From assembly GCF_014397005.1 (NCBI RefSeq), contig NZ_JACGWS010000007.1:62001-126000 (forward strand): a DNA stretch of 64,000 nt, written 5' to 3'. The translations under genes were made by a program, and so were the position numbers. The DNA comes from Kordia aestuariivivens (GTDB taxonomy: Bacteria > Bacteroidota > Bacteroidia > Flavobacteriales > Flavobacteriaceae). Each line of letters opens with the position of its first letter. Within the stretch, counting starts at the first letter, position 1. Below the pieces are notes generated by a model. The model ran no database searches, was not told where the DNA came from, and worked only from the letters and a program-made list of their open reading frames with translations. Shown piece after piece: positions 1-64,000 of the stretch.

Positions 1-36
1 AATCGCGAAACAATGGAAATTAATAGCCTAAGATGA
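1..36 (+). CDS. 3' end of a gene cut by the window edge
   Basis: The first frame stays open from base 1 and reads eleven residues (NRETMEINSLR) before a TGA at 34-36. That stop overlaps the ATG of the HopA1-family gene at 33 in an ATGA arrangement, so the two are almost certainly translationally coupled. HopA1-like proteins in class V lanthipeptide and thioamitide loci are usually paired with an APH-type kinase, so a kinase is a reasonable guess for this gene. Eleven residues cannot prove it. Confidence 0.5.
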   Translation, partial: NRETMEINSLR

Positions 37-1091
37 TGAAAGACACTACATACACACAACAAATAAAAGCAATTACCTCAGCAATAGAAATCACTTCTTT
101 AAGCACCTATAAAGTGCATGAAGAAGAAACGTATGTAAAAAATCAGATGCCGTATCAAACGTTCGCGGAAGATTTTAAATCGTTCGGAAGTAACGCTACG
201 GTTGACACCAATCAGCAACGCATCAACCTTACAAATGCATTAACAAATACAATTTACGCTCAATTCTATTGTGGAATCAAAGATGGTGACCATAACTCTA
301 AAATTCCTCCAAAAGGAGAACGAGAAGCATTTATGGACAAACTTTCACCAGCAAATACGTCCACAAATGGTTTGGATTATAACTGGAATATTTACAATAT
401 AGATGCTGCTTCAGGCAATGCGTATATTCAAAAAAATGACGAATTGCGTTGGTTGCAACCAAATGGATATCATTTTGTAAACCCAAATCAAAAACAAGCA
501 GTTGTCAATACAAAAGTAAACTTGATTCGCTCCAAAGAGAAAAGAGACATTCAACCTGTATTCTATCATGTATTTAGCAATGAAATGTTTCCACAAGAAG
601 TAGAATTGGGACGAATTTACTGGAATGTTTCGCCAGAAGGAGCACCAAAATTGATCAACTTACTCACAACTACGCTGAATGATTATAAAATTCCGTTTCA
701 ATTTAAATGTTTAAATCATCCTGAATTATATGTACGATCAGATTCTGCAGTTTTATACCTGAGTAAAAAACACGTGCAAATCGTCGCTATTATATTAAAT
801 GCTGTAATTCCAAATTTAGAACCGTATCTTGTTGACGAAATTCCGATGTTTACCAAACGGCTTCAGAAAGGTGTTGGGTACGCGGAAGACCCTGGGAAAG
901 GACAAAGTTTTGGAATGAGTAGGTCATCAACCATTGCAGAAGCACTTGTAGATGCTTTTCAGAAAGAAATGGACCAAAAGCAAACGTTTGACAATGTAAT
1001 TCATTTCTTATCGAAAAAAGGAATGATGCTAGATCGTTTACACTTAAACAAACATACAACACTAACGCCAACGTTCCCGACTTATGAATAA
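33..1091 (+). CDS. T3SS effector HopA1 family protein, putative RiPP phospho-Ser/Thr lyase
   Basis: This 352-residue protein matches the HopA1 effector family as found in bacterial RiPP loci. Visible landmarks are the YCG segment near residue 80, the PPKGEREAF stretch near 93-101, a central GRIYWNV strand near 195, and the C-terminal block FTKRLQKGVGYAEDPGKG followed by SFGMSRS near 276-305. In class V lanthipeptide and thioviridamide-type pathways (LxmY, TvaD) such proteins act with an APH-type kinase to eliminate phosphate from Ser/Thr, giving dehydroamino acids. The start at 33 overlaps the upstream stop (ATGA), and the 3' end overlaps the LanC start by 8 bp. It has no signal peptide and is probably cytosolic. 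The family call is good; the lyase role is inference from context. Confidence 0.8.
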   Translation: MMKDTTYTQQIKAITSAIEITSLSTYKVHEEETYVKNQMPYQTFAEDFKSFGSNATVDTNQQRINLTNALTNTIYAQFYCGIKDGDHNSKIPPKGEREAFMDKLSPANTSTNGLDYNWNIYNIDAASGNAYIQKNDELRWLQPNGYHFVNPNQKQAVVNTKVNLIRSKEKRDIQPVFYHVFSNEMFPQEVELGRIYWNVSPEGAPKLINLLTTTLNDYKIPFQFKCLNHPELYVRSDSAVLYLSKKHVQIVAIILNAVIPNLEPYLVDEIPMFTKRLQKGVGYAEDPGKGQSFGMSRSSTIAEALVDAFQKEMDQKQTFDNVIHFLSKKGMMLDRLHLNKHTTLTPTFPTYE

Positions 1092-2349
1092 CATTGAAAT
1101 CACTCCAAAAACAGACGTACAAGTGTATATAAAAACAGCACACAACATTGGGAAATATTTGGCTAAAGAAGCTATTTGGTATAAAGATATGTGCAACTGG
1201 ACAGGTCATGAAGTATCTGTCGTTGGCGGCAAATACGAAACTGTTGTAAAAGCATGTAGCATTGATTTATACAGCGGACTTACAGGAATTGCATTATTTC
1301 TAACCGAACTCGTTCACAAAACACAAGATCCGATCATATTACACACATTAAATGGTACGTTAAATACTATTTATTATAATCTGGAAAAGAGCAAAGTAAA
1401 CAACTTTGGATATTATTCTGGGAAAATTGGTGTGGGTTATACGCTGTGGCGGATTGGAAAAAAAATGCAAAACCCACAACTTGCAGCAAAAGGATTGGAA
1501 TATGTAAAATCTGTAAAAGACGAAGAAATCACCGATCATGAAGTAGATATTATTTCTGGAGCTGCCGGATCGATCTCAGTATTACTAAAACTATATTATG
1601 CTGAAAAAGATGATGAATTTTTAGACATTGCAAAAAAATGTGGTCAATTTCTACTAAAAAAAGCCATCAAAAACGGAGAAACTTGGTCTTGGATGACGGT
1701 TGATCCAAAGCGTGCACTCACCGGATATTCGCATGGCGCATCCGGAATTGCTTCTGCAATGATGGAATTATACGCAACTACCAAAGATGAAGAATATTGG
1801 CATGCGGCTATTGGCGGATTCAACTATGAAAAAACATGGTACAATGATCAGGCAAAAAACTGGCCCGATTTACGTCAACATGAAGAAAACAAACCCTTAA
1901 ACTATGGAACCATGTGGTGTCATGGTGCACCAGGAATTGCAATTGCAAACCTAAAAGCATACGAAATGACAAAGCTTGACTATTTCCTAAATGAAGCTAA
2001 AATTGCCATAGAAACCACTAAAAGAAGTGTCATCAGAGAAACGCAACCAAACATTGGCGCAAACTTTTCATTATGTCACGGATTGGCTGGAAACGCAGAC
2101 ATCTTACTATACGCAAGTCAAATACTTGAAACTCCTGAATATGCACAAATTGCACTAAAAGCAGGCGATTTAGGAATTTCACTATACGATACAACTGGAA
2201 CCGTTTTTCCAAGTGGCGTCAACGATCCAAGCGGAGTAACGCGCGGACAACAAGAAAATCCGGGACTCATGTTAGGACTGTCAGGAACAGGAATGTTCTA
2301 CTTACGTTTAGCTGATATGATAAGTATTCCGTCTGCGTTAGTTCCTTAA
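1084..2349 (+). CDS. LanC-like lanthionine cyclase
   Basis: This 421-residue protein has the LanC alpha/alpha toroid signature. The zinc ligands are visible as C279 in WCHGAPG and C331-H332 in CHGLAG. Probable catalytic residues are D155 in DIISGAAG and H217 in YSHGASG, counterparts of Asp141 and His212 in NisC. LanC enzymes add Cys thiols to dehydroamino acids to form (methyl)lanthionine rings. All key residues are kept, so it should be active. It overlaps the HopA1-family gene by 8 bp, which implies one transcript and a shared pathway. The precursor peptide and kinase are presumably upstream of the window. An intrinsic terminator follows at 2377-2419. Confidence 0.88.
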   Translation: MNNIEITPKTDVQVYIKTAHNIGKYLAKEAIWYKDMCNWTGHEVSVVGGKYETVVKACSIDLYSGLTGIALFLTELVHKTQDPIILHTLNGTLNTIYYNLEKSKVNNFGYYSGKIGVGYTLWRIGKKMQNPQLAAKGLEYVKSVKDEEITDHEVDIISGAAGSISVLLKLYYAEKDDEFLDIAKKCGQFLLKKAIKNGETWSWMTVDPKRALTGYSHGASGIASAMMELYATTKDEEYWHAAIGGFNYEKTWYNDQAKNWPDLRQHEENKPLNYGTMWCHGAPGIAIANLKAYEMTKLDYFLNEAKIAIETTKRSVIRETQPNIGANFSLCHGLAGNADILLYASQILETPEYAQIALKAGDLGISLYDTTGTVFPSGVNDPSGVTRGQQENPGLMLGLSGTGMFYLRLADMISIPSALVP

Positions 2350-2376
2350 AATACATTAAAACTATATATATAAATT

Positions 2377-2419
2377 GTCTCAATTTTTCTTTCGTTAGAG
2401 AAGTTGAGACTTTCTTTTT
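2377..2419 (+). terminator. Intrinsic terminator after the LanC gene
   Basis: GTCTCAA at 2377-2383 pairs with TTGAGAC at 2404-2410, and a T-rich tract (TTTCTTTTT) follows. It lies 28 bp after the LanC stop and would end the RiPP operon transcript. Confidence 0.55.
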
Positions 2420-2444
2420 AAAACGATATACAAGTTTTGAATCA

Positions 2445-2595
2445 TTCTCGATACAATTTTTCTCCATTCCATTACGAAAAATCACTCGAATTGACGTAAT
2501 AATTATAGAACGTCACTTCGAGTATTATTGAGATCAAAATATATTTTGATTGAAAATACCTAGCGTAGCTATGTGAAACAAATTAGTATCGAGAA
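2445..2595. repeat. Dispersed long inverted repeat, TCTCGATAC/ACTCGAA family
   Basis: The left half begins TTCTCGATACAATTTTT and runs to ATCACTCGAATTGACG. The right half starts AACGTCACTTCGAGT and ends GTATCGAGAA. The halves are degenerate inverted copies. Related copies lie at 11241-11358 and 59814-59947, with a half copy near 25433. Confidence 0.65.
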
Positions 2596-2683
2596 GTACT
2601 TGAAGTGTTAAATATTTTTTCATTTACAAAACAAATTTCCTACAACCAAAACTTCATAATATGGGTTATTTTCCCTTTTATTT

Positions 2684-2862
2684 CTAAGGTATTCCCTAAG
2701 GTATAACTTCCTCGAAGCGCGTACATTTACCATCTAAAAGTTCGAGGAAATAATCTGATTATAAATGTATTTATGAATAGAGGTTGTAGTCATTCATAAA
2801 ATTGTAAATGCATTTTCAACATCGAACTTCCGAAAATCCTAAGTCTCGTACTTAGGATTTTT
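2684..2862 (+). ncRNA. Candidate structured RNA with terminator-like 3' hairpin
   Basis: Two CTAAGGTAT direct repeats with a 12-bp period lead into three hairpins. TTCCTCGAA at 2708-2716 pairs with 2741-2749; TTTATGAAT at 2770-2778 pairs with 2792-2800; AAAATCCTAAGT at 2833-2844 pairs perfectly with 2850-2861 across loop CTCGT and ends in a short T run. No ORF reads into this terminator-like hairpin, which suggests a small transcript. Strand is a guess because the hairpins are symmetric. A 6S-Flavo-type RNA is one possibility, but I cannot match a family by eye. Confidence 0.4.
2833..2862. terminator. 12-bp perfect hairpin, likely intrinsic terminator
   Basis: AAAATCCTAAGT and its exact complement flank a 5-nt loop, and the T run starts inside the 3' arm. 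Either strand could use it. Confidence 0.6.
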
Positions 2863-3104
2863 ACTTCAATGAAACTCAAAATTGAAAGTTGAACTGATCC
2901 CGTTGCAGAACGGGATCTCAAGCTTAATAACATAAGTCCATTCGCTAAGTTCAAAAAACCTATCATTTTATCTCATTCGTCTATATTCTTGTATCTAAAA
3001 GCGTAGCGATCTTTTATCTTTTGACAGACAACAATGATTTTCTTTCATTCCACTGTAAAGTATCTAAAAAAATCTCGTCTTACCATAGACTATTTGATTT
3101 TGCG

Positions 3105-3112
3105 TATTTTTG
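3105..3112 (+). promoter_or_regulatory. TAnnTTTG-type -7 box for the arsenosugar operon
   Basis: TATTTTTG matches the Bacteroidota -7 consensus TAnnTTTG and sits 31 bp before the chosen ATG at 3143. I find no convincing -33 TTTG at the right distance. Confidence 0.4.
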
Positions 3113-3142
3113 CAAATCTCAAAACACAAACAAGCGTACAAC

Positions 3143-3478
3143 ATGGACAAATCATATTACAACCCTAGAGACTTAAAAAAATTCGGAGCAATCTCAGAAT
3201 GGAGCGAAGAACTTGGGAATAAATTCTTTGACTATTACGGAAAAGTCTTTGAAGAAGGCGCATTAACACCGCGTGAAAAATCGTTAATTGCATTAGCTGT
3301 TGCACATACTGAGCAATGTCCGTATTGCATTGATGCCTACACACAAGATGGTTTACAACGTGGAATTACCAAAGAAGAAATGATGGAAGCACTCCATGTT
3401 GGTGCAGCAATCAAAAGTGGCGCAACATTAGTACACGGTGTACAAATGATGAACAAAGTGAATAAGTTAGAGATGTGA
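3143..3478 (+). CDS. Arsenosugar-biosynthesis-associated peroxidase-like (AhpD/CMD-type) protein
   Basis: A 111-residue carboxymuconolactone-decarboxylase/AhpD-fold protein with the redox motif C59-P-Y-C62 and H55 just before it, as in alkylhydroperoxidase-type thiol peroxidases. It fits TIGR04169, a family found only beside arsenosugar genes. I start at ATG 3143 (MDKSYYNP); an upstream TTG at 3110 stays in frame but overlaps the likely -7 box. It is the first gene of the arsenic block, 231 bp ahead of arsS. A role in thiol redox chemistry of arsenic is plausible but untested. Confidence 0.8.
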   Translation: MDKSYYNPRDLKKFGAISEWSEELGNKFFDYYGKVFEEGALTPREKSLIALAVAHTEQCPYCIDAYTQDGLQRGITKEEMMEALHVGAAIKSGATLVHGVQMMNKVNKLEM

Positions 3479-3530
3479 GCAGACTGTTGATTTTGCTTTG
3501 CAAAATCTTACAGATCGCTCATACTGACGA

Positions 3531-3550
3531 AGGTCAGTATCTCATAAATT
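3531..3550. repeat. Perfect small hairpin between peroxidase-like gene and arsS
   Basis: ATACTGAC and GTCAGTAT form an 8-bp perfect stem around loop GAAG. There is no T run. A second hairpin with the same CTGAC/GTCAG core follows at 3616-3635. Confidence 0.5.
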
Positions 3551-3615
3551 TGAATCTTGTGTTTCTAAACAAAGAGATTCAGTATAAGTAAAACAAAAAA
3601 GATAGTAAATATTAG

Positions 3616-3635
3616 ATCCTGACTTTCGTCAGGAT
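3616..3635. repeat. Perfect small hairpin upstream of arsS
   Basis: ATCCTGAC and GTCAGGAT pair over loop TTTC about 75 bp before the arsS start. The stem core CTGAC recurs in the terminator at 43690-43715. It may be an attenuator or RNA-stability element. Confidence 0.5.
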
Positions 3636-3709
3636 TAGTTCAACTTACAATTTTGAGTTCGTCTTTCAGACTTCTCAAAATCGAGTTTCACTAAAAATAA
3701 AATTGATCA

Positions 3710-4765
3710 ATGGCGACAAAGTCACTACAAAAAAGAGAAAGCGAACTTGCAAATAGTAACAGGCAATTGGAAATTCTATCGAACGGAATTTTTCAAAATG
3801 GTGAATTGTCAACGTTTGCAAACAAAATAAAAGAAACAAATCAATTTCCCCTAAGACCTAAAAAAATTGAAATTTTACAAATCAATTTGGGCTACATGTG
3901 CAATCAAGTATGTTCACATTGTCATGTAGATGCAGGTCCAGATAGAAAGGAAATCATGACGCGTAAAACCATGCAACAATGTTTGGATGTTATTGCAAAT
4001 ACAGGCGCGCATACACTCGATTTAACTGGCGGCGCTCCAGAAATGAATCCACTCTTTCGTTGGTTTGTAGAAGAAGCTTCCAAAGTTGGTGTAAAGGATT
4101 TTATTGTACGATCGAACTTAACGATCATTCGTGCCAATAAAAAATATCACGACTTACCTGAATTTTTCAAGAAGCATAACGTTCATGTCGTTTCTTCCAT
4201 GCCACATTGGACACGTGGAAAAACAGACAAACAACGTGGTGACGGAGTTTTTGACAAATCAATCAAAGCCTTGCAAGAGCTCAACGCAGTTGGGTACGGA
4301 ATCCCTGGAAGTTCATTACGATTAGATTTAGTGTACAATCCATCAGGTGCATTTTTACCAGGCGATCAAGTCGCGATGGAAAAAGATTTCAAAAAAGCAT
4401 TAATGGACGAATTTGGCATTCAATTTCACAATCTATTTGCTATCACGAACTTGCCAATCAGTCGTTTCTTGGATTACCTAATTGCTTCTGAAAACTACGA
4501 AGATTATATGTATTCGTTGGTGGAAGCCTTTAATCCGAGTGCAGTTGCAAATGTGATGTGTACCAACACCATTTCTGTCAGTTGGGACGGTTGGTTATAC
4601 GATTGTGATTTCAATCAAATGCTCGATTTAAAAGTGGCAAGTAAAGTAAAACACATCTCAGAATACAACGAAGAAGCGCTTCAAAACAGAAACATTATCA
4701 TCTCACAACACTGTTACGGTTGTACAGCTGGCGCAGGAAGTAGTTGTCAAGGAACTGTGGCTTAA
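3710..4765 (+). CDS. arsS: Arsenosugar biosynthesis radical SAM protein ArsS
   Basis: A 351-residue radical SAM enzyme. The 4Fe-4S/SAM site is C64-x3-C68-x2-C71 (MCNQVCSHC), followed by HVDAGP and the GGAPE motif typical of ArsS. The C-terminus has further cysteines in YDCDFNQ and HCYGCTAG, like the auxiliary region of the family. ArsS joins a 5'-deoxyadenosyl group from SAM to dimethylarsinous acid, the entry step to arsenosugars. Some family members carry selenocysteine; here I see ordinary Cys codons. It ends 3 nt before the rhodanese gene, so they are co-transcribed. Confidence 0.9.
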   Translation: MATKSLQKRESELANSNRQLEILSNGIFQNGELSTFANKIKETNQFPLRPKKIEILQINLGYMCNQVCSHCHVDAGPDRKEIMTRKTMQQCLDVIANTGAHTLDLTGGAPEMNPLFRWFVEEASKVGVKDFIVRSNLTIIRANKKYHDLPEFFKKHNVHVVSSMPHWTRGKTDKQRGDGVFDKSIKALQELNAVGYGIPGSSLRLDLVYNPSGAFLPGDQVAMEKDFKKALMDEFGIQFHNLFAITNLPISRFLDYLIASENYEDYMYSLVEAFNPSAVANVMCTNTISVSWDGWLYDCDFNQMLDLKVASKVKHISEYNEEALQNRNIIISQHCYGCTAGAGSSCQGTVA

Positions 4766-4768
4766 ATC

Positions 4769-5284
4769 ATGAAACATATAATCTACATAACTGTTTTTCT
4801 TTGTTTCGCTTTCGCGAATGGACAAACGGCATTAGACAGTCTGTTGCAAAAAGAAAACAAACAATCTGTTCCCTACATCACGGTCGAGGAATTGGCAAAA
4901 AAGAAAAATTTCGTACTGCTCGATAGTCGCGAAAAAGTAGAATATGAAACGAGTCATATTGAAAATGCAAACTTTGTGGGTTATGACAAATTCAAACTAA
5001 AAAAAATAAAACAACTACTTCCAAAAGATAAAAGTGAACCAATAGTAGTTTACTGTTCTTTAGGAATTCGCTCAGAAGATGTTGCCGAAAAACTTCAAAA
5101 AGCAGGTTATACCAATGTGTACAATCTGTATGGCGGAATATTTGAATGGAAAAACAAAGACAATCCTGTCATTGATCCTGAAGGAAACGAAACAGAAAAA
5201 GTGCACACTTTTGATGAAGATTGGAGTATTTGGCTCAAAAAAGGCATCAAAATCTTCGAAAAGAAATCTAAAAAAGACAAGTAA
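4769..5284 (+). CDS. Secreted rhodanese-like protein in the arsenosugar operon
   Basis: A 171-residue protein with a signal peptide (hydrophobic residues 4-17, end near NGQ) and one rhodanese domain at about 36-130. The active loop is C96-SLGIR, so the catalytic Cys is present. The last 35 residues are lysine-rich. Rhodaneses move sulfane sulfur; outside the cytoplasm it could bind or thiolate arsenicals, which is inference. It sits 3 nt after arsS and 5 nt before the TIGR04282 gene. Confidence 0.8.
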   Translation: MKHIIYITVFLCFAFANGQTALDSLLQKENKQSVPYITVEELAKKKNFVLLDSREKVEYETSHIENANFVGYDKFKLKKIKQLLPKDKSEPIVVYCSLGIRSEDVAEKLQKAGYTNVYNLYGGIFEWKNKDNPVIDPEGNETEKVHTFDEDWSIWLKKGIKIFEKKSKKDK

Positions 5285-5289
5285 TACAC

Positions 5290-5898
5290 ATGCACAAGAA
5301 TACAACGCTTCTCATGACGTTTACACGAAATCCTGAGCTTGGGAAAGTCAAATCGCGCTTAGCAAAAGGGATTGGAGAAAAAGCAGCTTTAGAAGTGTAC
5401 ATCAAACTTTTAGAACATACTGAAAGTGTCCTTCAAAAAGTAAACACAGACAAATGTGTTTGGTATTCCGTTTCCGTTAGAGAAAATGATCTCTGGAATG
5501 ATGATGTATATCAAAAAAAGACACAAGTTGGAACTGATTTAGGCGCACGTATGTTGTATGCATTTCAAGATGCTTTTGACAATAACTACGAAAAAGTAAT
5601 GATCATTGGAAGCGATTTATACGATTTACAACCCAAACACATTGAAGAAGCCATCAAAGCTTTAGACACAAATGATATGGTCTTCGGTCCGGCGCAAGAT
5701 GGCGGCTATTATTTATTAGGCATGAAAACATTGCACGAGAAAGCATTTTTACCTAAAAATTGGGGAACAGAAACGGTTTTGGCAGACACGCTAAACGATC
5801 TGGACAACCAAACAATTCACTTTCTAGAAACATTAAACGATATAGATCACGCGGAAGATTTAGTACCTTACGACGCATTTAAAAAATACCTACACTAA
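5290..5898 (+). CDS. TIGR04282 family arsenosugar biosynthesis glycosyltransferase
   Basis: A 202-residue DUF2064-type nucleotidyl/glycosyltransferase fold. Visible landmarks are the N-terminal TRNPELGKVKSRLA loop (residues 12-25), the GSDLYDL acidic motif near 110, and the PAQDGGYYLLG block near 135-145. Members recur beside arsM and arsS and are thought to attach the sugar or aglycone portion of arsenosugars. It is 5 nt from the rhodanese gene and 26 nt from the phosphorylase gene. The family is clear; donor and acceptor are not known from sequence. Confidence 0.82.
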   Translation: MHKNTTLLMTFTRNPELGKVKSRLAKGIGEKAALEVYIKLLEHTESVLQKVNTDKCVWYSVSVRENDLWNDDVYQKKTQVGTDLGARMLYAFQDAFDNNYEKVMIIGSDLYDLQPKHIEEAIKALDTNDMVFGPAQDGGYYLLGMKTLHEKAFLPKNWGTETVLADTLNDLDNQTIHFLETLNDIDHAEDLVPYDAFKKYLH

Positions 5899-5924
5899 AT
5901 TTATACGTAATAAACGAATTACTT

Positions 5925-6737
5925 ATGTTAAAACACATCACAGAAACTACAGAATACTTAGTAAATAAAGGATTTGACAAACCAGAAATCGGAATCGTTC
6001 TCGGAACTGGTTTAGGAAAATTGATTGACGAAATTGAAATCATCGCGGAAGCACATTATAACAACATTCCACATTTTCCATTGGCAACCGTAGAATTCCA
6101 CACAGGAAAACTCATCTATGGAACAATGGCAGGGAAAAAAGTGGTGGTGATGCAAGGACGTTTTCACTTATATGAAGGTTATGATTTTATAGATATTACA
6201 TATCCGATTCGCATCATGCATCAACTAGGAATCAAAAAACTATTGGTTTCAAACGCTGCAGGAGCTATCAACCTAAATTATAAAAAAGGTGATATTATGA
6301 TTATTGACGATCATATCAACTTACAAGGCGGATCACCGTTAGCATTTAAAGGTGTGAGTGAATTTGGCGAACGTTTTGCAGATATGAGTGCGCCTTACGA
6401 CGCAGAAATGATTGCAACTGTTGAAAAAATTGCGGCAGACAAAAATATCAAAATTCAAAAAGGAGTCTATGCAAGTGTTGTGGGTCCACAATTGGAAACA
6501 CGCGCCGAATATAGAATGCTCAAAATTATTGGCGCAGATGCTGTCGGAATGAGCACAGTTCCGGAAGTCATTGTAGCCAATCATCTAAACGTACCGTGTT
6601 TGGCAGTTTCCGTTTTAACGGACGAATGCGATCCTGATAACCTAAAACCTGTAGATATTTCAGATATCATTGCAGTTGCAGGACAAACAGAACCAAAAAT
6701 GATTACACTTTTTAGCGAATTGATTAAAACATTATAA
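5925..6737 (+). CDS. Purine-nucleoside phosphorylase
   Basis: A 270-residue trimeric-type purine nucleoside phosphorylase. The phosphate-binding loop GTGLG lies near residues 28-32, GRFHLYEGY near 84-92, SNAAGAI near 110-116, GPQLETRAEYR near 187-197 and MSTVPE near 210-215. In general metabolism it releases purine bases from nucleosides. In this operon the likely substrate is the arsinoyl-deoxyadenosine made by ArsS, from which adenine must be removed to leave an arseno-ribose (inference from position). Length is normal for the family. Confidence 0.88.
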   Translation: MLKHITETTEYLVNKGFDKPEIGIVLGTGLGKLIDEIEIIAEAHYNNIPHFPLATVEFHTGKLIYGTMAGKKVVVMQGRFHLYEGYDFIDITYPIRIMHQLGIKKLLVSNAAGAINLNYKKGDIMIIDDHINLQGGSPLAFKGVSEFGERFADMSAPYDAEMIATVEKIAADKNIKIQKGVYASVVGPQLETRAEYRMLKIIGADAVGMSTVPEVIVANHLNVPCLAVSVLTDECDPDNLKPVDISDIIAVAGQTEPKMITLFSELIKTL

Positions 6738-6861
6738 AATCATTAGTAATGAGATCTTAGTATTGAGTATTAAGAAAAATGGCATTGAAGTTTAATAGTT
6801 TATAGGTTTAATCAAATCCACAAAAAACAAAAGCGTCAACGACAAAACCAACAACAACAAA

Positions 6862-7287
6862 ATGAACACCAACAAAAAAATTGCATTACTCACCATCAGG
6901 CTTTTACTTGGGTTTATATTTTTCTTTCAAGGATTTGGAAAAATATTCAAGTTTGGCGTTGACAATGTGTACAACAACTTTTTTGCAAAAACGTACGACG
7001 GTATTTTACCTGAATTCTTATTGCAAGCTACAGCGTATTACACATCATATATTGAATTTATTGGTGGCGCGTTGTTAATTATAGGTTTTAAACGCGACTA
7101 TACATTGTATGCATTAGCTTCGGTGTTAGTCATTGTAACCTTTGGACATGGTTTGGTAGAACCAATTTGGGATTTATCACATGTACTATTTAGAGCGATA
7201 CTATTACTAGCTTTGCTCCTATTACCTCAAGAATGGGATCATTATCGATTAGATACAATATTAAAAAAAAATAAAAATATACATTAA
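6862..7287 (+). CDS. DoxX-like integral membrane protein
   Basis: A 141-residue protein with about four membrane segments (near 8-27, 50-70, 77-95 and 100-120) and the DoxX-like start RLLLGFIFFFQGFGKI. DoxX-family proteins are small quinone-linked or redox membrane proteins of uncertain function. This one is embedded in the arsenosugar operon, 14 nt before arsM and 124 bp after the phosphorylase gene, so a role at the membrane step is suggested but not shown. Confidence 0.7.
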   Translation: MNTNKKIALLTIRLLLGFIFFFQGFGKIFKFGVDNVYNNFFAKTYDGILPEFLLQATAYYTSYIEFIGGALLIIGFKRDYTLYALASVLVIVTFGHGLVEPIWDLSHVLFRAILLLALLLLPQEWDHYRLDTILKKNKNIH

Positions 7288-7301
7288 TTTTCATACAATA
7301 A

Positions 7302-8270
7302 ATGAGTTATTTAGATACTACACACGACGTTTATAAAGAAGCAGCTTTAACACCTGATGTTGGACTTTGCTGTACGACGAATCCAATTTGGGAATTGCCA
7401 GGTTTAAAGATTCCTAGAATCATGCAAGAAATGAATTATGGTTGCGGAAGTACGGTTCATGCGCGCGATTTGACAAACAATCCGACGATGTTATATGTTG
7501 GTGTTGGCGGCGGAATGGAATTGTTGCAATTTTCATATTTCAATCGTCAAAAAAGTGGCGTTATTGGATTGGATGTTGTAGATGAAATGTTGGAAGCTTC
7601 ACGTAAAAATTTCGTGGAAGCGGAAGCACAAAACGATTGGTTCAAAAGTGAATTTGTTGATCTTCGTAAAGGTGACGCGCTCAACTTGCCAGTAGACGAT
7701 AATAGTATTGATGTCGCAGCGCAAAACTGCTTGTTCAATATCTTTAAAACAGACGATTTAAAAAAGGCGATTGCCGAAATGTATCGTGTGTTAAAACCAC
7801 ATGGAAAACTTGTCATGAGCGATCCAACCTGTGAACAACCAATGAACGAAACGCTTCGCAACGACGAACGTTTACGTGCATTATGTTTAAGCGGAAGCTT
7901 ACCAATTGGGGAATATGTGAAAATGTTGACTGATGCAGGATTTGGAACCATTGAAATTCGCGCTAGAAAACCCTATCGTATTCTCGATCCAAAGAGTTAT
8001 CCAACAGACGAATTGATTTATATAGAATCTATTGAAGTTGCCGCAATTAAAGATCCAATGCCAGCAGATGGACCTTGTATTTTTACTGGAAAAGCAGCAA
8101 TTTACTTTGGTACAGAAGATTATTTCGATGATGAAAAAGGACATATTTTACTAAAAAATCAGCCAATTGCTATTTGCGATAAAACCGCAGGTGCATTAGC
8201 TGATTTAGGTAGAGATGATGTTTTCATTTCAGATTCTACCTATCATTATGATGGTGGTGGATGTTGTTAG
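7302..8270 (+). CDS. arsM: Arsenosugar biosynthesis arsenite methyltransferase ArsM
   Basis: A 322-residue SAM-dependent methyltransferase. The SAM loop is VGVGGGMELLQ near residues 66-76. Arsenic-binding cysteines are visible at C23-C24, C48 and C143 (NCLFN), and the chain ends in C321-C322. This layout fits the ArsM subfamily that accompanies ArsS. It would methylate arsenite to mono- and dimethyl arsenicals, the substrates for ArsS. Its last 10 bases overlap the following small gene, a sign of coupling. Confidence 0.9.
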   Translation: MSYLDTTHDVYKEAALTPDVGLCCTTNPIWELPGLKIPRIMQEMNYGCGSTVHARDLTNNPTMLYVGVGGGMELLQFSYFNRQKSGVIGLDVVDEMLEASRKNFVEAEAQNDWFKSEFVDLRKGDALNLPVDDNSIDVAAQNCLFNIFKTDDLKKAIAEMYRVLKPHGKLVMSDPTCEQPMNETLRNDERLRALCLSGSLPIGEYVKMLTDAGFGTIEIRARKPYRILDPKSYPTDELIYIESIEVAAIKDPMPADGPCIFTGKAAIYFGTEDYFDDEKGHILLKNQPIAICDKTAGALADLGRDDVFISDSTYHYDGGGCC

Positions 8271-8578
8271 AAAATAGAAAAAAAGAAATCACCGCAAATC
8301 ATTATGCGTATGTAATTACAGAACTGACAAATGGAACTTTAAATTTGTTTGATTTGAGAAAACCCAACACAAATTTACTCGAACATGTAGATGAAATAAC
8401 GCAAGTTGGCAATTGTATCCGTTTTAAGAAAGACAACTTATACGGATATTATGGAATGCACACGAAAGTTCACTTCAAAAAACTCGACCAATTTCAAGGT
8501 TTTTATGCCCGTTTTGAATTGCCAAACGGAAAACGAGGTTGGCTCGATAGAAACGGAAAAGAATACTTAAATTTGTAG
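8261..8578 (+). CDS. Small WG-repeat-like protein in the arsenosugar operon
   Basis: A 105-residue protein with no signal peptide or membrane segment. The C-terminal GKRGWLDRNGKEYL resembles half of a WG (KWGfId) beta repeat, and an earlier KKDNLYGYYG looks like a second. I do not recognise a catalytic motif. The ATG at 8261 overlaps the end of arsM by 10 bp, and the stop lies 3 nt before the hydroxylase gene, so it is surely part of the operon. Its function is unknown. Confidence 0.7.
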   Translation: MLLENRKKEITANHYAYVITELTNGTLNLFDLRKPNTNLLEHVDEITQVGNCIRFKKDNLYGYYGMHTKVHFKKLDQFQGFYARFELPNGKRGWLDRNGKEYLNL

Positions 8579-8581
8579 TCT

Positions 8582-9460
8582 ATGGAAAAGTATCTCGAAA
8601 TCATCAAACAATCATACAATGACTATTGGAATTATTTTCAAGGTCAAGTATTTTTTCAAAATTGGGAAAACTATTTTTATGGTTTAATCGCGATTTCGTT
8701 GATCGTTTGGGTGTTGGAAATCATCTTTCCATGGCGAAAAAATCAATCGATCTTTCGGAAAGATTTTTGGTTGGATACCTTTTACATGTTCTTCAACTTT
8801 TTCATCTTTAACCTCATCATTTTTGTGGCACTTTCCAACACGGTTGCTGCATTTTTCAATGATCTTTTAGGAACAATTGGTTTATCAATCGGAAGTTTTC
8901 AATTGTTTGATGTTGACGATTTACCAAAATGGCTTGGCTTACTCATTTTCTTTGTCGTAGCAGATTTTGTACAGTGGAATACACACAGAATGTTGCACAG
9001 AGTGAACTTTTTATGGAACTTCCACAAAGTACATCATTCGGTAAAAGAAATGGGCTTTGCAGCGCACTTACGGTATCATTGGATGGAAACCGTTGTCTAC
9101 AAATCAATGTTGTACATTCCAATGGCAATTATTGGCGGATTTAGCGTGAATGATGTTGCGTTTGTGTACTTTTTTACGATTGCTGTCGGACACTTGAATC
9201 ATGCCAATTTAGGTTGGGATTATGGTTTCTTAAAATACATTTTCAACAATCCAAAAATGCATATTTGGCATCATAGCAAAAAGCTTCCTGTAAGGTATGG
9301 CGTGAATTTCGGACTAACGTTAAGTGTTTGGGATTACCTATTCAAAACAAATTATGTTCCTAAAAACGGACGTGATATTGAACTCGGTTTTACGAACGAT
9401 GAGTCGTTCCCACAAGATTTTTTACAACAAGAAATCTATCCCATCAATCTAAAAAAATAA
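8582..9460 (+). CDS. Sterol desaturase / fatty acid hydroxylase family membrane protein
   Basis: A 292-residue integral membrane di-iron enzyme of the fatty acid hydroxylase superfamily. The histidine clusters are HRMLH and HKVHH (residues about 138-155), HLNH near 204 and HIWHH near 227. Several hydrophobic segments precede them. Such enzymes hydroxylate or desaturate lipids. Within this operon it could act on the lipid part of an arsenolipid or on a methyl group next to arsenic; that is inference. It is 3 nt from the small WG-like gene and 8 nt from the DUF547 gene. Confidence 0.83.
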   Translation: MEKYLEIIKQSYNDYWNYFQGQVFFQNWENYFYGLIAISLIVWVLEIIFPWRKNQSIFRKDFWLDTFYMFFNFFIFNLIIFVALSNTVAAFFNDLLGTIGLSIGSFQLFDVDDLPKWLGLLIFFVVADFVQWNTHRMLHRVNFLWNFHKVHHSVKEMGFAAHLRYHWMETVVYKSMLYIPMAIIGGFSVNDVAFVYFFTIAVGHLNHANLGWDYGFLKYIFNNPKMHIWHHSKKLPVRYGVNFGLTLSVWDYLFKTNYVPKNGRDIELGFTNDESFPQDFLQQEIYPINLKK

Positions 9461-9468
9461 TACCTTTT

Positions 9469-10395
9469 ATGATTCGATCTATATTATTATTTTCTGTATT
9501 ATTCTTTGCCTGCGGAACTAACAAGAACGTTATTGAAGCTTCAGAATTAACAACTAAAGAAATTACACAACAAATTGAGGCTCCTAGATTACTTAAATCA
9601 GTTGATTCATTAACTATTGTACAGAAAGGAGATTTTCTTTTTGTAAAAAAACCTAATGACAGCACGATTTTAGCAGGTGAATTAACAGTAAAGAGCGATA
9701 GTGTAACTTTTATAAAAAACGCCAAATTTACAAGCAGTAAACCATTTGTTGCTTCCAATCACAATTCTTGGAATACACTATTGCAAAAACATGTTACCAA
9801 AGATGGCGTTGTAAATTATAAAGGATTCAAAAAAGATCACGCACAGTTACAATCATATATCTCTTCATTAAGTGATGATAGTGATTCTCATAAAACTTGG
9901 TCTAAAGAAGATAAACTTGCCTATTGGATCAATGTGTATAATGCATTAACTGTTGATTTAATTTTACGAAATTACCCTATAAAAAGTATCAAAGACATTA
10001 AAAAACCTTGGAATCAACGTTTGTGGATGATTGGATATTTGAGGCAAAATTTAAATGATATTGAACATAAAATTCTTCGCAAAATGGGCGAACCACGAAT
10101 TCATTTTGCCATAAATTGTGCTTCTTTTTCATGTCCACCTTTATTGAATGAAGCGTTTACCGCAGAAAAACTAGAAAGCCAATTAACACAAGTTACAAAA
10201 GCATTTTTAGCCGATTCAAAACGAAATACGATTACTCCAAACAAACTTGAACTTTCTAAAATTTTTAAATGGTTTTCGAAAGATTTTAAACAAAACGGTT
10301 CACTGATTGATTTTTTAAACCGATATAGCGACATCAAAATTAACGCAAACGCAAAAAAGAGTTACAAAGATTACAATTGGAATTTGAATGAATAG
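9469..10395 (+). CDS. DUF547 lipoprotein in the arsenosugar operon
   Basis: A 308-residue protein with a lipoprotein signal (LFFAC, Cys near residue 15) and a DUF547 domain in its C-terminal two thirds. Landmarks are LAYWINVYNALT near 150 and HFAINCASFSCPPL near 210-225. DUF547 has been linked to a papain-like fold, but no activity is established here. It overlaps the following glycosyltransferase by 8 bp. A paralogue with the same landmarks lies at 20892-21608 outside the arsenic cluster. Confidence 0.8.
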   Translation: MIRSILLFSVLFFACGTNKNVIEASELTTKEITQQIEAPRLLKSVDSLTIVQKGDFLFVKKPNDSTILAGELTVKSDSVTFIKNAKFTSSKPFVASNHNSWNTLLQKHVTKDGVVNYKGFKKDHAQLQSYISSLSDDSDSHKTWSKEDKLAYWINVYNALTVDLILRNYPIKSIKDIKKPWNQRLWMIGYLRQNLNDIEHKILRKMGEPRIHFAINCASFSCPPLLNEAFTAEKLESQLTQVTKAFLADSKRNTITPNKLELSKIFKWFSKDFKQNGSLIDFLNRYSDIKINANAKKSYKDYNWNLNE

Positions 10396-11158
10396 CATTT
10401 CTATTATTATACCAATTTTCAACGAAGCTAACAATATTGTTTCGTTGCTAAATCATGTACTAAAATCATTAAAATATCAACACCATGAAATTTTGTTGAT
10501 TGATGGTGGAAGTACAGATAACACGGTTGAAATTGTTACTGAATTCATTTCCACATTTCACACACAACATAATTCCTCTCAAAAAAGATGTGTCGATTCA
10601 TTGTTTGAAAACAAAACTTCAAAGCTTCACATTCAACTCTTTTCTTCTGAAAAAGGGCGTGCCAAACAAATGAATTTTGGCGCACAAAAAGCTACTGGAA
10701 ATATCTTGTATTTTTTGCATGCAGATACGTTTCCACCAAAACATTTTGACGCGTTTATTCTCACGGAAGTAAAAGAAGGGAATCAAGCAGGTTGTTTTCG
10801 TTTAAAGTTTGATTATCCACATCCTGTGTTGTTGGTTTCACAATTTTTCACACGTTTCAATATCAGTTGGTGTCGCGGCGGCGATCAATCTTTATTTGTG
10901 ATGAAATCTTTATTTGATGAATTAAAAGGCTACAATGAAACCTATTCCATTTATGAAGATTGTGAGTTTATCAATCGGCTGTACGATGAAGAAGAATTTA
11001 CCGTGATTCCTAAAAGTGTCAAAACATCTGCCCGAAAATACAAAGTGAATGGCACTTGGAAATTACAATATCATTTCGCCATGATTCACATTAAAAAATC
11101 CAAAGGCGCCACACCTGAAGAGTTGCATGCGTATTATAAAAAACATATTGCTTCATAG
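10388..11158 (+). CDS. TIGR04283 family arsenosugar biosynthesis glycosyltransferase
   Basis: A 256-residue GT-A family 2 glycosyltransferase. The nucleotide-sugar site starts SIIIPIFNEANNI and LLIDGGSTDNT near residues 4-50, and the DxD-like motif LHADTFPP lies near 112-119. Near 180-190 is YEDCEF, the usual acid/base region. The subfamily is defined by arsenosugar clusters. It is the last gene of the block; the 306 bp after it contain only dispersed repeats. Confidence 0.85.
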   Translation: MNSISIIIPIFNEANNIVSLLNHVLKSLKYQHHEILLIDGGSTDNTVEIVTEFISTFHTQHNSSQKRCVDSLFENKTSKLHIQLFSSEKGRAKQMNFGAQKATGNILYFLHADTFPPKHFDAFILTEVKEGNQAGCFRLKFDYPHPVLLVSQFFTRFNISWCRGGDQSLFVMKSLFDELKGYNETYSIYEDCEFINRLYDEEEFTVIPKSVKTSARKYKVNGTWKLQYHFAMIHIKKSKGATPEELHAYYKKHIAS

Positions 11159-11465
11159 ACTCGTTCCTCTTAGACGAGAATCTCTTGGACGCGCTTTGCT
11201 TTTCGATTGTTGGACTTCTTAGACTTCTCGGACTTATTAGAACGTCAATTCGAGTGATTTTTTGAAATGAAATGAAGAAAAATTGCATCGAGAATCTCTT
11301 TGAAAATTCTGAGAAGATCTCGATACAAATTTGTTGCACAAATTCACTCGATCTGACGGCTTCTGCTTGTTAATCAATCTGTCAGTTTGAGTAAAATATT
11401 GGGAAGGTTTTGTATCAAGAACCTTTTAAAGTAAAAGCTAAAAGCAAACAGCTAATAGCCAAAAA
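11159..11465. other. Repeat-filled convergent intergenic region
   Basis: About 306 bp between the arsenosugar block and the sigma operon, which converge. It contains a TCTCGATAC/ACTCGA inverted repeat (11241-11358), degenerate CTTAGACTTCT runs, and a GCTAAAAGC-type low-complexity tail at 11441-11462. No gene is seen. Confidence 0.6.
11241..11358. repeat. Dispersed long inverted repeat, TCTCGATAC/ACTCGAA family
   Basis: AACGTCAATTCGAGTGATTT opens the copy, GCATCGAGAATCTC lies in the middle, and the return arm reads TCTCGATACAA to ACTCGATCTGACGG. The half order is inverted compared with the copy at 2445-2595. Confidence 0.6.
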
Positions 11466-12089
11466 TTATTCCTCCATTTGTACTAAAATTTCTTCTAATT
11501 TCCGAATATGTACGCCATACAATTGATCTGCCCATTTTACAGTAATGTAATAAATAAATACTCCTGAAAGTAAATACCCAAAAATGACAAGCAGTAACGT
11601 TGTGGTTGGCATTTGCAATAAAAACCATTCCGAGAAACGATCAGGACCATACTTTTCGATTCCCATAAACATTGCCGTTACAGAAACTGGCAACAATAGT
11701 GAACCCGCAATAATTCCCGTTTTATACACTTCCATGGTCAATTTAATATCGTGAATAAAATTCAAAATTGTTTCTTTCGTTTGCTGTCCAACATTGGAAG
11801 TTCTTCGTAAAAACCAACCCATTTTTGCCAAATATCCTAAGGTCATCAAACTTGTAATGAACATAAATATAAAGTAAACGGCTCTCGGCAATTCGTACAT
11901 TTTCACTAAAAAAGGAAAGGTGAAAAAGACAACGATTCCGACTAATTGCATGACAATTTCACCTTTCATGGTTTTGCGAATTTTGGCAATTGGCATTTGA
12001 CTTTCTTTTAAGTTTTCTAAACTTGTTGGCAACTGAAAATCATCTCGATTTTCGTCGTCCATGAGTTCTTTTATTTTATCAAAATCCAT
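11466..12089 (-). CDS. Membrane protein encoded with an ECF sigma factor
   Basis: A 207-residue protein with an acidic cytosolic N-terminus (residues 1-45) and about four membrane segments (near 47-66, 68-90, 120-145, 155-180). It overlaps the end of the sigma gene by 11 bp, the usual place for an anti-sigma or regulatory partner. The N-terminal MDFDKIKELMDDE would be the sigma-binding part if so. I do not recognise a named anti-sigma domain, and the role is inferred from position. Confidence 0.65.
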   Translation of the reverse strand: MDFDKIKELMDDENRDDFQLPTSLENLKESQMPIAKIRKTMKGEIVMQLVGIVVFFTFPFLVKMYELPRAVYFIFMFITSLMTLGYLAKMGWFLRRTSNVGQQTKETILNFIHDIKLTMEVYKTGIIAGSLLLPVSVTAMFMGIEKYGPDRFSEWFLLQMPTTTLLLVIFGYLLSGVFIYYITVKWADQLYGVHIRKLEEILVQMEE

Positions 12090-12582
12090 GATGCTGATGT
12101 TTTATAATTTCTTGTAATTTTTTCTTTGTTCTATTAAGCTTTACGCGAACATTTACAGGTGACATTCCTAAGTTTTTCGCGATTTCTTCTCCAGAAAATC
12201 CTTCGATAAATTGAAAAATCAATGCTTTTTCTATCTTGTTTAATTCCTGAACTGCTTTATAGAAAACTGTTAATTGCTGTTCTTTTTCATCAGAATACGC
12301 TTCATGCTCTAACTGAACATGTTCGGGCATTCTGTAATTGTCAGGTTTTCGTTTTTCTTTCTTAAAAAACACAATCGCTGTGTTTAATGCCACACGATAC
12401 ATCCAACTTGAAAATTGACTTTCCCCATTGAATGATTTCAGCGATTTCCAGAGTTGCAAGATGATTTCCTGTACCAAATCCTCACGGTCAATCGCATCTT
12501 CAAAATAGATGCGAGAAACCTTATGGATAATCCCTTTATGGACCGTAATTGCTTTAAGAAATTCTTGTTCGGTTAGTTCCAA
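12079..12582 (-). CDS. ECF-type RNA polymerase sigma factor
   Basis: A 167-residue group 4 sigma-70 protein. Region 2 covers about residues 10-80, with DREDLVQEIILQLWKS and FSSWMYRVALNTA. Region 4 covers about 110-160, with the helix-turn-helix FSGEEIAKNLGMSPVNVRVKLNR. It starts 12 nt after the TraB/GumN stop and overlaps the membrane gene after it. It probably controls its own operon; no target promoter can be assigned. Confidence 0.87.
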   Translation of the reverse strand: MELTEQEFLKAITVHKGIIHKVSRIYFEDAIDREDLVQEIILQLWKSLKSFNGESQFSSWMYRVALNTAIVFFKKEKRKPDNYRMPEHVQLEHEAYSDEKEQQLTVFYKAVQELNKIEKALIFQFIEGFSGEEIAKNLGMSPVNVRVKLNRTKKKLQEIIKHQHHGF

Positions 12583-12594
12583 CGAATGTGCGTT

Positions 12595-13446
12595 TTAATA
12601 TACAGGAGTTACTTTATATCCTTCTTTGCGCAATAATTTAATCACGCCATTTTCACCTACTAAATGTGCTGCGCCAACGGCAAATAAGTTCGATTGTTTT
12701 TTCATCATTTCAGGCATTATTTCTATCCAATTTGTATTTCGAACGGTTAACATCCAATGTTCTGCATTTTTATTGAAAAAGCGTTCATCTTTTATACCTT
12801 CAACTAAAGTGCTAATATCTTCATTTTTATACGATGTTACCATCTCTTGAAAAGCAACTTTGTATTCATCATACAATTCTATTTGTTGCCATAAAAATTC
12901 TGTTGGATACGCTTTCGCGAAGAAATCAACCTGACCGTTTAAGGTTTCCAATCCAGCAACTTTTTTATTTTTAGCTTTCGCTAGATTGATCAATTCAAAC
13001 TCATACATTTTCTTAGTTTCGCATGGTAAACTATGTTGAATCAATAAGGAGTAAATGGTCATTAAGCTATAATTATCAACCATTTTTAAAGACATTTTCA
13101 ATTCTTTTTTCAGTAAGTTGTCTAAATATTCTTGTCGTTCTTTAGGTAATATTTCGCTTAGTTTTTCTTTGGAAATCATTGATTTTTGCATTTCCATCAA
13201 AGCGGCAGTATCTGACAAATCTACTTCCAATACTAAATTTTCAGTAGCATTAAAAGCTTTCGTTACTTTTTCAGGAATGGAGAAATCATCTTCACATAAA
13301 ATATGAATCGTTCCTAAAAGATAGGATGGTTTTGCTAAATCTTTGTGTTCAATTTTCCACAATACGGAATTTTCAAGTGTTGCATCTTGCGCATTTCCGA
13401 TGAAGCTACACATAATAAAAGCGATAAGAATATATAATTTTTTCAT
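12595..13446 (-). CDS. TraB/GumN family secreted protein
   Basis: A 283-residue protein with a signal peptide (MKKLYILIAFIMCSFIGNAQ). The TraB/GumN landmarks are GTIHIL near residue 46, LEVDLSD near 70 and the C-terminal FAVGAAHLVGENGV near 255-268. The fold is related to Tiki-type metalloproteases, but activity is unproven. I choose ATG 13446; a longer start at 13473 would add nine charged residues ahead of the signal peptide and lies inside a dispersed repeat. It is the first gene of the sigma operon. Confidence 0.82.
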   Translation of the reverse strand: MKKLYILIAFIMCSFIGNAQDATLENSVLWKIEHKDLAKPSYLLGTIHILCEDDFSIPEKVTKAFNATENLVLEVDLSDTAALMEMQKSMISKEKLSEILPKERQEYLDNLLKKELKMSLKMVDNYSLMTIYSLLIQHSLPCETKKMYEFELINLAKAKNKKVAGLETLNGQVDFFAKAYPTEFLWQQIELYDEYKVAFQEMVTSYKNEDISTLVEGIKDERFFNKNAEHWMLTVRNTNWIEIMPEMMKKQSNLFAVGAAHLVGENGVIKLLRKEGYKVTPVY

Positions 13447-13471
13447 GTTTTTGTTTTTACGGTTTTTCGTC

Positions 13472-13492
13472 ATGCTGAACTTGATTCAGCAT
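13472..13492. repeat. Dispersed hairpin, TGAATCAAGTTCA family (copy 1)
   Basis: ATGCTGAA, loop CTTGA, TTCAGCAT: an 8-bp perfect stem flanked by GTC and CTCAC. It is the inverted twin of the copy at 17421-17441, and the similarity includes the flanks. Confidence 0.65.
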
Positions 13493-13735
13493 CTCACTCG
13501 CGATTTTGAGATCCTGAAATAGATTCATGACGCATCATTTATAATCTATTTGCTCCGTAAGTATCGACTTTGAAAATATGTTACAAGAAAATATAAAAAT
13601 TCTTTTCAGCCAGCATAGTTTTGACTTAATCACCCTAATTAAAAAAGCATTTACACCTATTATAATCAGCCTTTTAACTATTTCAAAAACAGTAAACTTC
13701 ATCTTTCTTTGTATCGAACATAAAATAGAAACATT

Positions 13736-13951
13736 ATGAAAAAAAGAAACTTAAAGGGTTTATCGCTTAAAAAAACATCTATCTCAAATTTGGAGAAAAC
13801 AAAAGGAGGCATTATCGATTCACAAAATAGTTGTTATGGTTCATGTCTACCAAACAATACGTGTTATTTAAATTGTCAGTATGATCCTGTACCTCATCAA
13901 CCTCTTCCTGTACCAGCTTCATCCTTACTCTTTTGGCTATGTCCTAGATAA
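13736..13951 (+). CDS. GG-leader Cys-rich RiPP precursor-like peptide
   Basis: A 71-residue peptide with a leader of the type named class I lanthipeptide in Bacteroidota: a KGLSLKKTSISNLEK helix followed by KGG at 23-25. After GG the core has five Cys (C33, C37, C43, C47, C69), several Ser/Thr before them, and a proline-rich tail. Such leaders are cut by a C39-type peptidase/ABC exporter. No LanB, protease or exporter is within reach here, so modification enzymes would act in trans. A second peptide with the same leader lies at 43447-43665. Family call good; modification type unproven. Confidence 0.72.
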   Translation: MKKRNLKGLSLKKTSISNLEKTKGGIIDSQNSCYGSCLPNNTCYLNCQYDPVPHQPLPVPASSLLFWLCPR

Positions 13952-13961
13952 AAAAAGAAGT

Positions 13962-13998
13962 AAAAAAACAGCGTTATGAAATGGTATTCATAGCGCTG
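13962..13998 (-). terminator. Intrinsic terminator of the GH38 gene
   Basis: CAGCGTTATGAA at 13969-13980 and TTCATAGCGCTG at 13987-13998 form a 12-bp stem with one G-T pair and a 6-nt loop. On the minus strand it is followed by seven T (13962-13968). It sits 30 bp after the GH38 stop. Confidence 0.75.
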
Positions 13999-14027
13999 AA
14001 TGTTAATAACATAATGTTACTATATTA

Positions 14028-16793
14028 TTAATAGTTAACTTTCAAAGTTGTAACTGCTTTCTCCATCGTAACTTTTACTGTACTTATTGAAGTATTACAG
14101 TTGGAATTTGGAATTGAATTTACAAATGATTTTTCTAACGCCGTTACAATTTCACAACCCGAAGGTGATTTTGCTAAATTGATGGTTTCTGTTGTCGTAG
14201 TATTTGAAGCTTGGTAGGTTCTCAAAATTAAATCATCAGTATTTACAGAAGACCATTTTGCCGCAGTAATGAGCGTATTTGTGTTTCCAGTTGTAGAAGC
14301 TAACGAATATTGACTTGGCAAGTTACCATTTCCAGTTGCTGCAATGGCAACCATTGGTGTATTGTATTGTCGTGCTTCTTTTAATGGATTTCCTGTTTTG
14401 GCAGATGCCAATCCACTTGGAATTCGCAATGCGTATTCTTGTGTGTGTTCATCTCTGTCACTTCCGTTAGCTCCGTAACCGTGACTACAATTTCCTCCGG
14501 GTGTATTTCTTAAAATAACACCATATAACATATTACTATCAGAAGTCCAAGCTGGCGTTGCACTGTGATAAATAGCTCCTAAAGTTGCTCCGTTGGAATC
14601 TTTAGGTACAACAAAATCATGTGTTGCCCACATCGTTGCATTAAAATCTGTATTACTGCCGTATTCCATTGGATATACTGTATTCCAATGATATGGCGTT
14701 CCAACATCCATAGCATTCACTTTAGATGCTAAAGGAAACTTTACCATTACCGTATACGAAGGTTGTGGATATACCTGACTATTTGGTGCTGTTCCTGTTG
14801 TGGAAATTCGTAAAAATGGTTCTCCTTGTCGTAAACTATACGTAATTGTATATGGAAATGTTATTTTATCAACAGTATACTGTTTCTTAATCGTGATGGA
14901 CTTGTTTAGTGCATTTGTTGTATCTGCTGTAATTGATTGAATCGTATAACTAACATTTGTATCTTCTGTGAATCCGCAACCTGTTTCGTATCCAAAACGA
15001 TAAATATCTCCAGAATCTTTATAAAAAACGATTTCATTTGCATTCGCTGAAAGAATATTATTTCCGGTAGCTTTATCTATTACACTACTAATTTCTCCTG
15101 TTTTTTGATCGAATGTTGCCGTCAAAAAACTGTTTTGAAAATAATAATCGCCATTCGGATTTATTGCCGATTTTAAGCTTCCATCTCCTTTAGAAGCTGC
15201 TGCAATATCATTCAATTGGTATCCTAAAGATGGTGCTTCTACATTCAAGTAAGAAGTTTTTCCTCCAGAATCATACGCTACAATTCCTTTATTTGACATT
15301 CCAAGTTGATTAAATACTGCGATTGCTCCAGGGATTTGTTTAATATTATTTGTGATGTTTTGCATAAAATTTTGTGTCAAACTAGTTCCTTGGGTTAATG
15401 TTTGATCCAGCATTGGTAGTTGCTCATTCATATACACCCCATCAACAGCTGTCCCAGTTATATAATCGTGATGTGTACTCGCTGCTAAGGTATTCCAAGC
15501 ATTATAAATAGCTGCTGATTGCGTTTTTTTCTCCGTAGCATTTGTTCCCAAAAGTGTATTTTCTAGTACTTGAAAAGATTCGGCACTCAATAAACTTTTT
15601 GTGGCTTTATTGTGTAAAATTTTCAATTCAGGTCTGCTTGCGTAATATCCCATCCAATATGGATTTGGCGCAAAATCTGTGGCTGCTGAAGCTGCATTAT
15701 AGGTTCTTGTTTTCAACTTATTTTTATGATTATCAACCAATCGAATGTATTCATCAAAAGTAGCTACAACTACATACACACCTGTTTTTGCATATCCCTC
15801 AGCACTCTTATTCCAATCAATAGCATCTTGAACAAGATTCTGATGAGGAAGTAAAAAATCACTGCTTACATGAACATAAATATATGGTGTTGGTGATACA
15901 GGCTGATTCGCTCCTATATACGATGTAATATGTCCTATATTTGTAGATGAATTAACTTTATTCCCACAATTTATAATCGCTTGCGGAGTTGCATAATCTG
16001 ATGCGGTTACGTCAATATTATTTCCTTGATCGTAATGATCTTCCAACCAATGCGCAATGACTTCAGATCCATCTGCACCTTGCCAAATAAAATCTACATC
16101 ACCATTGTTTGTGTCTAATAAATTTTTTGCTGTAGTATTGAAACCATCTTGAGGATTTCCATCACATGCACCAGGAATTCTAGCAAATCCAACGCCCATA
16201 GCGTCCATAGCATTTAGCATGACAGGCAATTGTGGATCATGACCAAAATCGTCTGGAATCCAAACTTGTGTTGACCATGGAACTTGTGCTTCATCTAACC
16301 AAGTATTGGCTACTAAATAATTTCTGAAAAAAGTTTCTCCGTTTGGCAGTAAATTATCTGGTGAGGTTATTCCACCACCAACAACACGCATGCGTCCAGA
16401 TGCTTTCATTTGACTAAAAAGTGATGGTTTATTTTTTGCAAAAGCTCTTAGGAAGCCCATTTCACACACAGAATAATAATATGCGGAATTTTGCAGATTC
16501 TCTGTAGCTTTTGATAGTATACTATCCGCAGGTTGCGTATTTCCTCCAAAGTAATAAGGATTATACGCCTGTCCGCTTTCATCAACATTATAAGGAAACA
16601 TATTTAGCCAATCCCAATCCATGTGTGCAGCATGACTTAGAATTAAAACCTGCTTGGCAGAATTTGGAATGTTTAAACTTTGTCTGATTGTTTGCTCTGT
16701 TGTTTCTACAACATCTGATTCTTTTGGATTACACGCCATAAGAAGAAATGAAAAAGTCAACAATAGAAATACGAAAGCTTTTAAGGTTTTCAT
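14028..16793 (-). CDS. GH38 family alpha-mannosidase-like lipoprotein
   Basis: A 921-residue protein. The N-terminus is a lipoprotein signal ending LLMAC near residue 21. GH38 landmarks follow: HMDWDW near 58 (metal site), GGGITSPDNLLPNGE near 140, WIPDDFGHDPQLP near 175 with the expected Asp nucleophile, and STHHDYITGT near 440. The C-terminal half is the beta-sandwich part of the family. GH38 enzymes remove alpha-mannose. As a surface or periplasmic lipoprotein it could trim glycans outside the cytosol. A terminator follows at 13962-13998. The exact substrate cannot be told. Confidence 0.8.
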   Translation of the reverse strand: MKTLKAFVFLLLTFSFLLMACNPKESDVVETTEQTIRQSLNIPNSAKQVLILSHAAHMDWDWLNMFPYNVDESGQAYNPYYFGGNTQPADSILSKATENLQNSAYYYSVCEMGFLRAFAKNKPSLFSQMKASGRMRVVGGGITSPDNLLPNGETFFRNYLVANTWLDEAQVPWSTQVWIPDDFGHDPQLPVMLNAMDAMGVGFARIPGACDGNPQDGFNTTAKNLLDTNNGDVDFIWQGADGSEVIAHWLEDHYDQGNNIDVTASDYATPQAIINCGNKVNSSTNIGHITSYIGANQPVSPTPYIYVHVSSDFLLPHQNLVQDAIDWNKSAEGYAKTGVYVVVATFDEYIRLVDNHKNKLKTRTYNAASAATDFAPNPYWMGYYASRPELKILHNKATKSLLSAESFQVLENTLLGTNATEKKTQSAAIYNAWNTLAASTHHDYITGTAVDGVYMNEQLPMLDQTLTQGTSLTQNFMQNITNNIKQIPGAIAVFNQLGMSNKGIVAYDSGGKTSYLNVEAPSLGYQLNDIAAASKGDGSLKSAINPNGDYYFQNSFLTATFDQKTGEISSVIDKATGNNILSANANEIVFYKDSGDIYRFGYETGCGFTEDTNVSYTIQSITADTTNALNKSITIKKQYTVDKITFPYTITYSLRQGEPFLRISTTGTAPNSQVYPQPSYTVMVKFPLASKVNAMDVGTPYHWNTVYPMEYGSNTDFNATMWATHDFVVPKDSNGATLGAIYHSATPAWTSDSNMLYGVILRNTPGGNCSHGYGANGSDRDEHTQEYALRIPSGLASAKTGNPLKEARQYNTPMVAIAATGNGNLPSQYSLASTTGNTNTLITAAKWSSVNTDDLILRTYQASNTTTTETINLAKSPSGCEIVTALEKSFVNSIPNSNCNTSISTVKVTMEKAVTTLKVNY

Positions 16794-16891
16794 CTTTATT
16801 GATTTAATTGGTTATAAATCAAAAATAAATAGAAAAAATCACCTTTGTAAGCGTACAACTACCTGATTTTCAATAAAAATAACGAAAAATA

Positions 16892-17332
16892 CTACTTTGC
16901 AGCAATCACATCAATTTCAATTTTTGCATTCGCTGCTAATCCGCCAGCAGCAAAAGTTGTGCGCGCAGGTTTGTTTGGAAAGTATTGTACGTACACACTA
17001 TTAAAATCAGCAAAATCGTTGATATCTGCTAAAATCACGGTACATTTTACCACACGATCTAAGGATGAATTATGTTGCGCCAACACCGCTTTGATGTTTT
17101 CCAACACTTGTTTTGTTTCCGCTTTGATTCCGCCAGAAACTAACACGCCTTTTTTATGATCTTTCCCTATTTGACCCGATAAGAATAATAAGTTTTCAGT
17201 TTCTACGGCGGCACTAAACGGCGTATTTTGTCGCTCTGCTAAATGTGAAGAATGAAATGTAATGTCTTTTTTGTTGGATTGACAACTTACAAAAAGTAGA
17301 ATCACGGCAACTATTGATACGATTGATTTCAT
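16892..17332 (-). CDS. RidA-family lipoprotein
   Basis: A 146-residue protein: a lipoprotein signal (ILLFVSCQSN, Cys at 17) followed by a complete RidA/YjgF domain. Landmarks are FLSGQIGKD near 50, VKCTVILADINDF near 98-110 and ARTTFAAGGLA near 122-132. The conserved Arg of the deaminase subgroup appears within PARTTFAAGGL. RidA proteins hydrolyse reactive enamines or imines in the cytosol, so export of this one is unusual. It stands alone, about 100 bp before the GH38 gene on the same strand. Confidence 0.82.
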   Translation of the reverse strand: MKSIVSIVAVILLFVSCQSNKKDITFHSSHLAERQNTPFSAAVETENLLFLSGQIGKDHKKGVLVSGGIKAETKQVLENIKAVLAQHNSSLDRVVKCTVILADINDFADFNSVYVQYFPNKPARTTFAAGGLAANAKIEIDVIAAK

Positions 17333-17420
17333 GTGAGAGTTGATTGGTTTATGACAAATTTAATGAATTTACACTTGCGTCATTCTGAATTTATTTCAGA
17401 ATCACATAACAGTGAGTGAG

Positions 17421-17441
17421 ATGCTGAATCAAGTTCAGCAT
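17421..17441. repeat. Dispersed hairpin, TGAATCAAGTTCA family (copy 2)
   Basis: ATGCTGAA, loop TCAAG, TTCAGCAT, flanked by GTGAGTGAG and GACGT. It is the reverse complement of copy 1 at 13472-13492 and lies about 4 kb away. Confidence 0.65.
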
Positions 17442-17549
17442 GACGTAAACAAGTAACTATTTAATAATTTGAAAAAATCGAGCTTCGCAAGAAAAAGTCT
17501 AAAAGCAAAGCGATCTAAAATCTAGCAGCGAAGCGGTCTAGCATCTGAG

Positions 17550-17569
17550 ATTCCCGCCTGCGCGGGAAT
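17550..17569. repeat. Dispersed hairpin, ATTCC(C/T)GC family
   Basis: ATTCCCGC, loop CTGC, GCGGGAAT: an 8-bp perfect stem flanked by GAG and GA. It sits 14 bp after the BamA-like gene, and on the minus strand a T run (TTTTTTT) precedes rather than follows it. Other copies: 20854-20873, 25481-25500, 39409-39428, 62890-62909. Confidence 0.65.
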
Positions 17570-17583
17570 GAAAAAAATGTCCT

Positions 17584-18846
17584 TTAGAAGTACTGACCAA
17601 TTCCGAAAACAATTCCGCGACTTGAATTTTTGGTAACTCCATGTCCGTAATCAATTCGGAAAATAGCATTAAAGATTCGTTTGTGAATGAAACGCAAACC
17701 AACGCCAGGATATACTCTAAAGTTATTGCTATCTACAAAATCGCCAAAGTCACCACCTGGATTTCTCCAAGTTCCAGCGTCTACAAATCCATTTCCTTGC
17801 AAAATAAACCATCCTTTTTCATATAATGTATACCGATATTCAGTATTCAAAACCATACTTGCCGTTCCACGGTCTATGATGTTTCCAACACCGCGAATAT
17901 TCAAATTATTGTCTACCGAAAATGGCGCAAACGGACTTGCATTGTTAGACGCAACTCCAAATCGGAAACGGTTTGCCCAATTTCCTTTTTCGCCCACACG
18001 TTTGAAATACATAAAATCACTCCAACCAATTAAGAAATTATCTTGAAAGTCATTTTCGGTCGTGACATATTGTAAATAGAAGGTGTTTTTTATTCCTTCA
18101 AGGTATTGATAGTCGTAATTTAAGTTGTCATATTCATACACAAGTTTGAACATGAGCTTGTCCAATTCTAAACTTTGCGGAATGGCGTCAGATGTTAATC
18201 CGTTGAGATAACTATATTCTTCCGTAAATACATTTGCACCAAATTGCAATCGATGTTTAAAGTTGATTTGATATAGTAATAATGCTTCAAACGACGTATT
18301 GCTATATTTGTAATTTGCTGAACCTTCATCAAAGTATAGTGGTTCTTCGCTTGTCCAATTTTGATGATTTAAAGCAATTCCAAAGTTTCGCGAAAACAAA
18401 TTCGGTGCGCGCAAATTGATTCCGTACGAATCAAATCCGTTGTTCTGGTAAAATCCACCAAAAGCGATATTTCTTCCCAAGAAATTATAATCATACAACC
18501 CAACTTTATACGCCAATTGTTCGTTTGTTGTTGTCCAAACATTGAGGTTTGGAATCAGTGTGAAGTTTTCTTCAATGCTAAAAAATACATTGTATAAGTT
18601 GTCGTTCGAGAAAAATACTTGGTAATACGCATGCGAAACTCCTGCCAAACGTTTTAATAATATCACATCTTGATCTAGTTGTAAAGAATCGAGCACATCG
18701 CCATTTCTAACGCTGACATATTTCTTTAAGAAACCAACCTTGTTTTTTTTCTGACCCTGAAATTTTACATCATAGACAATTTTGTCTTGCGCAATTCCTT
18801 GAAAACATAGACTTAAAAAAAAGATCGCAAGTATGATTTTTTTCAT
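17584..18846 (-). CDS. BamA/TamA family outer membrane beta-barrel protein
   Basis: A 420-residue protein with a signal peptide (residues 1-19, ending IAQ), one POTRA-like domain near 20-95 (VRNGDVLDSLQLDQDVILLKR) and a 16-strand-type Omp85 barrel that ends in the aromatic GIGQYF. Short relatives of this kind insert or move proteins or lipids at the outer membrane. It starts 4 nt after the GH113-like gene stops on the same strand, so the two are one operon. The barrel call is firm; the cargo is unknown. Confidence 0.75.
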   Translation of the reverse strand: MKKIILAIFFLSLCFQGIAQDKIVYDVKFQGQKKNKVGFLKKYVSVRNGDVLDSLQLDQDVILLKRLAGVSHAYYQVFFSNDNLYNVFFSIEENFTLIPNLNVWTTTNEQLAYKVGLYDYNFLGRNIAFGGFYQNNGFDSYGINLRAPNLFSRNFGIALNHQNWTSEEPLYFDEGSANYKYSNTSFEALLLYQINFKHRLQFGANVFTEEYSYLNGLTSDAIPQSLELDKLMFKLVYEYDNLNYDYQYLEGIKNTFYLQYVTTENDFQDNFLIGWSDFMYFKRVGEKGNWANRFRFGVASNNASPFAPFSVDNNLNIRGVGNIIDRGTASMVLNTEYRYTLYEKGWFILQGNGFVDAGTWRNPGGDFGDFVDSNNFRVYPGVGLRFIHKRIFNAIFRIDYGHGVTKNSSRGIVFGIGQYF

Positions 18847-18850
18847 GAAT

Positions 18851-19852
18851 TTACTGATGTTGTTTATAATGCTGTCGCAAGATTTCTTCCGCAGGTTTGT
18901 TTTGTGGCGTAAATTGATCGTTGTTTATTCCACCCGATTTTTCATAGCTGTGAAACCATTTCCAGATAAATCCGCCAGCAAACCAATCTTCTTTCCAAAA
19001 CTCATTAAATAATGCTTTTAGTGCAACTTCTTGCGCTTTTAGGTTGAGTATTTTTCCTCTGTTAGAATCCCAAGGTTCTTTGCCAACATAATCCATACTT
19101 CGATATCCATATTCGGTAAAAAGCACTTTTCGGTCTAGTTTTTTGGTTAATGCAACAATCTTATCTTTATGTGATTGCCAGCCTTTTTGTAAAGTTTCTA
19201 ACGATGGCATTTTTTCTTCACTTAGTGGAAAATACGCATCAACGCCAATAAAATCAAGTTGTTTCCAAAACGGAACTTTATCAAACGAATCCCAATTTTC
19301 GGCATACGTGAGTTTCCCTTTGTAAACGGCTTTTACTTTTGTGATGAGTTGTTTCCAGAATTCTGGTCGTGCTGCGACAAATTTGTGCAATTCGGTTCCG
19401 ATGCAATACATTTCTGCATTTACTTCTTGCGCCAAACTTGCATATTCTAAGATGAAACTTTCGTAAGATGCTTCAAACTGTTTCCAAGTTTCTTCAGATT
19501 CCATGGCAATGAAACCTGTAAAATCACCATCCCAAACCCAAATTTGCGGTTTAATCATGATTTTGATGTTGTTCTCCTGCAAGAGTTCCGCATATTGCTT
19601 TGCTCCTTTTCGAGTTTCGCCAAACCATTGTCGATCTGTATTGTGAATGACTTCTGGTGCTTTTAATGATTTTAAAAAACCAAAAGGCATAATCGCTGCA
19701 TAGTTTGCATTAACCTTAATGACAGGATCTATATGAGTTTGATCAATGGCATCTCTTGAAGCTACAAAGCTCACACCATTTACTTTTTTGGATTGACTTG
19801 TACATGAAAATTGCAACAAGCCAAAAAATATACAAAGGAGTCTAAATTTCAT
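18851..19852 (-). CDS. GH113-like glycosidase lipoprotein
   Basis: A 333-residue TIM-barrel glycosidase with a lipoprotein signal (LLQFSC, Cys at 17). The likely acid/base Glu is in CIGTELHKF near 155 and the nucleophile in LFTEYGYRS near 248, as in GH113 beta-mannanases. WKWFHSY near 300 fits the end of the barrel. It is the upstream partner of the BamA-like gene (4-nt gap). With the GH38 protein nearby this suggests mannan handling, but GH113 assignment is by eye only. Confidence 0.7.
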   Translation of the reverse strand: MKFRLLCIFFGLLQFSCTSQSKKVNGVSFVASRDAIDQTHIDPVIKVNANYAAIMPFGFLKSLKAPEVIHNTDRQWFGETRKGAKQYAELLQENNIKIMIKPQIWVWDGDFTGFIAMESEETWKQFEASYESFILEYASLAQEVNAEMYCIGTELHKFVAARPEFWKQLITKVKAVYKGKLTYAENWDSFDKVPFWKQLDFIGVDAYFPLSEEKMPSLETLQKGWQSHKDKIVALTKKLDRKVLFTEYGYRSMDYVGKEPWDSNRGKILNLKAQEVALKALFNEFWKEDWFAGGFIWKWFHSYEKSGGINNDQFTPQNKPAEEILRQHYKQHQ

Positions 19853-19887
19853 TTGTGACTGTTTAGACTCCTAATTTACTATATTAT

Positions 19888-20817
19888 TTAAAAAATTGCT
19901 CTTAATCCTATGCTAAAAGTTTGTCCTAATCCTTGAAAATTGCTTCCTCTCACAAATTTATCAAAAGAAGCTTCTACATTTAACACATCGCTTAATTGGT
20001 ATTTACTTCCAACTCCTACAGATGTTGAGTTTTGAGAGAAATCGTTCCCTAAATCAATTAAGAATGCTTGTTTTGTATTGACATATACTGTAGATTTTGT
20101 AGTTGGAAAGTAGCTTAAAAATACACCTAATGGTAAAAATAAACTGTTGTTTGCAAAACGTTCACTTACGTTAGAATCTGCTGGATTTGCATCTTCACTT
20201 TTTTCTCCAAAGTTAAATCCGAAATCAGCTTGTGTAAATAGTTGCCATTTGTCTTGCCCAAATGTTTTGTCGTAGAAGAATTTTGTTTCCCAAAACACAC
20301 TTCTTTTGTCTAAATACGGAGCGTTTGCTTTGTCTTTGAATATTGGCAAATAGATTGAACTTGTAAACGAGAAGTTTGAAATATTTTTGAAAGGTTGCAC
20401 ACGAATCGATGGTGCAATCGTAGTTAATCCGCTTCGTGCGGTGTCATTATCTCTAAAACTCAACACATCTAAAGCGCCTGCGCCACCAAAGGTATTTGAT
20501 CGTACTTGAAAGATGAATCCGATGTTGATTCTTCTGTTTTTACTAATTCCTGTGTAAATTTCGGTTGTATTGGTAAAAAACGTTTCTCTCGGAATTGTTA
20601 CCGAAGTACTTCCTGCATCTGTACGTTCGGTTTGTGTGTAAATACTGTTGAAGAATTTAATATCCCATTGCCCTTTTTTCAATAATTTTGAAGGTGTAAA
20701 TTCTTGAATATTCGTCATAGTACCTGTTGCATCATCATCTTGATCTTCATCTTGTGCAAAAGAAACGCTTACAAATAATAAGGCAAGCATGGTTAAAATT
20801 AGATTGTTCTTTTTCAT
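19888..20817 (-). CDS. Outer membrane beta-barrel protein of unknown function
   Basis: A 309-residue protein with a signal peptide (1-21, ending SFAQ), a short acidic linker (DEDQDDD) and alternating beta-strand sequence that ends in the aromatic SIGLRAIF, as in outer membrane proteins. I see no plug or binding motif. It lies 35 nt before the GH113-like gene on the same strand, so it may head that operon. Confidence 0.65.
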   Translation of the reverse strand: MKKNNLILTMLALLFVSVSFAQDEDQDDDATGTMTNIQEFTPSKLLKKGQWDIKFFNSIYTQTERTDAGSTSVTIPRETFFTNTTEIYTGISKNRRINIGFIFQVRSNTFGGAGALDVLSFRDNDTARSGLTTIAPSIRVQPFKNISNFSFTSSIYLPIFKDKANAPYLDKRSVFWETKFFYDKTFGQDKWQLFTQADFGFNFGEKSEDANPADSNVSERFANNSLFLPLGVFLSYFPTTKSTVYVNTKQAFLIDLGNDFSQNSTSVGVGSKYQLSDVLNVEASFDKFVRGSNFQGLGQTFSIGLRAIF

Positions 20818-20853
20818 TTTAGTGTAATTAATTAGTTTGTATTTAGATTTTTC

Positions 20854-20873
20854 ATTCCCGTGAAGACGGGAAT
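20854..20873. repeat. Dispersed hairpin, ATTCC(C/T)GC family
   Basis: ATTCCCGT, loop GAAG, ACGGGAAT, with flanks TC and CTTA. The stem differs from the 17550 copy at one pair (GT-AC for GC-GC) and pairing is kept. Confidence 0.6.
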
Positions 20874-20891
20874 CTTAGTTTAGTTATAGGT

Positions 20892-21608
20892 TTACTTTAT
20901 TTCATTCAATTTCCAGTTATACGAATAGTAACTGATTTTAGATTTTTCTGCTATTTTTTCTTCTCTGTATTTGTTGATAAAGTCGATTTCGTTTCCGTTT
21001 TGGGTAAAATCTTCTTTATACCATTTCATGATTTCAGAAAGTTGCACACGTTTTTTCTTTGCGTTTACTTTAATGAATTCATCATTATTTAAGGCAATTC
21101 GTGTTTGTGTATCTAATTGCTTGTCTAAAGTATTTGGCATGTATGCTTCCGCGATAATTGGAGGACAACCTAGACCTGCGCAAACCAACACAAAGTGAAA
21201 ACGCGCATCGTTGAATTGTCCGCGTAACAACTTGTTTTCGATATCATTTAACGTAATTTCTTTTCCGCCAACTGCATGTTTTGTTTTGTCGAAAAAACCA
21301 GCAATATCTAAAGGAGATTTTACAGGATATTTCTCAATAATTCCTTTAATAACTGTTAGATTATAAATATTAATCCAATACGCTTGATACGTGTTTGCAT
21401 CACTTTTCGCAACTTTAATACTATTTGTAGAAGCCAAAATCTTTTCAAGTTGAGCAGGATTCTCTTTGATAGCTTTGTAATTTATTTTTCCATCTTTTAC
21501 ATATTCCTCAAAAAAAGCATCAGACGCTTTAAAGAATTCTGTGGTGTTTTGTGCAAATCCAAAAGTAGTAATGAATACTGCAATTAACGTGATGATTGTA
21601 TGTTTCAT
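20892..21608 (-). CDS. DUF547 secreted protein
   Basis: A 238-residue protein with a signal peptide (MKHTIITLIAVFITTFGFAQ) and a DUF547 domain. Landmarks are AYWINIYNLTVI near 80-92 and FVLVCAGLGCPPII near 140-153, the same as in the paralogue at 9469-10395. I choose ATG 21608 since the in-frame ATG at 21623 only adds MKIII ahead of the signal. It stands alone with about 75 bp to the barrel gene downstream. Confidence 0.78.
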   Translation of the reverse strand: MKHTIITLIAVFITTFGFAQNTTEFFKASDAFFEEYVKDGKINYKAIKENPAQLEKILASTNSIKVAKSDANTYQAYWINIYNLTVIKGIIEKYPVKSPLDIAGFFDKTKHAVGGKEITLNDIENKLLRGQFNDARFHFVLVCAGLGCPPIIAEAYMPNTLDKQLDTQTRIALNNDEFIKVNAKKKRVQLSEIMKWYKEDFTQNGNEIDFINKYREEKIAEKSKISYYSYNWKLNEIK

Positions 21609-21888
21609 AATAATAATTTTCAATTTAATTTCATTTGGTAATGATGCTTAAGTCCGTAAAAATTTTAGGAACTTACAATCTTTTAAAAATATTTTTTATC
21701 ATTTATATAATTGATTTCCAAGTTCAAAACGCGTTGCTGTTTTTTAAAATCCTTACAAAATATTTTTAATTTATAATTATTCTAAATTCGCTATCTTGTT
21801 TAAGTTATTAACTTTACTATCGACATAACCTTCGACACAAACCAATTCCTGCATAAAACAGGAAATCTTAAACACCAATCACATTTTT

Positions 21889-23232
21889 ATGGAACATATT
21901 GTAATTATAGGTAATGGAATTTCTGGCGTTACGGCTGCCAGACATATTCGAAAACTTTCCGATAAAAAGATTACTATCATCTCCGCTGAAACCGAATATT
22001 TTTTCTCACGTACTGCGCTCATGTATGTATATATGGGACACATGAAGTTTGAGCATACACAACCGTATGAGAATTGGTTTTGGAAAAAGAATCGCATCGA
22101 ACTGAAAAAAGGTTTCGTAAAAGAAGTAAAAGATGCTTCTAAAGAACTTGTTTTTGCAAGTGGCGAAACCATGAACTATGACAAACTCATCATTGCTACA
22201 GGTTCCAAACCCAATAAATTTGGTTGGCCAGGACAAGATTTGGAAGGTGTGATGGGCATGTATCACAAGCAAGATTTAGAAAATTTAGAAAAATACGCGC
22301 CAAATAATAAAGCATGCAACAGAGCTGTAATTGTTGGTGGCGGATTGATCGGAATTGAACTCGCGGAAATGTTGCGAAGCAGAGATATTCCAGTAACGTT
22401 CTTGGTGCGTGAAAAAAGTTTTTGGAATGGCGTGTTACCTGCTGGCGAATCAGAAATGATTAACAGACATATTAAAGAACATCATATTGATTTGCGCTTA
22501 GGCGTGAATTTACAGGAAATAAAATCTGACGAAAGTGGAAAAGTAAAATCCATTATCATTAAAGAAACTGGCGAAGAAATTCCGTGTACTGTAGTTGGTT
22601 TAACCGCAGGAGTTTCACCAAATGTAGATTTTTTAAAGGATTCAAATATTGAACTTGGACGCGGCGTAAAGGTCAATCGAAGATTAGAAACCAACATTCC
22701 AGATATTTATGCCATTGGCGATTGTGCCGAACAACATGAAGCTATTGGACAACGAAGACCTATTGAAGCCGTTTGGTATACGGGCAGAATGATGGGCGAA
22801 ACCTTGGCACAAACACTTTGCGGAAATCCGAAAGATTACAATCCGGGACATTGGTTCAATTCTGCGAAATTTTTAGATATTGAATATCAAACTTACGGCT
22901 GGGTTTGGGCGCAACCAAAGGAAAACGAAGCACGTTTTTATTGGGAACATTCAGACGGAAAAATATGTATTCATATTAATTATGATAAAAATACCAACGA
23001 ATTTATAGGCATCAACACATTCGGAATTCGCATGCGTCATCACAGTTTTGATGCATGGTTGAACGAAAAACGTTCTGTAGAATATGTATTGGAACATTTA
23101 GCGGATGCAAACTTTGATCCTGAGTTTTATAAACTTCATGAAAAAGATATTGTCGCAAAATTCAATCAAGAAAACAACACAAATATCCAACTCAAAAAGA
23201 GAAGTTGGAAACGTATTTTTCAATTCTCTTAA
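21889..23232 (+). CDS. FAD/NAD(P)-dependent oxidoreductase, nitrite-reductase-like family
   Basis: A 447-residue flavoprotein of the pyridine nucleotide-disulphide reductase superfamily. The FAD loop is IIGNGISG near residues 5-12, the NAD(P) loop IVGGGLIGIELAE near 148-160, and the second FAD motif IYAIGDC near 270-276. A C-terminal extension of about 120 residues follows. It is 9 nt ahead of the membrane 4Fe-4S gene, so the pair probably moves electrons from NAD(P)H to a membrane acceptor; this is inference. Confidence 0.8.
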   Translation: MEHIVIIGNGISGVTAARHIRKLSDKKITIISAETEYFFSRTALMYVYMGHMKFEHTQPYENWFWKKNRIELKKGFVKEVKDASKELVFASGETMNYDKLIIATGSKPNKFGWPGQDLEGVMGMYHKQDLENLEKYAPNNKACNRAVIVGGGLIGIELAEMLRSRDIPVTFLVREKSFWNGVLPAGESEMINRHIKEHHIDLRLGVNLQEIKSDESGKVKSIIIKETGEEIPCTVVGLTAGVSPNVDFLKDSNIELGRGVKVNRRLETNIPDIYAIGDCAEQHEAIGQRRPIEAVWYTGRMMGETLAQTLCGNPKDYNPGHWFNSAKFLDIEYQTYGWVWAQPKENEARFYWEHSDGKICIHINYDKNTNEFIGINTFGIRMRHHSFDAWLNEKRSVEYVLEHLADANFDPEFYKLHEKDIVAKFNQENNTNIQLKKRSWKRIFQFS

Positions 23233-23241
23233 TTACATATT

Positions 23242-24831
23242 ATGAAAACAATACAAAATTTAGGGCTTAGCATCTTTTTACTAGGATTAGCCATTTTTAC
23301 CATACTTCCATTTATAGGTTCTTATGAAATTTCATCTGAAAAATTGGAAGAAATTGTCAATAATAAAGGCATTAAAAGTGAACTTTTTATTGAAGACTTA
23401 AAAACGACCACGGTTGGAAAAGAATTTTCAGATCCGTTTTCGTTTTCTTCAAACATTACGTCAGCAATTGCAAATGCAAATGTTACTCACAAAGAAAAAA
23501 GTGAATGGGACAAAGTTATTTGGGATAAACCACATAGTTTTTCTTATCAAATTGCCAAAGATGTTGGTGGCGGACCTGTAAAAGAGAACAAAGGATTATT
23601 CTGGTTTCTGACGTTTGGTTTAGGGATTATTGGAGCCTTATTATACATTATTCCTGGCGTAGTTACTTTAGGTCCTGCGGGAATTAAAAATAACGGAATT
23701 TGGTTCAATGCTGCCACCAACAGAGGTTGGATTGGTTGGTTTGCCTTTGTGTTCCTTGTCGGATTTTATGTTCTATTATATTTCTTTCCAGATTATATTG
23801 TGAATTGGACGTATGTAGTGGATCCATTTAGTGAAAGCTTAAGCGGAAACATGGCAAGTCAATGGTTTTTGTACGGGTTTTTGTATTGTACGGTAATGAC
23901 TGTGATGGCAATTCGGATGTATATAAAATATCGTCATAATAAGTATCAAATTTTACGAACGACTTCGGTTTTATTTTTTCAAATTGTATTTGCTTTTTTA
24001 ATTCCAGAAATATTAGTTCGTTTTGAAAAGCCTTGGTATGATTTTAAGAATGCGTTTCCATTAGATTATGACTTTTTCTTTAAATGGAATTTGGATGATT
24101 TGATTGCGAATGGCGGATTTGGCTTGTTCATTTTGGTTTGGGGAATTGTGTTAACCGTTGTTATTGTACCAATAATGGTCTACTTTTTTGGAAAAAGATG
24201 GTATTGTTCGTGGGTTTGTGGTTGTGGCGGATTGGCAGAAACATTGGGCGATCCGTACAGACAATTATCAGATAAATCATTAAAATCATGGCAAGTAGAA
24301 CGTTGGTTGATTCATGGTGTATTGGTTTTTGCCATTGCTATGACAGGAATTACGTTGTACGCTTATTTTACTGGAGCTGATGCCGTTTCAGGAATTAAAA
24401 CACAAACCATTCAAGATATTTACGGATTCTTAATTGGTTCTATTTTCGCAGGTGTAATCGGAACAGGATTTTACCCAATTTTCGGAAATAGGGTTTGGTG
24501 TCGTTTTGGTTGTCCATTAGCCGCATATTTAGGAATTATTCAACGTTTTAAGTCTAAGTTTAGAATTACGACAAATGGCGGACAATGTATTTCCTGTGGA
24601 AATTGTTCTACGTATTGTGAACAAGGAATAGACGTTCGCGCGTATGCCCAAAAAGGACAAAATATTGTGCGTTCATCATGTGTTGGATGCGGAATTTGTA
24701 GCGCAGTTTGCCCAAGAGGTGTTTTAAAATTAGAAAATGGAAGCGATGATGGCTCAACACGTTACGAAACTCCTGAAGTTATTTTAGGAAACGATATTGA
24801 TTTGTTTGAAATGTTGGAAGAGAATAAGTAA
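23242..24831 (+). CDS. Membrane 4Fe-4S protein, NosR/NapH/CcoG-like
   Basis: A 529-residue protein with about seven membrane segments. Cys motifs WYCSWVCGCGG near 320 and WCRFGCPLA near 420 are the CxxxC patterns of NosR/NapH-type proteins. Two ferredoxin-type 4Fe-4S motifs follow: CISCGNCSTYC near 452-462 and CVGCGICSAVCPRG near 478-491. It is co-transcribed with the FAD oxidoreductase. The family carries electrons across or along the membrane, for example to copper or nitrogen-oxide enzymes, but no terminal enzyme is adjacent. Confidence 0.8.
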   Translation: MKTIQNLGLSIFLLGLAIFTILPFIGSYEISSEKLEEIVNNKGIKSELFIEDLKTTTVGKEFSDPFSFSSNITSAIANANVTHKEKSEWDKVIWDKPHSFSYQIAKDVGGGPVKENKGLFWFLTFGLGIIGALLYIIPGVVTLGPAGIKNNGIWFNAATNRGWIGWFAFVFLVGFYVLLYFFPDYIVNWTYVVDPFSESLSGNMASQWFLYGFLYCTVMTVMAIRMYIKYRHNKYQILRTTSVLFFQIVFAFLIPEILVRFEKPWYDFKNAFPLDYDFFFKWNLDDLIANGGFGLFILVWGIVLTVVIVPIMVYFFGKRWYCSWVCGCGGLAETLGDPYRQLSDKSLKSWQVERWLIHGVLVFAIAMTGITLYAYFTGADAVSGIKTQTIQDIYGFLIGSIFAGVIGTGFYPIFGNRVWCRFGCPLAAYLGIIQRFKSKFRITTNGGQCISCGNCSTYCEQGIDVRAYAQKGQNIVRSSCVGCGICSAVCPRGVLKLENGSDDGSTRYETPEVILGNDIDLFEMLEENK

Positions 24832-24922
24832 TCTGGTTGTTAGTTGCTGGTTATTTGTTGTTGGAAAGGAATCAAAGATAAACAGCTAAAAGCCAAGAGC
24901 TAGAAACTAAAAGCTAAAAAAA
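24832..24922. repeat. GGTTGTTGG / GCTAAAAGC low-complexity intergenic repeat
   Basis: A run of TGGTTGTTAGTTGCTGG followed by near repeats of AACAGCTAAAAGCC. The same words recur at 25403-25428, 25515-25556, 11436-11462 and 40706-40745, always between operons. Confidence 0.5.
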
Positions 24923-24924
24923 CC

Positions 24925-25401
24925 ATGAAACATCTATTTATCATTATTTGTCTCAGTGTCACATTCAGCGTAAGCGGGCAAAAAGAGTATCAAAAAAACT
25001 ACTATGATACTGGTCAACTCAAAGAAGAAGGTTGGCTTAGAAAAGGCGTAAAAACAAAATACTGGAAATTTTACCATCCAAACGGCGCTGTTCAGAAAGA
25101 AGGAAGCTTCAAAGATGGAAAACCAACGAAATATTGGTATTTTTATCGCAAAAATAAAACGAAAGAAAGCGAAGGACATTATATTGCTGGCAAAAAGAGT
25201 AAATGGTGGCTTTTTTATGATGAAAACGAAAAAGTGAATCATAAATGTCAGTTGAAAAATAATCAAAAAAATGGCTATTGTTTGCGCTATAAAGACGAAG
25301 AATTGATTCGTGCTGAAAAATACAAAAACGGAGAAAAAATTGGCGAATGGAACGATTTAAAGAGCTTTAAAAAGGAAAATAGCGTTTGGGATTTGAGGTA
25401 A
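24925..25401 (+). CDS. MORN/YwqK-type repeat secreted protein
   Basis: A 158-residue protein with a signal peptide (1-18, ending VSGQ) and about five repeats of the form YxxGxxKxEGxxxxGxKxxxWxxY, the MORN-like pattern annotated as YwqK-family antitoxin. Repeats begin near residues 27, 50, 72 and 95. The antitoxin name is historical; this one is exported and no toxin is adjacent. It lies 164 bp before the glycosyltransferase operon. Confidence 0.72.
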   Translation: MKHLFIIICLSVTFSVSGQKEYQKNYYDTGQLKEEGWLRKGVKTKYWKFYHPNGAVQKEGSFKDGKPTKYWYFYRKNKTKESEGHYIAGKKSKWWLFYDENEKVNHKCQLKNNQKNGYCLRYKDEELIRAEKYKNGEKIGEWNDLKSFKKENSVWDLR

Positions 25402-25480
25402 ATTCGTTGTTGGTTGTTGGTTGTTGGTTTCAAGCGTCAGTTCGAGTGATTTTAAAAGAAAAATTTTAAATACTAAATAG

Positions 25481-25500
25481 ATTCCTGCCTGCGCAGGAAT
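25481..25500. repeat. Dispersed hairpin, ATTCC(C/T)GC family
   Basis: ATTCCTGC, loop CTGC, GCAGGAAT, flanked by ATAG and GACA. The pair C-G of the 17550 copy is T-A here. Confidence 0.65.
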
Positions 25501-25565
25501 GACAATACAACATAAAAAAAGCCAACGGCTAAAAGCAAACAGCCAAAAGCTAACTAATAAAATAT

Positions 25566-26252
25566 ATGATTATAAAAGTCATCATTCCTGCATATAATGA
25601 AGAAGATTCTATTGCGAATGTTATTCAGGAAATCCCCAAAACTGTAACCGAAGTTATTGTTGTAAGCAATAATTCAACCGATAACACGGAAGCCAACGCA
25701 AAAGCGGCTGGCGCAACTGTCCTTAAGGAACCTCAAAAAGGCTACGGATACGCATGTCTGAAAGGAATGGAATATATTGCCCATCAAGATGAAAAGCCCG
25801 ATATTCTCGTGTTTTTAGATGGCGATTATTCAGATTATCCAGAAGAGTTAACTAAAGTTGTCGCACCAATTATTGAAGATGATATCGATTTTGTTGTGGG
25901 CGCACGCGTAAAATCATTACGTGAAGATGGTTCTATGACACCGCAGCAAGTTTTTGGAAATTGGCTTGCTACTTTTTTAATGAAATTGTTTTTTGGTGCA
26001 AAATTTACCGATTTAGGCCCTTTTAGAGCTATTAAATACAAGACACTTTTACACTTGAATATGCAAGATAAAACGTATGGTTGGACGGTAGAAATGCAGC
26101 TCAAAGCATTGAAACAGAAACTGTCTTATGTAGAAATTCCTGTGAAATATAAAAAGAGAATTGGTGTCTCAAAAGTTTCAGGAACCGTAAAAGGTACTAT
26201 ATTTGCTGGCGTAAAAATTTTAGGTTGGATTTTTAAATATAGTTTTAAGTAG
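25566..26252 (+). CDS. DPM1-like family 2 glycosyltransferase
   Basis: A 228-residue GT-A glycosyltransferase without membrane tail. IIPAYNEEDSIANV lies at 6-19, VSNNSTDNTE near 35-44 and the DxD-type motif FLDGDYSD near 90-97. The fold resembles dolichol-phosphate mannose synthases, which load sugars onto a lipid phosphate carrier. The stop is followed directly by the ATG of the next transferase (no gap), and a third gene overlaps that one. Together they could build a lipid-linked glycan. Confidence 0.8.
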   Translation: MIIKVIIPAYNEEDSIANVIQEIPKTVTEVIVVSNNSTDNTEANAKAAGATVLKEPQKGYGYACLKGMEYIAHQDEKPDILVFLDGDYSDYPEELTKVVAPIIEDDIDFVVGARVKSLREDGSMTPQQVFGNWLATFLMKLFFGAKFTDLGPFRAIKYKTLLHLNMQDKTYGWTVEMQLKALKQKLSYVEIPVKYKKRIGVSKVSGTVKGTIFAGVKILGWIFKYSFK

Positions 26253-27758
26253 ATGGAATTTGATGCAGAATTTTTCAAACTAGCGTTGTCATTTGTCATA
26301 ATGGGCATATACGCTATTGCTTTGATATTGATTTTAATGTATAGCTTGGCACAATTGAACTTATTGGTCAATTACTTACGTGCGAAGAAGAATGAAGATA
26401 CTTCTCCTCGTTTTGATTTGAATAATCCTGATGAAGTTCCGTATGTGACTATTCAGCTTCCTGTGTACAACGAATTGTACGTTATGGAACGTTTGTTAGA
26501 TAATATTGCTAAAATAGATTATCCAACTGAAAAACTAGAAATTCAAGTATTGGATGATTCTACGGATGAATCTGTCCTTTCTACCGCAAAGCAGATTAAA
26601 GAATTACAAAAACTAGGTTTAGATATTACACATATTCGTCGTGATGACAGATCTGGTTTTAAAGCTGGCGCATTGAAAGAAGGTTTGATTGAAGCCAAAG
26701 GAGAATTCATCGCTATTTTTGATGCAGATTTTCTTCCGAAAGAAGATTGGCTCAAACAAACAATTCCGTATTTTAAAGATAATGAAATCGGCGTTGTGCA
26801 AACACGTTGGGGACATTTGAATCGCGATTACTCCTTATTGACAAAGATTCAAGCATTCGCGCTTGACGCACATTTTACGCTAGAACAAGTTGGGCGAAAT
26901 TCTAAAGGACATTTTATCAACTTTAACGGAACTGCCGGAATATGGCGTAAAACCTGTATTATCGACGCTGGAAATTGGGAAGGCGATACTTTAACCGAAG
27001 ATTTAGATTTAAGTTACCGCGCACAGTTGAAAAACTGGAAATTCAAATATTTAGAAGATGTAGAAACGCCTGCCGAATTGCCCGTAGTGATCAGCGCAGC
27101 ACGTTCGCAGCAATTCCGTTGGAACAAAGGTGGCGCAGAGAATTTCAGAAAAATGTTCAAGCGTGTTATCTTTTCTAAAAATATATCATTCAAAACAAAA
27201 ATTCACGGAGTTTTACACTTGCTCAACAGCACCATGTTTTTAAATGTGTTGATTGTTGGTGTGTTAAGCATTCCGATGTTGTACATTAAAAACACGTATG
27301 GACATTTAGAAATTTACTTTACCGTTTCGAGTTTCTTTATCCTCAGTACTATCATATTTTTTATCTGTTTTTGGTTTCCGTACAAACGTGTTCAAGGTGG
27401 CGGATTTATGAATTTCATCGATTATATTAAGATGTTTTTCGTCTTTTTCTCTGTCGCGATGGGATTCTCAGTGCACAATTCTGTTGCCGTTATAGAAGGT
27501 CATATGGGAAAACGAAGTGAGTTTGTGCGTACGCCAAAATTCAACATTAAAAACTTAAAAGATTCTTGGAAAAATAACATTTACATCAAAAAGAAAGTTT
27601 CAGCAAATACGATTATTGAAGCTATTTTAATGGTGTATTTCTTGTTTGGAATGTACAGCGCATATCCATTAAATGACTTCGGATTATTTCCGTTTCACTT
27701 GATGTTATTCTTAGGGTTCGCCTTTGTATTTTTTAACTCTATTCGTTCAAAAGTGTGA
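26253..27758 (+). CDS. CesA-like membrane glycosyltransferase (GT2)
   Basis: A 501-residue processive-type GT2. An N-terminal membrane segment (8-30) is followed by the GT-A domain with DDSTD near 92, DADF near 160, TEDLDL near 248 and QQFRW near 288, the D,D,D,QxxRW set of cellulose/glucan synthases. Four or five C-terminal membrane segments follow. It could polymerise or make a glycolipid such as a glucosyl-diacylglycerol. It starts right after the DPM1-like gene and overlaps the next one by 4 bp. Confidence 0.8.
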   Translation: MEFDAEFFKLALSFVIMGIYAIALILILMYSLAQLNLLVNYLRAKKNEDTSPRFDLNNPDEVPYVTIQLPVYNELYVMERLLDNIAKIDYPTEKLEIQVLDDSTDESVLSTAKQIKELQKLGLDITHIRRDDRSGFKAGALKEGLIEAKGEFIAIFDADFLPKEDWLKQTIPYFKDNEIGVVQTRWGHLNRDYSLLTKIQAFALDAHFTLEQVGRNSKGHFINFNGTAGIWRKTCIIDAGNWEGDTLTEDLDLSYRAQLKNWKFKYLEDVETPAELPVVISAARSQQFRWNKGGAENFRKMFKRVIFSKNISFKTKIHGVLHLLNSTMFLNVLIVGVLSIPMLYIKNTYGHLEIYFTVSSFFILSTIIFFICFWFPYKRVQGGGFMNFIDYIKMFFVFFSVAMGFSVHNSVAVIEGHMGKRSEFVRTPKFNIKNLKDSWKNNIYIKKKVSANTIIEAILMVYFLFGMYSAYPLNDFGLFPFHLMLFLGFAFVFFNSIRSKV

Positions 27759-29155
27759 TTGCTTCCGAAGGGAAATATCATACATTCTCCATCATACTTG
27801 TGCTTGTCAGCGCCTTTGTATATTATTACATTGGCTATCCGCTTGTGCGAACTGATGTGACGATTTTGATTTCATTATACAGTATTGCTTTTTTAAGTTT
27901 TTTCGGATTGATCCGATTAGAAAAACAAAACTTTTTTCTCCTTGCGGGAATTGCCATTGCGTTGAGATTGGTCTTTTTGGGAAGCATTCCAAACTTGTCA
28001 CAAGATTTTTACCGTTTTATTTGGGACGGAAGAATGCTCGTTGAAGGCTGGAATCCGTATTTATATTTACCTAACGATTTGATGGCTTCTGGAACTGCAC
28101 CAATTGCGGAAGCGCAGGAATTATTTAATGGAATGGGGAATTTGAGTGCTTCGCATTACACCAATTATCCGCCCATAAATCAGTTGTGTTTCGCTTTCGC
28201 GGGATTGTTCTCTGGGAATTCTATTCTGAGTTCAGTCGTTGTATTGCATATTTTGATCATTCTCGCAGATTTAGGAATCTTGTATTTCGGTAAGAAACTA
28301 CTTGAGAATTTAGGTTTACCTATCAAAAATATTTGGCTCTATATTTTAAATCCATTTATCATCATTGAACTCACCGGAAATTTACATTTTGAAGGCGTGA
28401 TGATTTTCTTCCTGATTTGGAGTTTGTATTTGCTACAAAAAGGATTTTGGAAATGGGCAGCCGTATTGTTAGCAGTTTCGGTTTCAGTAAAGTTAATTCC
28501 GTTGCTCTTTTTGCCACTCTTTTTTCAATGGTTTATCAACTATAAAAACTCTGAAAATAAGCAGCTTACATTTTCCATCGTAAAAAAAGGCTTCCTAAAA
28601 CTCATTACATTTTACGTTATTGTTTTCGCAACAATTAGTGTATTGTTTTTACCATTTTTGTCTAAACAATTTATTGCAAATTATCAAGAAACTGTCGGAT
28701 TGTGGTTTCAGAATTTCGAGTTTAACGCAAGTATTTATTATATCGCACGTTGGATTGGTTATAAAACTATCGGCTGGAATATGATTGCCACTATTGGAAA
28801 AATTACACCAATTATTGTGTTAGTTTTCGTCACAGGACTGAGCCTTTTCAGGAATAATTCTGATTTCAAAAAAATTATTACCGCGTTGCTTTTTGGGCTT
28901 TCTTTTTACTTTTTTACCACGACGACCATGCATCCTTGGTATTTAGCAACATTGCTGATTTTGAGTGTGTTTACCAACTATCGATTTACCGTTATTTGGT
29001 CATTCATGATCGTTTTTAGCTATACGGCATATCAAAATGAAGGCTATGCAGAAAACCTAGGTTTTGTAGCGTTGGAATATGTTGTTGTATATGGCTTTTT
29101 GATGTACGAAGTATTCAAGTATTACACAAAAAAGCCACGTCTAGAAACTTCTTAA
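27755..29155 (+). CDS. GT-C type polytopic glycosyltransferase (mannosyltransferase-like)
   Basis: A 466-residue protein with about eleven membrane segments and the GT-C-type loop SQDFYRFIWDGRMLVEGWNPY near residues 80-100, where an acidic residue would act. It starts with GTG at 27755, the GTGA overlapping the upstream TGA. GT-C enzymes use polyprenyl-phosphate sugars, which fits a DPM1-like partner in the same operon. No polymer can be named. Confidence 0.7.
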   Translation: MIASEGKYHTFSIILVLVSAFVYYYIGYPLVRTDVTILISLYSIAFLSFFGLIRLEKQNFFLLAGIAIALRLVFLGSIPNLSQDFYRFIWDGRMLVEGWNPYLYLPNDLMASGTAPIAEAQELFNGMGNLSASHYTNYPPINQLCFAFAGLFSGNSILSSVVVLHILIILADLGILYFGKKLLENLGLPIKNIWLYILNPFIIIELTGNLHFEGVMIFFLIWSLYLLQKGFWKWAAVLLAVSVSVKLIPLLFLPLFFQWFINYKNSENKQLTFSIVKKGFLKLITFYVIVFATISVLFLPFLSKQFIANYQETVGLWFQNFEFNASIYYIARWIGYKTIGWNMIATIGKITPIIVLVFVTGLSLFRNNSDFKKIITALLFGLSFYFFTTTTMHPWYLATLLILSVFTNYRFTVIWSFMIVFSYTAYQNEGYAENLGFVALEYVVVYGFLMYEVFKYYTKKPRLETS

Positions 29156-29249
29156 TCAGCACTTCAAATCTACTTTCTTTCATAAATAGTCAAAAAAATC
29201 AACATTTTTTCAGTATTTTTATACTTAGAACCAATTTATTAAGACCATT

Positions 29250-29969
29250 ATGAAATCATTACGACTGTTACCTATCGCATTTTTATTTTTGTTTAGCGCA
29301 TCTTTGTTTGCTCAAATGAGCGGCGCTCCAAGAGAATTTGAAACTACTTCTCAAATTTATGATCAACTTCGAAAGATTATAAATACCAAAGAAAAAGAAC
29401 CCTATAAAATTGATTGGGAGAATGTAAAAGGAAGTCCATATTTAAATGAAAGTTATAAATTGGCACAATTTTACATTGCAGATAAATCATACGGAAATAT
29501 TATGATGCGTTTCAACACGTATTCAAACGAAATAGAGTTGTTACCAGAAGATGGACAAGAAATGGAAGCGTTAATGAGAGTTGATGGTTCTAAAATTATG
29601 TTTGAAGGCAAAACGTTAAAATTATTTACGTTTAAAGACGAAGAAGGATATGAGAAAAAAGCATATTTTTTAGTCTTAAATACGGAAGAAAATGTGCAGT
29701 TACTATTGAGAAAGAAATGTAGATTTTCTCCAAATGAAAAAGCACTTACGATGAATCAGGCTGATAGAGCAGCAAAATTCACACAATATGATTATTATTA
29801 CATCGTAAAAGATGGTGAGCTAGTTCAGGTTGATGCTAAGAAAAAAGATGTTTTAAAGTTATTTCCTGAGAAAGAAAACGACATTAAAAAATATATCAAA
29901 TCAGAGAAATTAAAACTGAAAAAAGAGAAAGATTTCGCAAAATTAATCGATTATATTGCGACTATGTAA
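29250..29969 (+). CDS. Secreted protein of unknown function
   Basis: A 239-residue protein with a clear signal peptide (1-21, ending LFAQ). The mature part is Lys/Glu-rich with no motif I recognise; the C-terminal third, rich in KKDVLKLFPEKEND-type sequence, looks helical. It lies 94 bp after the glycosyltransferase operon and ends at a strong bidirectional terminator, so it may be its own unit. Confidence 0.6.
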   Translation: MKSLRLLPIAFLFLFSASLFAQMSGAPREFETTSQIYDQLRKIINTKEKEPYKIDWENVKGSPYLNESYKLAQFYIADKSYGNIMMRFNTYSNEIELLPEDGQEMEALMRVDGSKIMFEGKTLKLFTFKDEEGYEKKAYFLVLNTEENVQLLLRKKCRFSPNEKALTMNQADRAAKFTQYDYYYIVKDGELVQVDAKKKDVLKLFPEKENDIKKYIKSEKLKLKKEKDFAKLIDYIATM

Positions 29970-29985
29970 TATTGAATCGACATTG

Positions 29986-30037
29986 AAAATAGCCACTATA
30001 TTCAGATACTAAACCATCTATTGTAGTGGCTATTTTT
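29986..30037. terminator. Bidirectional intrinsic terminator
   Basis: AAAATAGCCACTA at 29986-29998 pairs with TAGTGGCTATTTT starting at 30024, a 13-bp stem ending in T5 on the plus strand and in a T run on the minus strand. It separates the plus-strand unknown gene from the minus-strand response regulator, which converge. Confidence 0.75.
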
Positions 30038-30060
30038 ATAGTATAAAATTTCTAATTTCT

Positions 30061-30726
30061 TTAAATCAATCCTAAATCTTTTGCATTCGCAATTAAGTGA
30101 ATGGCATTGTTTGCTTTGAAATAAATTTTTAATTTACTCAATCGTTTTTCAATGGAACTTAAGCTGTTAGGCGAAATACTTCTGCCTTTTAAATCGATTG
30201 CAATTTCATCTTGACTCATTCCTTTGGAGAGTAATTTGAGTAGTCCGATATCGTAATCATCAATTTCCATATCGTTTTTGTTGCTCAGTGCATTTTGCAC
30301 TTTTGGAGAAAGATGTTTTTTCCCTTGAGAAACGGTTTTTATGGCTTTTACCAATTCCTTTAAACTCTTACGACCTTTACACACATACGCATCAATATTG
30401 TATTGATTGAAAAGTTTGCGCACACGTTGCTGTTTGTCTTCAACAGAGTATACAATCACTTTTAGCTGCGGTTGTGCTGTTTTTAACTTAACAAGTAACT
30501 CTTCTCCTGAAGCTAATTTTTGTTTTCGATGATCTTTTACAAAAGATAAATCTGTAATGAGCAATTCATAAGGTTCATTATCTTTTAATGCTTTTTTTGC
30601 TTTCAAATCTGCATCATCGCAGTATTGAGCTTGATCTATCGTAGCAATCTCCAATTCGGAAAGTGCTGTGAGGACACCTGTGTTGATGTCGTCCATATCT
30701 TCGGCAATTAAAACTTTAGTAAACAT
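30061..30726 (-). CDS. Response regulator with LuxR-type helix-turn-helix
   Basis: A 221-residue regulator. The receiver domain has acidic ED at 9-10, the phospho-accepting D59 in LITDLSF, and a Lys in YVCKGRKS near 117-124. The C-terminal LuxR-like domain (about 155-215) contains LSKGMSQDEIAIDL and SPNSLSSIEKRLSKLK. It ends 10 nt after the TPR histidine kinase gene, its obvious partner. Confidence 0.82.
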   Translation of the reverse strand: MFTKVLIAEDMDDINTGVLTALSELEIATIDQAQYCDDADLKAKKALKDNEPYELLITDLSFVKDHRKQKLASGEELLVKLKTAQPQLKVIVYSVEDKQQRVRKLFNQYNIDAYVCKGRKSLKELVKAIKTVSQGKKHLSPKVQNALSNKNDMEIDDYDIGLLKLLSKGMSQDEIAIDLKGRSISPNSLSSIEKRLSKLKIYFKANNAIHLIANAKDLGLI

Positions 30727-30736
30727 AGGCTATCTA

Positions 30737-32692
30737 TCATACTGGAACGTTAATACTAAACTTACACCCTTTGTGTAATTCTGTATCAAAAGTAAGCGTT
30801 CCTTCAATTGCATGAATACGGTTTTCCGCATTCTGTAATCCATTTTTTGAAATTTCTTCGGCAAAACCTTTCCCGTTATCTATGTATTGAATGAACAATT
30901 GTTTGTTGTTTTTTTCAATGGAAACCACTACTAACACAGCATTACTATGTTTTTTCATATTGGTTAATAGTTCTTGTAATACGCGATAAACGGTTATTTT
31001 TATGTGTGAAGAAATTCCGTTCCAAATATCAATATTGTATCGTTTTAACAATACATTTACTTCTTCAGATTGATAACTTCTGAACAAATTACTGAGTTCT
31101 TCCGCAAATCCTTCTCCAGTTTCTACACCTTGAATTTGCTTTGAAATGTCGCGTGCTTGATTGTAAATTACGTCTAATTTATCTAAAATTGTCTCTTTTT
31201 CAGGATCTGTAGTTTCTAGTTGAGAAATCAGTTTGTACAAGTCGTTTGCCAATTCGTCGTGTACTTTTGAAGAAATTCGTGCTTCCGTAACATGTACCGT
31301 TTTTACTTTTTCAATTTTATGACGGCGTTTTATTTTTTGGTAAATGAAGTAAATTACTACGATTAAGACAATTAATAAAATAATTAAAATTAAAACTATG
31401 TTTTGAGATAAAGCTTTGTCTTTTTCTGCTTTATTTGCTTTGTTTTCTACAATTATTTTTTCGTTTTCTGCTTTATTATAATTGTATCGTTCATTTGCAA
31501 ACAAACTTCCTAATTCTTCTTCTTTTTGCTCCAGCTCTTTATCTAAAGACATGTATTCATTTACATATTCATTTCCAAGCGCTACCACTATTTTCATTTG
31601 GATTCCTTCATGAATCGCTTTTTTATTAACCAAGTCTCTTGCATAAGTAATTGCACGATTTACAAACTCAATGGATCTTTCTTTATCCTCATCTTTATAT
31701 AATTCTGCTAACTTTAAATATGTAGAGTGCAGACCAGATGCATAATCTATTTCTTTATTTATTAAAAGTGAGTTGTTTAATAACGAATCAGAACGTTTAT
31801 TAAATCCATTTTTTAAAAATAAAGTATGTGCTAAGTTTCCATTTATGCGAGCACTCTCTTTCATTGAAATAACAAGCGATTTATCAACTAATAACTCTTC
31901 ATAAATTTGAATTGCATTATCAAATTCTTCAAGCTCTTTATATATGTTTGCTTTAGTATTTTTGAATTGTATAATACTTTTGGCATCTATCTTTTCTCTT
32001 CCAATTGAATCTTCTACCAATTTTAAGGCTTGATCAATTCTTTCAATGGCCATATCAGTATTTCCTGTTTCCCTAGAAGCCACAGATAACACGTGATAAA
32101 GTCCTCCTAAAGTTTTTAATTCATTTGTATTCTCTACATAGTTTAACCCTTCTAATGCTGATAATTGACTCGCTCCAAAATTACCTTGTTTTTTCTGTAA
32201 ATATGCAATTTCTGATAGAATACTAGCTACTCTTATAGTATCATTTATTTGTAGATACAATTTTTTTGCTCTTGAAAATTTATTGAAAGCTTCTTGAAAT
32301 TCCCCTTCTCTTTCAAGTAAAGTTCCCTGACTTCGGCTTGCACTGGCCATCCAACGTGTATCGTTTAATCTTTCCGATATGTCATACCATTTTTGAAGAT
32401 ATAAAAACATTGAGTCTGTATTCCCAATTTCTCTATAATTCGTATACTGAGTGAAATAACCAAATTGTATTGAAGATGAATCTCTTAATCTGCCTGCTAC
32501 TGCTATCAGTTCATTTTGACAAACTATTGCGTTATCATAGTCATTCCTTTTTCTAAATTCTTTTACCTTCTTTTTTAACGCTACGATTTCTGGAGACTTA
32601 CTTCTCTTTTTTACTACTTCAGATTCACAAGCACTAATCACCATCAAAAAGATAGCAAATAAAAAGAAGGATGTCGCTATTGGTAGTTTCAT
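30737..32692 (-). CDS. TPR-containing membrane histidine kinase (HisKA_3/NarX type)
   Basis: A 651-residue sensor kinase. The N-terminus is a lipoprotein-like signal (MVISAC, Cys near 22). Residues 35-400 carry TPR repeats, for example the one in NDTIRVASILSEIAYLQKKQG. A coiled-coil-like stretch leads to a membrane segment near 428-450. The dimerisation motif KVHDELAND holds the phospho-His, and the ATPase domain shows HSNAVLVVVSIE and DNGKGF. It likely senses an envelope signal through its TPR domain and acts on the downstream regulator. A 54-residue lipoprotein gene lies just upstream. Confidence 0.85.
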   Translation of the reverse strand: MKLPIATSFFLFAIFLMVISACESEVVKKRSKSPEIVALKKKVKEFRKRNDYDNAIVCQNELIAVAGRLRDSSSIQFGYFTQYTNYREIGNTDSMFLYLQKWYDISERLNDTRWMASASRSQGTLLEREGEFQEAFNKFSRAKKLYLQINDTIRVASILSEIAYLQKKQGNFGASQLSALEGLNYVENTNELKTLGGLYHVLSVASRETGNTDMAIERIDQALKLVEDSIGREKIDAKSIIQFKNTKANIYKELEEFDNAIQIYEELLVDKSLVISMKESARINGNLAHTLFLKNGFNKRSDSLLNNSLLINKEIDYASGLHSTYLKLAELYKDEDKERSIEFVNRAITYARDLVNKKAIHEGIQMKIVVALGNEYVNEYMSLDKELEQKEEELGSLFANERYNYNKAENEKIIVENKANKAEKDKALSQNIVLILIILLIVLIVVIYFIYQKIKRRHKIEKVKTVHVTEARISSKVHDELANDLYKLISQLETTDPEKETILDKLDVIYNQARDISKQIQGVETGEGFAEELSNLFRSYQSEEVNVLLKRYNIDIWNGISSHIKITVYRVLQELLTNMKKHSNAVLVVVSIEKNNKQLFIQYIDNGKGFAEEISKNGLQNAENRIHAIEGTLTFDTELHKGCKFSINVPV

Positions 32693-32729
32693 CCTTCTAA
32701 AATAGTAAAAATATAATTACAACTAAAGA

Positions 32730-32894
32730 TTAATCGCCAGTAGGTTCATCAACATCTGGAATGATTTTTCCATCATCTCCTTCCGTTGCTTGCTGTTCAA
32801 ATTGTATTTCATCCTCTGCAATTGAGTTCGGTGTACAAGAAAATATTGCCCCATTGAGGAAAACCGTAAGTATTATTAAGCTGAATTTTTTCAT
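32730..32894 (-). CDS. Small lipoprotein next to the sensor kinase
   Basis: A 54-residue ORF starting MKKFSLIILTVFLNG with a lipobox AIFSC (Cys at 20). The mature part is very acidic (AEDEIQFEQQ, GDDGKIIPDVDEP). It precedes the kinase gene by 37 nt on the same strand. Tiny acidic lipoproteins of this look occur beside flavobacterial sensor kinases, but I know no defined function. A ligand or accessory for the TPR sensor is possible. Confidence 0.65.
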   Translation of the reverse strand: MKKFSLIILTVFLNGAIFSCTPNSIAEDEIQFEQQATEGDDGKIIPDVDEPTGD

Positions 32895-33280
32895 TTTGTT
32901 AGAATTTAAAATTGGACATAGGTGTTGCCGTCCGAGAAATACTCAGCGTATTAATGTGCAGCAACACAGTGAAATAGAAAAGGCGCCGTTTTCTTGTGTT
33001 TTTAGGAAGTGTGAGATAATGACAGGTAGTTTGGCTACTTCCAAATAAGCCATGCTATTGCTTCTTATCTCTAAAGTCAACCAAGTTTAAATGCAGGAGA
33101 TCAAATTGATTTATGCCTCAGTTGTGAAATATTTCTGAAGCAAATAAAGTGAGGAATCATGGGAATGAACGGAAATTTTGGGGAAGAGTAAGGGAAAGTT
33201 TCGGGAAACTAATTTCCGCTTTTTGCATACCAAATTTGATGGACGCTTTTATAAAAAAGAGAAATCTAAAACTACAAGTA
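32895..33280. other. Divergent promoter region without an identified gene
   Basis: About 386 bp between the minus-strand lipoprotein gene and the plus-strand helical protein. It should contain both promoters. A short GC-richer word (AAGGCGCCGTTTTC) stands out near 32980, but I see no convincing hairpin or small ORF. Confidence 0.5.
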
Positions 33281-34033
33281 ATGCATAAAGAATTAGTATT
33301 AAGTGCTTTTAAAAAAGCTAGGAAAGAAGTAAAGGAAGCAACAGGCGTAAATATGTCTGTTACTGGGATTGCTAAGAGAATTTCAGATTATATGATGGAC
33401 GAATGCCACTTCCAATATCATGAGAAGAGTTTGCGGAATAAGTACAACCTCGCATTAAAAGATGAGCAAGATGTCGAACTTAAAAGTTCGGTTGCAAATT
33501 GTCTCTGCTGTTATCTCGGTTATGAAAATTATGCCGAATTTATTATGAAGAATAGTATTCCACTTGCTTCCCCCGAAATTGTGGAAAACATTATTATTGA
33601 AGAAGAGTACCCACCAAAGAAAGAACCTTCTATCGGTGAGAAATTAAAAATTGTGATTCAAAAGAATAAAGTCACCCTTATTTTTTGCTCACTTATTTTT
33701 TTACTGTATTTCGGATTGTATATGGTAAATAGACAACAATGGATGGTTTGGGATACTGATCGTTATGTAGAAGTACAATTTGATGTAGAAAAGTACGGGC
33801 TGTCCAATTTAAAATTGTACAAACATGAACGAATAAAAAAATTTAGAGAAGTAAAGCCCGATTGCAATTATCTTTTTTTTAAATCAGATGGAAGTGAAAA
33901 TTTGTGGTATCAAAAAGCAACTAATGGAGAAGTAACGTTTTTCACTTCTTTCGGATTGCATCCAGAAACAGGCAAAACATTGAAGAAAATTACGCCGTAT
34001 ATGATTCGAAAATATATTTGTGAAACGTATTAA
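33281..34033 (+). CDS. Single-pass membrane protein of unknown function
   Basis: A protein of 250 residues from the ATG at 33281. The first 110 residues are helical and soluble (ELVLSAFKKARKEVKE, then ISDYMMDECHFQYHEKSL and CYLGYENYAEF). One membrane segment follows near 128-146 (LIFCSLIFLLYFGLYM), then an outside domain of about 100 residues. The frame is open to a GTG at 33149, with ATGs at 33239 and 33281; I prefer 33281 because the conserved-looking helix starts there. Function unknown. Confidence 0.55.
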   Translation: MHKELVLSAFKKARKEVKEATGVNMSVTGIAKRISDYMMDECHFQYHEKSLRNKYNLALKDEQDVELKSSVANCLCCYLGYENYAEFIMKNSIPLASPEIVENIIIEEEYPPKKEPSIGEKLKIVIQKNKVTLIFCSLIFLLYFGLYMVNRQQWMVWDTDRYVEVQFDVEKYGLSNLKLYKHERIKKFREVKPDCNYLFFKSDGSENLWYQKATNGEVTFFTSFGLHPETGKTLKKITPYMIRKYICETY

Positions 34034-34036
34034 ACC

Positions 34037-34064
34037 AAAAAAACCTCCCAAATTGAGAGGCTTT
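34037..34064. terminator. Bidirectional intrinsic terminator
   Basis: CCTCCC at 34044-34049 pairs with GAGAGG at 34055-34060 (one G-T pair, loop AAATT). Seven T follow on the minus strand (34037-34043) and CTTT on the plus strand. It lies between two convergent genes. Confidence 0.65.
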
Positions 34065-34088
34065 CGTATTATTTATTATGAATAAAAT

Positions 34089-35021
34089 TTATGAATTTTT
34101 CAAATTAACAACTTCCTGAGCTGTCAAATGTCGCCAATTACTTCTTGGCAAATCTTTCTTAGTCAATCCTGCAAAAACAACTCTATCCAAACGTGTAATA
34201 GTATATGATAAATGCTCAAAAATTGCTTTTACCAAACCATTGCTTCCTGAATTTACTTTAATTCCAACTTCACGCTTCGAAGCACCTTGAATCCAAGAAA
34301 TTTCACCAACTTCGTGTATTTCTCCTCGAATATTAAGTCCATCTTTTATTTTGTTGAAATCTGTTTGACTTAAGTTTTTGTCCAACTCAACATGATATAT
34401 TTTTCGAATTTTTTCATGCGGATCTGTTAACTTTCTTGCTAATTCTCCATCATTTGTAAACAATAATAAGCCTGTAGCTTGTCGTTCCAATCGTCCAACT
34501 GGTACAATTCTAGATTTTGTAGCATTTGCCACTAAATCCATCACCGTTTTGCGATCTTTTTCATCTTTTGTCGTTACCAAAAATCCTCTTGGCTTGTTGA
34601 GTAAGATATATTCTGTTTTTTCTGGAGAAATAACTCTTCCATCAAATCGTACTTCATCACTCACTTTTACCTGATATCCCATTTCTGTGATCACTTTACC
34701 ATTCACAGTTACACTTCCAATAGAAATGTGCATATCTGCTTCACGTCGTGAACAAATTCCTGAATTCGAAATATATTTATTTAAGCGAATCTCATTTGGA
34801 TTGCTTTTAGATTTTGGCTTTTGCGCTGGTCTTTTTCTGTATTCTGACTTTTTCCCATCAAAAGGTTTCTTTCCTTCAAATGACTTTTTATCATCAGAAG
34901 ACTTATTTCCGTCAGAAGATTTCTTTCTATCAAAAGGTTTTTTCCCTTCGAAAGGCTTTTTTCCATCACGTTTTTTCTTTCCTGAAGTATCTCTGCTCTT
35001 CCCGTGTCGTTCTTTTGCCAT
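34089..35021 (-). CDS. RsuA/RluB-type RNA pseudouridine synthase with repetitive basic N-terminus
   Basis: A 310-residue protein. Residues 1-75 are a low-complexity Lys-rich region of KKPFDGKK-like repeats. An S4 RNA-binding domain (about 77-135, RLNKYISNSGICSRREAD) and the synthase domain follow. The catalytic motif, normally GRLD, reads VGRLERQATGLLLFTNDG, with Glu179 at the expected Asp. The family converts specific uridines in 16S or 23S rRNA to pseudouridine. The Glu needs checking against relatives; the rest of the domain looks intact. A TATCTTTG box lies 26 bp upstream. Confidence 0.82.
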   Translation of the reverse strand: MAKERHGKSRDTSGKKKRDGKKPFEGKKPFDRKKSSDGNKSSDDKKSFEGKKPFDGKKSEYRKRPAQKPKSKSNPNEIRLNKYISNSGICSRREADMHISIGSVTVNGKVITEMGYQVKVSDEVRFDGRVISPEKTEYILLNKPRGFLVTTKDEKDRKTVMDLVANATKSRIVPVGRLERQATGLLLFTNDGELARKLTDPHEKIRKIYHVELDKNLSQTDFNKIKDGLNIRGEIHEVGEISWIQGASKREVGIKVNSGSNGLVKAIFEHLSYTITRLDRVVFAGLTKKDLPRSNWRHLTAQEVVNLKNS

Positions 35022-35046
35022 TATAAATTATGCTATAAAATTTTTG

Positions 35047-35054
35047 CAAAGATA
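35047..35054 (-). promoter_or_regulatory. TAnnTTTG-type -7 box for the pseudouridine synthase
   Basis: On the minus strand the sequence reads TATCTTTG, matching the Bacteroidota -7 consensus, 26 bp before the ATG. No clear -33 element is visible. Confidence 0.45.
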
Positions 35055-35141
35055 CTTTTTAATTTGCGATAACCGAATGTAGATTCAATTATTCGTTTTA
35101 TAGTCGAAAAATAGATAATTCATTCAAAATCAACTTGTAAT

Positions 35142-36098
35142 CTAATCTTTAATCCTGATGGTACTTTGACGTTCTCTATTCACTGTTAATTGTGTCACAT
35201 CTGGACGCGAATAATGTCCGACTGCATCAAAATTCTGACGCTCTTCTAATACTTTATTGAAATCGAGTGTAGCAATGATTAAGCCTTCTTTGTGTAAAAC
35301 TGGCGAAACTAACCATTCACCATCAGGACTCGCAATACACGATCCGCCATTTGCTAATTCATCTGGAACATTTTGTAGAATTTTTTCCAAATGTGGAACA
35401 TTCGCTGGAATGTCTTCTTTTCGCATCAAACTAGACACAGAGATTACATACGAACGTGATTCGCGTGCAATAAACCGTGTAATATCTTTGGTATTGACTT
35501 CACTTCCTGGCCAAACAGCAATATGCAGATTTTCGCCCATTCCGTATAGAGCAGCTCTAGGCAGCGGCATCCAGTTTTCCCAACAGTTGAGTCCGCCAAC
35601 GGTAAAATCTTTCAGTGGGTGCACGCGCAAGCCGTTTCCGTCGCCGCTTGCCCACGTTAAACGTTCCTCGTATGTTGGCATGAGTTTTCTGTGCATGGAT
35701 TCAATGCTTCCTTCCTGATTTATATATGCCAACGAACAATAAATACTATGTCCGCCTCTATCTACCGCGCGTTCCATCAAACCTAAGTAAATAGCAATGT
35801 TATGTTGTTTTGCTAAGTTGCAAATTTTATCTAAATCGCCTTTTTCAACTTGTACCGAATTTTGAACGTAATGCGAATGAATTTCTTTTTGTGTAATAGA
35901 ATCGAACTCAGCACCATTTGTATAAGAAATCCAAAATGGATAACCTGGCAATAATGCTTCTCCAAAAACGATAAGCTCACAATTTTCCTGACTAGCATCG
36001 AGAATTTGTTGTTTTATTTTTGTTAGTGTTTTCGATTTATCCAACCAAACAGGCGCAATTTGTGCTAATGCAACTTTTAATTCGTGTGAAGATGACAT
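35142..36098 (-). CDS. Nitrilase-family carbon-nitrogen hydrolase
   Basis: A 318-residue protein with the Glu-Lys-Cys set of the nitrilase superfamily: E in VFGEALLPGYP near 50, K in HRKLMPTYEER near 135, and Cys in GGLNCWENWMP near 170. The CWENWMP form is that of true nitrilases, which turn nitriles into carboxylic acids. I start at ATG 36098 (MSSSHELKVALAQIAP); the in-frame ATG at 36125 adds nine residues with no family likeness. It stands alone. Confidence 0.85.
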   Translation of the reverse strand: MSSSHELKVALAQIAPVWLDKSKTLTKIKQQILDASQENCELIVFGEALLPGYPFWISYTNGAEFDSITQKEIHSHYVQNSVQVEKGDLDKICNLAKQHNIAIYLGLMERAVDRGGHSIYCSLAYINQEGSIESMHRKLMPTYEERLTWASGDGNGLRVHPLKDFTVGGLNCWENWMPLPRAALYGMGENLHIAVWPGSEVNTKDITRFIARESRSYVISVSSLMRKEDIPANVPHLEKILQNVPDELANGGSCIASPDGEWLVSPVLHKEGLIIATLDFNKVLEERQNFDAVGHYSRPDVTQLTVNRERQSTIRIKD

Positions 36099-36189
36099 GG
36101 TTTTATTTTTGTGACAAATTACCAATTTTCAAGAAGAAAAACGCAGGTATGAATCGCTTTAACAATTTTGAATGTTTCCTAAACTTTTA

Positions 36190-37104
36190 TCACAATACAT
36201 TTGTGATTTTACTCAGAATAGCTTCAATATTAAGTAACGGAATACTGAAAACGCCTGCGACAATAATAAATTTTAAAATGTTATGTAGTAAAAGATAGTG
36301 CCGTCTTGATTCTGCTCTGTAAAGTATCATAATTGAGAAAACCAACAACAATATACTTCCGTAAAAGTAGAAACGCATGTAACCCGTGTCGTATTGAAAA
36401 ATTAGAAATAGCGTGACTAAAATTGCGATGGTTGCAAATGAAGTAATGAATCCTTTCGAGACTTTTTCGCCATAAATAATCGGAATAGTTTTGTAATCTT
36501 GCGCTAAATCGCCTTTAATATTTTCTAAATCTTTGATGAATTCGCGAATGAGAATTAAGAGAAATAGAAACGTTGCATGCACAAAAATAACGCTGCTTAG
36601 GTTTCTATAATAGATAAATACTGCGAAGAAAGGTGTAATTGCCAACATAGCGGACGTCAAATTTCCAAGAAGCGGAATCTTTTTCATTTTGTGTGAATAA
36701 AACCAAATTCCAAAAATGTATCCAGAGAAAAAGATAACTGCGTTGATTGATACAAAACTGGCAATAGCAACCGAAATAAAGTTTAGCGTGAAATATGTTG
36801 CAATTTTTGTCCGTTGGCTCACCAATCGATCTAACATTGATTTTTTAGGTCTGTTGATCAAGTCTTTTTCGGCATCGTAAAAATTATTGATGATGTAACC
36901 TGCGGCAATGGCAACCGCCGAAGCGAAGATTAATGCAAATAAATGGCCGTCTAAAACAATCTCCATATAGCGTTTATTGGGAGCCAAGATAAACTTAGCC
37001 GCCAAATATTGTGCGATTACGATGATAAGAATGTTATAACCTCTTACAACGGAAAATAAGCTAAAGAGTTTGTAGTAGAATAGCTTGTGTTTTCTAGATA
37101 ACAT
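36190..37104 (-). CDS. UbiA family prenyltransferase (geranylgeranylglycerol-phosphate type)
   Basis: A 304-residue polytopic protein with about eight membrane segments. The first prenyl-diphosphate motif is NNFYDAEKD near 68-76 and a second acidic site lies near REFIKDLEN at 165-173. The UbiA family moves prenyl groups onto aromatic or glycerol-phosphate acceptors. It follows mevalonate kinase and diphosphomevalonate decarboxylase on the same strand (12-nt gap), which fits an isoprenoid role; the acceptor cannot be told. Confidence 0.8.
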   Translation of the reverse strand: MLSRKHKLFYYKLFSLFSVVRGYNILIIVIAQYLAAKFILAPNKRYMEIVLDGHLFALIFASAVAIAAGYIINNFYDAEKDLINRPKKSMLDRLVSQRTKIATYFTLNFISVAIASFVSINAVIFFSGYIFGIWFYSHKMKKIPLLGNLTSAMLAITPFFAVFIYYRNLSSVIFVHATFLFLLILIREFIKDLENIKGDLAQDYKTIPIIYGEKVSKGFITSFATIAILVTLFLIFQYDTGYMRFYFYGSILLLVFSIMILYRAESRRHYLLLHNILKFIIVAGVFSIPLLNIEAILSKITNVL

Positions 37105-37116
37105 TAGTGCTCAACT

Positions 37117-38046
37117 TTAGAAATTATAAACCACTTCTAGTTTATGATCTTTTAAAGTTTCTTTTGTTTTTTCGATGTTTTGCGTGAATCCAAGAATATA
37201 TCCACCACCACCAGAACCACAAAGTTTTAAGTAGTAATCATTTGTTTCAATTCCTTGTTTCCATAGCGAATGAAATTGTTGTGGTATCATTGGTTTGAAG
37301 TTATTGAAAACAACTTTTGACAATGATTTTAAGTTTCCAAATAAAGACTTTACGTCTCCTTTTAAGAAATCTTCCACACAAGAATCGGTATGTTTTATAA
37401 ATTGATCTTTCAGCATATTACGGAAACCTTCTTGCTTCATGCTTTCCATAAAGATATTTACCATTGGTGCAGTTTCACCAATAATTCCGCTATCTAATAA
37501 AAATACCGCACCAGTTCCAGCTTCGTTTTGTGAAGGAATTCCTGTAGGTTCAATATTATCTTGGGAATTGATTAAAATCGGTAAGCTTAAATAACTATTT
37601 AATGGATCTAATCCTGAACTTTTTCCATGAAAAAACGATTCCATTTCACCAAAAATCACTTTGAGTTTTAGTAATTTTTCTCGCGTCAAATTTTCTAAAA
37701 CCGTAATTCTATCGTGTGCATATTTATCATAAAAAGAAGCGACTAATGCGCCCGAACTTCCAACACCATATCCTTGTGGAATAGAAGAATCAAAATACAT
37801 TCCTTTAGCCAAATCATTCTGTAGAGCTTCAATGTCAAACGTAACAAGTTCCGCATCTAAACCTTCTAAATGCTTTGCAAATTCTTTTAGACTTTCGTTA
37901 GAATTCTTAGCTTCTTCCGAAAGACTTTCGTCAATTTTCAAAGCACCTTTGTAAAAATTATAAGGAATAGATAATCCTTTAGAATCTTTGATGATTCCGT
38001 ATTCTCCAAAGAGTAAGATTTTAGAATAGAAAAGAGGTCCTTTCAT
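37117..38046 (-). CDS. Mevalonate kinase (GHMP family)
   Basis: A 309-residue GHMP kinase. YSKILLFGEYGIIKDSKG at the N-terminus, the ATP loop PQGYGVGSSGALVA near 93-106 and the C-terminal CGSGGGGYILGF near 276-287 are all present. It phosphorylates mevalonate in the mevalonate route. I choose ATG 38046 (MKGPLFYSK); an in-frame ATG at 38115 would overlap the decarboxylase gene and adds an unrelated 23 residues. The next gene upstream is diphosphomevalonate decarboxylase. Confidence 0.82.
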   Translation of the reverse strand: MKGPLFYSKILLFGEYGIIKDSKGLSIPYNFYKGALKIDESLSEEAKNSNESLKEFAKHLEGLDAELVTFDIEALQNDLAKGMYFDSSIPQGYGVGSSGALVASFYDKYAHDRITVLENLTREKLLKLKVIFGEMESFFHGKSSGLDPLNSYLSLPILINSQDNIEPTGIPSQNEAGTGAVFLLDSGIIGETAPMVNIFMESMKQEGFRNMLKDQFIKHTDSCVEDFLKGDVKSLFGNLKSLSKVVFNNFKPMIPQQFHSLWKQGIETNDYYLKLCGSGGGGYILGFTQNIEKTKETLKDHKLEVVYNF

Positions 38047-38095
38047 CTGTTCGTTGTTATTAGACTTTATTTGAGGCGTTTTATACCATGTAAAA

Positions 38096-39178
38096 TTACA
38101 CTTTTTTTGCTCCAAAACCTATTCTGTCGCAAATGTGATGTCCGTTTTGGCAAAATTTTACCAATTCTTTTTGAATGAACGAGTACACAATTTCTTTTTC
38201 ATTTTCAGGATATAATATATGAACATTTGCACCAGCATCTAAGGTAAAACAAATATGCGTTCCAGATTCTTCACGGAATTTCCAGATATGATTGATGATT
38301 TCCAAGGTGTTTGGCTTCATCAAAATGAAATACGGCATCGAAGTCATCATCATGGCATGAAGCGTTAAAGCTTCACTTTCTACAATGGCAATAAATTCGT
38401 TTAAATCTCCATCTGCTAACACCGATTGCATTTTGGTTAAATTTTCATGTGCTTGTGCAAAACGTTGTTGTGCAAACGGATGATTGTGCATTAAATTGTG
38501 TCCAACCGTACTGCTGACTTGCTTTTCGCCTTTGTCAACCAACAAAATAGTATCATGAAAATTCTTGAAAATTTCGTGTACTTTGTATGGATATTTGATC
38601 GCGAATACATCGTTACTTCCTATTGTATCAAGATGTTCTCCCCAAACAATTAAATCGCCTTCTATGCTTCTACTTGCGCTTCCAGATCCTAATCGTGCTA
38701 AAAATGATGCTTTTCGGTTAAAATCTTTATCAGTCATTGTCGGATTGAGTTCTTTTTCCAAGCTCATCAAACACAACGCCAATGCACTCATTCCTGAAGC
38801 TGACGAAGCAATTCCGCTACTGTGCGGAAACGAATTTGAAGTTTCAATCGTAAAATGAAAGTCTTTTAAAAACGGCAGGTATTGATGAATCCGTTCTAAA
38901 AATATGTTGATTTTTGGTTTGAAATCGTCCTTTTGTTTTCCTTCAAAGAATAACTCAAATGAAAAATGATCGTTCGTCACTTCTTTCTTTTTGTATGTCA
39001 ACGTTGTTACCGTTGCGCACGCATCAAGTGTAAAACTAATCGAAGGATTTTGTGGAATTTGATCTTCTTTTTTTCCCCAGTATTTGATGAGTGCTATATT
39101 ACTTGGCGATTTCCAAGTGACACTTCCATTGTCAATACTTTCGGTGTATGTTTTCGGTAGAAATGTTGCTATTTCCAT
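38096..39178 (-). CDS. mvaD: Diphosphomevalonate decarboxylase
   Basis: A 360-residue GHMP-fold enzyme. Landmarks are PSNIALIKYWGKKE near 26-39, the ATP loop PHSSGIASSASGMSALA near 117-133, and LGSGSASRS near 156-164. It decarboxylates mevalonate 5-diphosphate to isopentenyl diphosphate. It heads the minus-strand group with mevalonate kinase and UbiA. A TATCTTTG box lies 21 bp upstream of its ATG. Confidence 0.88.
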   Translation of the reverse strand: MEIATFLPKTYTESIDNGSVTWKSPSNIALIKYWGKKEDQIPQNPSISFTLDACATVTTLTYKKKEVTNDHFSFELFFEGKQKDDFKPKINIFLERIHQYLPFLKDFHFTIETSNSFPHSSGIASSASGMSALALCLMSLEKELNPTMTDKDFNRKASFLARLGSGSASRSIEGDLIVWGEHLDTIGSNDVFAIKYPYKVHEIFKNFHDTILLVDKGEKQVSSTVGHNLMHNHPFAQQRFAQAHENLTKMQSVLADGDLNEFIAIVESEALTLHAMMMTSMPYFILMKPNTLEIINHIWKFREESGTHICFTLDAGANVHILYPENEKEIVYSFIQKELVKFCQNGHHICDRIGFGAKKV

Positions 39179-39198
39179 GGACGATTTTAAAATTTAGG

Positions 39199-39206
39199 CA
39201 AAGATA
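39199..39206 (-). promoter_or_regulatory. TAnnTTTG-type -7 box for the mevalonate operon
   Basis: The minus strand reads TATCTTTG, 21 bp before the mvaD ATG at 39178. No strong -33 TTG is evident at the usual distance. Confidence 0.45.
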
Positions 39207-39320
39207 CGACTTTAGACTTATTTAGACTTCTTGGATTTTTAGATTAGTTAGATGCATACTGTCCTGTGAAATTGAATCAAATCTTTTTTAGTTTGTTTGT
39301 CTGCGTGAGTTTCTTGTGGG

Positions 39321-39341
39321 AAGTTGAATCAAGTTCAACTT
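39321..39341. repeat. Dispersed hairpin, TGAATCAAGTTCA family (copy 3)
   Basis: AAGTTGAA, loop TCAAG, TTCAACTT, flanked by GTGGG and GACA. The loop is that of the 17421 copy while the outer stem has changed on both arms. It is identical to 62937-62957 including flanks. Confidence 0.7.
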
Positions 39342-39408
39342 GACAAAAAAAGAGGAAGAAAATCATCGAGCCCGCGAGATAAAGTCCAAAAGCGGAGCGT
39401 TCTAAGAG

Positions 39409-39428
39409 ATTCTCGCCTACGCGGGAAC
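39409..39428. repeat. Dispersed hairpin, ATTCC(C/T)GC family (imperfect)
   Basis: ATTCTCGC, loop CTAC, GCGGGAAC: seven of eight pairs including one G-T. Flanks are GAG and GAG. It lies 29 bp after the flavoprotein gene's 3' end. Confidence 0.55.
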
Positions 39429-39457
39429 GAGCCTAAAAGCTAAGTACGTCTAAAATT

Positions 39458-40666
39458 CTAAGAAATACTTTTCGCAATAATATAACTTCCTGTCCACGCA
39501 TTTTGAAAGTTGAATCCGCCAGTAATGGCATCAATGTTGAGAATTTCACCTGCGAAGTATAGATTTTTTTGTTTGCGACTTTCGAAGGTTTTGAAATTCA
39601 CTTCTTTGAGATCAATTCCGCCAGCCGTGACAAATTCCTCTTTAAACGTACTTTTTCCTTTTACATTGAAAATGGCTTCTGTGAGTTGACTTGCCAATTG
39701 TTCGGTTTGTTGTTTGTTCAAATCTGCCCAACGTCCATCTTCTTTGATTCCTGAAGCAGCGACTATTCGTTGCCACAAACGTTTTGGAACTTCAAACGGA
39801 TTGTTTTTTTGAACCATTTTTTTAGCGAGTTCTATTTTGAAATCTTTGATATTTTCCAAACAATCTTCTTTAGAAACGTCATCCAACCAATTGACTTGAA
39901 TTTGAAAGCTGTAATGTTTGTCCGCCAATATTCGTGCGCCCCAAGCAGAAAGTTTTAAAATTCCCGGTCCGCTCATTCCCCAATGTGTGATGAGTAATGG
40001 ACCGTTGGTTTCTAGTTTTGTACCGACTACTTTTACGCTTGCTTGCGTTGCAATTCCGAGTAAATCTTTGATGCGTGCATCTTTGATATTGAACGTAAAT
40101 AAGGAAGGAACCGCAGGAATAATGGAATGTCCCAATGTTTCCATCGCTGCCCACATTTTTGGATTGCTTCCTGTCGTCATCACAACATTTTTGGCTTCTA
40201 ATATTCCCTGACTTGTGTCAACTTGCCACAAATCGTTTGCTTTTGAAATGCTTTTGACAGCATGATTTGTTCGAAAGTCTACGTTATACTTTTTTGATTC
40301 ATTCAGAAAACAATCAATAATAGTTTGTGAAGAATCTGTTACAGGAAATATTCTGCCATCGTCTTCTATTTTGAGTTCCACGCCGCGTTCTTCAAACCAC
40401 GCCATCGTATCGCCACAACAGAATTGATGAAAAGGTCCTAACAATTCTTTTTCACCTCTAGGATAATAGTTTACGAGTTCTTTTGGATCAAAACACGCAT
40501 GCGTTACATTACATCTTCCGCCACCAGAGATGCGAACTTTCGTTAGAAATTCTTTTCCTCTTTCTAAAATTACAACAGATTTTTCAGGATGCTTTTCGGC
40601 AACATTTATTGCTGTGAAAAATCCTGCTGCGCCGCCGCCTATTATAAGAACATCTATTATTTGCAT
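39458..40666 (-). CDS. BaiN/HI0933-like NAD(P)/FAD-dependent flavoprotein
   Basis: A 402-residue flavoprotein. The FAD loop is IGGGAAGFFTA near 8-18, followed by GGGRCNVTHAC near 50-60, both typical of the HI0933/BaiN family. The C-terminal AGGIDLKEVN and FAGEILNIDAITGGFNFQNAW complete the family pattern. Members are widespread and mostly uncharacterised oxidoreductases. It is a single gene flanked by repeats on both sides. Confidence 0.82.
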   Translation of the reverse strand: MQIIDVLIIGGGAAGFFTAINVAEKHPEKSVVILERGKEFLTKVRISGGGRCNVTHACFDPKELVNYYPRGEKELLGPFHQFCCGDTMAWFEERGVELKIEDDGRIFPVTDSSQTIIDCFLNESKKYNVDFRTNHAVKSISKANDLWQVDTSQGILEAKNVVMTTGSNPKMWAAMETLGHSIIPAVPSLFTFNIKDARIKDLLGIATQASVKVVGTKLETNGPLLITHWGMSGPGILKLSAWGARILADKHYSFQIQVNWLDDVSKEDCLENIKDFKIELAKKMVQKNNPFEVPKRLWQRIVAASGIKEDGRWADLNKQQTEQLASQLTEAIFNVKGKSTFKEEFVTAGGIDLKEVNFKTFESRKQKNLYFAGEILNIDAITGGFNFQNAWTGSYIIAKSIS

Positions 40667-40773
40667 GTGTGTATTTTGAAGGTGTAAATGTAGTGTTTTT
40701 TTTAGGTTGTTAGCTGTTAGGTCGCTTCGCTTTTGGGTTTTAGGTTTCTCAGCATCACGACCAACTTTATGTG

Positions 40774-40794
40774 ACCTTGAATCTAGTTCAAGGT
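40774..40794. repeat. Dispersed hairpin, TGAATCAAGTTCA family (copy 4)
   Basis: ACCTTGAA, loop TCTAG, TTCAAGGT, flanked by GTG and GACG. The inner TTGAA/TTCAA pairs remain and the outer pairs differ from all other copies but still match each other. Confidence 0.6.
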
Positions 40795-40916
40795 GACGTT
40801 TCTCAAAAGTGATATCTAAACTTCTAATAATCCAAGAAGTCCAAAAATCTAATATCTCTAAATCCTAAACTCTTCTTAATTGCGCTGTAAAATTTCATGT
40901 TATGTTTTGAAACCTT

Positions 40917-40924
40917 TATTTTTG
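40917..40924 (+). promoter_or_regulatory. TAnnTTTG-type -7 box
   Basis: TATTTTTG lies 17 bp before the ATG at 40941. It matches the consensus, though in such AT-rich DNA this can occur by chance. Confidence 0.35.
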
Positions 40925-40940
40925 AGAAAAATCCATATTA

Positions 40941-41798
40941 ATGAAATTCCACTTTCTTAAATACCTCACTTTTATTCTGTTGTTTACAAATTGCGCTGTA
41001 AATTATGGTCAACTGAATTATGTTGCAAAATTGCCAAGTGATTTAAAAGAAGTTTCAGGTGTTGAGAGCATTCCAAATTCGGATAGTTTTTGGATGGTAA
41101 ATGATAGTGGAAATCATCCAAGAATGTATTTGGTAAACAGAAAAGGGTATATTGATAAGACACTTTATATTGAAGGAAAGAATACTGATTGGGAAGATTT
41201 AACGAAAGACAATGCTGGAAATGTATATATCGGTGATTTTGGAAATAATGCAAATGATCGAAAACATTTAAAGATTTATATGCTTGCGACAAATGATCTT
41301 GCTACTAAGAAAAGTATTGTTCCTGAAGTGATCAAGTTTTCATTTCCGAACCAAAAGAAATTTCCCCCAAAAAAGAAAGACAGACATTTTGATGTAGAAT
41401 CGTTTTTTCATCACAACGGTTATTTGTATTTATTTACAAAAAGCCGCACAAAGACAGCGTATGGACGTACCGATTTGTATAAAATCCCTGCAACTCCTGG
41501 GAAACACAAAGCTGAATTTATCAGTACTTTTAATACGTGTGATGAGTTGGAATGTTGGATTACTTCTGCCGCAATAAGTCCTGATGGAAAGAAAGTCGTA
41601 TTGCTTTCACATGATACTGTTTGGCAGTTTACCGATTTTAAAGACGATGATTTTTTGAGTGGAACAATGAAAAAATTCGATTTAGGTCATACTTCACAAA
41701 AAGAAGGTGTTTGTTTTAAAGACAATAGTACAGTTTATATTACGGATGAAAGAGCGCATGGAAAAGGGCGAAATTTATACGTATTTCTACTTGATTAA
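40941..41798 (+). CDS. Exported beta-propeller-like protein of unknown function
   Basis: A 285-residue protein with an export signal; LLFTNC near 14-18 could be a lipobox, although VNYGQ at 24 also looks like a signal peptidase I site. The mature part has repeated strand motifs such as ESIPNSDSFWMVNDSG, AGNVYIGDFGNNAN and SPDGKKVVLLSHDT, pointing to a beta-propeller. I cannot name a family with confidence. It is flanked by unrelated genes. Confidence 0.6.
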   Translation: MKFHFLKYLTFILLFTNCAVNYGQLNYVAKLPSDLKEVSGVESIPNSDSFWMVNDSGNHPRMYLVNRKGYIDKTLYIEGKNTDWEDLTKDNAGNVYIGDFGNNANDRKHLKIYMLATNDLATKKSIVPEVIKFSFPNQKKFPPKKKDRHFDVESFFHHNGYLYLFTKSRTKTAYGRTDLYKIPATPGKHKAEFISTFNTCDELECWITSAAISPDGKKVVLLSHDTVWQFTDFKDDDFLSGTMKKFDLGHTSQKEGVCFKDNSTVYITDERAHGKGRNLYVFLLD

Positions 41799-41876
41799 GC
41801 GTTCTTTTTTTGTGACAGAATTATTTTTTAGTAACTTGATTATTTATGCTAAAATTAATTAACCAAAATTACTACT

Positions 41877-42515
41877 ATGTCTAACAATGCTAAAGGAATT
41901 GACATTTCATATAACCAAGGAAATTTAATTGATTATATTGACACCAACAACACTGATTTATCGTTTGTAATTTGTAAAGCTTCTGGAGGAATTACGATTC
42001 AAGATCCCGATTTTGCTCATAATTGGGAAACGATCCCCCAAAAAGGATTTATCAGAGGAGCGTATCATTTTTATTATACGAATGATGCGCCACAATCGCA
42101 AGCAGACAACTTTTTTAATGTGGTTGGAAATAGTTTTCCATTAGATGCATTGCCGCCTGTTGTTGATTTTGAAAATGGAAGCATCAAAACAAGCGATCAT
42201 GCGCAAATAATTACTGATTTACTAGATTTTCTTGACCTTTTAGAACAAAAATACAATCGCACACCTATTATTTATACTAATCAAAGCACAGGCGATAGTT
42301 ACCTGAATGATGCTAGATTTGCTAAATATCCGCTTTGGGTTTCAAATCCAACTACTGCTCCATCTCCAAAAATGCCAAGTACATGGCCCAACTGGACAAT
42401 TTGGCAATATAGTTTTAATGGAAACATTAATGGAACTGATGTTGATGAAGATTATTTTAATGGCGATTTAGACGATATGAAACAATTTATTCAACAAAGT
42501 TCAAATTCAATGTAA
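41877..42515 (+). CDS. GH25-family lysozyme (muramidase) without signal peptide
   Basis: A 212-residue GH25 domain that fills the protein. GIDISYNQG at 7-15 carries the first Asp, AYHFYY near 61 is the usual strand motif, and PPVVDFENG near 94-102 supplies the DxE catalytic pair. WTIWQYS near 178 is a family end motif. It cleaves beta-1,4 bonds in peptidoglycan. No signal peptide or membrane segment is seen, so release would need lysis, another secretion route, or the enzyme is phage-like in use. No phage genes are nearby. Confidence 0.82.
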   Translation: MSNNAKGIDISYNQGNLIDYIDTNNTDLSFVICKASGGITIQDPDFAHNWETIPQKGFIRGAYHFYYTNDAPQSQADNFFNVVGNSFPLDALPPVVDFENGSIKTSDHAQIITDLLDFLDLLEQKYNRTPIIYTNQSTGDSYLNDARFAKYPLWVSNPTTAPSPKMPSTWPNWTIWQYSFNGNINGTDVDEDYFNGDLDDMKQFIQQSSNSM

Positions 42516-42540
42516 GCTTCTAAAATGAAGCCTGTTTTTT
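42516..42540 (+). terminator. Intrinsic terminator after the GH25 gene
   Basis: GCTTC at 42516-42520 pairs with GAAGC at 42527-42531 and six T follow (42535-42540). It begins at the GH25 stop codon and immediately precedes the -7 box of the next gene. Confidence 0.5.
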
Positions 42541-42543
42541 CCT

Positions 42544-42551
42544 TAGCTTTG
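42544..42551 (+). promoter_or_regulatory. TAnnTTTG-type -7 box for the RluF-like gene
   Basis: TAGCTTTG matches the -7 consensus exactly and sits 20 bp before the ATG at 42571, right after a terminator. Confidence 0.45.
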
Positions 42552-42570
42552 CAAACTGAAAGGATTTTAA

Positions 42571-43311
42571 ATGAGCGAACTACAATTGACAAGAATCAAC
42601 AAGTTTTTAAGTGAAGCTGGCTACTGTTCGCGCAGAGCTGCTGATAAGCTTATTGAACAACGACGCGTTACTATTAACGGCGTTGTTCCTGAAATGGGCA
42701 CAAAAATTAAACCTGGCGATGAAGTACACGTTGATGGTAAATTGATTTCTGATTCAAAAGAAAAACATGTGTATTTGGCATTCAATAAGCCCATCGGAAT
42801 TGTGTGTACCACAGATACTAAAGTTGAGAAAGATAATATTATTGATTATATCAATTATCCATCGCGAATTTTTCCTATTGGACGTTTGGACAAACCCAGT
42901 GAAGGCTTGATTTTATTAACAAGCGATGGCGATATTGTCAATAAAATTTTGCGTGCGCGAAATAATCACGAGAAAGAATATGAAGTAACTGTAAATCGTC
43001 CGCTTACGGCTGATTTTATCCAGAAAATGGGTGATGGAATTCCAATTTTAGGAACGCTTACGCGAAGATGTAAAGTGGAGCAACTCACAAAATATACGTT
43101 TACCATTGTTTTGACACAAGGTCTGAATCGTCAAATTCGTAGAATGTGCGAGTATTTAGATTATAATGTTGTCAAGCTGAAACGTACACGCATTATGCAC
43201 ATTACCTTGGATGTTCCTGTTGGGCAATGGCGTAATTTGACCGACGAAGAATTACAAGGAATTAACGATTCAACGAATGATTCTTCTAAAACGCATCTCG
43301 ATAAAACATAA
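42571..43311 (+). CDS. rluF: RluF-type 23S rRNA pseudouridine synthase
   Basis: A 246-residue protein with an S4 domain (about 6-60, RINKFLSEAGYCSRRAAD) and a pseudouridine synthase domain. The catalytic motif is IGRLDKPSEGLILLTSDGD, with the normal Asp, and GLNRQIRRMCEYL near 194-206 is the RluF end motif. It would modify U2604 of 23S rRNA, with possible action on tRNA. The tail is Asn/Ser/Thr-rich. Contrast the Glu variant at 34089-35021. Confidence 0.85.
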   Translation: MSELQLTRINKFLSEAGYCSRRAADKLIEQRRVTINGVVPEMGTKIKPGDEVHVDGKLISDSKEKHVYLAFNKPIGIVCTTDTKVEKDNIIDYINYPSRIFPIGRLDKPSEGLILLTSDGDIVNKILRARNNHEKEYEVTVNRPLTADFIQKMGDGIPILGTLTRRCKVEQLTKYTFTIVLTQGLNRQIRRMCEYLDYNVVKLKRTRIMHITLDVPVGQWRNLTDEELQGINDSTNDSSKTHLDKT

Positions 43312-43446
43312 TTTACGATTTCATAGTATCGTTTAAAATTGATCAAAAAAAACACTCACAGAAATTTAATTTTTAAAAAGGTATAAATTTGGGTAACAGC
43401 ATCTTATATTTTGAACTGATAGGTATAATCACAAAAACTTATCATT

Positions 43447-43665
43447 ATGAAAAAAAGAGAATTGAAAACATTAAACCTTAACAAGAGATCAATTTCAAGC
43501 TTGAAATTCCAAGTTATCGGTGGTCGTGCAAACTTAACAGCTGATGTAAAAGATTGTCCAGACAACACATTGGCTAAAGATTGCGAATCATTAGGCGCTT
43601 GCCCTGATTCTTTTTGGTGTTCATCAGTAACAACAAGCCCATCAGACGACGGACCAATAGTGTAA
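43447..43665 (+). CDS. GG-leader Cys-rich RiPP precursor-like peptide (second copy)
   Basis: A 72-residue peptide with the same leader type as 13736-13951: MKKRELKTLNLNKRSISSLK, then a double Gly at 25-26. The core has four Cys (C37, C46, C52, C58) with many Ser/Thr, and an acidic tail. No modification, protease or export gene is adjacent: the neighbours are a tRNA/rRNA-type synthase and a LytTR system. A strong terminator follows directly, so the gene is a self-contained unit. The product may use enzymes encoded elsewhere. Confidence 0.72.
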   Translation: MKKRELKTLNLNKRSISSLKFQVIGGRANLTADVKDCPDNTLAKDCESLGACPDSFWCSSVTTSPSDDGPIV

Positions 43666-43689
43666 TCTATTGTTAAGATTGAAAAAAGG

Positions 43690-43715
43690 AAAGCCTGACG
43701 TTTGTCAGGCTTTTT
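43690..43715 (+). terminator. Strong intrinsic terminator after the second precursor gene
   Basis: AAAGCCTGAC at 43690-43699 pairs perfectly with GTCAGGCTTT at 43704-43713 over loop GTTT and a T run follows. It also works for the convergent LytTR gene on the minus strand. Confidence 0.8.
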
Positions 43716-43730
43716 ACTTTTATACTTGAT

Positions 43731-44453
43731 TTAAAACCCAAGCAATTCTTTAAATTTATATGATTGCCTGCGTGAAATTTCTATTTCCTGAGTGGAGTTT
43801 TTGATCGTTACTTTTAGTTTTCCATTGAACCACGGAATGACTTTATCCACATGATTGAGATTGATGATTTGTTGTCGATTGGCTCTGAAAAAAGTCGCTT
43901 CTGGCAATTTTGCTTCTATTTGGTTGAGCGATTTGTAAATTAATGGTTTGTTGTCTTCAAAATACACACGCGTATAGTTTCCAACAATTTCGAATACTGA
44001 AATTTCTGAGATTTTAATTAGCCAACAGTTTTCGCCTTCTTTTATGAAAATTTGACGATGTAACTCAAATGGTTTTTCGTCCGTTGTTTCTTTTTCAATC
44101 GCAGTAATGACCTTTTCTATTGTTTTGGAAAATCGATCTTGATTGATAGGCTTTAGTAAGTAATCAAACGCATTGTATTCAAATGATTTAATAGCATATT
44201 CATCATACGCCGTTGTGAAAATGGTTAACGGAACATTGTCTAACATTTCCAATAATTCAAAACCGTTTTTTTCAGGCATGTTAATGTCTAAGAATAATAC
44301 TTTCGGTTGTGCTTCATTGATGAGTTCGTAGGCTTTGTCTACATTTTCAGCTTCTCCCACCAATTGAATTTGCGGATGCTTTTTTAAGAGTTCTTTTAAT
44401 TCATTTCGCGCTAAGCGAGAATCTTCTACAATGATTGCTGTGATATTTTCCAT
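43731..44453 (-). CDS. LytTR response regulator
   Basis: A 240-residue regulator. The receiver domain has VEDS at 9-12, phospho-accepting D56 in LFLDINMPEKNG and K in YLLKPINQD near 107. The LytTR DNA-binding domain covers about 137-238 with FFRANRQQIINLNHV. It starts 2 nt after the LytS-type kinase gene stops, so they are one operon. Possible targets include the peptide gene next to it, but that is only position. Confidence 0.87.
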   Translation of the reverse strand: MENITAIIVEDSRLARNELKELLKKHPQIQLVGEAENVDKAYELINEAQPKVLFLDINMPEKNGFELLEMLDNVPLTIFTTAYDEYAIKSFEYNAFDYLLKPINQDRFSKTIEKVITAIEKETTDEKPFELHRQIFIKEGENCWLIKISEISVFEIVGNYTRVYFEDNKPLIYKSLNQIEAKLPEATFFRANRQQIINLNHVDKVIPWFNGKLKVTIKNSTQEIEISRRQSYKFKELLGF

Positions 44454-44455
44454 GA

Positions 44456-45517
44456 TTACACTAATGGTATTTGAATGATGGCGTGTACTTCATTTTCCAC
44501 TTCTTTCAACCTAAATTGTGCCGTATCTCCGTACAATAATTCCAAACGTTTTTTGATGTTGTCTAAGCCAATTCGAGTAGAATCGGTATCTGCTTTTAAC
44601 GTTCCAGTATTGTTAACTTGTAAAATAATTTTTTCGTTATTATCCGTGATGATTAACGTAATTTTTCCACCATTTTTCTGATCAGAGATTCCATGTTTGA
44701 TGGCATTTTCCACCAACATTTGCAATATCATTGGCGGAATTTTTATTTGTTTGAGTTCTTGTTTTATTTCTTGTTGATACGTTAACCGATCTTCCAATTG
44801 TATTTTGGATAGCGCAATGTAATTGTCTACAATTTCGAGTTCTTCTTCAATGCGAATTGCATCTACATTGTTCATGTTTAACGAATAGCGCAACATTTCT
44901 GAAAGTCGCGTAAGCATGTCTCTTGCTTTGTCAACATCTTCTAGCATGAGTCCGCGAATGTTATTCAAACTATTGAACATAAAGTGTGGATTCAGTTGTC
45001 CTTTTAAGGTATTTAGTTGCGAATCTTTCAAAGCCGCTTCTAGCTTTAAGCGATCAATTTTATTTTTTCGCAAACGCGCCAACGATTTAATTACCACATA
45101 AATAACAGACCAAAAGAATATGAAAATAGAGACATTTAATGTTGTTGAAAAGATCTCTAACAGGGTAAAATCATTTGATTCCTCATGAAGATACTGAAAC
45201 ATGTAATATGCACTTACTAATAATATTCCTGAAAAAATACATGATGCAAGTCCGAAGGCTATAAACGCTTTTATGTAATTCTTTTGATTCTGATTTGCTA
45301 TAAAGTCAATTCGTTTCAGGTAATTTCGAAACAATGTTGTCAGCGTGATTCCTAGCGTTATAAAGATTAAACCTTCAAAAAAAAAGTACTCAGGTTTTAC
45401 TTTATCTGGCGAAACTAAAAATATTTTTGCCCAAATATTTGCAGAGGTTATAAATCCCCAACCGACAAATTGTAAGATCCAGAAAATTAATGTATTTACT
45501 TTTTTTGTAGTTGCCAT
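44456..45517 (-). CDS. LytS-type membrane histidine kinase (His_kinase family)
   Basis: A 353-residue kinase with four membrane segments in residues 8-150 and a His_kinase domain (QLNPHFMFNSLNNIRGL near 180-196 with the phospho-His in NPHFMFN). The ATPase part shows MLVENAIKHGI near 270-280 and IGLDNIKKRLELLYG near 318-332. No separate sensor domain is visible. I start at ATG 45517 (MATTKKVN); a start at 45577 would lie inside a terminator stem. Confidence 0.83.
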   Translation of the reverse strand: MATTKKVNTLIFWILQFVGWGFITSANIWAKIFLVSPDKVKPEYFFFEGLIFITLGITLTTLFRNYLKRIDFIANQNQKNYIKAFIAFGLASCIFSGILLVSAYYMFQYLHEESNDFTLLEIFSTTLNVSIFIFFWSVIYVVIKSLARLRKNKIDRLKLEAALKDSQLNTLKGQLNPHFMFNSLNNIRGLMLEDVDKARDMLTRLSEMLRYSLNMNNVDAIRIEEELEIVDNYIALSKIQLEDRLTYQQEIKQELKQIKIPPMILQMLVENAIKHGISDQKNGGKITLIITDNNEKIILQVNNTGTLKADTDSTRIGLDNIKKRLELLYGDTAQFRLKEVENEVHAIIQIPLV

Positions 45518-45545
45518 CTGTTTGAAAATCCTTTGTAAATAATTG

Positions 45546-45582
45546 AAATGCACTTTCTCAAATTTGAAAAAGTGCATTTTTT
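45546..45582. terminator. Intrinsic terminator between hydrolase and LytS-type kinase genes
   Basis: AAATGCACTTT at 45546-45556 pairs perfectly with AAAGTGCATTT at 45569-45579, with T runs on the 3' arm. It lies 13 bp after the stop of the minus-strand hydrolase gene and would end that transcript. Confidence 0.6.
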
Positions 45583-45594
45583 ATTGATTGATGA

Positions 45595-46995
45595 TTAAAA
45601 TCGTGCGTTGATCCAAGCAGAAACATAGTTCAATGCTATTGGAGCAAATGTTTCTTCTATTTCAGCATATTCGCTTAAAGCGCCTGTTTCCGACGTTTGG
45701 AATAAGTGGTTTAAGTCTTTGAATTGTTTGATGGTTACATCTTTGTTATGCTTCAATCCTTTTTCAATGGCATTTAGATTTAAGTCTGAAATTACCTGAA
45801 AGTCTTTTTCGCCATTTATGGCTAATACCGGACAGTTTACTTTTTGTAAAGATGTTTGTGGGTCGTATTTGATAAATGCTCTCATCCATGGTGATGTAAT
45901 CATTTCTGCTTGTTGATTCATTACCTGCTCTGTGAATTCTGCTTTTGCTTTTTCAAAAGTCAATTTTGCTTTTAACTCTTTAAATAATGCTACTATTTTT
46001 TGTTTTGATGCTTCTCCTTTATAGTTTGCAGAGATATCAAAGACTTTCGCAGATACTTCTTGAGAGTTTGCAATATCAATTACTGGATAGCCTTCTAGTT
46101 CTGCTGCTCTTTTTCCTTGTGTTAATAAGATTTCTTTTCCATCAACTCCTGGTCCTGCAAGCAATACACAGAATGCTACATTTTTGTTTTTGGCAGCTAC
46201 AATTGGCGCAATTAACCCGCCTTCACTGTGTCCTACCAATCCAATTTTGTTTACGTCTACGACGTCGCTTCTTGTTTGTAAATACGCCATTGCTGCTTCA
46301 ACATCTGACGCAAAGTCAAAAGAAGTTGCAACTGAAAAGTCGCCTTCTGATTTTGCAGTTCCTCTATCGTCATAACGCAATACTGCAATTCCTTGTCGCG
46401 TTAAATGATCTGATAATACTAAAAATGTTTTGTGTCCTAATAATTCTTGATTGCGATTTTGCGGACCCGAACCTGTAATGAGAATCACTACTGGCGGATT
46501 TTTCACATCTTTAGGCAACGTTAATGTTCCTGCAAATTTAATATTATTGGCGTTCGCATTTTCAAAAGTAACCTCTTCAGAAGCGTATGGATAAGGTTTT
46601 TTAGGATCTTGTGGTTTTACTTTTTTTACTACTTTTTCTCCTTTCGTTAAATCTAACGGAAATACTTGTCCTGCTTGTTTGAAAGTACCTTTGAAAGTTC
46701 CGTCAGTATACGTTGCGGTGTATTCCAATCCCATTTGACTTTGTATAATGGTCAATTTGTTTTCTACAAACGTAGTTTCATCTGTTGGCAATCCAAAAGC
46801 ATTTTGTTTTGGACTGTCTAAAGTTGTGGTAAGTGTTCCGTCAGTTTCTGAAATGTTGAATGCTAATGGTAATTCCATTCCTTGCACTTTTAAAGCACCT
46901 TTCCAGGTTCCTGAAATGTCTTGTGCCGAAGCAATCAGCGTTCCTAAAAAGAACGCTAATCTAAAAATGATTTTGAATATTGTAAATAACTGCAT
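45595..46995 (-). CDS. Secreted alpha/beta hydrolase with N-terminal beta domain
   Basis: A 466-residue protein. A signal peptide (1-24, ending ASAQ) is followed by a beta domain of about 100 residues (DISGTWKGALKVQG) and an alpha/beta hydrolase with the nucleophile elbow GHSEGG near 266-271, an Asp near 405 (AINGEKDFQV) and a His near 440 (LNHLFQ). Peptidase S9-like esterases of this shape are common in Bacteroidota. I choose ATG 46995; upstream ATGs to 47052 add a polar stretch ahead of the signal. Confidence 0.8.
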   Translation of the reverse strand: MQLFTIFKIIFRLAFFLGTLIASAQDISGTWKGALKVQGMELPLAFNISETDGTLTTTLDSPKQNAFGLPTDETTFVENKLTIIQSQMGLEYTATYTDGTFKGTFKQAGQVFPLDLTKGEKVVKKVKPQDPKKPYPYASEEVTFENANANNIKFAGTLTLPKDVKNPPVVILITGSGPQNRNQELLGHKTFLVLSDHLTRQGIAVLRYDDRGTAKSEGDFSVATSFDFASDVEAAMAYLQTRSDVVDVNKIGLVGHSEGGLIAPIVAAKNKNVAFCVLLAGPGVDGKEILLTQGKRAAELEGYPVIDIANSQEVSAKVFDISANYKGEASKQKIVALFKELKAKLTFEKAKAEFTEQVMNQQAEMITSPWMRAFIKYDPQTSLQKVNCPVLAINGEKDFQVISDLNLNAIEKGLKHNKDVTIKQFKDLNHLFQTSETGALSEYAEIEETFAPIALNYVSAWINARF

Positions 46996-47111
46996 GTCTG
47001 TTGTTTTTTGATTACGATGTAAAAGTATATTGTTTTTATAATTGTACATCACAAAATATGATAAACGGAAAATTCAATATGGTGAGTGGTAAATGCTACT
47101 TTAGTCGCAGT

Positions 47112-48017
47112 TTATTTCCAAATGTCTTCATATAATGCTGGATAATCAGCTACTTCAATTACCTGAATTCCAACTGATTTTAAGAAAAATCTCTTTCCTT
47201 TTGCTTTTTCACTGTCTTCAGCTTTCATCAAATACCAACCTTTATGATTGTATTCTGGAAAACGCTTGAAGAATTTTGCGCGTTGTATTAGTAACCATCT
47301 GAAAAAAACTTCAGTTTCATCTAAACCCAATCCGAAGATACACAAGGATTTATTGAATATGATATCAATCCAAGTGTTGTTCATATCCCACGGATTTTTA
47401 CCTTCAGTATAGGAATGACCATAATTACTGTTTACCATTTTTCGTGCACGTTCTACATTTCCCATGTATTCTGACAACCCTAATTTTATACTTCTGTGAT
47501 AGTTTACCATTCCATTCATGTACCAAACACCAAAACCGTCTAACGGGCTTTTCATTTCGGTTTCGCCATAATAGGAAGCCCACGGGTAATGGTCTGTAAA
47601 ACTCGTATCCGTAATTCGTTGCAACGGTAATTGCATCGATTTCGGAATGAGATTATCAAAATTTGTAGTTAATATTGGTGCGTTAAATGATTTTATTTTG
47701 TCTAATATTAAGTTTTGTGCATCATCTTGTATCCAGTCAAACATTTTCTTTTTTACATCTTTTTGTAGTTGCGTAGTAAATCCCCATTTATTGACATTTT
47801 GCAGATTAAGCGCATCATAGAATTCGATGTATGATATTCCATCTGGAATTTCTGTCATAGGATCTTCTGAATGTTTTTTCCATAAATCTAACAGTAAATC
47901 ATTCCATGAAACATTATCATCTTGGTAGTGTAGGTTGATTCCGTTTCCTATGATAAAAGCTAGGTCATTTTTGTTTTCAGAAAATAATGCTTGAACTTCT
48001 TTTGCTGTTTTTTTCAT
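47112..48017 (-). CDS. SIR2-like domain protein
   Basis: A 301-residue protein filled by a SIR2_2-type fold. The dinucleotide motif is FIIGNGINLHY near 21-31, the TTNFD motif lies at 117-121, and the C-terminal GLGLDETEVFFRW at 229-241 is typical of stand-alone bacterial SIR2 proteins, some of which are NAD-degrading defence effectors. The position that usually holds the catalytic His in an HG pair appears to be Asn168-Gly169, so activity is uncertain. I start at ATG 48017; 48062 is possible. No defence partner is adjacent. Confidence 0.75.
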   Translation of the reverse strand: MKKTAKEVQALFSENKNDLAFIIGNGINLHYQDDNVSWNDLLLDLWKKHSEDPMTEIPDGISYIEFYDALNLQNVNKWGFTTQLQKDVKKKMFDWIQDDAQNLILDKIKSFNAPILTTNFDNLIPKSMQLPLQRITDTSFTDHYPWASYYGETEMKSPLDGFGVWYMNGMVNYHRSIKLGLSEYMGNVERARKMVNSNYGHSYTEGKNPWDMNNTWIDIIFNKSLCIFGLGLDETEVFFRWLLIQRAKFFKRFPEYNHKGWYLMKAEDSEKAKGKRFFLKSVGIQVIEVADYPALYEDIWK

Positions 48018-48136
48018 ACCACTAGAATTTAAAAATTTATTCTCACGTACACTTTTATGCATTGATTGTTGATTAACAGAGAGATAAATCTATTTTAAAA
48101 AATAAACACCTATTTTTAGTACATAAAGGTACTACA

Positions 48137-48967
48137 ATGGAAAATTTAAATCAAAATATAGAAAATCATTATCTTAAAGAAAATCTTTATGAAGACATTA
48201 TTACGCGTCTTAAAGAACAGCAGATTGATTTGAATACAGTAAAGAGAGCTGATATTGCTGGTGTTGATGAGTTTCATGTACGAGGCGCTACAGTATCGAA
48301 AGAGCTTGCCACAAGTATTGATTTGAATGGAGCATCCGTTTTAGATGTTGGTTGTGGCTTAGGCGGACCTTGTAGAATGCTTGCAGATGCGTATAATTGT
48401 CAAACTACAGGAATTGACCTTAGTACAGAATACATAAGAACAGCAAATAAGTTATCTAAACTTGTGAATTTAGACAGTAAAACTACTTTTATACAGGGAG
48501 ATGCTACAAATCTTCCGTTTGCAGATCATAGTTTTGACGTTGTTTGGACACAACATGTTCAAATGAATATTCCGGATAAGAAAAAATTTTATTCAGAAAT
48601 AAATAGAGTATTGAAAGTTGGCGGGCATTTTCTTTTTTACGATATTTTAAAAAAAGGAACGAAAGAAGTTAGTTTTCCAATGCCTTGGGCAAGTCATGCA
48701 GAGCTTAGTTTTTTATTTAAAGTAGAAGAAATGGATGCTATTTTGAAAGAACTTGACTTTACAAATGAAAAGTTGACAGATGAAACACAAGCTGGAATTG
48801 ATTTTTTTAATGCACTTGTTGCTAAACTGAAAGAGTTTGGTCCTCCAAAAATAGGATTGAACGTATTAATGGGCGAGACAACAAAACCAAAGTTAATGAA
48901 TTTACTAAGTCATTTAAAAAACGGTAAACTTGAACTTAAAAGTGGCGTTTATAAAAAGAGAGCATGA
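48137..48967 (+). CDS. Class I SAM-dependent methyltransferase (sarcosine/UbiE-like)
   Basis: A 276-residue methyltransferase. The SAM loop is LDVGCGLGGPCRML near 69-82, then GIDLSTEYI near 95 and QGDATNLPFADHSFDVV near 121-137. The pattern is close to glycine/sarcosine-type and UbiE-like enzymes. The substrate cannot be named. It is divergent from the SIR2-like gene with about 120 bp between. Confidence 0.78.
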   Translation: MENLNQNIENHYLKENLYEDIITRLKEQQIDLNTVKRADIAGVDEFHVRGATVSKELATSIDLNGASVLDVGCGLGGPCRMLADAYNCQTTGIDLSTEYIRTANKLSKLVNLDSKTTFIQGDATNLPFADHSFDVVWTQHVQMNIPDKKKFYSEINRVLKVGGHFLFYDILKKGTKEVSFPMPWASHAELSFLFKVEEMDAILKELDFTNEKLTDETQAGIDFFNALVAKLKEFGPPKIGLNVLMGETTKPKLMNLLSHLKNGKLELKSGVYKKRA

Positions 48968-48974
48968 TGAAAAA

Positions 48975-49685
48975 TCATTCTCTCTTTTCTATTTCTTCTA
49001 AAATGACTTTTGCTTGTTTTTTAAATTTTTCTAATTCAGGTAAGAATACTTTATAGGTTACAAAATATGCACTTGCAACTCTGTTTTTGTAATCAGGATC
49101 TGTGATGGCGTATTCAATGAATTTTTGATTATTTTTCATCGAGATTAAATCTGCCCACCATTCATAATTTTTTTTGTAGTGTGAATAGTTATCTTGAAAA
49201 TCTTTTGCCCGCAAATCATCGTCTATTTCAATTTCACGCAAACGTTCCGTATAAAATTCTATGATTTGTGTTGGTAAACTATCTTGAAAATTATCTGTAT
49301 TAAAATCTGTCAATTGATTGTAACCACGTTTGTCGAATACTATTTCAGGAAATCCTATGGTTATGTATGTCAATTGCGGATTCATTACGTAATCCATCCG
49401 TTTTATAGAATCATTCAGTATTTTAGAATATAATGGTTCTGCTGCTGTATAGAAACTTTGTATTTTATCTATTTCTTTTAAATCGTTATTTAATTCGTCT
49501 GCAATAATAGTATAGATATTGAGAAGCTGTTGTTTTTCTTTTCGATTTTGATTCCAATTGTTAAGCGAAACCGCAATAAGGATTCCAATAACAACCAAAA
49601 TAATTTCACCAATCGCATACGCGAAATAGTTTCCAATTTTTTTATTTTTCAAGAGCTTGCTTCTTTGGTTTCTAAATAGTTTCAT
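48975..49685 (-). CDS. DUF6090 family membrane protein
   Basis: A 236-residue protein with the DUF6090 start: a basic N-terminus, then YFAYAIGEIILVVIGILIA and SLNNWNQ near 20-50 as the single membrane segment. The rest is a soluble helical domain outside. The family is common in Flavobacteriia and has no known function. It lies 12 nt after the large phosphoesterase fusion on the same strand, so co-transcription is likely. Confidence 0.78.
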   Translation of the reverse strand: MKLFRNQRSKLLKNKKIGNYFAYAIGEIILVVIGILIAVSLNNWNQNRKEKQQLLNIYTIIADELNNDLKEIDKIQSFYTAAEPLYSKILNDSIKRMDYVMNPQLTYITIGFPEIVFDKRGYNQLTDFNTDNFQDSLPTQIIEFYTERLREIEIDDDLRAKDFQDNYSHYKKNYEWWADLISMKNNQKFIEYAITDPDYKNRVASAYFVTYKVFLPELEKFKKQAKVILEEIEKRE

Positions 49686-49697
49686 GAATGTGATGTG

Positions 49698-52600
49698 TTA
49701 AAAACCAAATCCAATTCCGAATGCAAAACGCATTCCATCATCCGAATTGAATAATGATAAATTTGCCGTCAATACATCAGCTCCATTTAGCCAAATTCCA
49801 CCTCCAAGTGATGTATTCCATTTTCTAGACGGATCGCCACTAATCCAAATACGACCATAATCAAATCCTCCAAAAACACCAATATTTACAGGCAATAATC
49901 CTGTTTTTATTTTGCGAAGATTCCAACGAATGTCTGTTGTTTGTACAAACGCACGTTTTCCTGTGAATCGTTGGTTTCTATACCCTCTTAATCCTGTGTT
50001 TGCGCCTAAGGTTGCTCCTTGATAAAATTCAAATCCTTCTCCAAAGTTTATATGTCCGCGCAATTTTGTTGCCAATACCACTTGTCCACTTGAAGTCAAT
50101 CGATGATTGATAGAAAATTCAGGAATTACATATCCAAATCCTTTGGAAGTGCTCACATTGTTTTTGTATCCTGTTTCCAAACTTACTTCCATTCCCATTG
50201 TTGGAAATGCTTTGTTATCTCTATTTTCAAAATGATATTTTGCTTCGGCTCCAAAGAAATCTTGTTTGTCAAATAGACTTGAGTTTGCAGGCAAACTTTG
50301 ATCTAAGAAACGTCCTGTAGTGCGTTCTATTTCGTTACTTTCATATAGTAATCCTGCGCGAAGACTTCCGCCCAATTGTCCACGCCACATTAAGGAAGGT
50401 TTAAGTCTGAATGTTCGTATTTTGACACGATTGTAGTCTAAATCTACTTCCAATCCGTCATCGTCATCCGCTTCAAAGTTTGGTGTATCGTTTCCAAATC
50501 CGAAGAAGTTAACAGCATAATTAGGACTGTTGAAATCTACACCAATGAGTAAATTCAATCTACCAATAATATTGTTGAATTCTCCTAAATATCCTACATC
50601 AAATCCATTGGTTGCAAAGTAATATGCAGCTCTGTAACTGTGACGCGAAGTGTATGGATTGCGTTCAAATCCGTAATTGGTTTGTACCGCTGAAAATCCT
50701 AGTTTGAAACCATCATCCGGATTGAAACCTAAGACTGGTAATATTTGCGTTGTTCCGTTTTTTAGTTTTTTGTAATCGTATACATTCGTTTCGTAATTGT
50801 CCGTTAAAACTTTGGTTCCTTTGTTCGTTTTAATGGTACTTTTCTTAGACTTGTAATCATAGAAAGTTAACTTTTTTCCGTTTTGAATGTCATACGTATC
50901 ATTGTTTTGTCCACCAACCAAACGCACTTTGATCATTTTAGTTCCTGTTCCATGTACATGAAAAACATCATCATCGTCTAATGCGTAAATCCAGATTTCA
51001 GCTGTTTCCTTTTTGTTATATACACGTTCGTGAAAGATGTCTTTCTTTTCTCCACCTTTTATTCTGTAGGCAGTCACTTTTGTTTCGCCATTTGGCAAAC
51101 GTTCAATGTCAAACCAATCGTCTTTGTTGGTTCCTTTGATAACCGCAAGTCTGTTCACTAGTTTGAAATATCGATCTGAAATTGCTTGCAGGTTTTTGCG
51201 TCTTCCTTTTAGACTCTTTTTTATTTCAGCAATAGCTTCATCACGTACTTCTGCTGGAAATGCTAAAAATGCTTCTTCAATGACTTCATCTGTCAACCCT
51301 TCTCGAATCATTTTTACTTGCGCGTCCCAAACATCTTTTCCAGATTGTTGAATGAGTTCCATATCGAGTGGATATGGTTCTACATTAACGCCTTTTACAT
51401 CTACTAAGTCTTCTTCATATTTACGTAATAATCGTGCTGTTGGAATTATTTTTACCGCAGTTCCTAGTAGAAATCCGTCAGACATGATGGAAAACGCCTG
51501 ATCACGATCGCGCGGAAGCGGACGATATACTGTTTTACCATTTTCTTTAAATACTATCCAACGCCATTGATCTTGGTGTCTGTCCCAATCGCCAATGAGC
51601 ATGTCAAATAAACGCGCTCTAATGTACGATGCTTCATCAATGACAAGATCTTCATCTTCGTGGAGTTTTTTCATTAAATCGTCCGTACTTATCAATTTGT
51701 TTTGATAGCCAAAACTCGCTTTGTCGCTATGTCCTTCCGAAGTATGTTCTTCTATCATGTACAATTCGCCACCAAAATTTTCATTGTATTTCCCTAAGGC
51801 ATTTTGTTTTGGCACATAGTACAGTACAGGATTCGTGTGGTATACATTTACGGCATCTGCCAAAGTTCCGACGGCAAAAGGTGCGTATGGATGTGCACCC
51901 GAAAATACATCCAATAATAAATCTTCTGTAGCTGTATCGTCAAATTGACCTTTGATGTATTGATCTCTAAAAAGTACCGCTTGCAAGTAGCGTAATGCTT
52001 GTTTTCGCAACGCGCGCATTACGTATTGCGTTCCGTTTTTATCTTCAAGTCGTAAGGATTTTGATTGATTTCCTCCGCCCATTCGCACAGGTTTCAATCC
52101 GCCAAATAAGGTATCTAAGTCTACCGTTGGTGCTTTTACAGACGTGCTGTATTGTTTTCGATATCGATCGCCCCATAAAAATTTATAGAAATTAGATTTG
52201 TCCGTTTCTTCTTTGGTATAAATTGATGCTGACATTTCTTTTGGAAATGTTGCTGGATAGACTGTTTTTGCTTTTTCTGCATCCGCTTTGATGACTTCCG
52301 TTTCAAAAACTATTTTATTGTCCGTAGCCGAATAGAATCGCACATAAGAAGAACCATCTTTGAAAACATCTAATCGTGCATAACCATAGGTTCCGTACGA
52401 GAATTGCCCGCCACCAACATTGCGTGTTCCTGATATTTTTGCTCCTGAACCACTTACAATTTGATGTAAATTATCTTCTATAATGTATTGCAAACTGTGT
52501 TCGTGTCCTGAAACAAAGATGACTTTATCATTTTCTTGCGCAATGGTAACCATTCGCTTTTTGAGTTCATTGTAACGTTTGTTAGACATATCCACATTGG

Positions 52601-53387
52601 CAACTCCGCTTGTAGAGCGAACTATATTTTTCAGTGTTCCCAATACTGGAATTGGTGATAAATGACTTTTAAACGTGTATTGTCCGTTGTGTGAACCATT
52701 TGTATACATCGGATGATGTATGGCAACAATCGTTGTTTTTCCACGTGCTTTTTTGACCAAACTACTAAATTCATTTAAGAATTCTGTTCTGGTTTTGATA
52801 TCGCAATCATCATTGATGGTTGGATGGTTGTCCCAATTGGTAATGTACCATTGACTGTCAATTAAAATTAATTCGATGTCTTTACCAATGTGAATTTTTT
52901 CAATAGGGCATCCGTTTTCTGGCAGAAAAGTATTTTTCTCAAGAATTTTTTCTACATATTTTTCTTGACGTTTTAATCCTTTTAAGCCGTCACTATACCA
53001 ATCATGATTTCCTGGAATGAAAATTGTTTTCCCTTTAAAATCTTTTACAATTCCTGTTTGAACATCTAATTGATGTGCTGCAAAAGCTCTTTTTTCATTT
53101 GATTTTTCAGGCAATCCGGCAGGATAGATATTGTCTCCTAAAAAGATTGCTGTACTATTTTTGGAAGCTTTTTGCAGTTCTTTTTCAAACATTTGTAACG
53201 CAATCGAAGTTTCGCCTAGTGGAGAATTTCCAGCATCACCGATAAGATAAAAAGAATGTTTTATTTCCTTCTCCGCTGGAAACGGATTTACGCTCATTTT
53301 ATCAGCATATTGTGCTTTGAAGGTAGCACAGGCACTAAAACATAGTAAAAGAACTATTATTCCTACTGATCGTAAAGATTTTATCAT
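49698..53387 (-). CDS. Metallophosphoesterase / kinase-like / Omp85-barrel fusion lipoprotein
   Basis: A 1229-residue protein. It begins with a lipoprotein signal (CFSAC, Cys near 19). Residues 40-330 hold a calcineurin-like phosphoesterase with LIGDAG, FLGDNIYP, IPGNHDWY, AIHHPMY and SGHEHS. Residues about 420-740 look like a kinase-type fold, with VMRALRK near 455, MLIGDWDRHQDQW near 598 and LPRDRDQAF near 620. Residues about 880-1229 are a beta-barrel of the surface antigen type ending FAFGIGFGF. All three parts would face outward from or span the outer membrane. Substrates are unknown. Confidence 0.78.
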   Translation of the reverse strand: MIKSLRSVGIIVLLLCFSACATFKAQYADKMSVNPFPAEKEIKHSFYLIGDAGNSPLGETSIALQMFEKELQKASKNSTAIFLGDNIYPAGLPEKSNEKRAFAAHQLDVQTGIVKDFKGKTIFIPGNHDWYSDGLKGLKRQEKYVEKILEKNTFLPENGCPIEKIHIGKDIELILIDSQWYITNWDNHPTINDDCDIKTRTEFLNEFSSLVKKARGKTTIVAIHHPMYTNGSHNGQYTFKSHLSPIPVLGTLKNIVRSTSGVANVDMSNKRYNELKKRMVTIAQENDKVIFVSGHEHSLQYIIEDNLHQIVSGSGAKISGTRNVGGGQFSYGTYGYARLDVFKDGSSYVRFYSATDNKIVFETEVIKADAEKAKTVYPATFPKEMSASIYTKEETDKSNFYKFLWGDRYRKQYSTSVKAPTVDLDTLFGGLKPVRMGGGNQSKSLRLEDKNGTQYVMRALRKQALRYLQAVLFRDQYIKGQFDDTATEDLLLDVFSGAHPYAPFAVGTLADAVNVYHTNPVLYYVPKQNALGKYNENFGGELYMIEEHTSEGHSDKASFGYQNKLISTDDLMKKLHEDEDLVIDEASYIRARLFDMLIGDWDRHQDQWRWIVFKENGKTVYRPLPRDRDQAFSIMSDGFLLGTAVKIIPTARLLRKYEEDLVDVKGVNVEPYPLDMELIQQSGKDVWDAQVKMIREGLTDEVIEEAFLAFPAEVRDEAIAEIKKSLKGRRKNLQAISDRYFKLVNRLAVIKGTNKDDWFDIERLPNGETKVTAYRIKGGEKKDIFHERVYNKKETAEIWIYALDDDDVFHVHGTGTKMIKVRLVGGQNNDTYDIQNGKKLTFYDYKSKKSTIKTNKGTKVLTDNYETNVYDYKKLKNGTTQILPVLGFNPDDGFKLGFSAVQTNYGFERNPYTSRHSYRAAYYFATNGFDVGYLGEFNNIIGRLNLLIGVDFNSPNYAVNFFGFGNDTPNFEADDDDGLEVDLDYNRVKIRTFRLKPSLMWRGQLGGSLRAGLLYESNEIERTTGRFLDQSLPANSSLFDKQDFFGAEAKYHFENRDNKAFPTMGMEVSLETGYKNNVSTSKGFGYVIPEFSINHRLTSSGQVVLATKLRGHINFGEGFEFYQGATLGANTGLRGYRNQRFTGKRAFVQTTDIRWNLRKIKTGLLPVNIGVFGGFDYGRIWISGDPSRKWNTSLGGGIWLNGADVLTANLSLFNSDDGMRFAFGIGFGF

Positions 53388-53437
53388 TGGTTGGTGTTTT
53401 ATTCGATTTAAAGATAATCATTCATTTTCAAAATGAT

Positions 53438-53707
53438 TTACTTTTTGTAATTGACCTCACACGTTTCGCATGTATAGGTATCTTTTTTTAGTATTATTTT
53501 ATCAAGTTTACTCGCAACTTCGTGGATAAAGCTGTTATACTCATTGTGTTCTGGAGTAATGTTGTTTGCCGTTATTTTTTTGTAAAATTGACCGTCCCAT
53601 TCTTGTTTCCCCCAACAGTTTGGGCAGATTCCTTCTGGAGCTTTTACGGTTGCTTCTTGATTTTTATTGGTCGTAAAGTAGTTTTTTAGGTTTTCGATGA
53701 TATTCAT
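53438..53707 (-). CDS. Small zinc-ribbon-like protein
   Basis: An 89-residue protein with two CxxC pairs, CPNC near 28-31 (ICPNCWGKQEW) and CETC near 81-84 (YTCETCEVNY), which together look like a split zinc ribbon. It starts in an ATGA overlap with the gene before it, the third gene of a tightly coupled operon with a glutaredoxin-like gene. I do not recognise a named family. Confidence 0.65.
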   Translation of the reverse strand: MNIIENLKNYFTTNKNQEATVKAPEGICPNCWGKQEWDGQFYKKITANNITPEHNEYNSFIHEVASKLDKIILKKDTYTCETCEVNYKK

Positions 53708-53958
53708 GTCTGTTTTTTTAAATTGGTTAAAAAGTGAATGACTTTTTGTTCGGGCATTTCACAAGGTTTTAGGAGTTCGCCTTTACTTGTAATATAATAA
53801 TTTAAACTTATAAAATCATTTCCACCTAGTTCTTCGGCGAAGATTTTATAGCTATTTCCATGATTGAATTCACTCTTTGTGACTCCATATTTTTTGTTAT
53901 GATAATGGACTTCGGAATATCCAAGTGGTAATTGCTCAATGTATTTTATAAGTATCAT
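53704..53958 (-). CDS. Small protein of unknown function in the glutaredoxin operon
   Basis: An 84-residue protein with no signal or membrane part. The middle reads EVHYHNKKYGVTKSEF and GNDFISLNYYITSKGEL, suggesting an alpha/beta fold. The start at ATG 53958 makes an ATGA overlap with the glutaredoxin-like stop, and its own stop overlaps the next ATG the same way; an upstream in-frame ATG at 53979 is less likely. Function unknown, but fixed coupling to a thiol protein hints at a redox or metal task. Confidence 0.65.
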   Translation of the reverse strand: MILIKYIEQLPLGYSEVHYHNKKYGVTKSEFNHGNSYKIFAEELGGNDFISLNYYITSKGELLKPCEMPEQKVIHFLTNLKKQT

Positions 53959-54212
53959 ATCATTAATTTTTTTAACCATTTTTCGAGTTCTTCTGTACGT
54001 GGATTTCTAAGTTTTTTATCGCCAATGGTAATCGTAGGAAAGTTTAGTTTTCTATTTTCATATAGATTTCGCAACGCTTCCGCATGCGCTTCATTTTCAT
54101 TAACATCTAAAAATTGATATGGAAATTCTGTGTCATTCAAAACATCTATATAGTAATTTGTTTTGTGACAGGCTGCGGTTCCGAATAGTTTTATTTTAGG
54201 AATTGTTTTCAC
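53955..54212 (-). CDS. Glutaredoxin-like protein with a single active-site Cys
   Basis: An 85-residue thioredoxin-fold protein. The active site reads FGTAAC-H-K-T near 10-18, a C15-x-x-T18 form that keeps only the first Cys of the usual CxxC. FPTITIGDKKLRNP near 59-72 is the cis-Pro and glutathione-binding part. Monothiol members handle glutathionylated or Fe-S-linked substrates. It heads the three-gene ATGA-coupled operon. Confidence 0.72.
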   Translation of the reverse strand: MKTIPKIKLFGTAACHKTNYYIDVLNDTEFPYQFLDVNENEAHAEALRNLYENRKLNFPTITIGDKKLRNPRTEELEKWLKKLMI

Positions 54213-54371
54213 ACTTTTTTAAGTCGTTTTTTTGTTATAAACTTACAATTGTATGTTTAACAAAACCTTATGAAAGGTTTCGTAAAATATATGACTAAAC
54301 TATACGTTTTACTGTTCTTTTGTCAAGATTGATGAAAGTTTAGTATTTTTACTTAAATTAAAAAAACCTTT

Positions 54372-55616
54372 ATGGATACGCTTATTGTTGAAGCTGAAAA
54401 TTTTGTTGTTGATTATTTGAATAAGAATTTAGACAGCAAATTTGTTTATCATAATTTATCACATACCAAACGTGTTGTTGAAAGTACACAAGAAATTATT
54501 GAAGCCTTAGCGATTACTGATCCCGAAGCAACACAATTATTGCTTGCAGCGTGGTTTCATGATACAGGATATACAAAAGGAATTGAAGGTCATGAACATG
54601 ATGGTGCACTAATTGCCACCGATTTCCTAAAACAACAAAACGCTTCCGAAGAAGATATTAATGCGGTTAGTCAATTAATTTTGGCGACTAAAATGGGCTA
54701 TTCGCCCAAAACACTTCTTGAAAAAGTTATTTGCGATGCCGATTGTGCGCATATCGGAAGTAAGAATTTTGAGGATTTAACAGCGTTGTTGCGCAAGGAA
54801 TGGGAACTTACCAAAGATAGAGTCCTTACAGAAAATGAATGGCTCGATGAGAATATTAAATTTTTAACGAGTTCGCACAGTTTTCATACTACATATGCTG
54901 CAAAAAATTGGCAAAAACGCAAAGGGAAAAATTTATCAAAACTATTAAAAACAAAAAGTAAATCTTCTTTTGAGCGATCGAAATTAAAACATAAAAAAGC
55001 TGAGTTAAGTTTTAAGAAGAATAAAGTTGAATTGCCCGAACGTGGAATTGAAACCATGTTTCGTGTCGCATTACGAAATCACATCACGTTAAGTGATATT
55101 GCTGACACAAAAGCAAACATATTATTATCGGTAAATGCCATTATTATATCTTTAGTACTTTCTAACTTGGTTTCTAAACTTGATAATCCTTCAAATGATT
55201 ATTTAATTTACCCAACAATTATTTTTGCAGTTTTCACCGTAGCATCAATTGTACTTTCTATTTTGGCTACGCGACCTAATGTGACACAAGGAAAGTTTAG
55301 CAAAGAAGATGTTGCCAATAAGAAAGTGAATTTGTTATTTTTTGGAAATTTTCATCAGATGAAATTGGATGAATTTGAATGGGGAATGGGAGAAATGATG
55401 AAAGATCGCGATTATTTATACGGCTCACTTACCAAAGATTTATACTTTTTAGGATTGGTCTTGAATAGAAAATATAGCATATTGCGAACTACATATACCG
55501 TATTTATGATCGGAATTGTAATTAGTGTCCTTTCTTTTATTATTGCCTTTTACACAAGAGATCCAGAAGTTGGTAGAAAGACACATGAGGCTACAACAGC
55601 TTTTTTACTGCATTAA
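54372..55616 (+). CDS. HD-domain protein with Pycsar-effector-like membrane tail (DUF5706)
   Basis: A 414-residue protein. The N-terminal HD phosphohydrolase domain (about 1-200) has H31, the HD pair H63-D64 in WFHDTGY, a GHEHDG segment near 73-78 and CDAD near 118-121. A basic linker (200-220) leads to a DUF5706-type region with three membrane segments near 248-268, 276-298 and 383-405, the part found in Pycsar effectors. No nucleotide cyclase is adjacent, so this may be a housekeeping signal-turnover protein. Confidence 0.75.
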   Translation: MDTLIVEAENFVVDYLNKNLDSKFVYHNLSHTKRVVESTQEIIEALAITDPEATQLLLAAWFHDTGYTKGIEGHEHDGALIATDFLKQQNASEEDINAVSQLILATKMGYSPKTLLEKVICDADCAHIGSKNFEDLTALLRKEWELTKDRVLTENEWLDENIKFLTSSHSFHTTYAAKNWQKRKGKNLSKLLKTKSKSSFERSKLKHKKAELSFKKNKVELPERGIETMFRVALRNHITLSDIADTKANILLSVNAIIISLVLSNLVSKLDNPSNDYLIYPTIIFAVFTVASIVLSILATRPNVTQGKFSKEDVANKKVNLLFFGNFHQMKLDEFEWGMGEMMKDRDYLYGSLTKDLYFLGLVLNRKYSILRTTYTVFMIGIVISVLSFIIAFYTRDPEVGRKTHEATTAFLLH

Positions 55617-55647
55617 AAAGCAGGAAGAACTCTATTTGAGTTCTTCC
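55617..55647 (-). terminator. Terminator hairpin overlapping the GAF gene stop
   Basis: GGAAGAACTC at 55623-55632 pairs perfectly with GAGTTCTTCC at 55638-55647 over loop TATTT. On the minus strand it ends in TGCTTTTTAA. The last codons and the stop of the GAF gene lie inside the hairpin. Confidence 0.65.
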
Positions 55648-58004
55648 ATTAATTCATCTATTGTTATGGATGATTTTTCGTTGAAATCATCTTTATATAG
55701 TACTTCTACACGAAGTGCTCGTAAACCTGAAACACCTTGTAAGTCTTCCAATTCCAGCTTTTCTAGCTTTCCAAAATAGTTTTTGGATTGCATATATTTG
55801 ATATATTTTACATACTCACGTGCATCTTTGTCTTGTGAATATACAATGGCAATTTTCCCCGGAATCGTCAATCGGTCATTAGTTCCTTTAATGTTGGCTT
55901 TGTCAATACGTTTTTTAATGATTTCGTATCGAATGTTATATGCGCCATCTACATCAAATTGTTTTTCATCCATTCGGAATTTGATCGCTAACGGACTGCT
56001 ATGCACCAAAATCAATGAAGCAACTTCTAAATCGTGCTCCATTTTCTTTCTAGCCTGATGCGCCACTTGTTCCATTTCGTACATATTCTGCAATTGCCAC
56101 AAACGCAAATTGAATAAGTACAAATCGTTGAAGGTTTTATTTTTCACCAACGATTGTCCAATGTACATGTTGTACTCTACACCATCTGTTTTGTATCGCT
56201 CAAAATAATGCGGAAACATTTCTTGTGCTTCTTCTTGTTTTTTATCGAGGTAATTTGCTAATTTTTTATTCAGAATATTTACGCTGTCTTCATACGCTTT
56301 TCGCTTGTCATACACTACTTGTAGTTCATCATCTAAGCTGTCAATGTATGTCTTTACAACTGCAGCGATTTCTTCGTCCGAATTTTTTAAATGATTGAAT
56401 ACTGGATAAATATCTTTTTTCAAGAATTGTAAAATGCCTAATTCGTCACCTGCATTTAATCCTTCTTTTGTATGATTCAAATACTCAGCAATTCTGAAAA
56501 TCAATTCTTCATATATTGGCAATTCAACTTTTTTAAGCGCAGCTTCTAAAACATGTATTGCTAATTCTAATTGTGTTGTTAAATCCTCTTTAATCGCTTC
56601 ATTTCGCGCCAGAGAAGAACCTTTAATATCACTTTGTCCAAATAGTGGATATACATTTTCAAATACAATATCATCAATCATCGGATCTTCTACATGTTCC
56701 GCTAATTTGTTTTGATAATCTTCGGCAGCATCATAAAAACGCCACTTTACCGCAGGATGAATGGAAGTATATTGTTCTTGAATTGTAGCTTCTAATATAT
56801 TTTGATAATCTTCAGAAGCACGCGAAACCGCCGCTTCAAATACTGGAATGATATCTTTTAATTTTTGTTGATTTACCGAGTTGAGATCATACGCTCTTGG
56901 AGACGCAATTTCCAACACGGCTAAGTCTCTACCTTTAGATGCTTTTATAGGAATTAAGATAATACTCTGAATTCCTTGTACTTTCAATCGTTTATAAAAT
57001 CCGTTTTCACCCGCATGCGATTTGTATTTTTCAACATCAGAAATTGCCATTTCTTTGTGATCTTTAAAGATATTTTTCATGATTCCTTCGCAAAAGAATT
57101 CGGAACATGCTATTTCTTTTTCATCTTTGAAAATTAGGCTTTCAGACTTTTTTATGTGACTTATATAAGTGCCATTTTCAGGAGTTCCATACATGGAAAA
57201 TCCTAATTTTAAATCTTTTATGTTGAAAAATTCACTTAAGTTTTGACGAATATCTGAAAGAAGATTGTCATCACTTCGCAACAAGTTTTCTCGCAAAGAA
57301 GAAAGCGTTTCGTCAAAAGTAACATCAAATAGATTCATAATTCCAAAGCCTTTGAAAATGTAACTTTCTAACGGAAATTTTTCTTTCCAAATTTCGATGT
57401 TTTCATAGTTATCTAGCAATAGTTTTACATCTTCATCGGTAATCTTAGGCGCATTTTCGGTTGGGACAATCTGGCAAAAATCGCCATTAAACGCAACTCT
57501 GTAGTGCTTGGTAATACCTGAATTTTCATCGGGAATATCAAAGAAGAAAGGTCTTTTTAAATCGATTGTATATCCATAACATACATTCAAAATCATGACG
57601 CACGCATGTAAATACAGTTCTTTTTCGGCTAAATTTCTAGCGGTAAAGCAGTATTCATGCTCTGCATTTTCAAGTATTTTTTTGAGTCGATTCGAATATT
57701 TAAAGGATTGAAAAGAAAATGGTACCGTTGCTACTTTGATTTCATTATCCGAAAGAATTTCTGGAAACAAAGCATCTAAAAGCAGATCGATTTGTTCTTT
57801 ATATTCTTCTAATTTTGACAGCTCTGTAAATCCTGAACGCAACTCCGGATACGTGTCTAAGTATGTGGTAATTTCTTTTGCAGATTTGTGATATGGATGA
57901 GTTTCATCTTCCACATATTTATCGTAGAATGACATTACTTGCTCAAAACTGATCACAAGCTGTAACGGCAAACTTAAATTATTATTTTCGTTTTTGTTTT
58001 CCAT
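55632..58004 (-). CDS. Large GAF-domain protein of unknown function
   Basis: A 790-residue soluble protein. A GAF-like domain is suggested near 285-400, with YKRLKVQGIQSIILIPIKAS and DLAVLEIASPRAYDLN. The rest is mostly helical, including a DDELQVVYDKRKAYEDS-type stretch near 570. No kinase, cyclase or DNA-binding domain is seen. Proteins of this form are found across Flavobacteriia. A TATCTTTG box lies 20 bp upstream. Confidence 0.68.
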   Translation of the reverse strand: MENKNENNNLSLPLQLVISFEQVMSFYDKYVEDETHPYHKSAKEITTYLDTYPELRSGFTELSKLEEYKEQIDLLLDALFPEILSDNEIKVATVPFSFQSFKYSNRLKKILENAEHEYCFTARNLAEKELYLHACVMILNVCYGYTIDLKRPFFFDIPDENSGITKHYRVAFNGDFCQIVPTENAPKITDEDVKLLLDNYENIEIWKEKFPLESYIFKGFGIMNLFDVTFDETLSSLRENLLRSDDNLLSDIRQNLSEFFNIKDLKLGFSMYGTPENGTYISHIKKSESLIFKDEKEIACSEFFCEGIMKNIFKDHKEMAISDVEKYKSHAGENGFYKRLKVQGIQSIILIPIKASKGRDLAVLEIASPRAYDLNSVNQQKLKDIIPVFEAAVSRASEDYQNILEATIQEQYTSIHPAVKWRFYDAAEDYQNKLAEHVEDPMIDDIVFENVYPLFGQSDIKGSSLARNEAIKEDLTTQLELAIHVLEAALKKVELPIYEELIFRIAEYLNHTKEGLNAGDELGILQFLKKDIYPVFNHLKNSDEEIAAVVKTYIDSLDDELQVVYDKRKAYEDSVNILNKKLANYLDKKQEEAQEMFPHYFERYKTDGVEYNMYIGQSLVKNKTFNDLYLFNLRLWQLQNMYEMEQVAHQARKKMEHDLEVASLILVHSSPLAIKFRMDEKQFDVDGAYNIRYEIIKKRIDKANIKGTNDRLTIPGKIAIVYSQDKDAREYVKYIKYMQSKNYFGKLEKLELEDLQGVSGLRALRVEVLYKDDFNEKSSITIDELMEELK

Positions 58005-58024
58005 AACTGAAACAGTTTAGTCTA

Positions 58025-58032
58025 CAAAGATA
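58025..58032 (-). promoter_or_regulatory. TAnnTTTG-type -7 box for the GAF gene
   Basis: The minus strand reads TATCTTTG, 20 bp before the ATG at 58004, a match to the Bacteroidota -7 consensus. Confidence 0.45.
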
Positions 58033-58132
58033 ATGAATCTTACATTATGTGGTTATTGTTTTGACTTCTTAGACTTTTTTAGACTTGCTTAGATTGTTGA
58101 ATTTATCAGATTTTTCCTTGACACGCGTCACA

Positions 58133-58176
58133 CTGAACCGAATGCTGTACTTCGACAAACTAAGCATTCGGTTCAG
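58133..58176. repeat. Dispersed hairpin with 14-bp stem, CTGAACCGAATGCT family
   Basis: CTGAACCGAATGCT at 58133-58146 pairs perfectly with 58163-58176 over a loop containing TTCGACAAAC. Flanks are GTCACA and CATG. The loop word resembles the TTCGACAAGCTCAG element common between genes in many Bacteroidota. Confidence 0.65.
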
Positions 58177-58204
58177 CATGCCGAAAAAATTTAATCTTCT
58201 TCAT

Positions 58205-58282
58205 GAATTGTACTTACTACTCACATGAAAATGACTTATCCTATATTCAAGAGTCTTTTACAGATAATTTTACGAATATTAG
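58205..58282 (-). pseudogene. Degenerate duplicate of the start of the 58288-58701 gene
   Basis: Bases 58211 onward match 58625 onward with four mismatches in about 41 bases, at a constant offset of 414 bp, which is the length of the adjacent gene. The matching part is the N-terminal coding segment (ISHFHGSSKY region). Here it has stops and a frame shift. It looks like the left-over of a tandem duplication. Confidence 0.6.
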
Positions 58283-58287
58283 AGTAC

Positions 58288-58701
58288 TTATTTTGGAGAT
58301 CGCGTAACACGAATTGATACTTCTAAGTTATCTAAAAAGTATTGACGTATTTCTGCTATTTCTTCCGATGTTAACGAATCTGCATAGGTAATGACTTTAC
58401 CTTCCATTTTAAATAAAAGATTCAGTTCTGGGCATGTTTTGAAAAAGGTTTTAAAATTTTCATAGAAAAAATCCTTAACTGTGATTTCATAATCGTGTTC
58501 TTCTTCCATTGCTAAATGGACAAGGTCTTTATGCCACATTAGTATATCTCTAACTAATAATTTAATGATTGGTGTTCCTATTTCTGTTTCTCCTAAAGCT
58601 TCATTAGTTTTGGCAAATAAATGGTACTTACTACTCCCATGAAAATGGCTTATTCTATGTTCAATAAACTCGTCTAGTAATAATTTTATAATTGGTTTCA
58701 T
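58288..58701 (-). CDS. Small soluble protein, possible immunity partner
   Basis: A 137-residue acidic, helical protein without signal or membrane segment. It starts 3 nt after the stop of the truncated HExxH gene on the same strand. That order, and the degraded second copy right behind it, resemble an immunity gene following a polymorphic toxin. I do not recognise the family, so immunity is only inference from position. Confidence 0.5.
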   Translation of the reverse strand: MKPIIKLLLDEFIEHRISHFHGSSKYHLFAKTNEALGETEIGTPIIKLLVRDILMWHKDLVHLAMEEEHDYEITVKDFFYENFKTFFKTCPELNLLFKMEGKVITYADSLTSEEIAEIRQYFLDNLEVSIRVTRSPK

Positions 58702-58704
58702 TCT

Positions 58705-59013
58705 TTATATTTTTTTATAATTATTTTTTACAAATTTTGATATTTCATTTAAATATCTAAAATCTAATTTAAAACCCATTTCTATCTGAAATTGTCTTTG
58801 ATAAAAATAAGCTCTTTTTTCCTTAGAATGTATATTTCCAAATTTTAAAACTTGTTCTTTAAAATCTAAACTTGCCTCCACTATAGACTCTAAAGCATGT
58901 GTTCCTTCATGGATTATTAACCCTAAAAATTCTTCTAATTTATTATCAGCAGCTGTTGTTTTTCTAAAATACATAACTCCTCCTCTCTCAATGGACAAAG
59001 CTAATAAGATCAT
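58705..59013 (-). pseudogene. 5'-truncated HExxH metallopeptidase-like (toxin-end-like) fragment
   Basis: A 102-codon frame. Its centre has LIIHEGTHALE near residues 32-42, a HExxH zinc site with a following Glu, and a Lys/Phe-rich helical tail. Text like ERGGVMYFRK before it resembles the linker ahead of a toxin domain at the end of a larger protein, so the N-terminal part seems lost. An in-frame stop precedes ATG 59013 by 12 nt. ATG 58974, with GGAGG just upstream, could start a small protein. It abuts another truncated gene. Confidence 0.55.
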
Positions 59014-59417
59014 ATAATAAAGTTAATCTAACTCCTGAGGAACGTATTCTTAACGAATATGAACAAGAGTTCTATGCAAATTTTGAAATTGTAGATGAAG
59101 ACGCTGATATAAAACCCTGTGAATTAAAAAAACAAATAATTTTTCACAACTATTTTGTCGATGTAATAAAGTTACTTAAAGTCAACGAAGAAGTAAATGA
59201 AGAATTGATTAAAGAAGCAGAATTAATTAAAAGCGAAATACCTAATATGACCAAGAAGGTTACTGTTAGGAGAATTAGTGGCTTTTTTGCTAATGTTAGA
59301 AAAAAGAGTTTGCCTTTATTGAAACAAATCTTAGAGCTAGGAAAAAAAGAAGTTTTCAAAAAAGGAATAAATTTTCTACTTGATGGCATGAGCGATTTGA
59401 TTACCATGATTGGATAA
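58977..59417 (+). pseudogene. 5'-truncated gene fragment, divergent from the HExxH fragment
   Basis: The plus frame is open from 58977 and reads coding-like sequence from about 59001 (IRSYNKVNLTPEERIL, then EYEQEFYANFEIVDEDAD) to a stop at 59417, but has no ATG, GTG or TTG start before 59205. The C-terminal part is Lys-rich and helical. It overlaps the start of the minus-strand HExxH fragment, so both genes seem to have lost their 5' ends at one junction near 58990. A short gene from ATG 59205 cannot be ruled out. Confidence 0.5.
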
Positions 59418-59431
59418 ATCAAAAACAACTA

Positions 59432-59767
59432 TCAACTCTCCGGCGCCAACTCAACTTCCAAACCATCCATTTCTGGTGTCATTTGAATTTGACAACCCAA
59501 ACGGCTGTTATCTTCTACATAGAACGCCTCTGCAAGCATCATATCTTCGTCTACGCTCATTTCTGGCAGTTCATGATCAGACTTCACATAACATTGACAC
59601 GAAGCGCACATTGCCATTCCGCCACAAATTCCAATAGTTCCTTCGGGTGCTAATTCGTACGAACGCACAATTTCCATGAGATTCATTGCCATGTCTGTTG
59701 GCGCTTGTACTTCATGCAAAACGCCTTCTCGGTCTGTTATTTTTAGTGTGATGTCTACTTGTGACAT
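59432..59767 (-). CDS. 2Fe-2S ferredoxin (adrenodoxin type)
   Basis: A 111-residue plant/adrenodoxin-type ferredoxin. The cluster ligands are in GICGGMAMCASCQCYV near 44-60 (C-x5-C-x2-C) and a fourth Cys in LGCQIQM near 94. I choose ATG 59767 (MSQVDITLKI); the longer frame to 59845 runs into a dispersed repeat. A ferredoxin-NADP reductase gene follows upstream on the same strand after about 300 bp of repeat DNA, and the two probably work together. Confidence 0.85.
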   Translation of the reverse strand: MSQVDITLKITDREGVLHEVQAPTDMAMNLMEIVRSYELAPEGTIGICGGMAMCASCQCYVKSDHELPEMSVDEDMMLAEAFYVEDNSRLGCQIQMTPEMDGLEVELAPES

Positions 59768-60072
59768 TTTTGATGTACGATTTTGTGATTTACGATTGTT
59801 GATTTTAAAGCTATTCTCGATACATTTTTTTCCGTTTCTCTTCAAAAATTACTCGAATTGACGTAATTCTGATTTAAAAAGACGTCAGTTCGAGTGATTT
59901 TTTATCATCTTGACGAAGTCAGAAATGATGAAAAATTGTATCGAGAACATGTTACTTTATTACGTCATTACAAACGATAGTGAAATAATCTGTTAATCGA
60001 AAAACAGATTGCCACAAGTTTTTTCTATTTCTGCTTTGCTCAATATAAAGAACTTTCGCAATGACACTATAA
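59768..60072. other. Repeat-filled gap between ferredoxin and its reductase
   Basis: About 305 bp. Most of it is a TCTCGATAC/ACTCGAA inverted repeat (59814-59947). The remainder up to the reductase stop is AT-rich with no gene or terminator that I can see. Confidence 0.6.
59814..59947. repeat. Dispersed long inverted repeat, TCTCGATAC/ACTCGAA family
   Basis: The left arm runs TTCTCGATACA to ACTCGAATTGACG, the right arm GACGTCAGTTCGAGTGATTT to TTGTATCGAGAAC. This is the most regular copy; each arm is about 55 bp. Confidence 0.7.
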
Positions 60073-61128
60073 TTAATTTATTGCTTTTACAACCGCTTTT
60101 GGTGCTTCTTTTCGAGATCCGTCAAAACCATCAATTCCACTAACAGTTGTGTATTTCATTACATATTTTTTGTTTGGAAAGATCCGTTGATACGCACTTT
60201 GACACATTAACGTTGCTTCATGAAATCCGCAAAGAATCAATTTCAATTTCCCTGGATAGGTATTGACATCGCCAATGGCATAAACCCCAGGAATGTTGGT
60301 TTGATAGTCTAATGTATTGTCAACTTTAATTGCGTTTTTCTCAATCTCTAATCCCCAATCTCCAATTGGACCTAGTTTTGGCGCCAATCCGAATAGTGGA
60401 ATGAAATGATCGGTTTCTAAGGTAAAAGATGCTTCTCCTTTTCTAGAAACCTCAACACCTGTAACCTTGCCTTCTCCATGAATTCCTGTGATTTCCGCAG
60501 GCGTAACCATATTGATTTTTCCGAGATTTTTGAGTTCTTGTACTTTTTCAACAGAATCTAATGCGCCACGAAATTCGTTTCTTCTGTGAACTAAGGTTAC
60601 TTCCGAAGCAACATCTGTTAAAAAGATACTCCAATCGAGTGCAGAATCGCCTCCACCTGCAATAACAACTTTTTTATCACGATAAATTTCTGGATCACGA
60701 ATGATATATTCGACTCCATGATCTTCGTAATTTGCTAAGCCCTGAATTGGTGGTTTTCTCGGCTCAAAACTTCCCAATCCGCCAGCAATGGCAACAATTG
60801 GCGCGTGATGTTTTGTTCCTTTATTTGTAGTAACGATGAATGTACCATCGTCTAGTTTTTCAATAGTTTCTGCGCGTTCGCCAAGCGTAAATGTTGGTTC
60901 AAATGGCTCAATTTGCTTCATTAAATTGTCGACCAAATCACCAGCCAATACTTCCGGGTATCCAGGAATATCATAGATTGGCTTTTTAGGATATATTTCA
61001 GAACATTGTCCACCTGGCTGTGGCAATGCATCAATTAGGTGACATTTTAATTTTAATAATCCTGCTTCAAAAACAGTAAACAGTCCAGTTGGACCAGCTC
61101 CAATAATGAGTATATCGGTTTTAATCAT
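60073..61128 (-). CDS. Ferredoxin-NADP reductase, thioredoxin-reductase-like type
   Basis: A 351-residue flavoprotein. FAD loop IIGAGPTGLFTV at 7-18, NADP loop IAGGGDSALDW near 150-160 and a second FAD motif YAIGDVNTYPG near 274-284. There is no CxxC, which separates it from thioredoxin reductase and matches the YumC-type ferredoxin reductases. It moves electrons between NADPH and ferredoxin. The next genes upstream are NifU-like and Mrp. A TATTTTTG box precedes it. Confidence 0.85.
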   Translation of the reverse strand: MIKTDILIIGAGPTGLFTVFEAGLLKLKCHLIDALPQPGGQCSEIYPKKPIYDIPGYPEVLAGDLVDNLMKQIEPFEPTFTLGERAETIEKLDDGTFIVTTNKGTKHHAPIVAIAGGLGSFEPRKPPIQGLANYEDHGVEYIIRDPEIYRDKKVVIAGGGDSALDWSIFLTDVASEVTLVHRRNEFRGALDSVEKVQELKNLGKINMVTPAEITGIHGEGKVTGVEVSRKGEASFTLETDHFIPLFGLAPKLGPIGDWGLEIEKNAIKVDNTLDYQTNIPGVYAIGDVNTYPGKLKLILCGFHEATLMCQSAYQRIFPNKKYVMKYTTVSGIDGFDGSRKEAPKAVVKAIN

Positions 61129-61149
61129 TTTTCTTTCAATAATATATTA

Positions 61150-61157
61150 CAAAAATA
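61150..61157 (-). promoter_or_regulatory. TAnnTTTG-type -7 box for the ferredoxin reductase
   Basis: The minus strand reads TATTTTTG, 21 bp before the ATG at 61128. Confidence 0.4.
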
Positions 61158-61193
61158 ACATGTACAAGAATGTCTTGTTATGACATTTATCAG

Positions 61194-61436
61194 CTAGTCA
61201 ACGCTGATTACTTTTTCTATTTGCGGAACATGTTTTTTTATGGTCATTTCAACACCAGATTTTAATGTCATTTGATTTACACTACATCCGACACAAGCTC
61301 CTTCTAGTTGTACTTTTACCAACGTATCATCATTTTCAATTCCTACGAGTCTAATATCGCCGCCATCACTTTGAAGAAAAGGACGAATTTCATCCAATGC
61401 TTTTTGTACGTTATTTTTTATTTCTTCACTTGTCAT
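61194..61436 (-). CDS. NifU-like C-terminal domain Fe-S scaffold
   Basis: An 80-residue protein that is only the NifU C-terminal domain. VQKALDEIRPFLQSDGGDIRLV near 9-30 and the cluster motif EGACVGCSVNQM near 49-60 (CxxC) are typical of Nfu-type scaffolds, which pass Fe-S clusters to targets. It lies 19 nt after the Mrp-type gene on the same strand, so the two form a cluster-assembly pair. Confidence 0.88.
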   Translation of the reverse strand: MTSEEIKNNVQKALDEIRPFLQSDGGDIRLVGIENDDTLVKVQLEGACVGCSVNQMTLKSGVEMTIKKHVPQIEKVISVD

Positions 61437-61455
61437 CCTGTATCTTGTTTACGTG

Positions 61456-62583
61456 TTATTTTTTAACTGCTGAACATCCTGCCATCGTTGTTATTTTGAT
61501 AGCTTCTGTAGCAGGCAAACTTTCGTTACGATTAACTACTTCTTGTACCACATTTTGTGTCAATTTTTCAAAAGCAGCTTCTATTAATGTAGCTGTTTGC
61601 ATTGCTGCAGGTCGTCCAACATCTCCAGCTTCACGAATACTTTGCACCAATGGAATTTCTCCTAAGAATGGCACATCGATATCTGTAGCTAGGTTTTTAG
61701 CACCTTCTTTTCCAAAGATGTAATATTTATTATCTGGCAATTCTTCAGGAGTAAAATACGCCATATTTTCTATAATTCCCAATACAGGAACGTTTATACT
61801 TTCTTGTTGAAACATAGCAACCCCTTTTTTAGCATCGGCTAATGCTACATTTTGTGGTGTACTTACAACAACAGCTCCCGTAATTGGCAACGACTGCATG
61901 ATGCTTAAGTGAATGTCTCCAGTTCCAGGAGGTAAATCGATGAGTAAGAAATCCAATTCGCCCCAAGCGGCATCAAAAATCATTTGATTTAAGGCTTTGC
62001 TCGCCATGGGTCCACGCCAAACGACTGCTTGATTTGGTTTTGTAAAAAATCCGATAGAGAGTATTTTGACACCATAGTTTTCTACAGGTTTCATTTTAGA
62101 AACATCACCTACACGAACCGCTAATGGTTTTTCGCCTTCTACATCAAACATTATTGGCATTGATGGTCCGTAAATATCAGCGTCTAATACACCAACACTA
62201 AAGCCCATTTTAGCTAAAGTTACGGCTAAGTTTGCTGTAACTGTAGATTTTCCAACACCACCTTTTCCAGAAGCAACCGCCACAATATTTTTGATATTTG
62301 GCAACGATTTTCCTTTGATTTGAGGTTTTTCAGGCGCTTCTACTTTTATGTTTACTTTTACTTTAGCGTCTGCATATACTTTTTCACGTAAAACGGAAGT
62401 GATTGACGTTTCTACTTTTTTCTTTGCTTGTAATGCAGGATTTGTAATGACAATATCAACTACAATTTCATCTGCAAATGTCATTATGTTTCGTACCGCT
62501 CCGCTAGCAATCATGTTTGCGCCTTCACCTGGAACAGTGATGGTACTTAATGCTGCTTGTATGTCTTTCTTTTCTATTTTCAC
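61456..62583 (-). CDS. Mrp/ApbC/NBP35-type Fe-S carrier ATPase
   Basis: A 375-residue protein: an N-terminal MIP18/DUF59 domain (1-85) and a P-loop ATPase domain with SGKGGVGKST at 105-114, DADIYGPSMP near 138-147 and DLPPGTGD near 215-222. Mrp proteins bind and hand over Fe-S clusters. The usual CPxC pair after ENMAYF reads TPEELP here, so a cluster-binding site may be elsewhere or absent. It heads the NifU-like gene. Confidence 0.88.
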   Translation of the reverse strand: MKIEKKDIQAALSTITVPGEGANMIASGAVRNIMTFADEIVVDIVITNPALQAKKKVETSITSVLREKVYADAKVKVNIKVEAPEKPQIKGKSLPNIKNIVAVASGKGGVGKSTVTANLAVTLAKMGFSVGVLDADIYGPSMPIMFDVEGEKPLAVRVGDVSKMKPVENYGVKILSIGFFTKPNQAVVWRGPMASKALNQMIFDAAWGELDFLLIDLPPGTGDIHLSIMQSLPITGAVVVSTPQNVALADAKKGVAMFQQESINVPVLGIIENMAYFTPEELPDNKYYIFGKEGAKNLATDIDVPFLGEIPLVQSIREAGDVGRPAAMQTATLIEAAFEKLTQNVVQEVVNRNESLPATEAIKITTMAGCSAVKK

Positions 62584-62658
62584 AACGTTGTTTTTTTAAT
62601 CTATAAGTTTAGATGAAATGTATTTTTTAGCCCTTTAATGTAAATTGATTCTAAATTG

Positions 62659-62666
62659 CAAAGATA
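62659..62666 (-). promoter_or_regulatory. TAnnTTTG-type -7 box for the Mrp operon
   Basis: The minus strand reads TATCTTTG, 75 bp before the Mrp ATG, implying a leader of about 65-70 nt. Confidence 0.4.
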
Positions 62667-62889
62667 GTAGTAAAAGTTCGTATTGTAAAGCGAAGAAATC
62701 GAAATGATTGATAGGTCGATGTGTTTGGTTTATAGTGTTTGTGTTTTTTATGTGTTGAAAGATTGAAGAATTGAAAAATTATAATGATTAAAAAAAGACT
62801 TTTGACTTTAATATTTAAAATTTGATATTTTGCGGTTTACCTTTTTTTAGCCACGAATGCACGAATGTTTTCAATGGATTAATTTTGTC

Positions 62890-62909
62890 ATTCCTGCGGA
62901 GGCAGGAAT
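62890..62909. repeat. Dispersed hairpin, ATTCC(C/T)GC family
   Basis: ATTCCTGC, loop GGAG, GCAGGAAT, flanked by GTC and CTAT. It is in the opposite orientation to the 25481 copy, judged by the flanks. Confidence 0.65.
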
Positions 62910-62936
62910 CTATTTATGTATTGCGTTACTTGTGGG

Positions 62937-62957
62937 AAGTTGAATCAAGTTCAACTT
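62937..62957. repeat. Dispersed hairpin, TGAATCAAGTTCA family (copy 5)
   Basis: AAGTTGAA, loop TCAAG, TTCAACTT, flanked by TGTGGG and GACA, identical to the copy at 39321-39341 through the flanks. Confidence 0.7.
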
Positions 62958-63013
62958 GACACTTTGAGTAAAATTCAAAAATATAAAAGTGTTTTCATTA
63001 TCAAATTGATACA

Positions 63014-63349
63014 TTAAGATAATTCTGTTGCTGGATCCCAAAAGTGTTTTTCTAGGTTTTGAATTTGATTGTCAATGACTTCTATGCCTTCACTTTCTAA
63101 CAATTGTTGCATGAGATTTGTGCCTTGAAAGTGATGTTTTCCTGTGAGCAATCCCTTTTTATTGACAACTCTGTGTGCATGTACATCTTCATGTTTTCCA
63201 GAACTGTTCATTGCCCAACCAACCATACGCGCACTTCTTGCTGCACCTAAGTATTTGGCAATAGCGCCGTAACTGGTAACACGTCCGTACGGAATGAGTT
63301 TTGCAACTTCGTATACACGCTCAAAGAAGTTTTTGTTTTCTGGTTTCAT
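63014..63349 (-). CDS. Alkyltransferase-like (ATL) MGMT-family protein
   Basis: A 111-residue protein with the MGMT C-terminal fold (IPYGRVTSYGAIAKYLG near 19-35, RMVGWAMNSS near 41-50). The active-site PCHR reads H57-A58-H59-R60, so the methyl-accepting Cys is replaced by Ala. ATL proteins bind alkylated guanine and hand it to nucleotide excision repair instead of repairing it directly. Its ATG overlaps the stop of the LysE-family gene in ATGA form. Confidence 0.85.
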   Translation of the reverse strand: MKPENKNFFERVYEVAKLIPYGRVTSYGAIAKYLGAARSARMVGWAMNSSGKHEDVHAHRVVNKKGLLTGKHHFQGTNLMQQLLESEGIEVIDNQIQNLEKHFWDPATELS

Positions 63350-63990
63350 GTGATGTCTTGTCCGTTATAAAAGATACGTACAAGTGTAACGATCACCAAA
63401 ATTAACATGAGTACACTTAAAATATAGTCTGAATATTTAGAGAATTTACCTGAGCGCGATTGCGATTTGTCAAAGTAAAAAACATACATATACAACATGG
63501 CAAACGTACCAAAACCTGCCGCCAATACAAAGGTGACAATGTCCGTGATTGTAAATTCCATCAGGTCAGAAACATTCCACAAAGCATTTAGTCCTGCAAA
63601 GTATGGAATTGGCAATACGTTGAGCGTTGCTAAGAAAATCCCTTTGAAGAAACTGCTTTTTTTGCTCACTTTCACCATTCGGATTCGCTTTTCTTTTTTC
63701 TTTCTGGCAATGATGAAAAAGTAAATTCCTAAGAGTCCAAAAATAACCAATGCTACTTTTAGTAATACATCGATAACTTCTTGATTGTGGTATAGATATT
63801 TAGAGATGGAAACCGCAATTATTGCTTGAACAATAACTACTAGCGAAGCGCCAAGTGCAAAGATCACACCATTCATTTTCCCCTTTTGTGTACTTATTTT
63901 TGCCGCTGTAATGTTTATTAGTCCGGGCGGCACAACACCTAAGAGTGCAGCCGAAAAGGTAACAAAAAAGAGAATAATGAGATCGGTCAT
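63346..63990 (-). CDS. LysE-family transporter
   Basis: A 214-residue polytopic protein with about six membrane segments. The start FFVTFSAALLGVVPPGLINITAAK fits the LysE/RhtB family, which exports amino acids or related compounds. The middle KKKEKRIRMVKVSKK is a basic cytosolic loop. It begins only 10 bp before the window end, so its promoter is not visible. It overlaps the ATL gene by 4 bp. Confidence 0.78.
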   Translation of the reverse strand: MTDLIILFFVTFSAALLGVVPPGLINITAAKISTQKGKMNGVIFALGASLVVIVQAIIAVSISKYLYHNQEVIDVLLKVALVIFGLLGIYFFIIARKKKEKRIRMVKVSKKSSFFKGIFLATLNVLPIPYFAGLNALWNVSDLMEFTITDIVTFVLAAGFGTFAMLYMYVFYFDKSQSRSGKFSKYSDYILSVLMLILVIVTLVRIFYNGQDIT

Positions 63991-64000
63991 TACTTGATTT

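What the first reader, a model, noticed from the sequence alone, without database searches (positions are those of the whole stretch)
1..2349. HopA1-LanC pair in a flavobacterium: class V-like or new RiPP pathway
Seen: a HopA1-family gene overlaps a LanC gene with intact zinc and catalytic residues, and is ATGA-coupled to an upstream gene cut by the window. Known: HopA1-like lyases act with APH-type kinases in class V lanthipeptide and thioamitide pathways, mostly in Actinobacteria. Inference: a split kinase/lyase/cyclase lanthionine pathway exists in Bacteroidota.
Basis: partly seen in the sequence, partly recalled or inferred. Interest (0 to 1): 0.75.

Follow-up and report, generated by a model that had tools for sequence, protein, structure and literature searches.

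The report
Repeat-core lanthipeptide cluster with separate leader
A marine bacterium and its relatives carry a gene set that looks built to staple and cut one long, repetitive protein into several ring-bearing peptides, with the usual guiding segment apparently made as a separate protein, a combination that would be new for this class of peptides if experiments confirm it.

Summary
The HopA1-LanC pair is real (Kordia genome). The gene cut by the window is an APH-type kinase, closest in NCBIfam to class V LxmK. Upstream lie a 137-aa protein, a 414-aa Thr/Cys repeat protein and a kumamolisin-like peptidase. HopA1 is in 10 of 11 Kordia genomes searched, and all 10 loci hold this gene set. Kinase + HopA1 lyase + LanC is the known class Vb lanthipeptide enzyme set; the substrates are what is new. 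The repeat proteins (282-585 aa) look like leaderless multicore precursors: 367 of 367 Cys have Thr/Ser 2-6 residues before them, and AxAQ linkers separate 7-11 segments. The 137-aa protein is homologous to the leader region fused to a multicore precursor in another Bacteroidota family (hhalign E 2e-12) and carries the same QGDIY box, so Kordia seems to supply its leader in trans. Four further Bacteroidota genera have the enzyme trio beside repeat precursors (one with a broken HopA1 gene). Against the trans leader: some such clusters show no leader at all. In the window's own genome the precursor stops before the conserved last core. No product is known. A July 2026 paper says multicore precursors had not been reported for lanthipeptides.

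The parts
1..31 (+). 3' end of the APH-type kinase gene (LanK-like, 359 aa; whole gene L004:14952-16031). Further upstream, outside the window (window position = L004 position - 16000): repeat precursor L004:13503-14747 (414 aa), leader-domain protein L004:13006-13419 (137 aa), kumamolisin-like peptidase L004:11445-12983 (512 aa), AraC-type HTH protein L004:10601-11041 (146 aa).
33..1091 (+). HopA1-family phospho-Ser/Thr lyase (LanY-like), 352 aa; R194, K225, R235, Y242 fall at the spacing of the CaoY active-site residues
   Evidence: CaoY residues from passages of PMC9486802
1084..2349 (+). Stand-alone zinc LanC cyclase, 421 aa
2377..2410 (+). Terminator-like hairpin (14 pairs) followed by a T-rich tail, after the LanC stop
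   Evidence: consensus match only; 4 terminator-like sites found in the region against 5.1 expected in shuffles

Best explanation
This is a class Vb-type lanthipeptide pathway with a split precursor. The kinase phosphorylates Thr (rarely Ser) in a long repeat protein, the HopA1 lyase eliminates phosphate to give dehydrobutyrine, and LanC adds the downstream Cys to form methyllanthionine rings, most often Thr(-5)-Cys. The repeat protein has no leader. The adjacent 137-aa protein carries the leader domain and the FFQGDIY box and brings enzymes and substrate together in trans. The kumamolisin-like peptidase then cuts at the AxAQ linkers and releases several different ring-bearing peptides. Enzyme identities and conservation are shown at sequence level; every reaction, the trans action of the leader protein and the cutting sites are inferred. 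My split of the confidence: lanthipeptide-type modification of the repeat protein about 0.85; cutting into several products about 0.6; leader acting in trans about 0.55.
For: Kinase: LxmK is the best NCBIfam match; HGDIKWMN and LVDWE motifs. Lyase: PF17914; nearest solved chains 9dk1_B 'Lyase' E 4.4e-5 and HopA1 E 3.5e-4; R193/K224/R234/Y241 (numbered from the second ATG) at spacing 31/10/7 against 32/10/7 for CaoY R187/K219/R229/Y236; these four are identical in all 11 aligned lyases, of which 4 are Kordia, and the exact spacing pattern is met in 9 of 11. LanC residues intact. Precursors: 367 of 367 Cys in 10 Kordia precursors have Thr/Ser at -2 to -6 (1000 shuffles: mean 231.6, max 260), also 28 of 28 in G089 and 39 of 39 in G880; Thr at -5 for 250 of 367 Cys (500 shuffles: mean 61.7, max 80). 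Linkers and 7-11 segments. Leader: the Kordia profile (8 rows) against the N-terminus of the fused 578-aa precursor of G880 gives hhalign E 2e-12, probability 98%, and the genome search with it E 8.8e-10; weaker matches to a Deinococcus precursor (E 3.5e-5, probability 72%) and a Paracoccus one (E 1.2e-4, probability 55%). The box [FMLI][FL][QD]G[DATP][ILMV] occurs once in each of the 10 Kordia loci, always in this protein, and in the precursor leaders of five other LanC-bearing clusters, with 1 hit in 133 kb of background six-frame sequence. The Cys tail of the 137-aa protein has no Thr/Ser partner in 6 of 10 Kordia species. Peptidase: kumamolisin E 3.8e-67 with catalytic residues kept (their roles recalled).
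Against: No product or activity is known. Repeat copies are related, so shuffles overstate significance: of 124 distinct heptamers ending in Cys, 77 have Thr at -5. G089 (81% complete draft) has the repeat precursor and LanC but no leader-domain match; G954 has no leader-domain match and no box, and Aliiroseovarius no box, both with leaderless repeat precursors, so a leader may not be needed. In Aliiroseovarius only 4 of 6 Cys have a partner at -2 to -6. The Paracoccus leader-domain homologue does not match the box pattern, and the pattern was written after seeing the leaders. No exporter was recognised by eye in the Kordia loci. G880 shows no peptidase next to its cluster by eye. The structure model of the leader protein is weak (mean pLDDT 56) with no PDB match at E <= 0.001. 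In the window's own genome the precursor lacks the last core.
Confidence: 0.6

Rival explanations
1. Leader-independent variant: cores or AxAQ linkers are recognised directly by the enzymes; the 137-aa protein is a leftover or has another role, for instance a small Cys-rich product, chaperone or metal-binding partner through its CGCGxCG tail.
For: Leaderless repeat precursors without the box stand beside the same enzymes in G089, G954 and Aliiroseovarius; AQ-type linkers recur in G880, whose cores differ.
Against: The 137-aa protein is under purifying selection (dN/dS 0.045-0.174 in three comparisons), is next to the precursor in all 10 Kordia loci, and its homologue is the fused leader in G880. 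G089's HopA1 match has an in-frame TAG, so that cluster may be decaying.
Confidence: 0.3
2. The repeat protein is modified but not cut into small peptides: it is one large thioether-stapled structural or surface protein, with repeats gained and lost like other structural repeats.
For: Length varies from 282 to 585 aa within one genus; GPTGxxGC units in the window's genome keep the peptide while synonymous codons vary; no exporter was recognised by eye.
Against: Regular AxAQ linkers; a kumamolisin-like peptidase gene upstream in all 10 Kordia loci (typed by search only in the window's genome) and a subtilase-family one in G089; no signal sequence was seen by eye.
Confidence: 0.2
3. No lanthionine is made: the Cys-rich repeats serve for disulphides or metal binding, and the enzymes act on something else.
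For: No chemistry has been shown anywhere in this clade.
Against: All Cys in 12 repeat precursors of three genera (10 Kordia, G089, G880) have an upstream Thr/Ser (434 of 434); Ser is scarce and Thr abundant (43 against 668 in the Kordia ten); the enzyme trio is that of class Vb.
Confidence: 0.07

Closest known systems
Class Vb lanthipeptides (SmoA type; LanK + LanY + LanC)
   Same: Stand-alone APH kinase, HopA1-family lyase and LanC cyclase (passages of PMC12291118 and PMC12328550)
   Different: Reported from Streptomyces in the passages seen; here Bacteroidota, multicore precursor, leader domain on a separate protein. The primary paper (Pei 2022) was not held, so its precursor was not compared.
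Class Va lanthipeptides (cacaoidin, lexapeptide, pristinin, rosin)
   Same: LanK and LanY
   Different: Va has LanD and LanX and no LanC (PMC12291118 passage); two Streptomyces loci with LxmA-type leaders, L063 and L064, lack the box
Class III/IV synthetases (LanKC, LanL)
   Same: Kinase, lyase and LanC-fold activities
   Different: Here three separate genes; the lyase is HopA1 family and the kinase APH family
Multicore RiPP precursors (cyanobactins, microviridins)
   Same: Several cores in one polypeptide separated by short recurring sequences (recalled)
   Different: Other chemistry; those precursors carry their own leader or recognition sequences (recalled)

Membership tests
Class V lanthipeptide pathway (LanK + LanY) | APH-family (PF01636) Ser/Thr kinase | tested here: met
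   PF01636 E 1.1e-7; LxmK E 3.5e-19 but 69 bits against a cut-off of 315
Class V lanthipeptide pathway (LanK + LanY) | HopA1-family (PF17914) lyase with the CaoY active-site Arg/Lys/Arg/Tyr | tested here: met
   spacing and invariance; CaoY residues from PMC9486802 passages
Class Vb subgroup | Stand-alone zinc LanC cyclase | tested here: met
   residues intact
Class Vb subgroup | No LanD or LanX in the cluster | tested here: inconclusive
   none recognised in the ORF lists around 10 Kordia loci, read by eye, not by profile search
Class Vb subgroup | (Me)Lan rings in the product | not testable with these tools
   no product data
Lanthipeptide precursor | N-terminal leader on the same polypeptide as the core | tested here: not met
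   Kordia repeat ORFs begin with a core copy (MFTFFHGCGIPPVTLTC type, with internal copies in some); the leader domain is a separate ORF, gap 83-175 nt, frame offset differs between species. Met in G880
Lanthipeptide precursor | Cys with upstream Ser/Thr partners | tested here: met
   434 of 434 Cys in 12 precursors
Class I (LanB) or class II (LanM) pathway | LanB or LanM encoded next to the LanC | tested here: not met
   upstream genes typed; a LanM lies elsewhere in the genome (L005)
Multicore RiPP | Proteolytic release of several cores | not testable with these tools
   linkers and an adjacent peptidase only

The most novel reading that the evidence does not exclude
A natural split lanthipeptide precursor: one protein is only leader, another is only a string of cores, and the leader protein works in trans and repeatedly on a substrate with up to 60 Cys, giving a multicore lanthipeptide pathway.
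Probability: 0.5. Interest if true: 0.88.

Novelty: new variant of a known kind. Interest (0 to 1): 0.75.

Why it matters
RiPP enzymes normally find their substrate through a leader fused to the core. A leader that nature has cut loose would show that recognition and substrate can be separate genes, and would give a ready system for modifying leaderless, repetitive proteins. [quoted passage not shown] this clade offers candidates in five Bacteroidota genera. The LanK/LanY/LanC set, which a 2025 review ties to actinobacteria (passage; other papers seen place kinase-HopA1 pairs also in Firmicutes and cyanobacteria), is shown here at sequence level in Bacteroidota, and as annotated genes on plasmids of Deinococcus and Alphaproteobacteria.

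Tried and rejected
Programmed readthrough or frameshift joining leader protein and repeat protein in Kordia: rejected, because the gap (83-175 nt) and frame offset differ between species. Leader protein as its own lanthipeptide precursor: unlikely, because its Cys tail lacks Thr/Ser at -2 to -6 in 6 of 10 species; in the other 4, 2 of 3 Cys have one. Hairpin between repeat gene and kinase as a terminator: a hairpin is present in all 10 Kordia loci (best 40-nt window -12.2 to -21.3 kcal/mol), but the terminator scan of L004 did not list it, so I only call it a hairpin. AlphaFold of the HopA1 protein failed (mean pLDDT 37) and its model was not searched. Fold search of the leader model gave nothing. 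tblastn of the leader protein in plasmids found nothing; HopA1 in phages found nothing. The G338 match of the leader profile (E 0.004) falls inside a 697-aa ORF and, by eye, has no RiPP genes around it; dropped. The G115 HopA1 match (24.5 bits) has, by eye, no kinase or LanC near it and is not counted as a cluster. Runella plasmid: kinase and a HopA1 match in two pieces, no LanC annotated.

Full report
Observation. The window is part of contig C44 of a 5.46 Mb, 46-contig genome. All 8 loci found with its HopA1 protein in named genome contigs are Kordia. At 33-1091 lies a HopA1-family ORF and at 1084-2349 a LanC ORF with the residues expected of a zinc cyclase.

Upstream. I fetched 16 kb upstream (L004). 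In order, on the same strand: AraC-type HTH protein (L004:10601-11041), a 512-aa peptidase whose best solved relative is kumamolysin (E 3.8e-67), a 137-aa protein, a 414-aa Thr/Cys repeat protein, a 359-aa kinase, then HopA1 and LanC. The kinase's best NCBIfam model is class V LxmK (E 3.5e-19, under the cut-off). Downstream, a different gene block follows that is shared by 8 of the 10 Kordia loci viewed.

Conservation. HopA1 was found in 10 of 11 Kordia genomes searched. I viewed all 10 loci (L004, L017-L024, L037): each has peptidase, 134-144 aa protein, repeat protein (282-585 aa, 27-60 Cys), kinase, HopA1 and LanC in this order. The eleventh, G002, has no HopA1 and no repeat-protein match, and no significant match to the 137-aa protein (best E 0.65). 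Elsewhere HopA1 is rare: 4 of 299 family genomes, 1 of 395 phylum genomes, 4 of 395 class genomes, 1 of 16 in the family of G880; the first three sets each count the window's own genome. dN/dS for five genes in three comparisons each is 0.045-0.186.

Substrate. In the 10 Kordia repeat proteins there are 367 Cys, 668 Thr and only 43 Ser in 3,896 residues. All 367 Cys have Thr/Ser at -2 to -6 (shuffle mean 231.6, max 260 of 1000), and so do 28 of 28 in G089 and 39 of 39 in G880. Thr stands at -5 for 250 of 367 (shuffle mean 61.7, max 80 of 500), often as T-G-x-x-G-C. Because copies are related, shuffles overstate significance; among 124 distinct heptamers ending in Cys, 77 have Thr at -5. Linkers of the form A[QHEG]AQ cut each protein into 7-11 segments. 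The N-terminus is itself a core copy, so no leader is present. Nine of ten Kordia precursors end in a conserved core (..SIPV..CIPTR.CTGAWP.C); in the window's genome the ORF stops before it, and the frame after the stop holds only a diverged remnant. The enzyme ORFs there are open and under purifying selection. The Kordia terminal core and that of G089 align with a core of G880 better than most shuffles of themselves (6 and 2 of 2000 shuffles reach the score), a modest sign of common origin.

Leader. G880, from another Bacteroidota family, has one 578-aa ORF in which a homologue of the Kordia 137-aa protein is fused to a long multicore region, followed by kinase, HopA1 and LanC (HopA1). hhalign of the eight-row Kordia profile with that N-terminus gives E 2e-12. 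A Deinococcus plasmid has a similar domain fused to a Cys-bearing end, beside a kinase, a HopA1-LanC fusion and an S8-type peptidase (hhalign E 3.5e-5, probability 72%). Paracoccus has a possible further homologue beside kinase and HopA1 (E 1.2e-4, probability 55%) that lacks the box described next. G867 has a different upstream domain but an MLQGDIYNNY box before its repeated cores. A box pattern made from these leaders was scanned in six frames: one hit in each Kordia locus, in the 137-aa protein; hits in the precursor leaders of L029, L032, L033 (two), L051 and L061; two unrelated hits in L030; none in L031, L034, L035, L057, L058, nor in four class V loci without an annotated LanC (L062-L065); 1 hit in 133 kb of background. 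The pattern is post hoc. Together this makes the 137-aa protein most likely a leader domain that in Kordia is encoded apart from its substrate.

Wider picture. In Bacteroidota, five genera have kinase, HopA1 and LanC in this order beside a repeat precursor: Kordia, G089, G880, G867 and G954. Pfam types APH, HopA1 and LANC_like in G867 and G954, APH and LANC_like in G880 and LANC_like in G089; LxmK is the best NCBIfam model for the kinases of G880, G867 and G954. In G089 the HopA1 match has an in-frame TAG, and its kinase frame holds undetermined residues. In G867 the precursor is cut by two contig ends (11 of 11 and 14 of 14 Cys with a partner). G954 has a 106-aa leaderless protein with four copies of a CCWIAVATTSC-like core (12 of 12 Cys with a partner). 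Aliiroseovarius has an 80-aa protein with three copies of a CVSVxFTAGCSF-like core (4 of 6 Cys with a partner). Two other Bacteroidota HopA1 matches lack this set: G115 and the Runella plasmid.

Mechanism. Shown at sequence level: three enzymes with active-site residues kept, a kumamolisin-like peptidase with its catalytic residues, a patterned substrate and a separate leader-domain protein. Inferred: Thr phosphorylation, elimination, Cys addition to give methyllanthionine, action of the leader in trans, and cutting at AQ linkers. Cutting after Gln has a precedent in ElxP (passage of PMC10885120), which is S8, not S53; a word search of that review found no S53, sedolisin or kumamolisin. Export and biological role are unknown.

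Known or new. The enzyme set is class Vb (passages of PMC12291118, and PMC12328550). PMC9486802 reported co-occurrence of HopA1-family and APH genes in diverse contexts and cyanobacterial precursors (passages). PMC11118758 mentions LanC next to a nucleotidyltransferase by precursors in Kordia (passage); PMC7477175 and PMC10734526 mention lanthipeptide or proteusin clusters of Kordia, without this system in the passages seen. Paper searches listed no title or abstract start on a multicore or split-leader lanthipeptide in Bacteroidota; most lists were capped, I saw listings only except for ten papers of which I saw passages, and subscription journals are largely missing. None of the leader or repeat proteins tested gave a significant Pfam or NCBIfam match; the few listed had E 0.02 or higher, far under cut-off.

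Noticed in passing
L005:9361-12234 (same genome, contig C34): A LanM (DUF4135 + LanC domains, 957 aa) sits elsewhere in the genome, so this strain has a second, class II lanthipeptide enzyme.
   Followed up: no
L023:11487-11711: In one Kordia species a 74-aa peptide with a double-Gly type leader and seven Cys follows the LanC gene directly; a possible extra substrate.
   Followed up: no
L004:14745-14877: In the window's genome the repeat precursor ends early; the same frame after the stop holds a diverged remnant of the core that ends the precursor in nine other Kordia genomes.
   Followed up: partly
L004:14748-14951 and the same gap in nine other Kordia loci: A hairpin lies between repeat gene and kinase in all 10 loci; 8 share an AGCTGCCTGT-type stem or a close variant. 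It may set the ratio of substrate to enzyme transcripts.
   Followed up: partly
L036:9156-10175: A weak HopA1 match in another flavobacterial genome lies in an ORF next to genes that look like those of a contractile injection system (recalled, not tested).
   Followed up: no
window:3110-8270: Downstream block with a radical SAM-like and a methyltransferase-like protein that resembles an arsenosugar pathway (recalled, not tested); its first genes follow the cluster in 8 of 10 Kordia loci viewed.
   Followed up: no
L065:1240-2241: Nostoc plasmid: four consecutive small ORFs of equal size before two larger genes, the second of which is the HopA1 match; the two that I translated are identical 65-aa peptides without Cys.
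   Followed up: no
L035:10732-11784: The HopA1 gene of G089 has an in-frame TAG and its kinase frame undetermined residues, so this cluster may be decaying or badly assembled.
   Followed up: no
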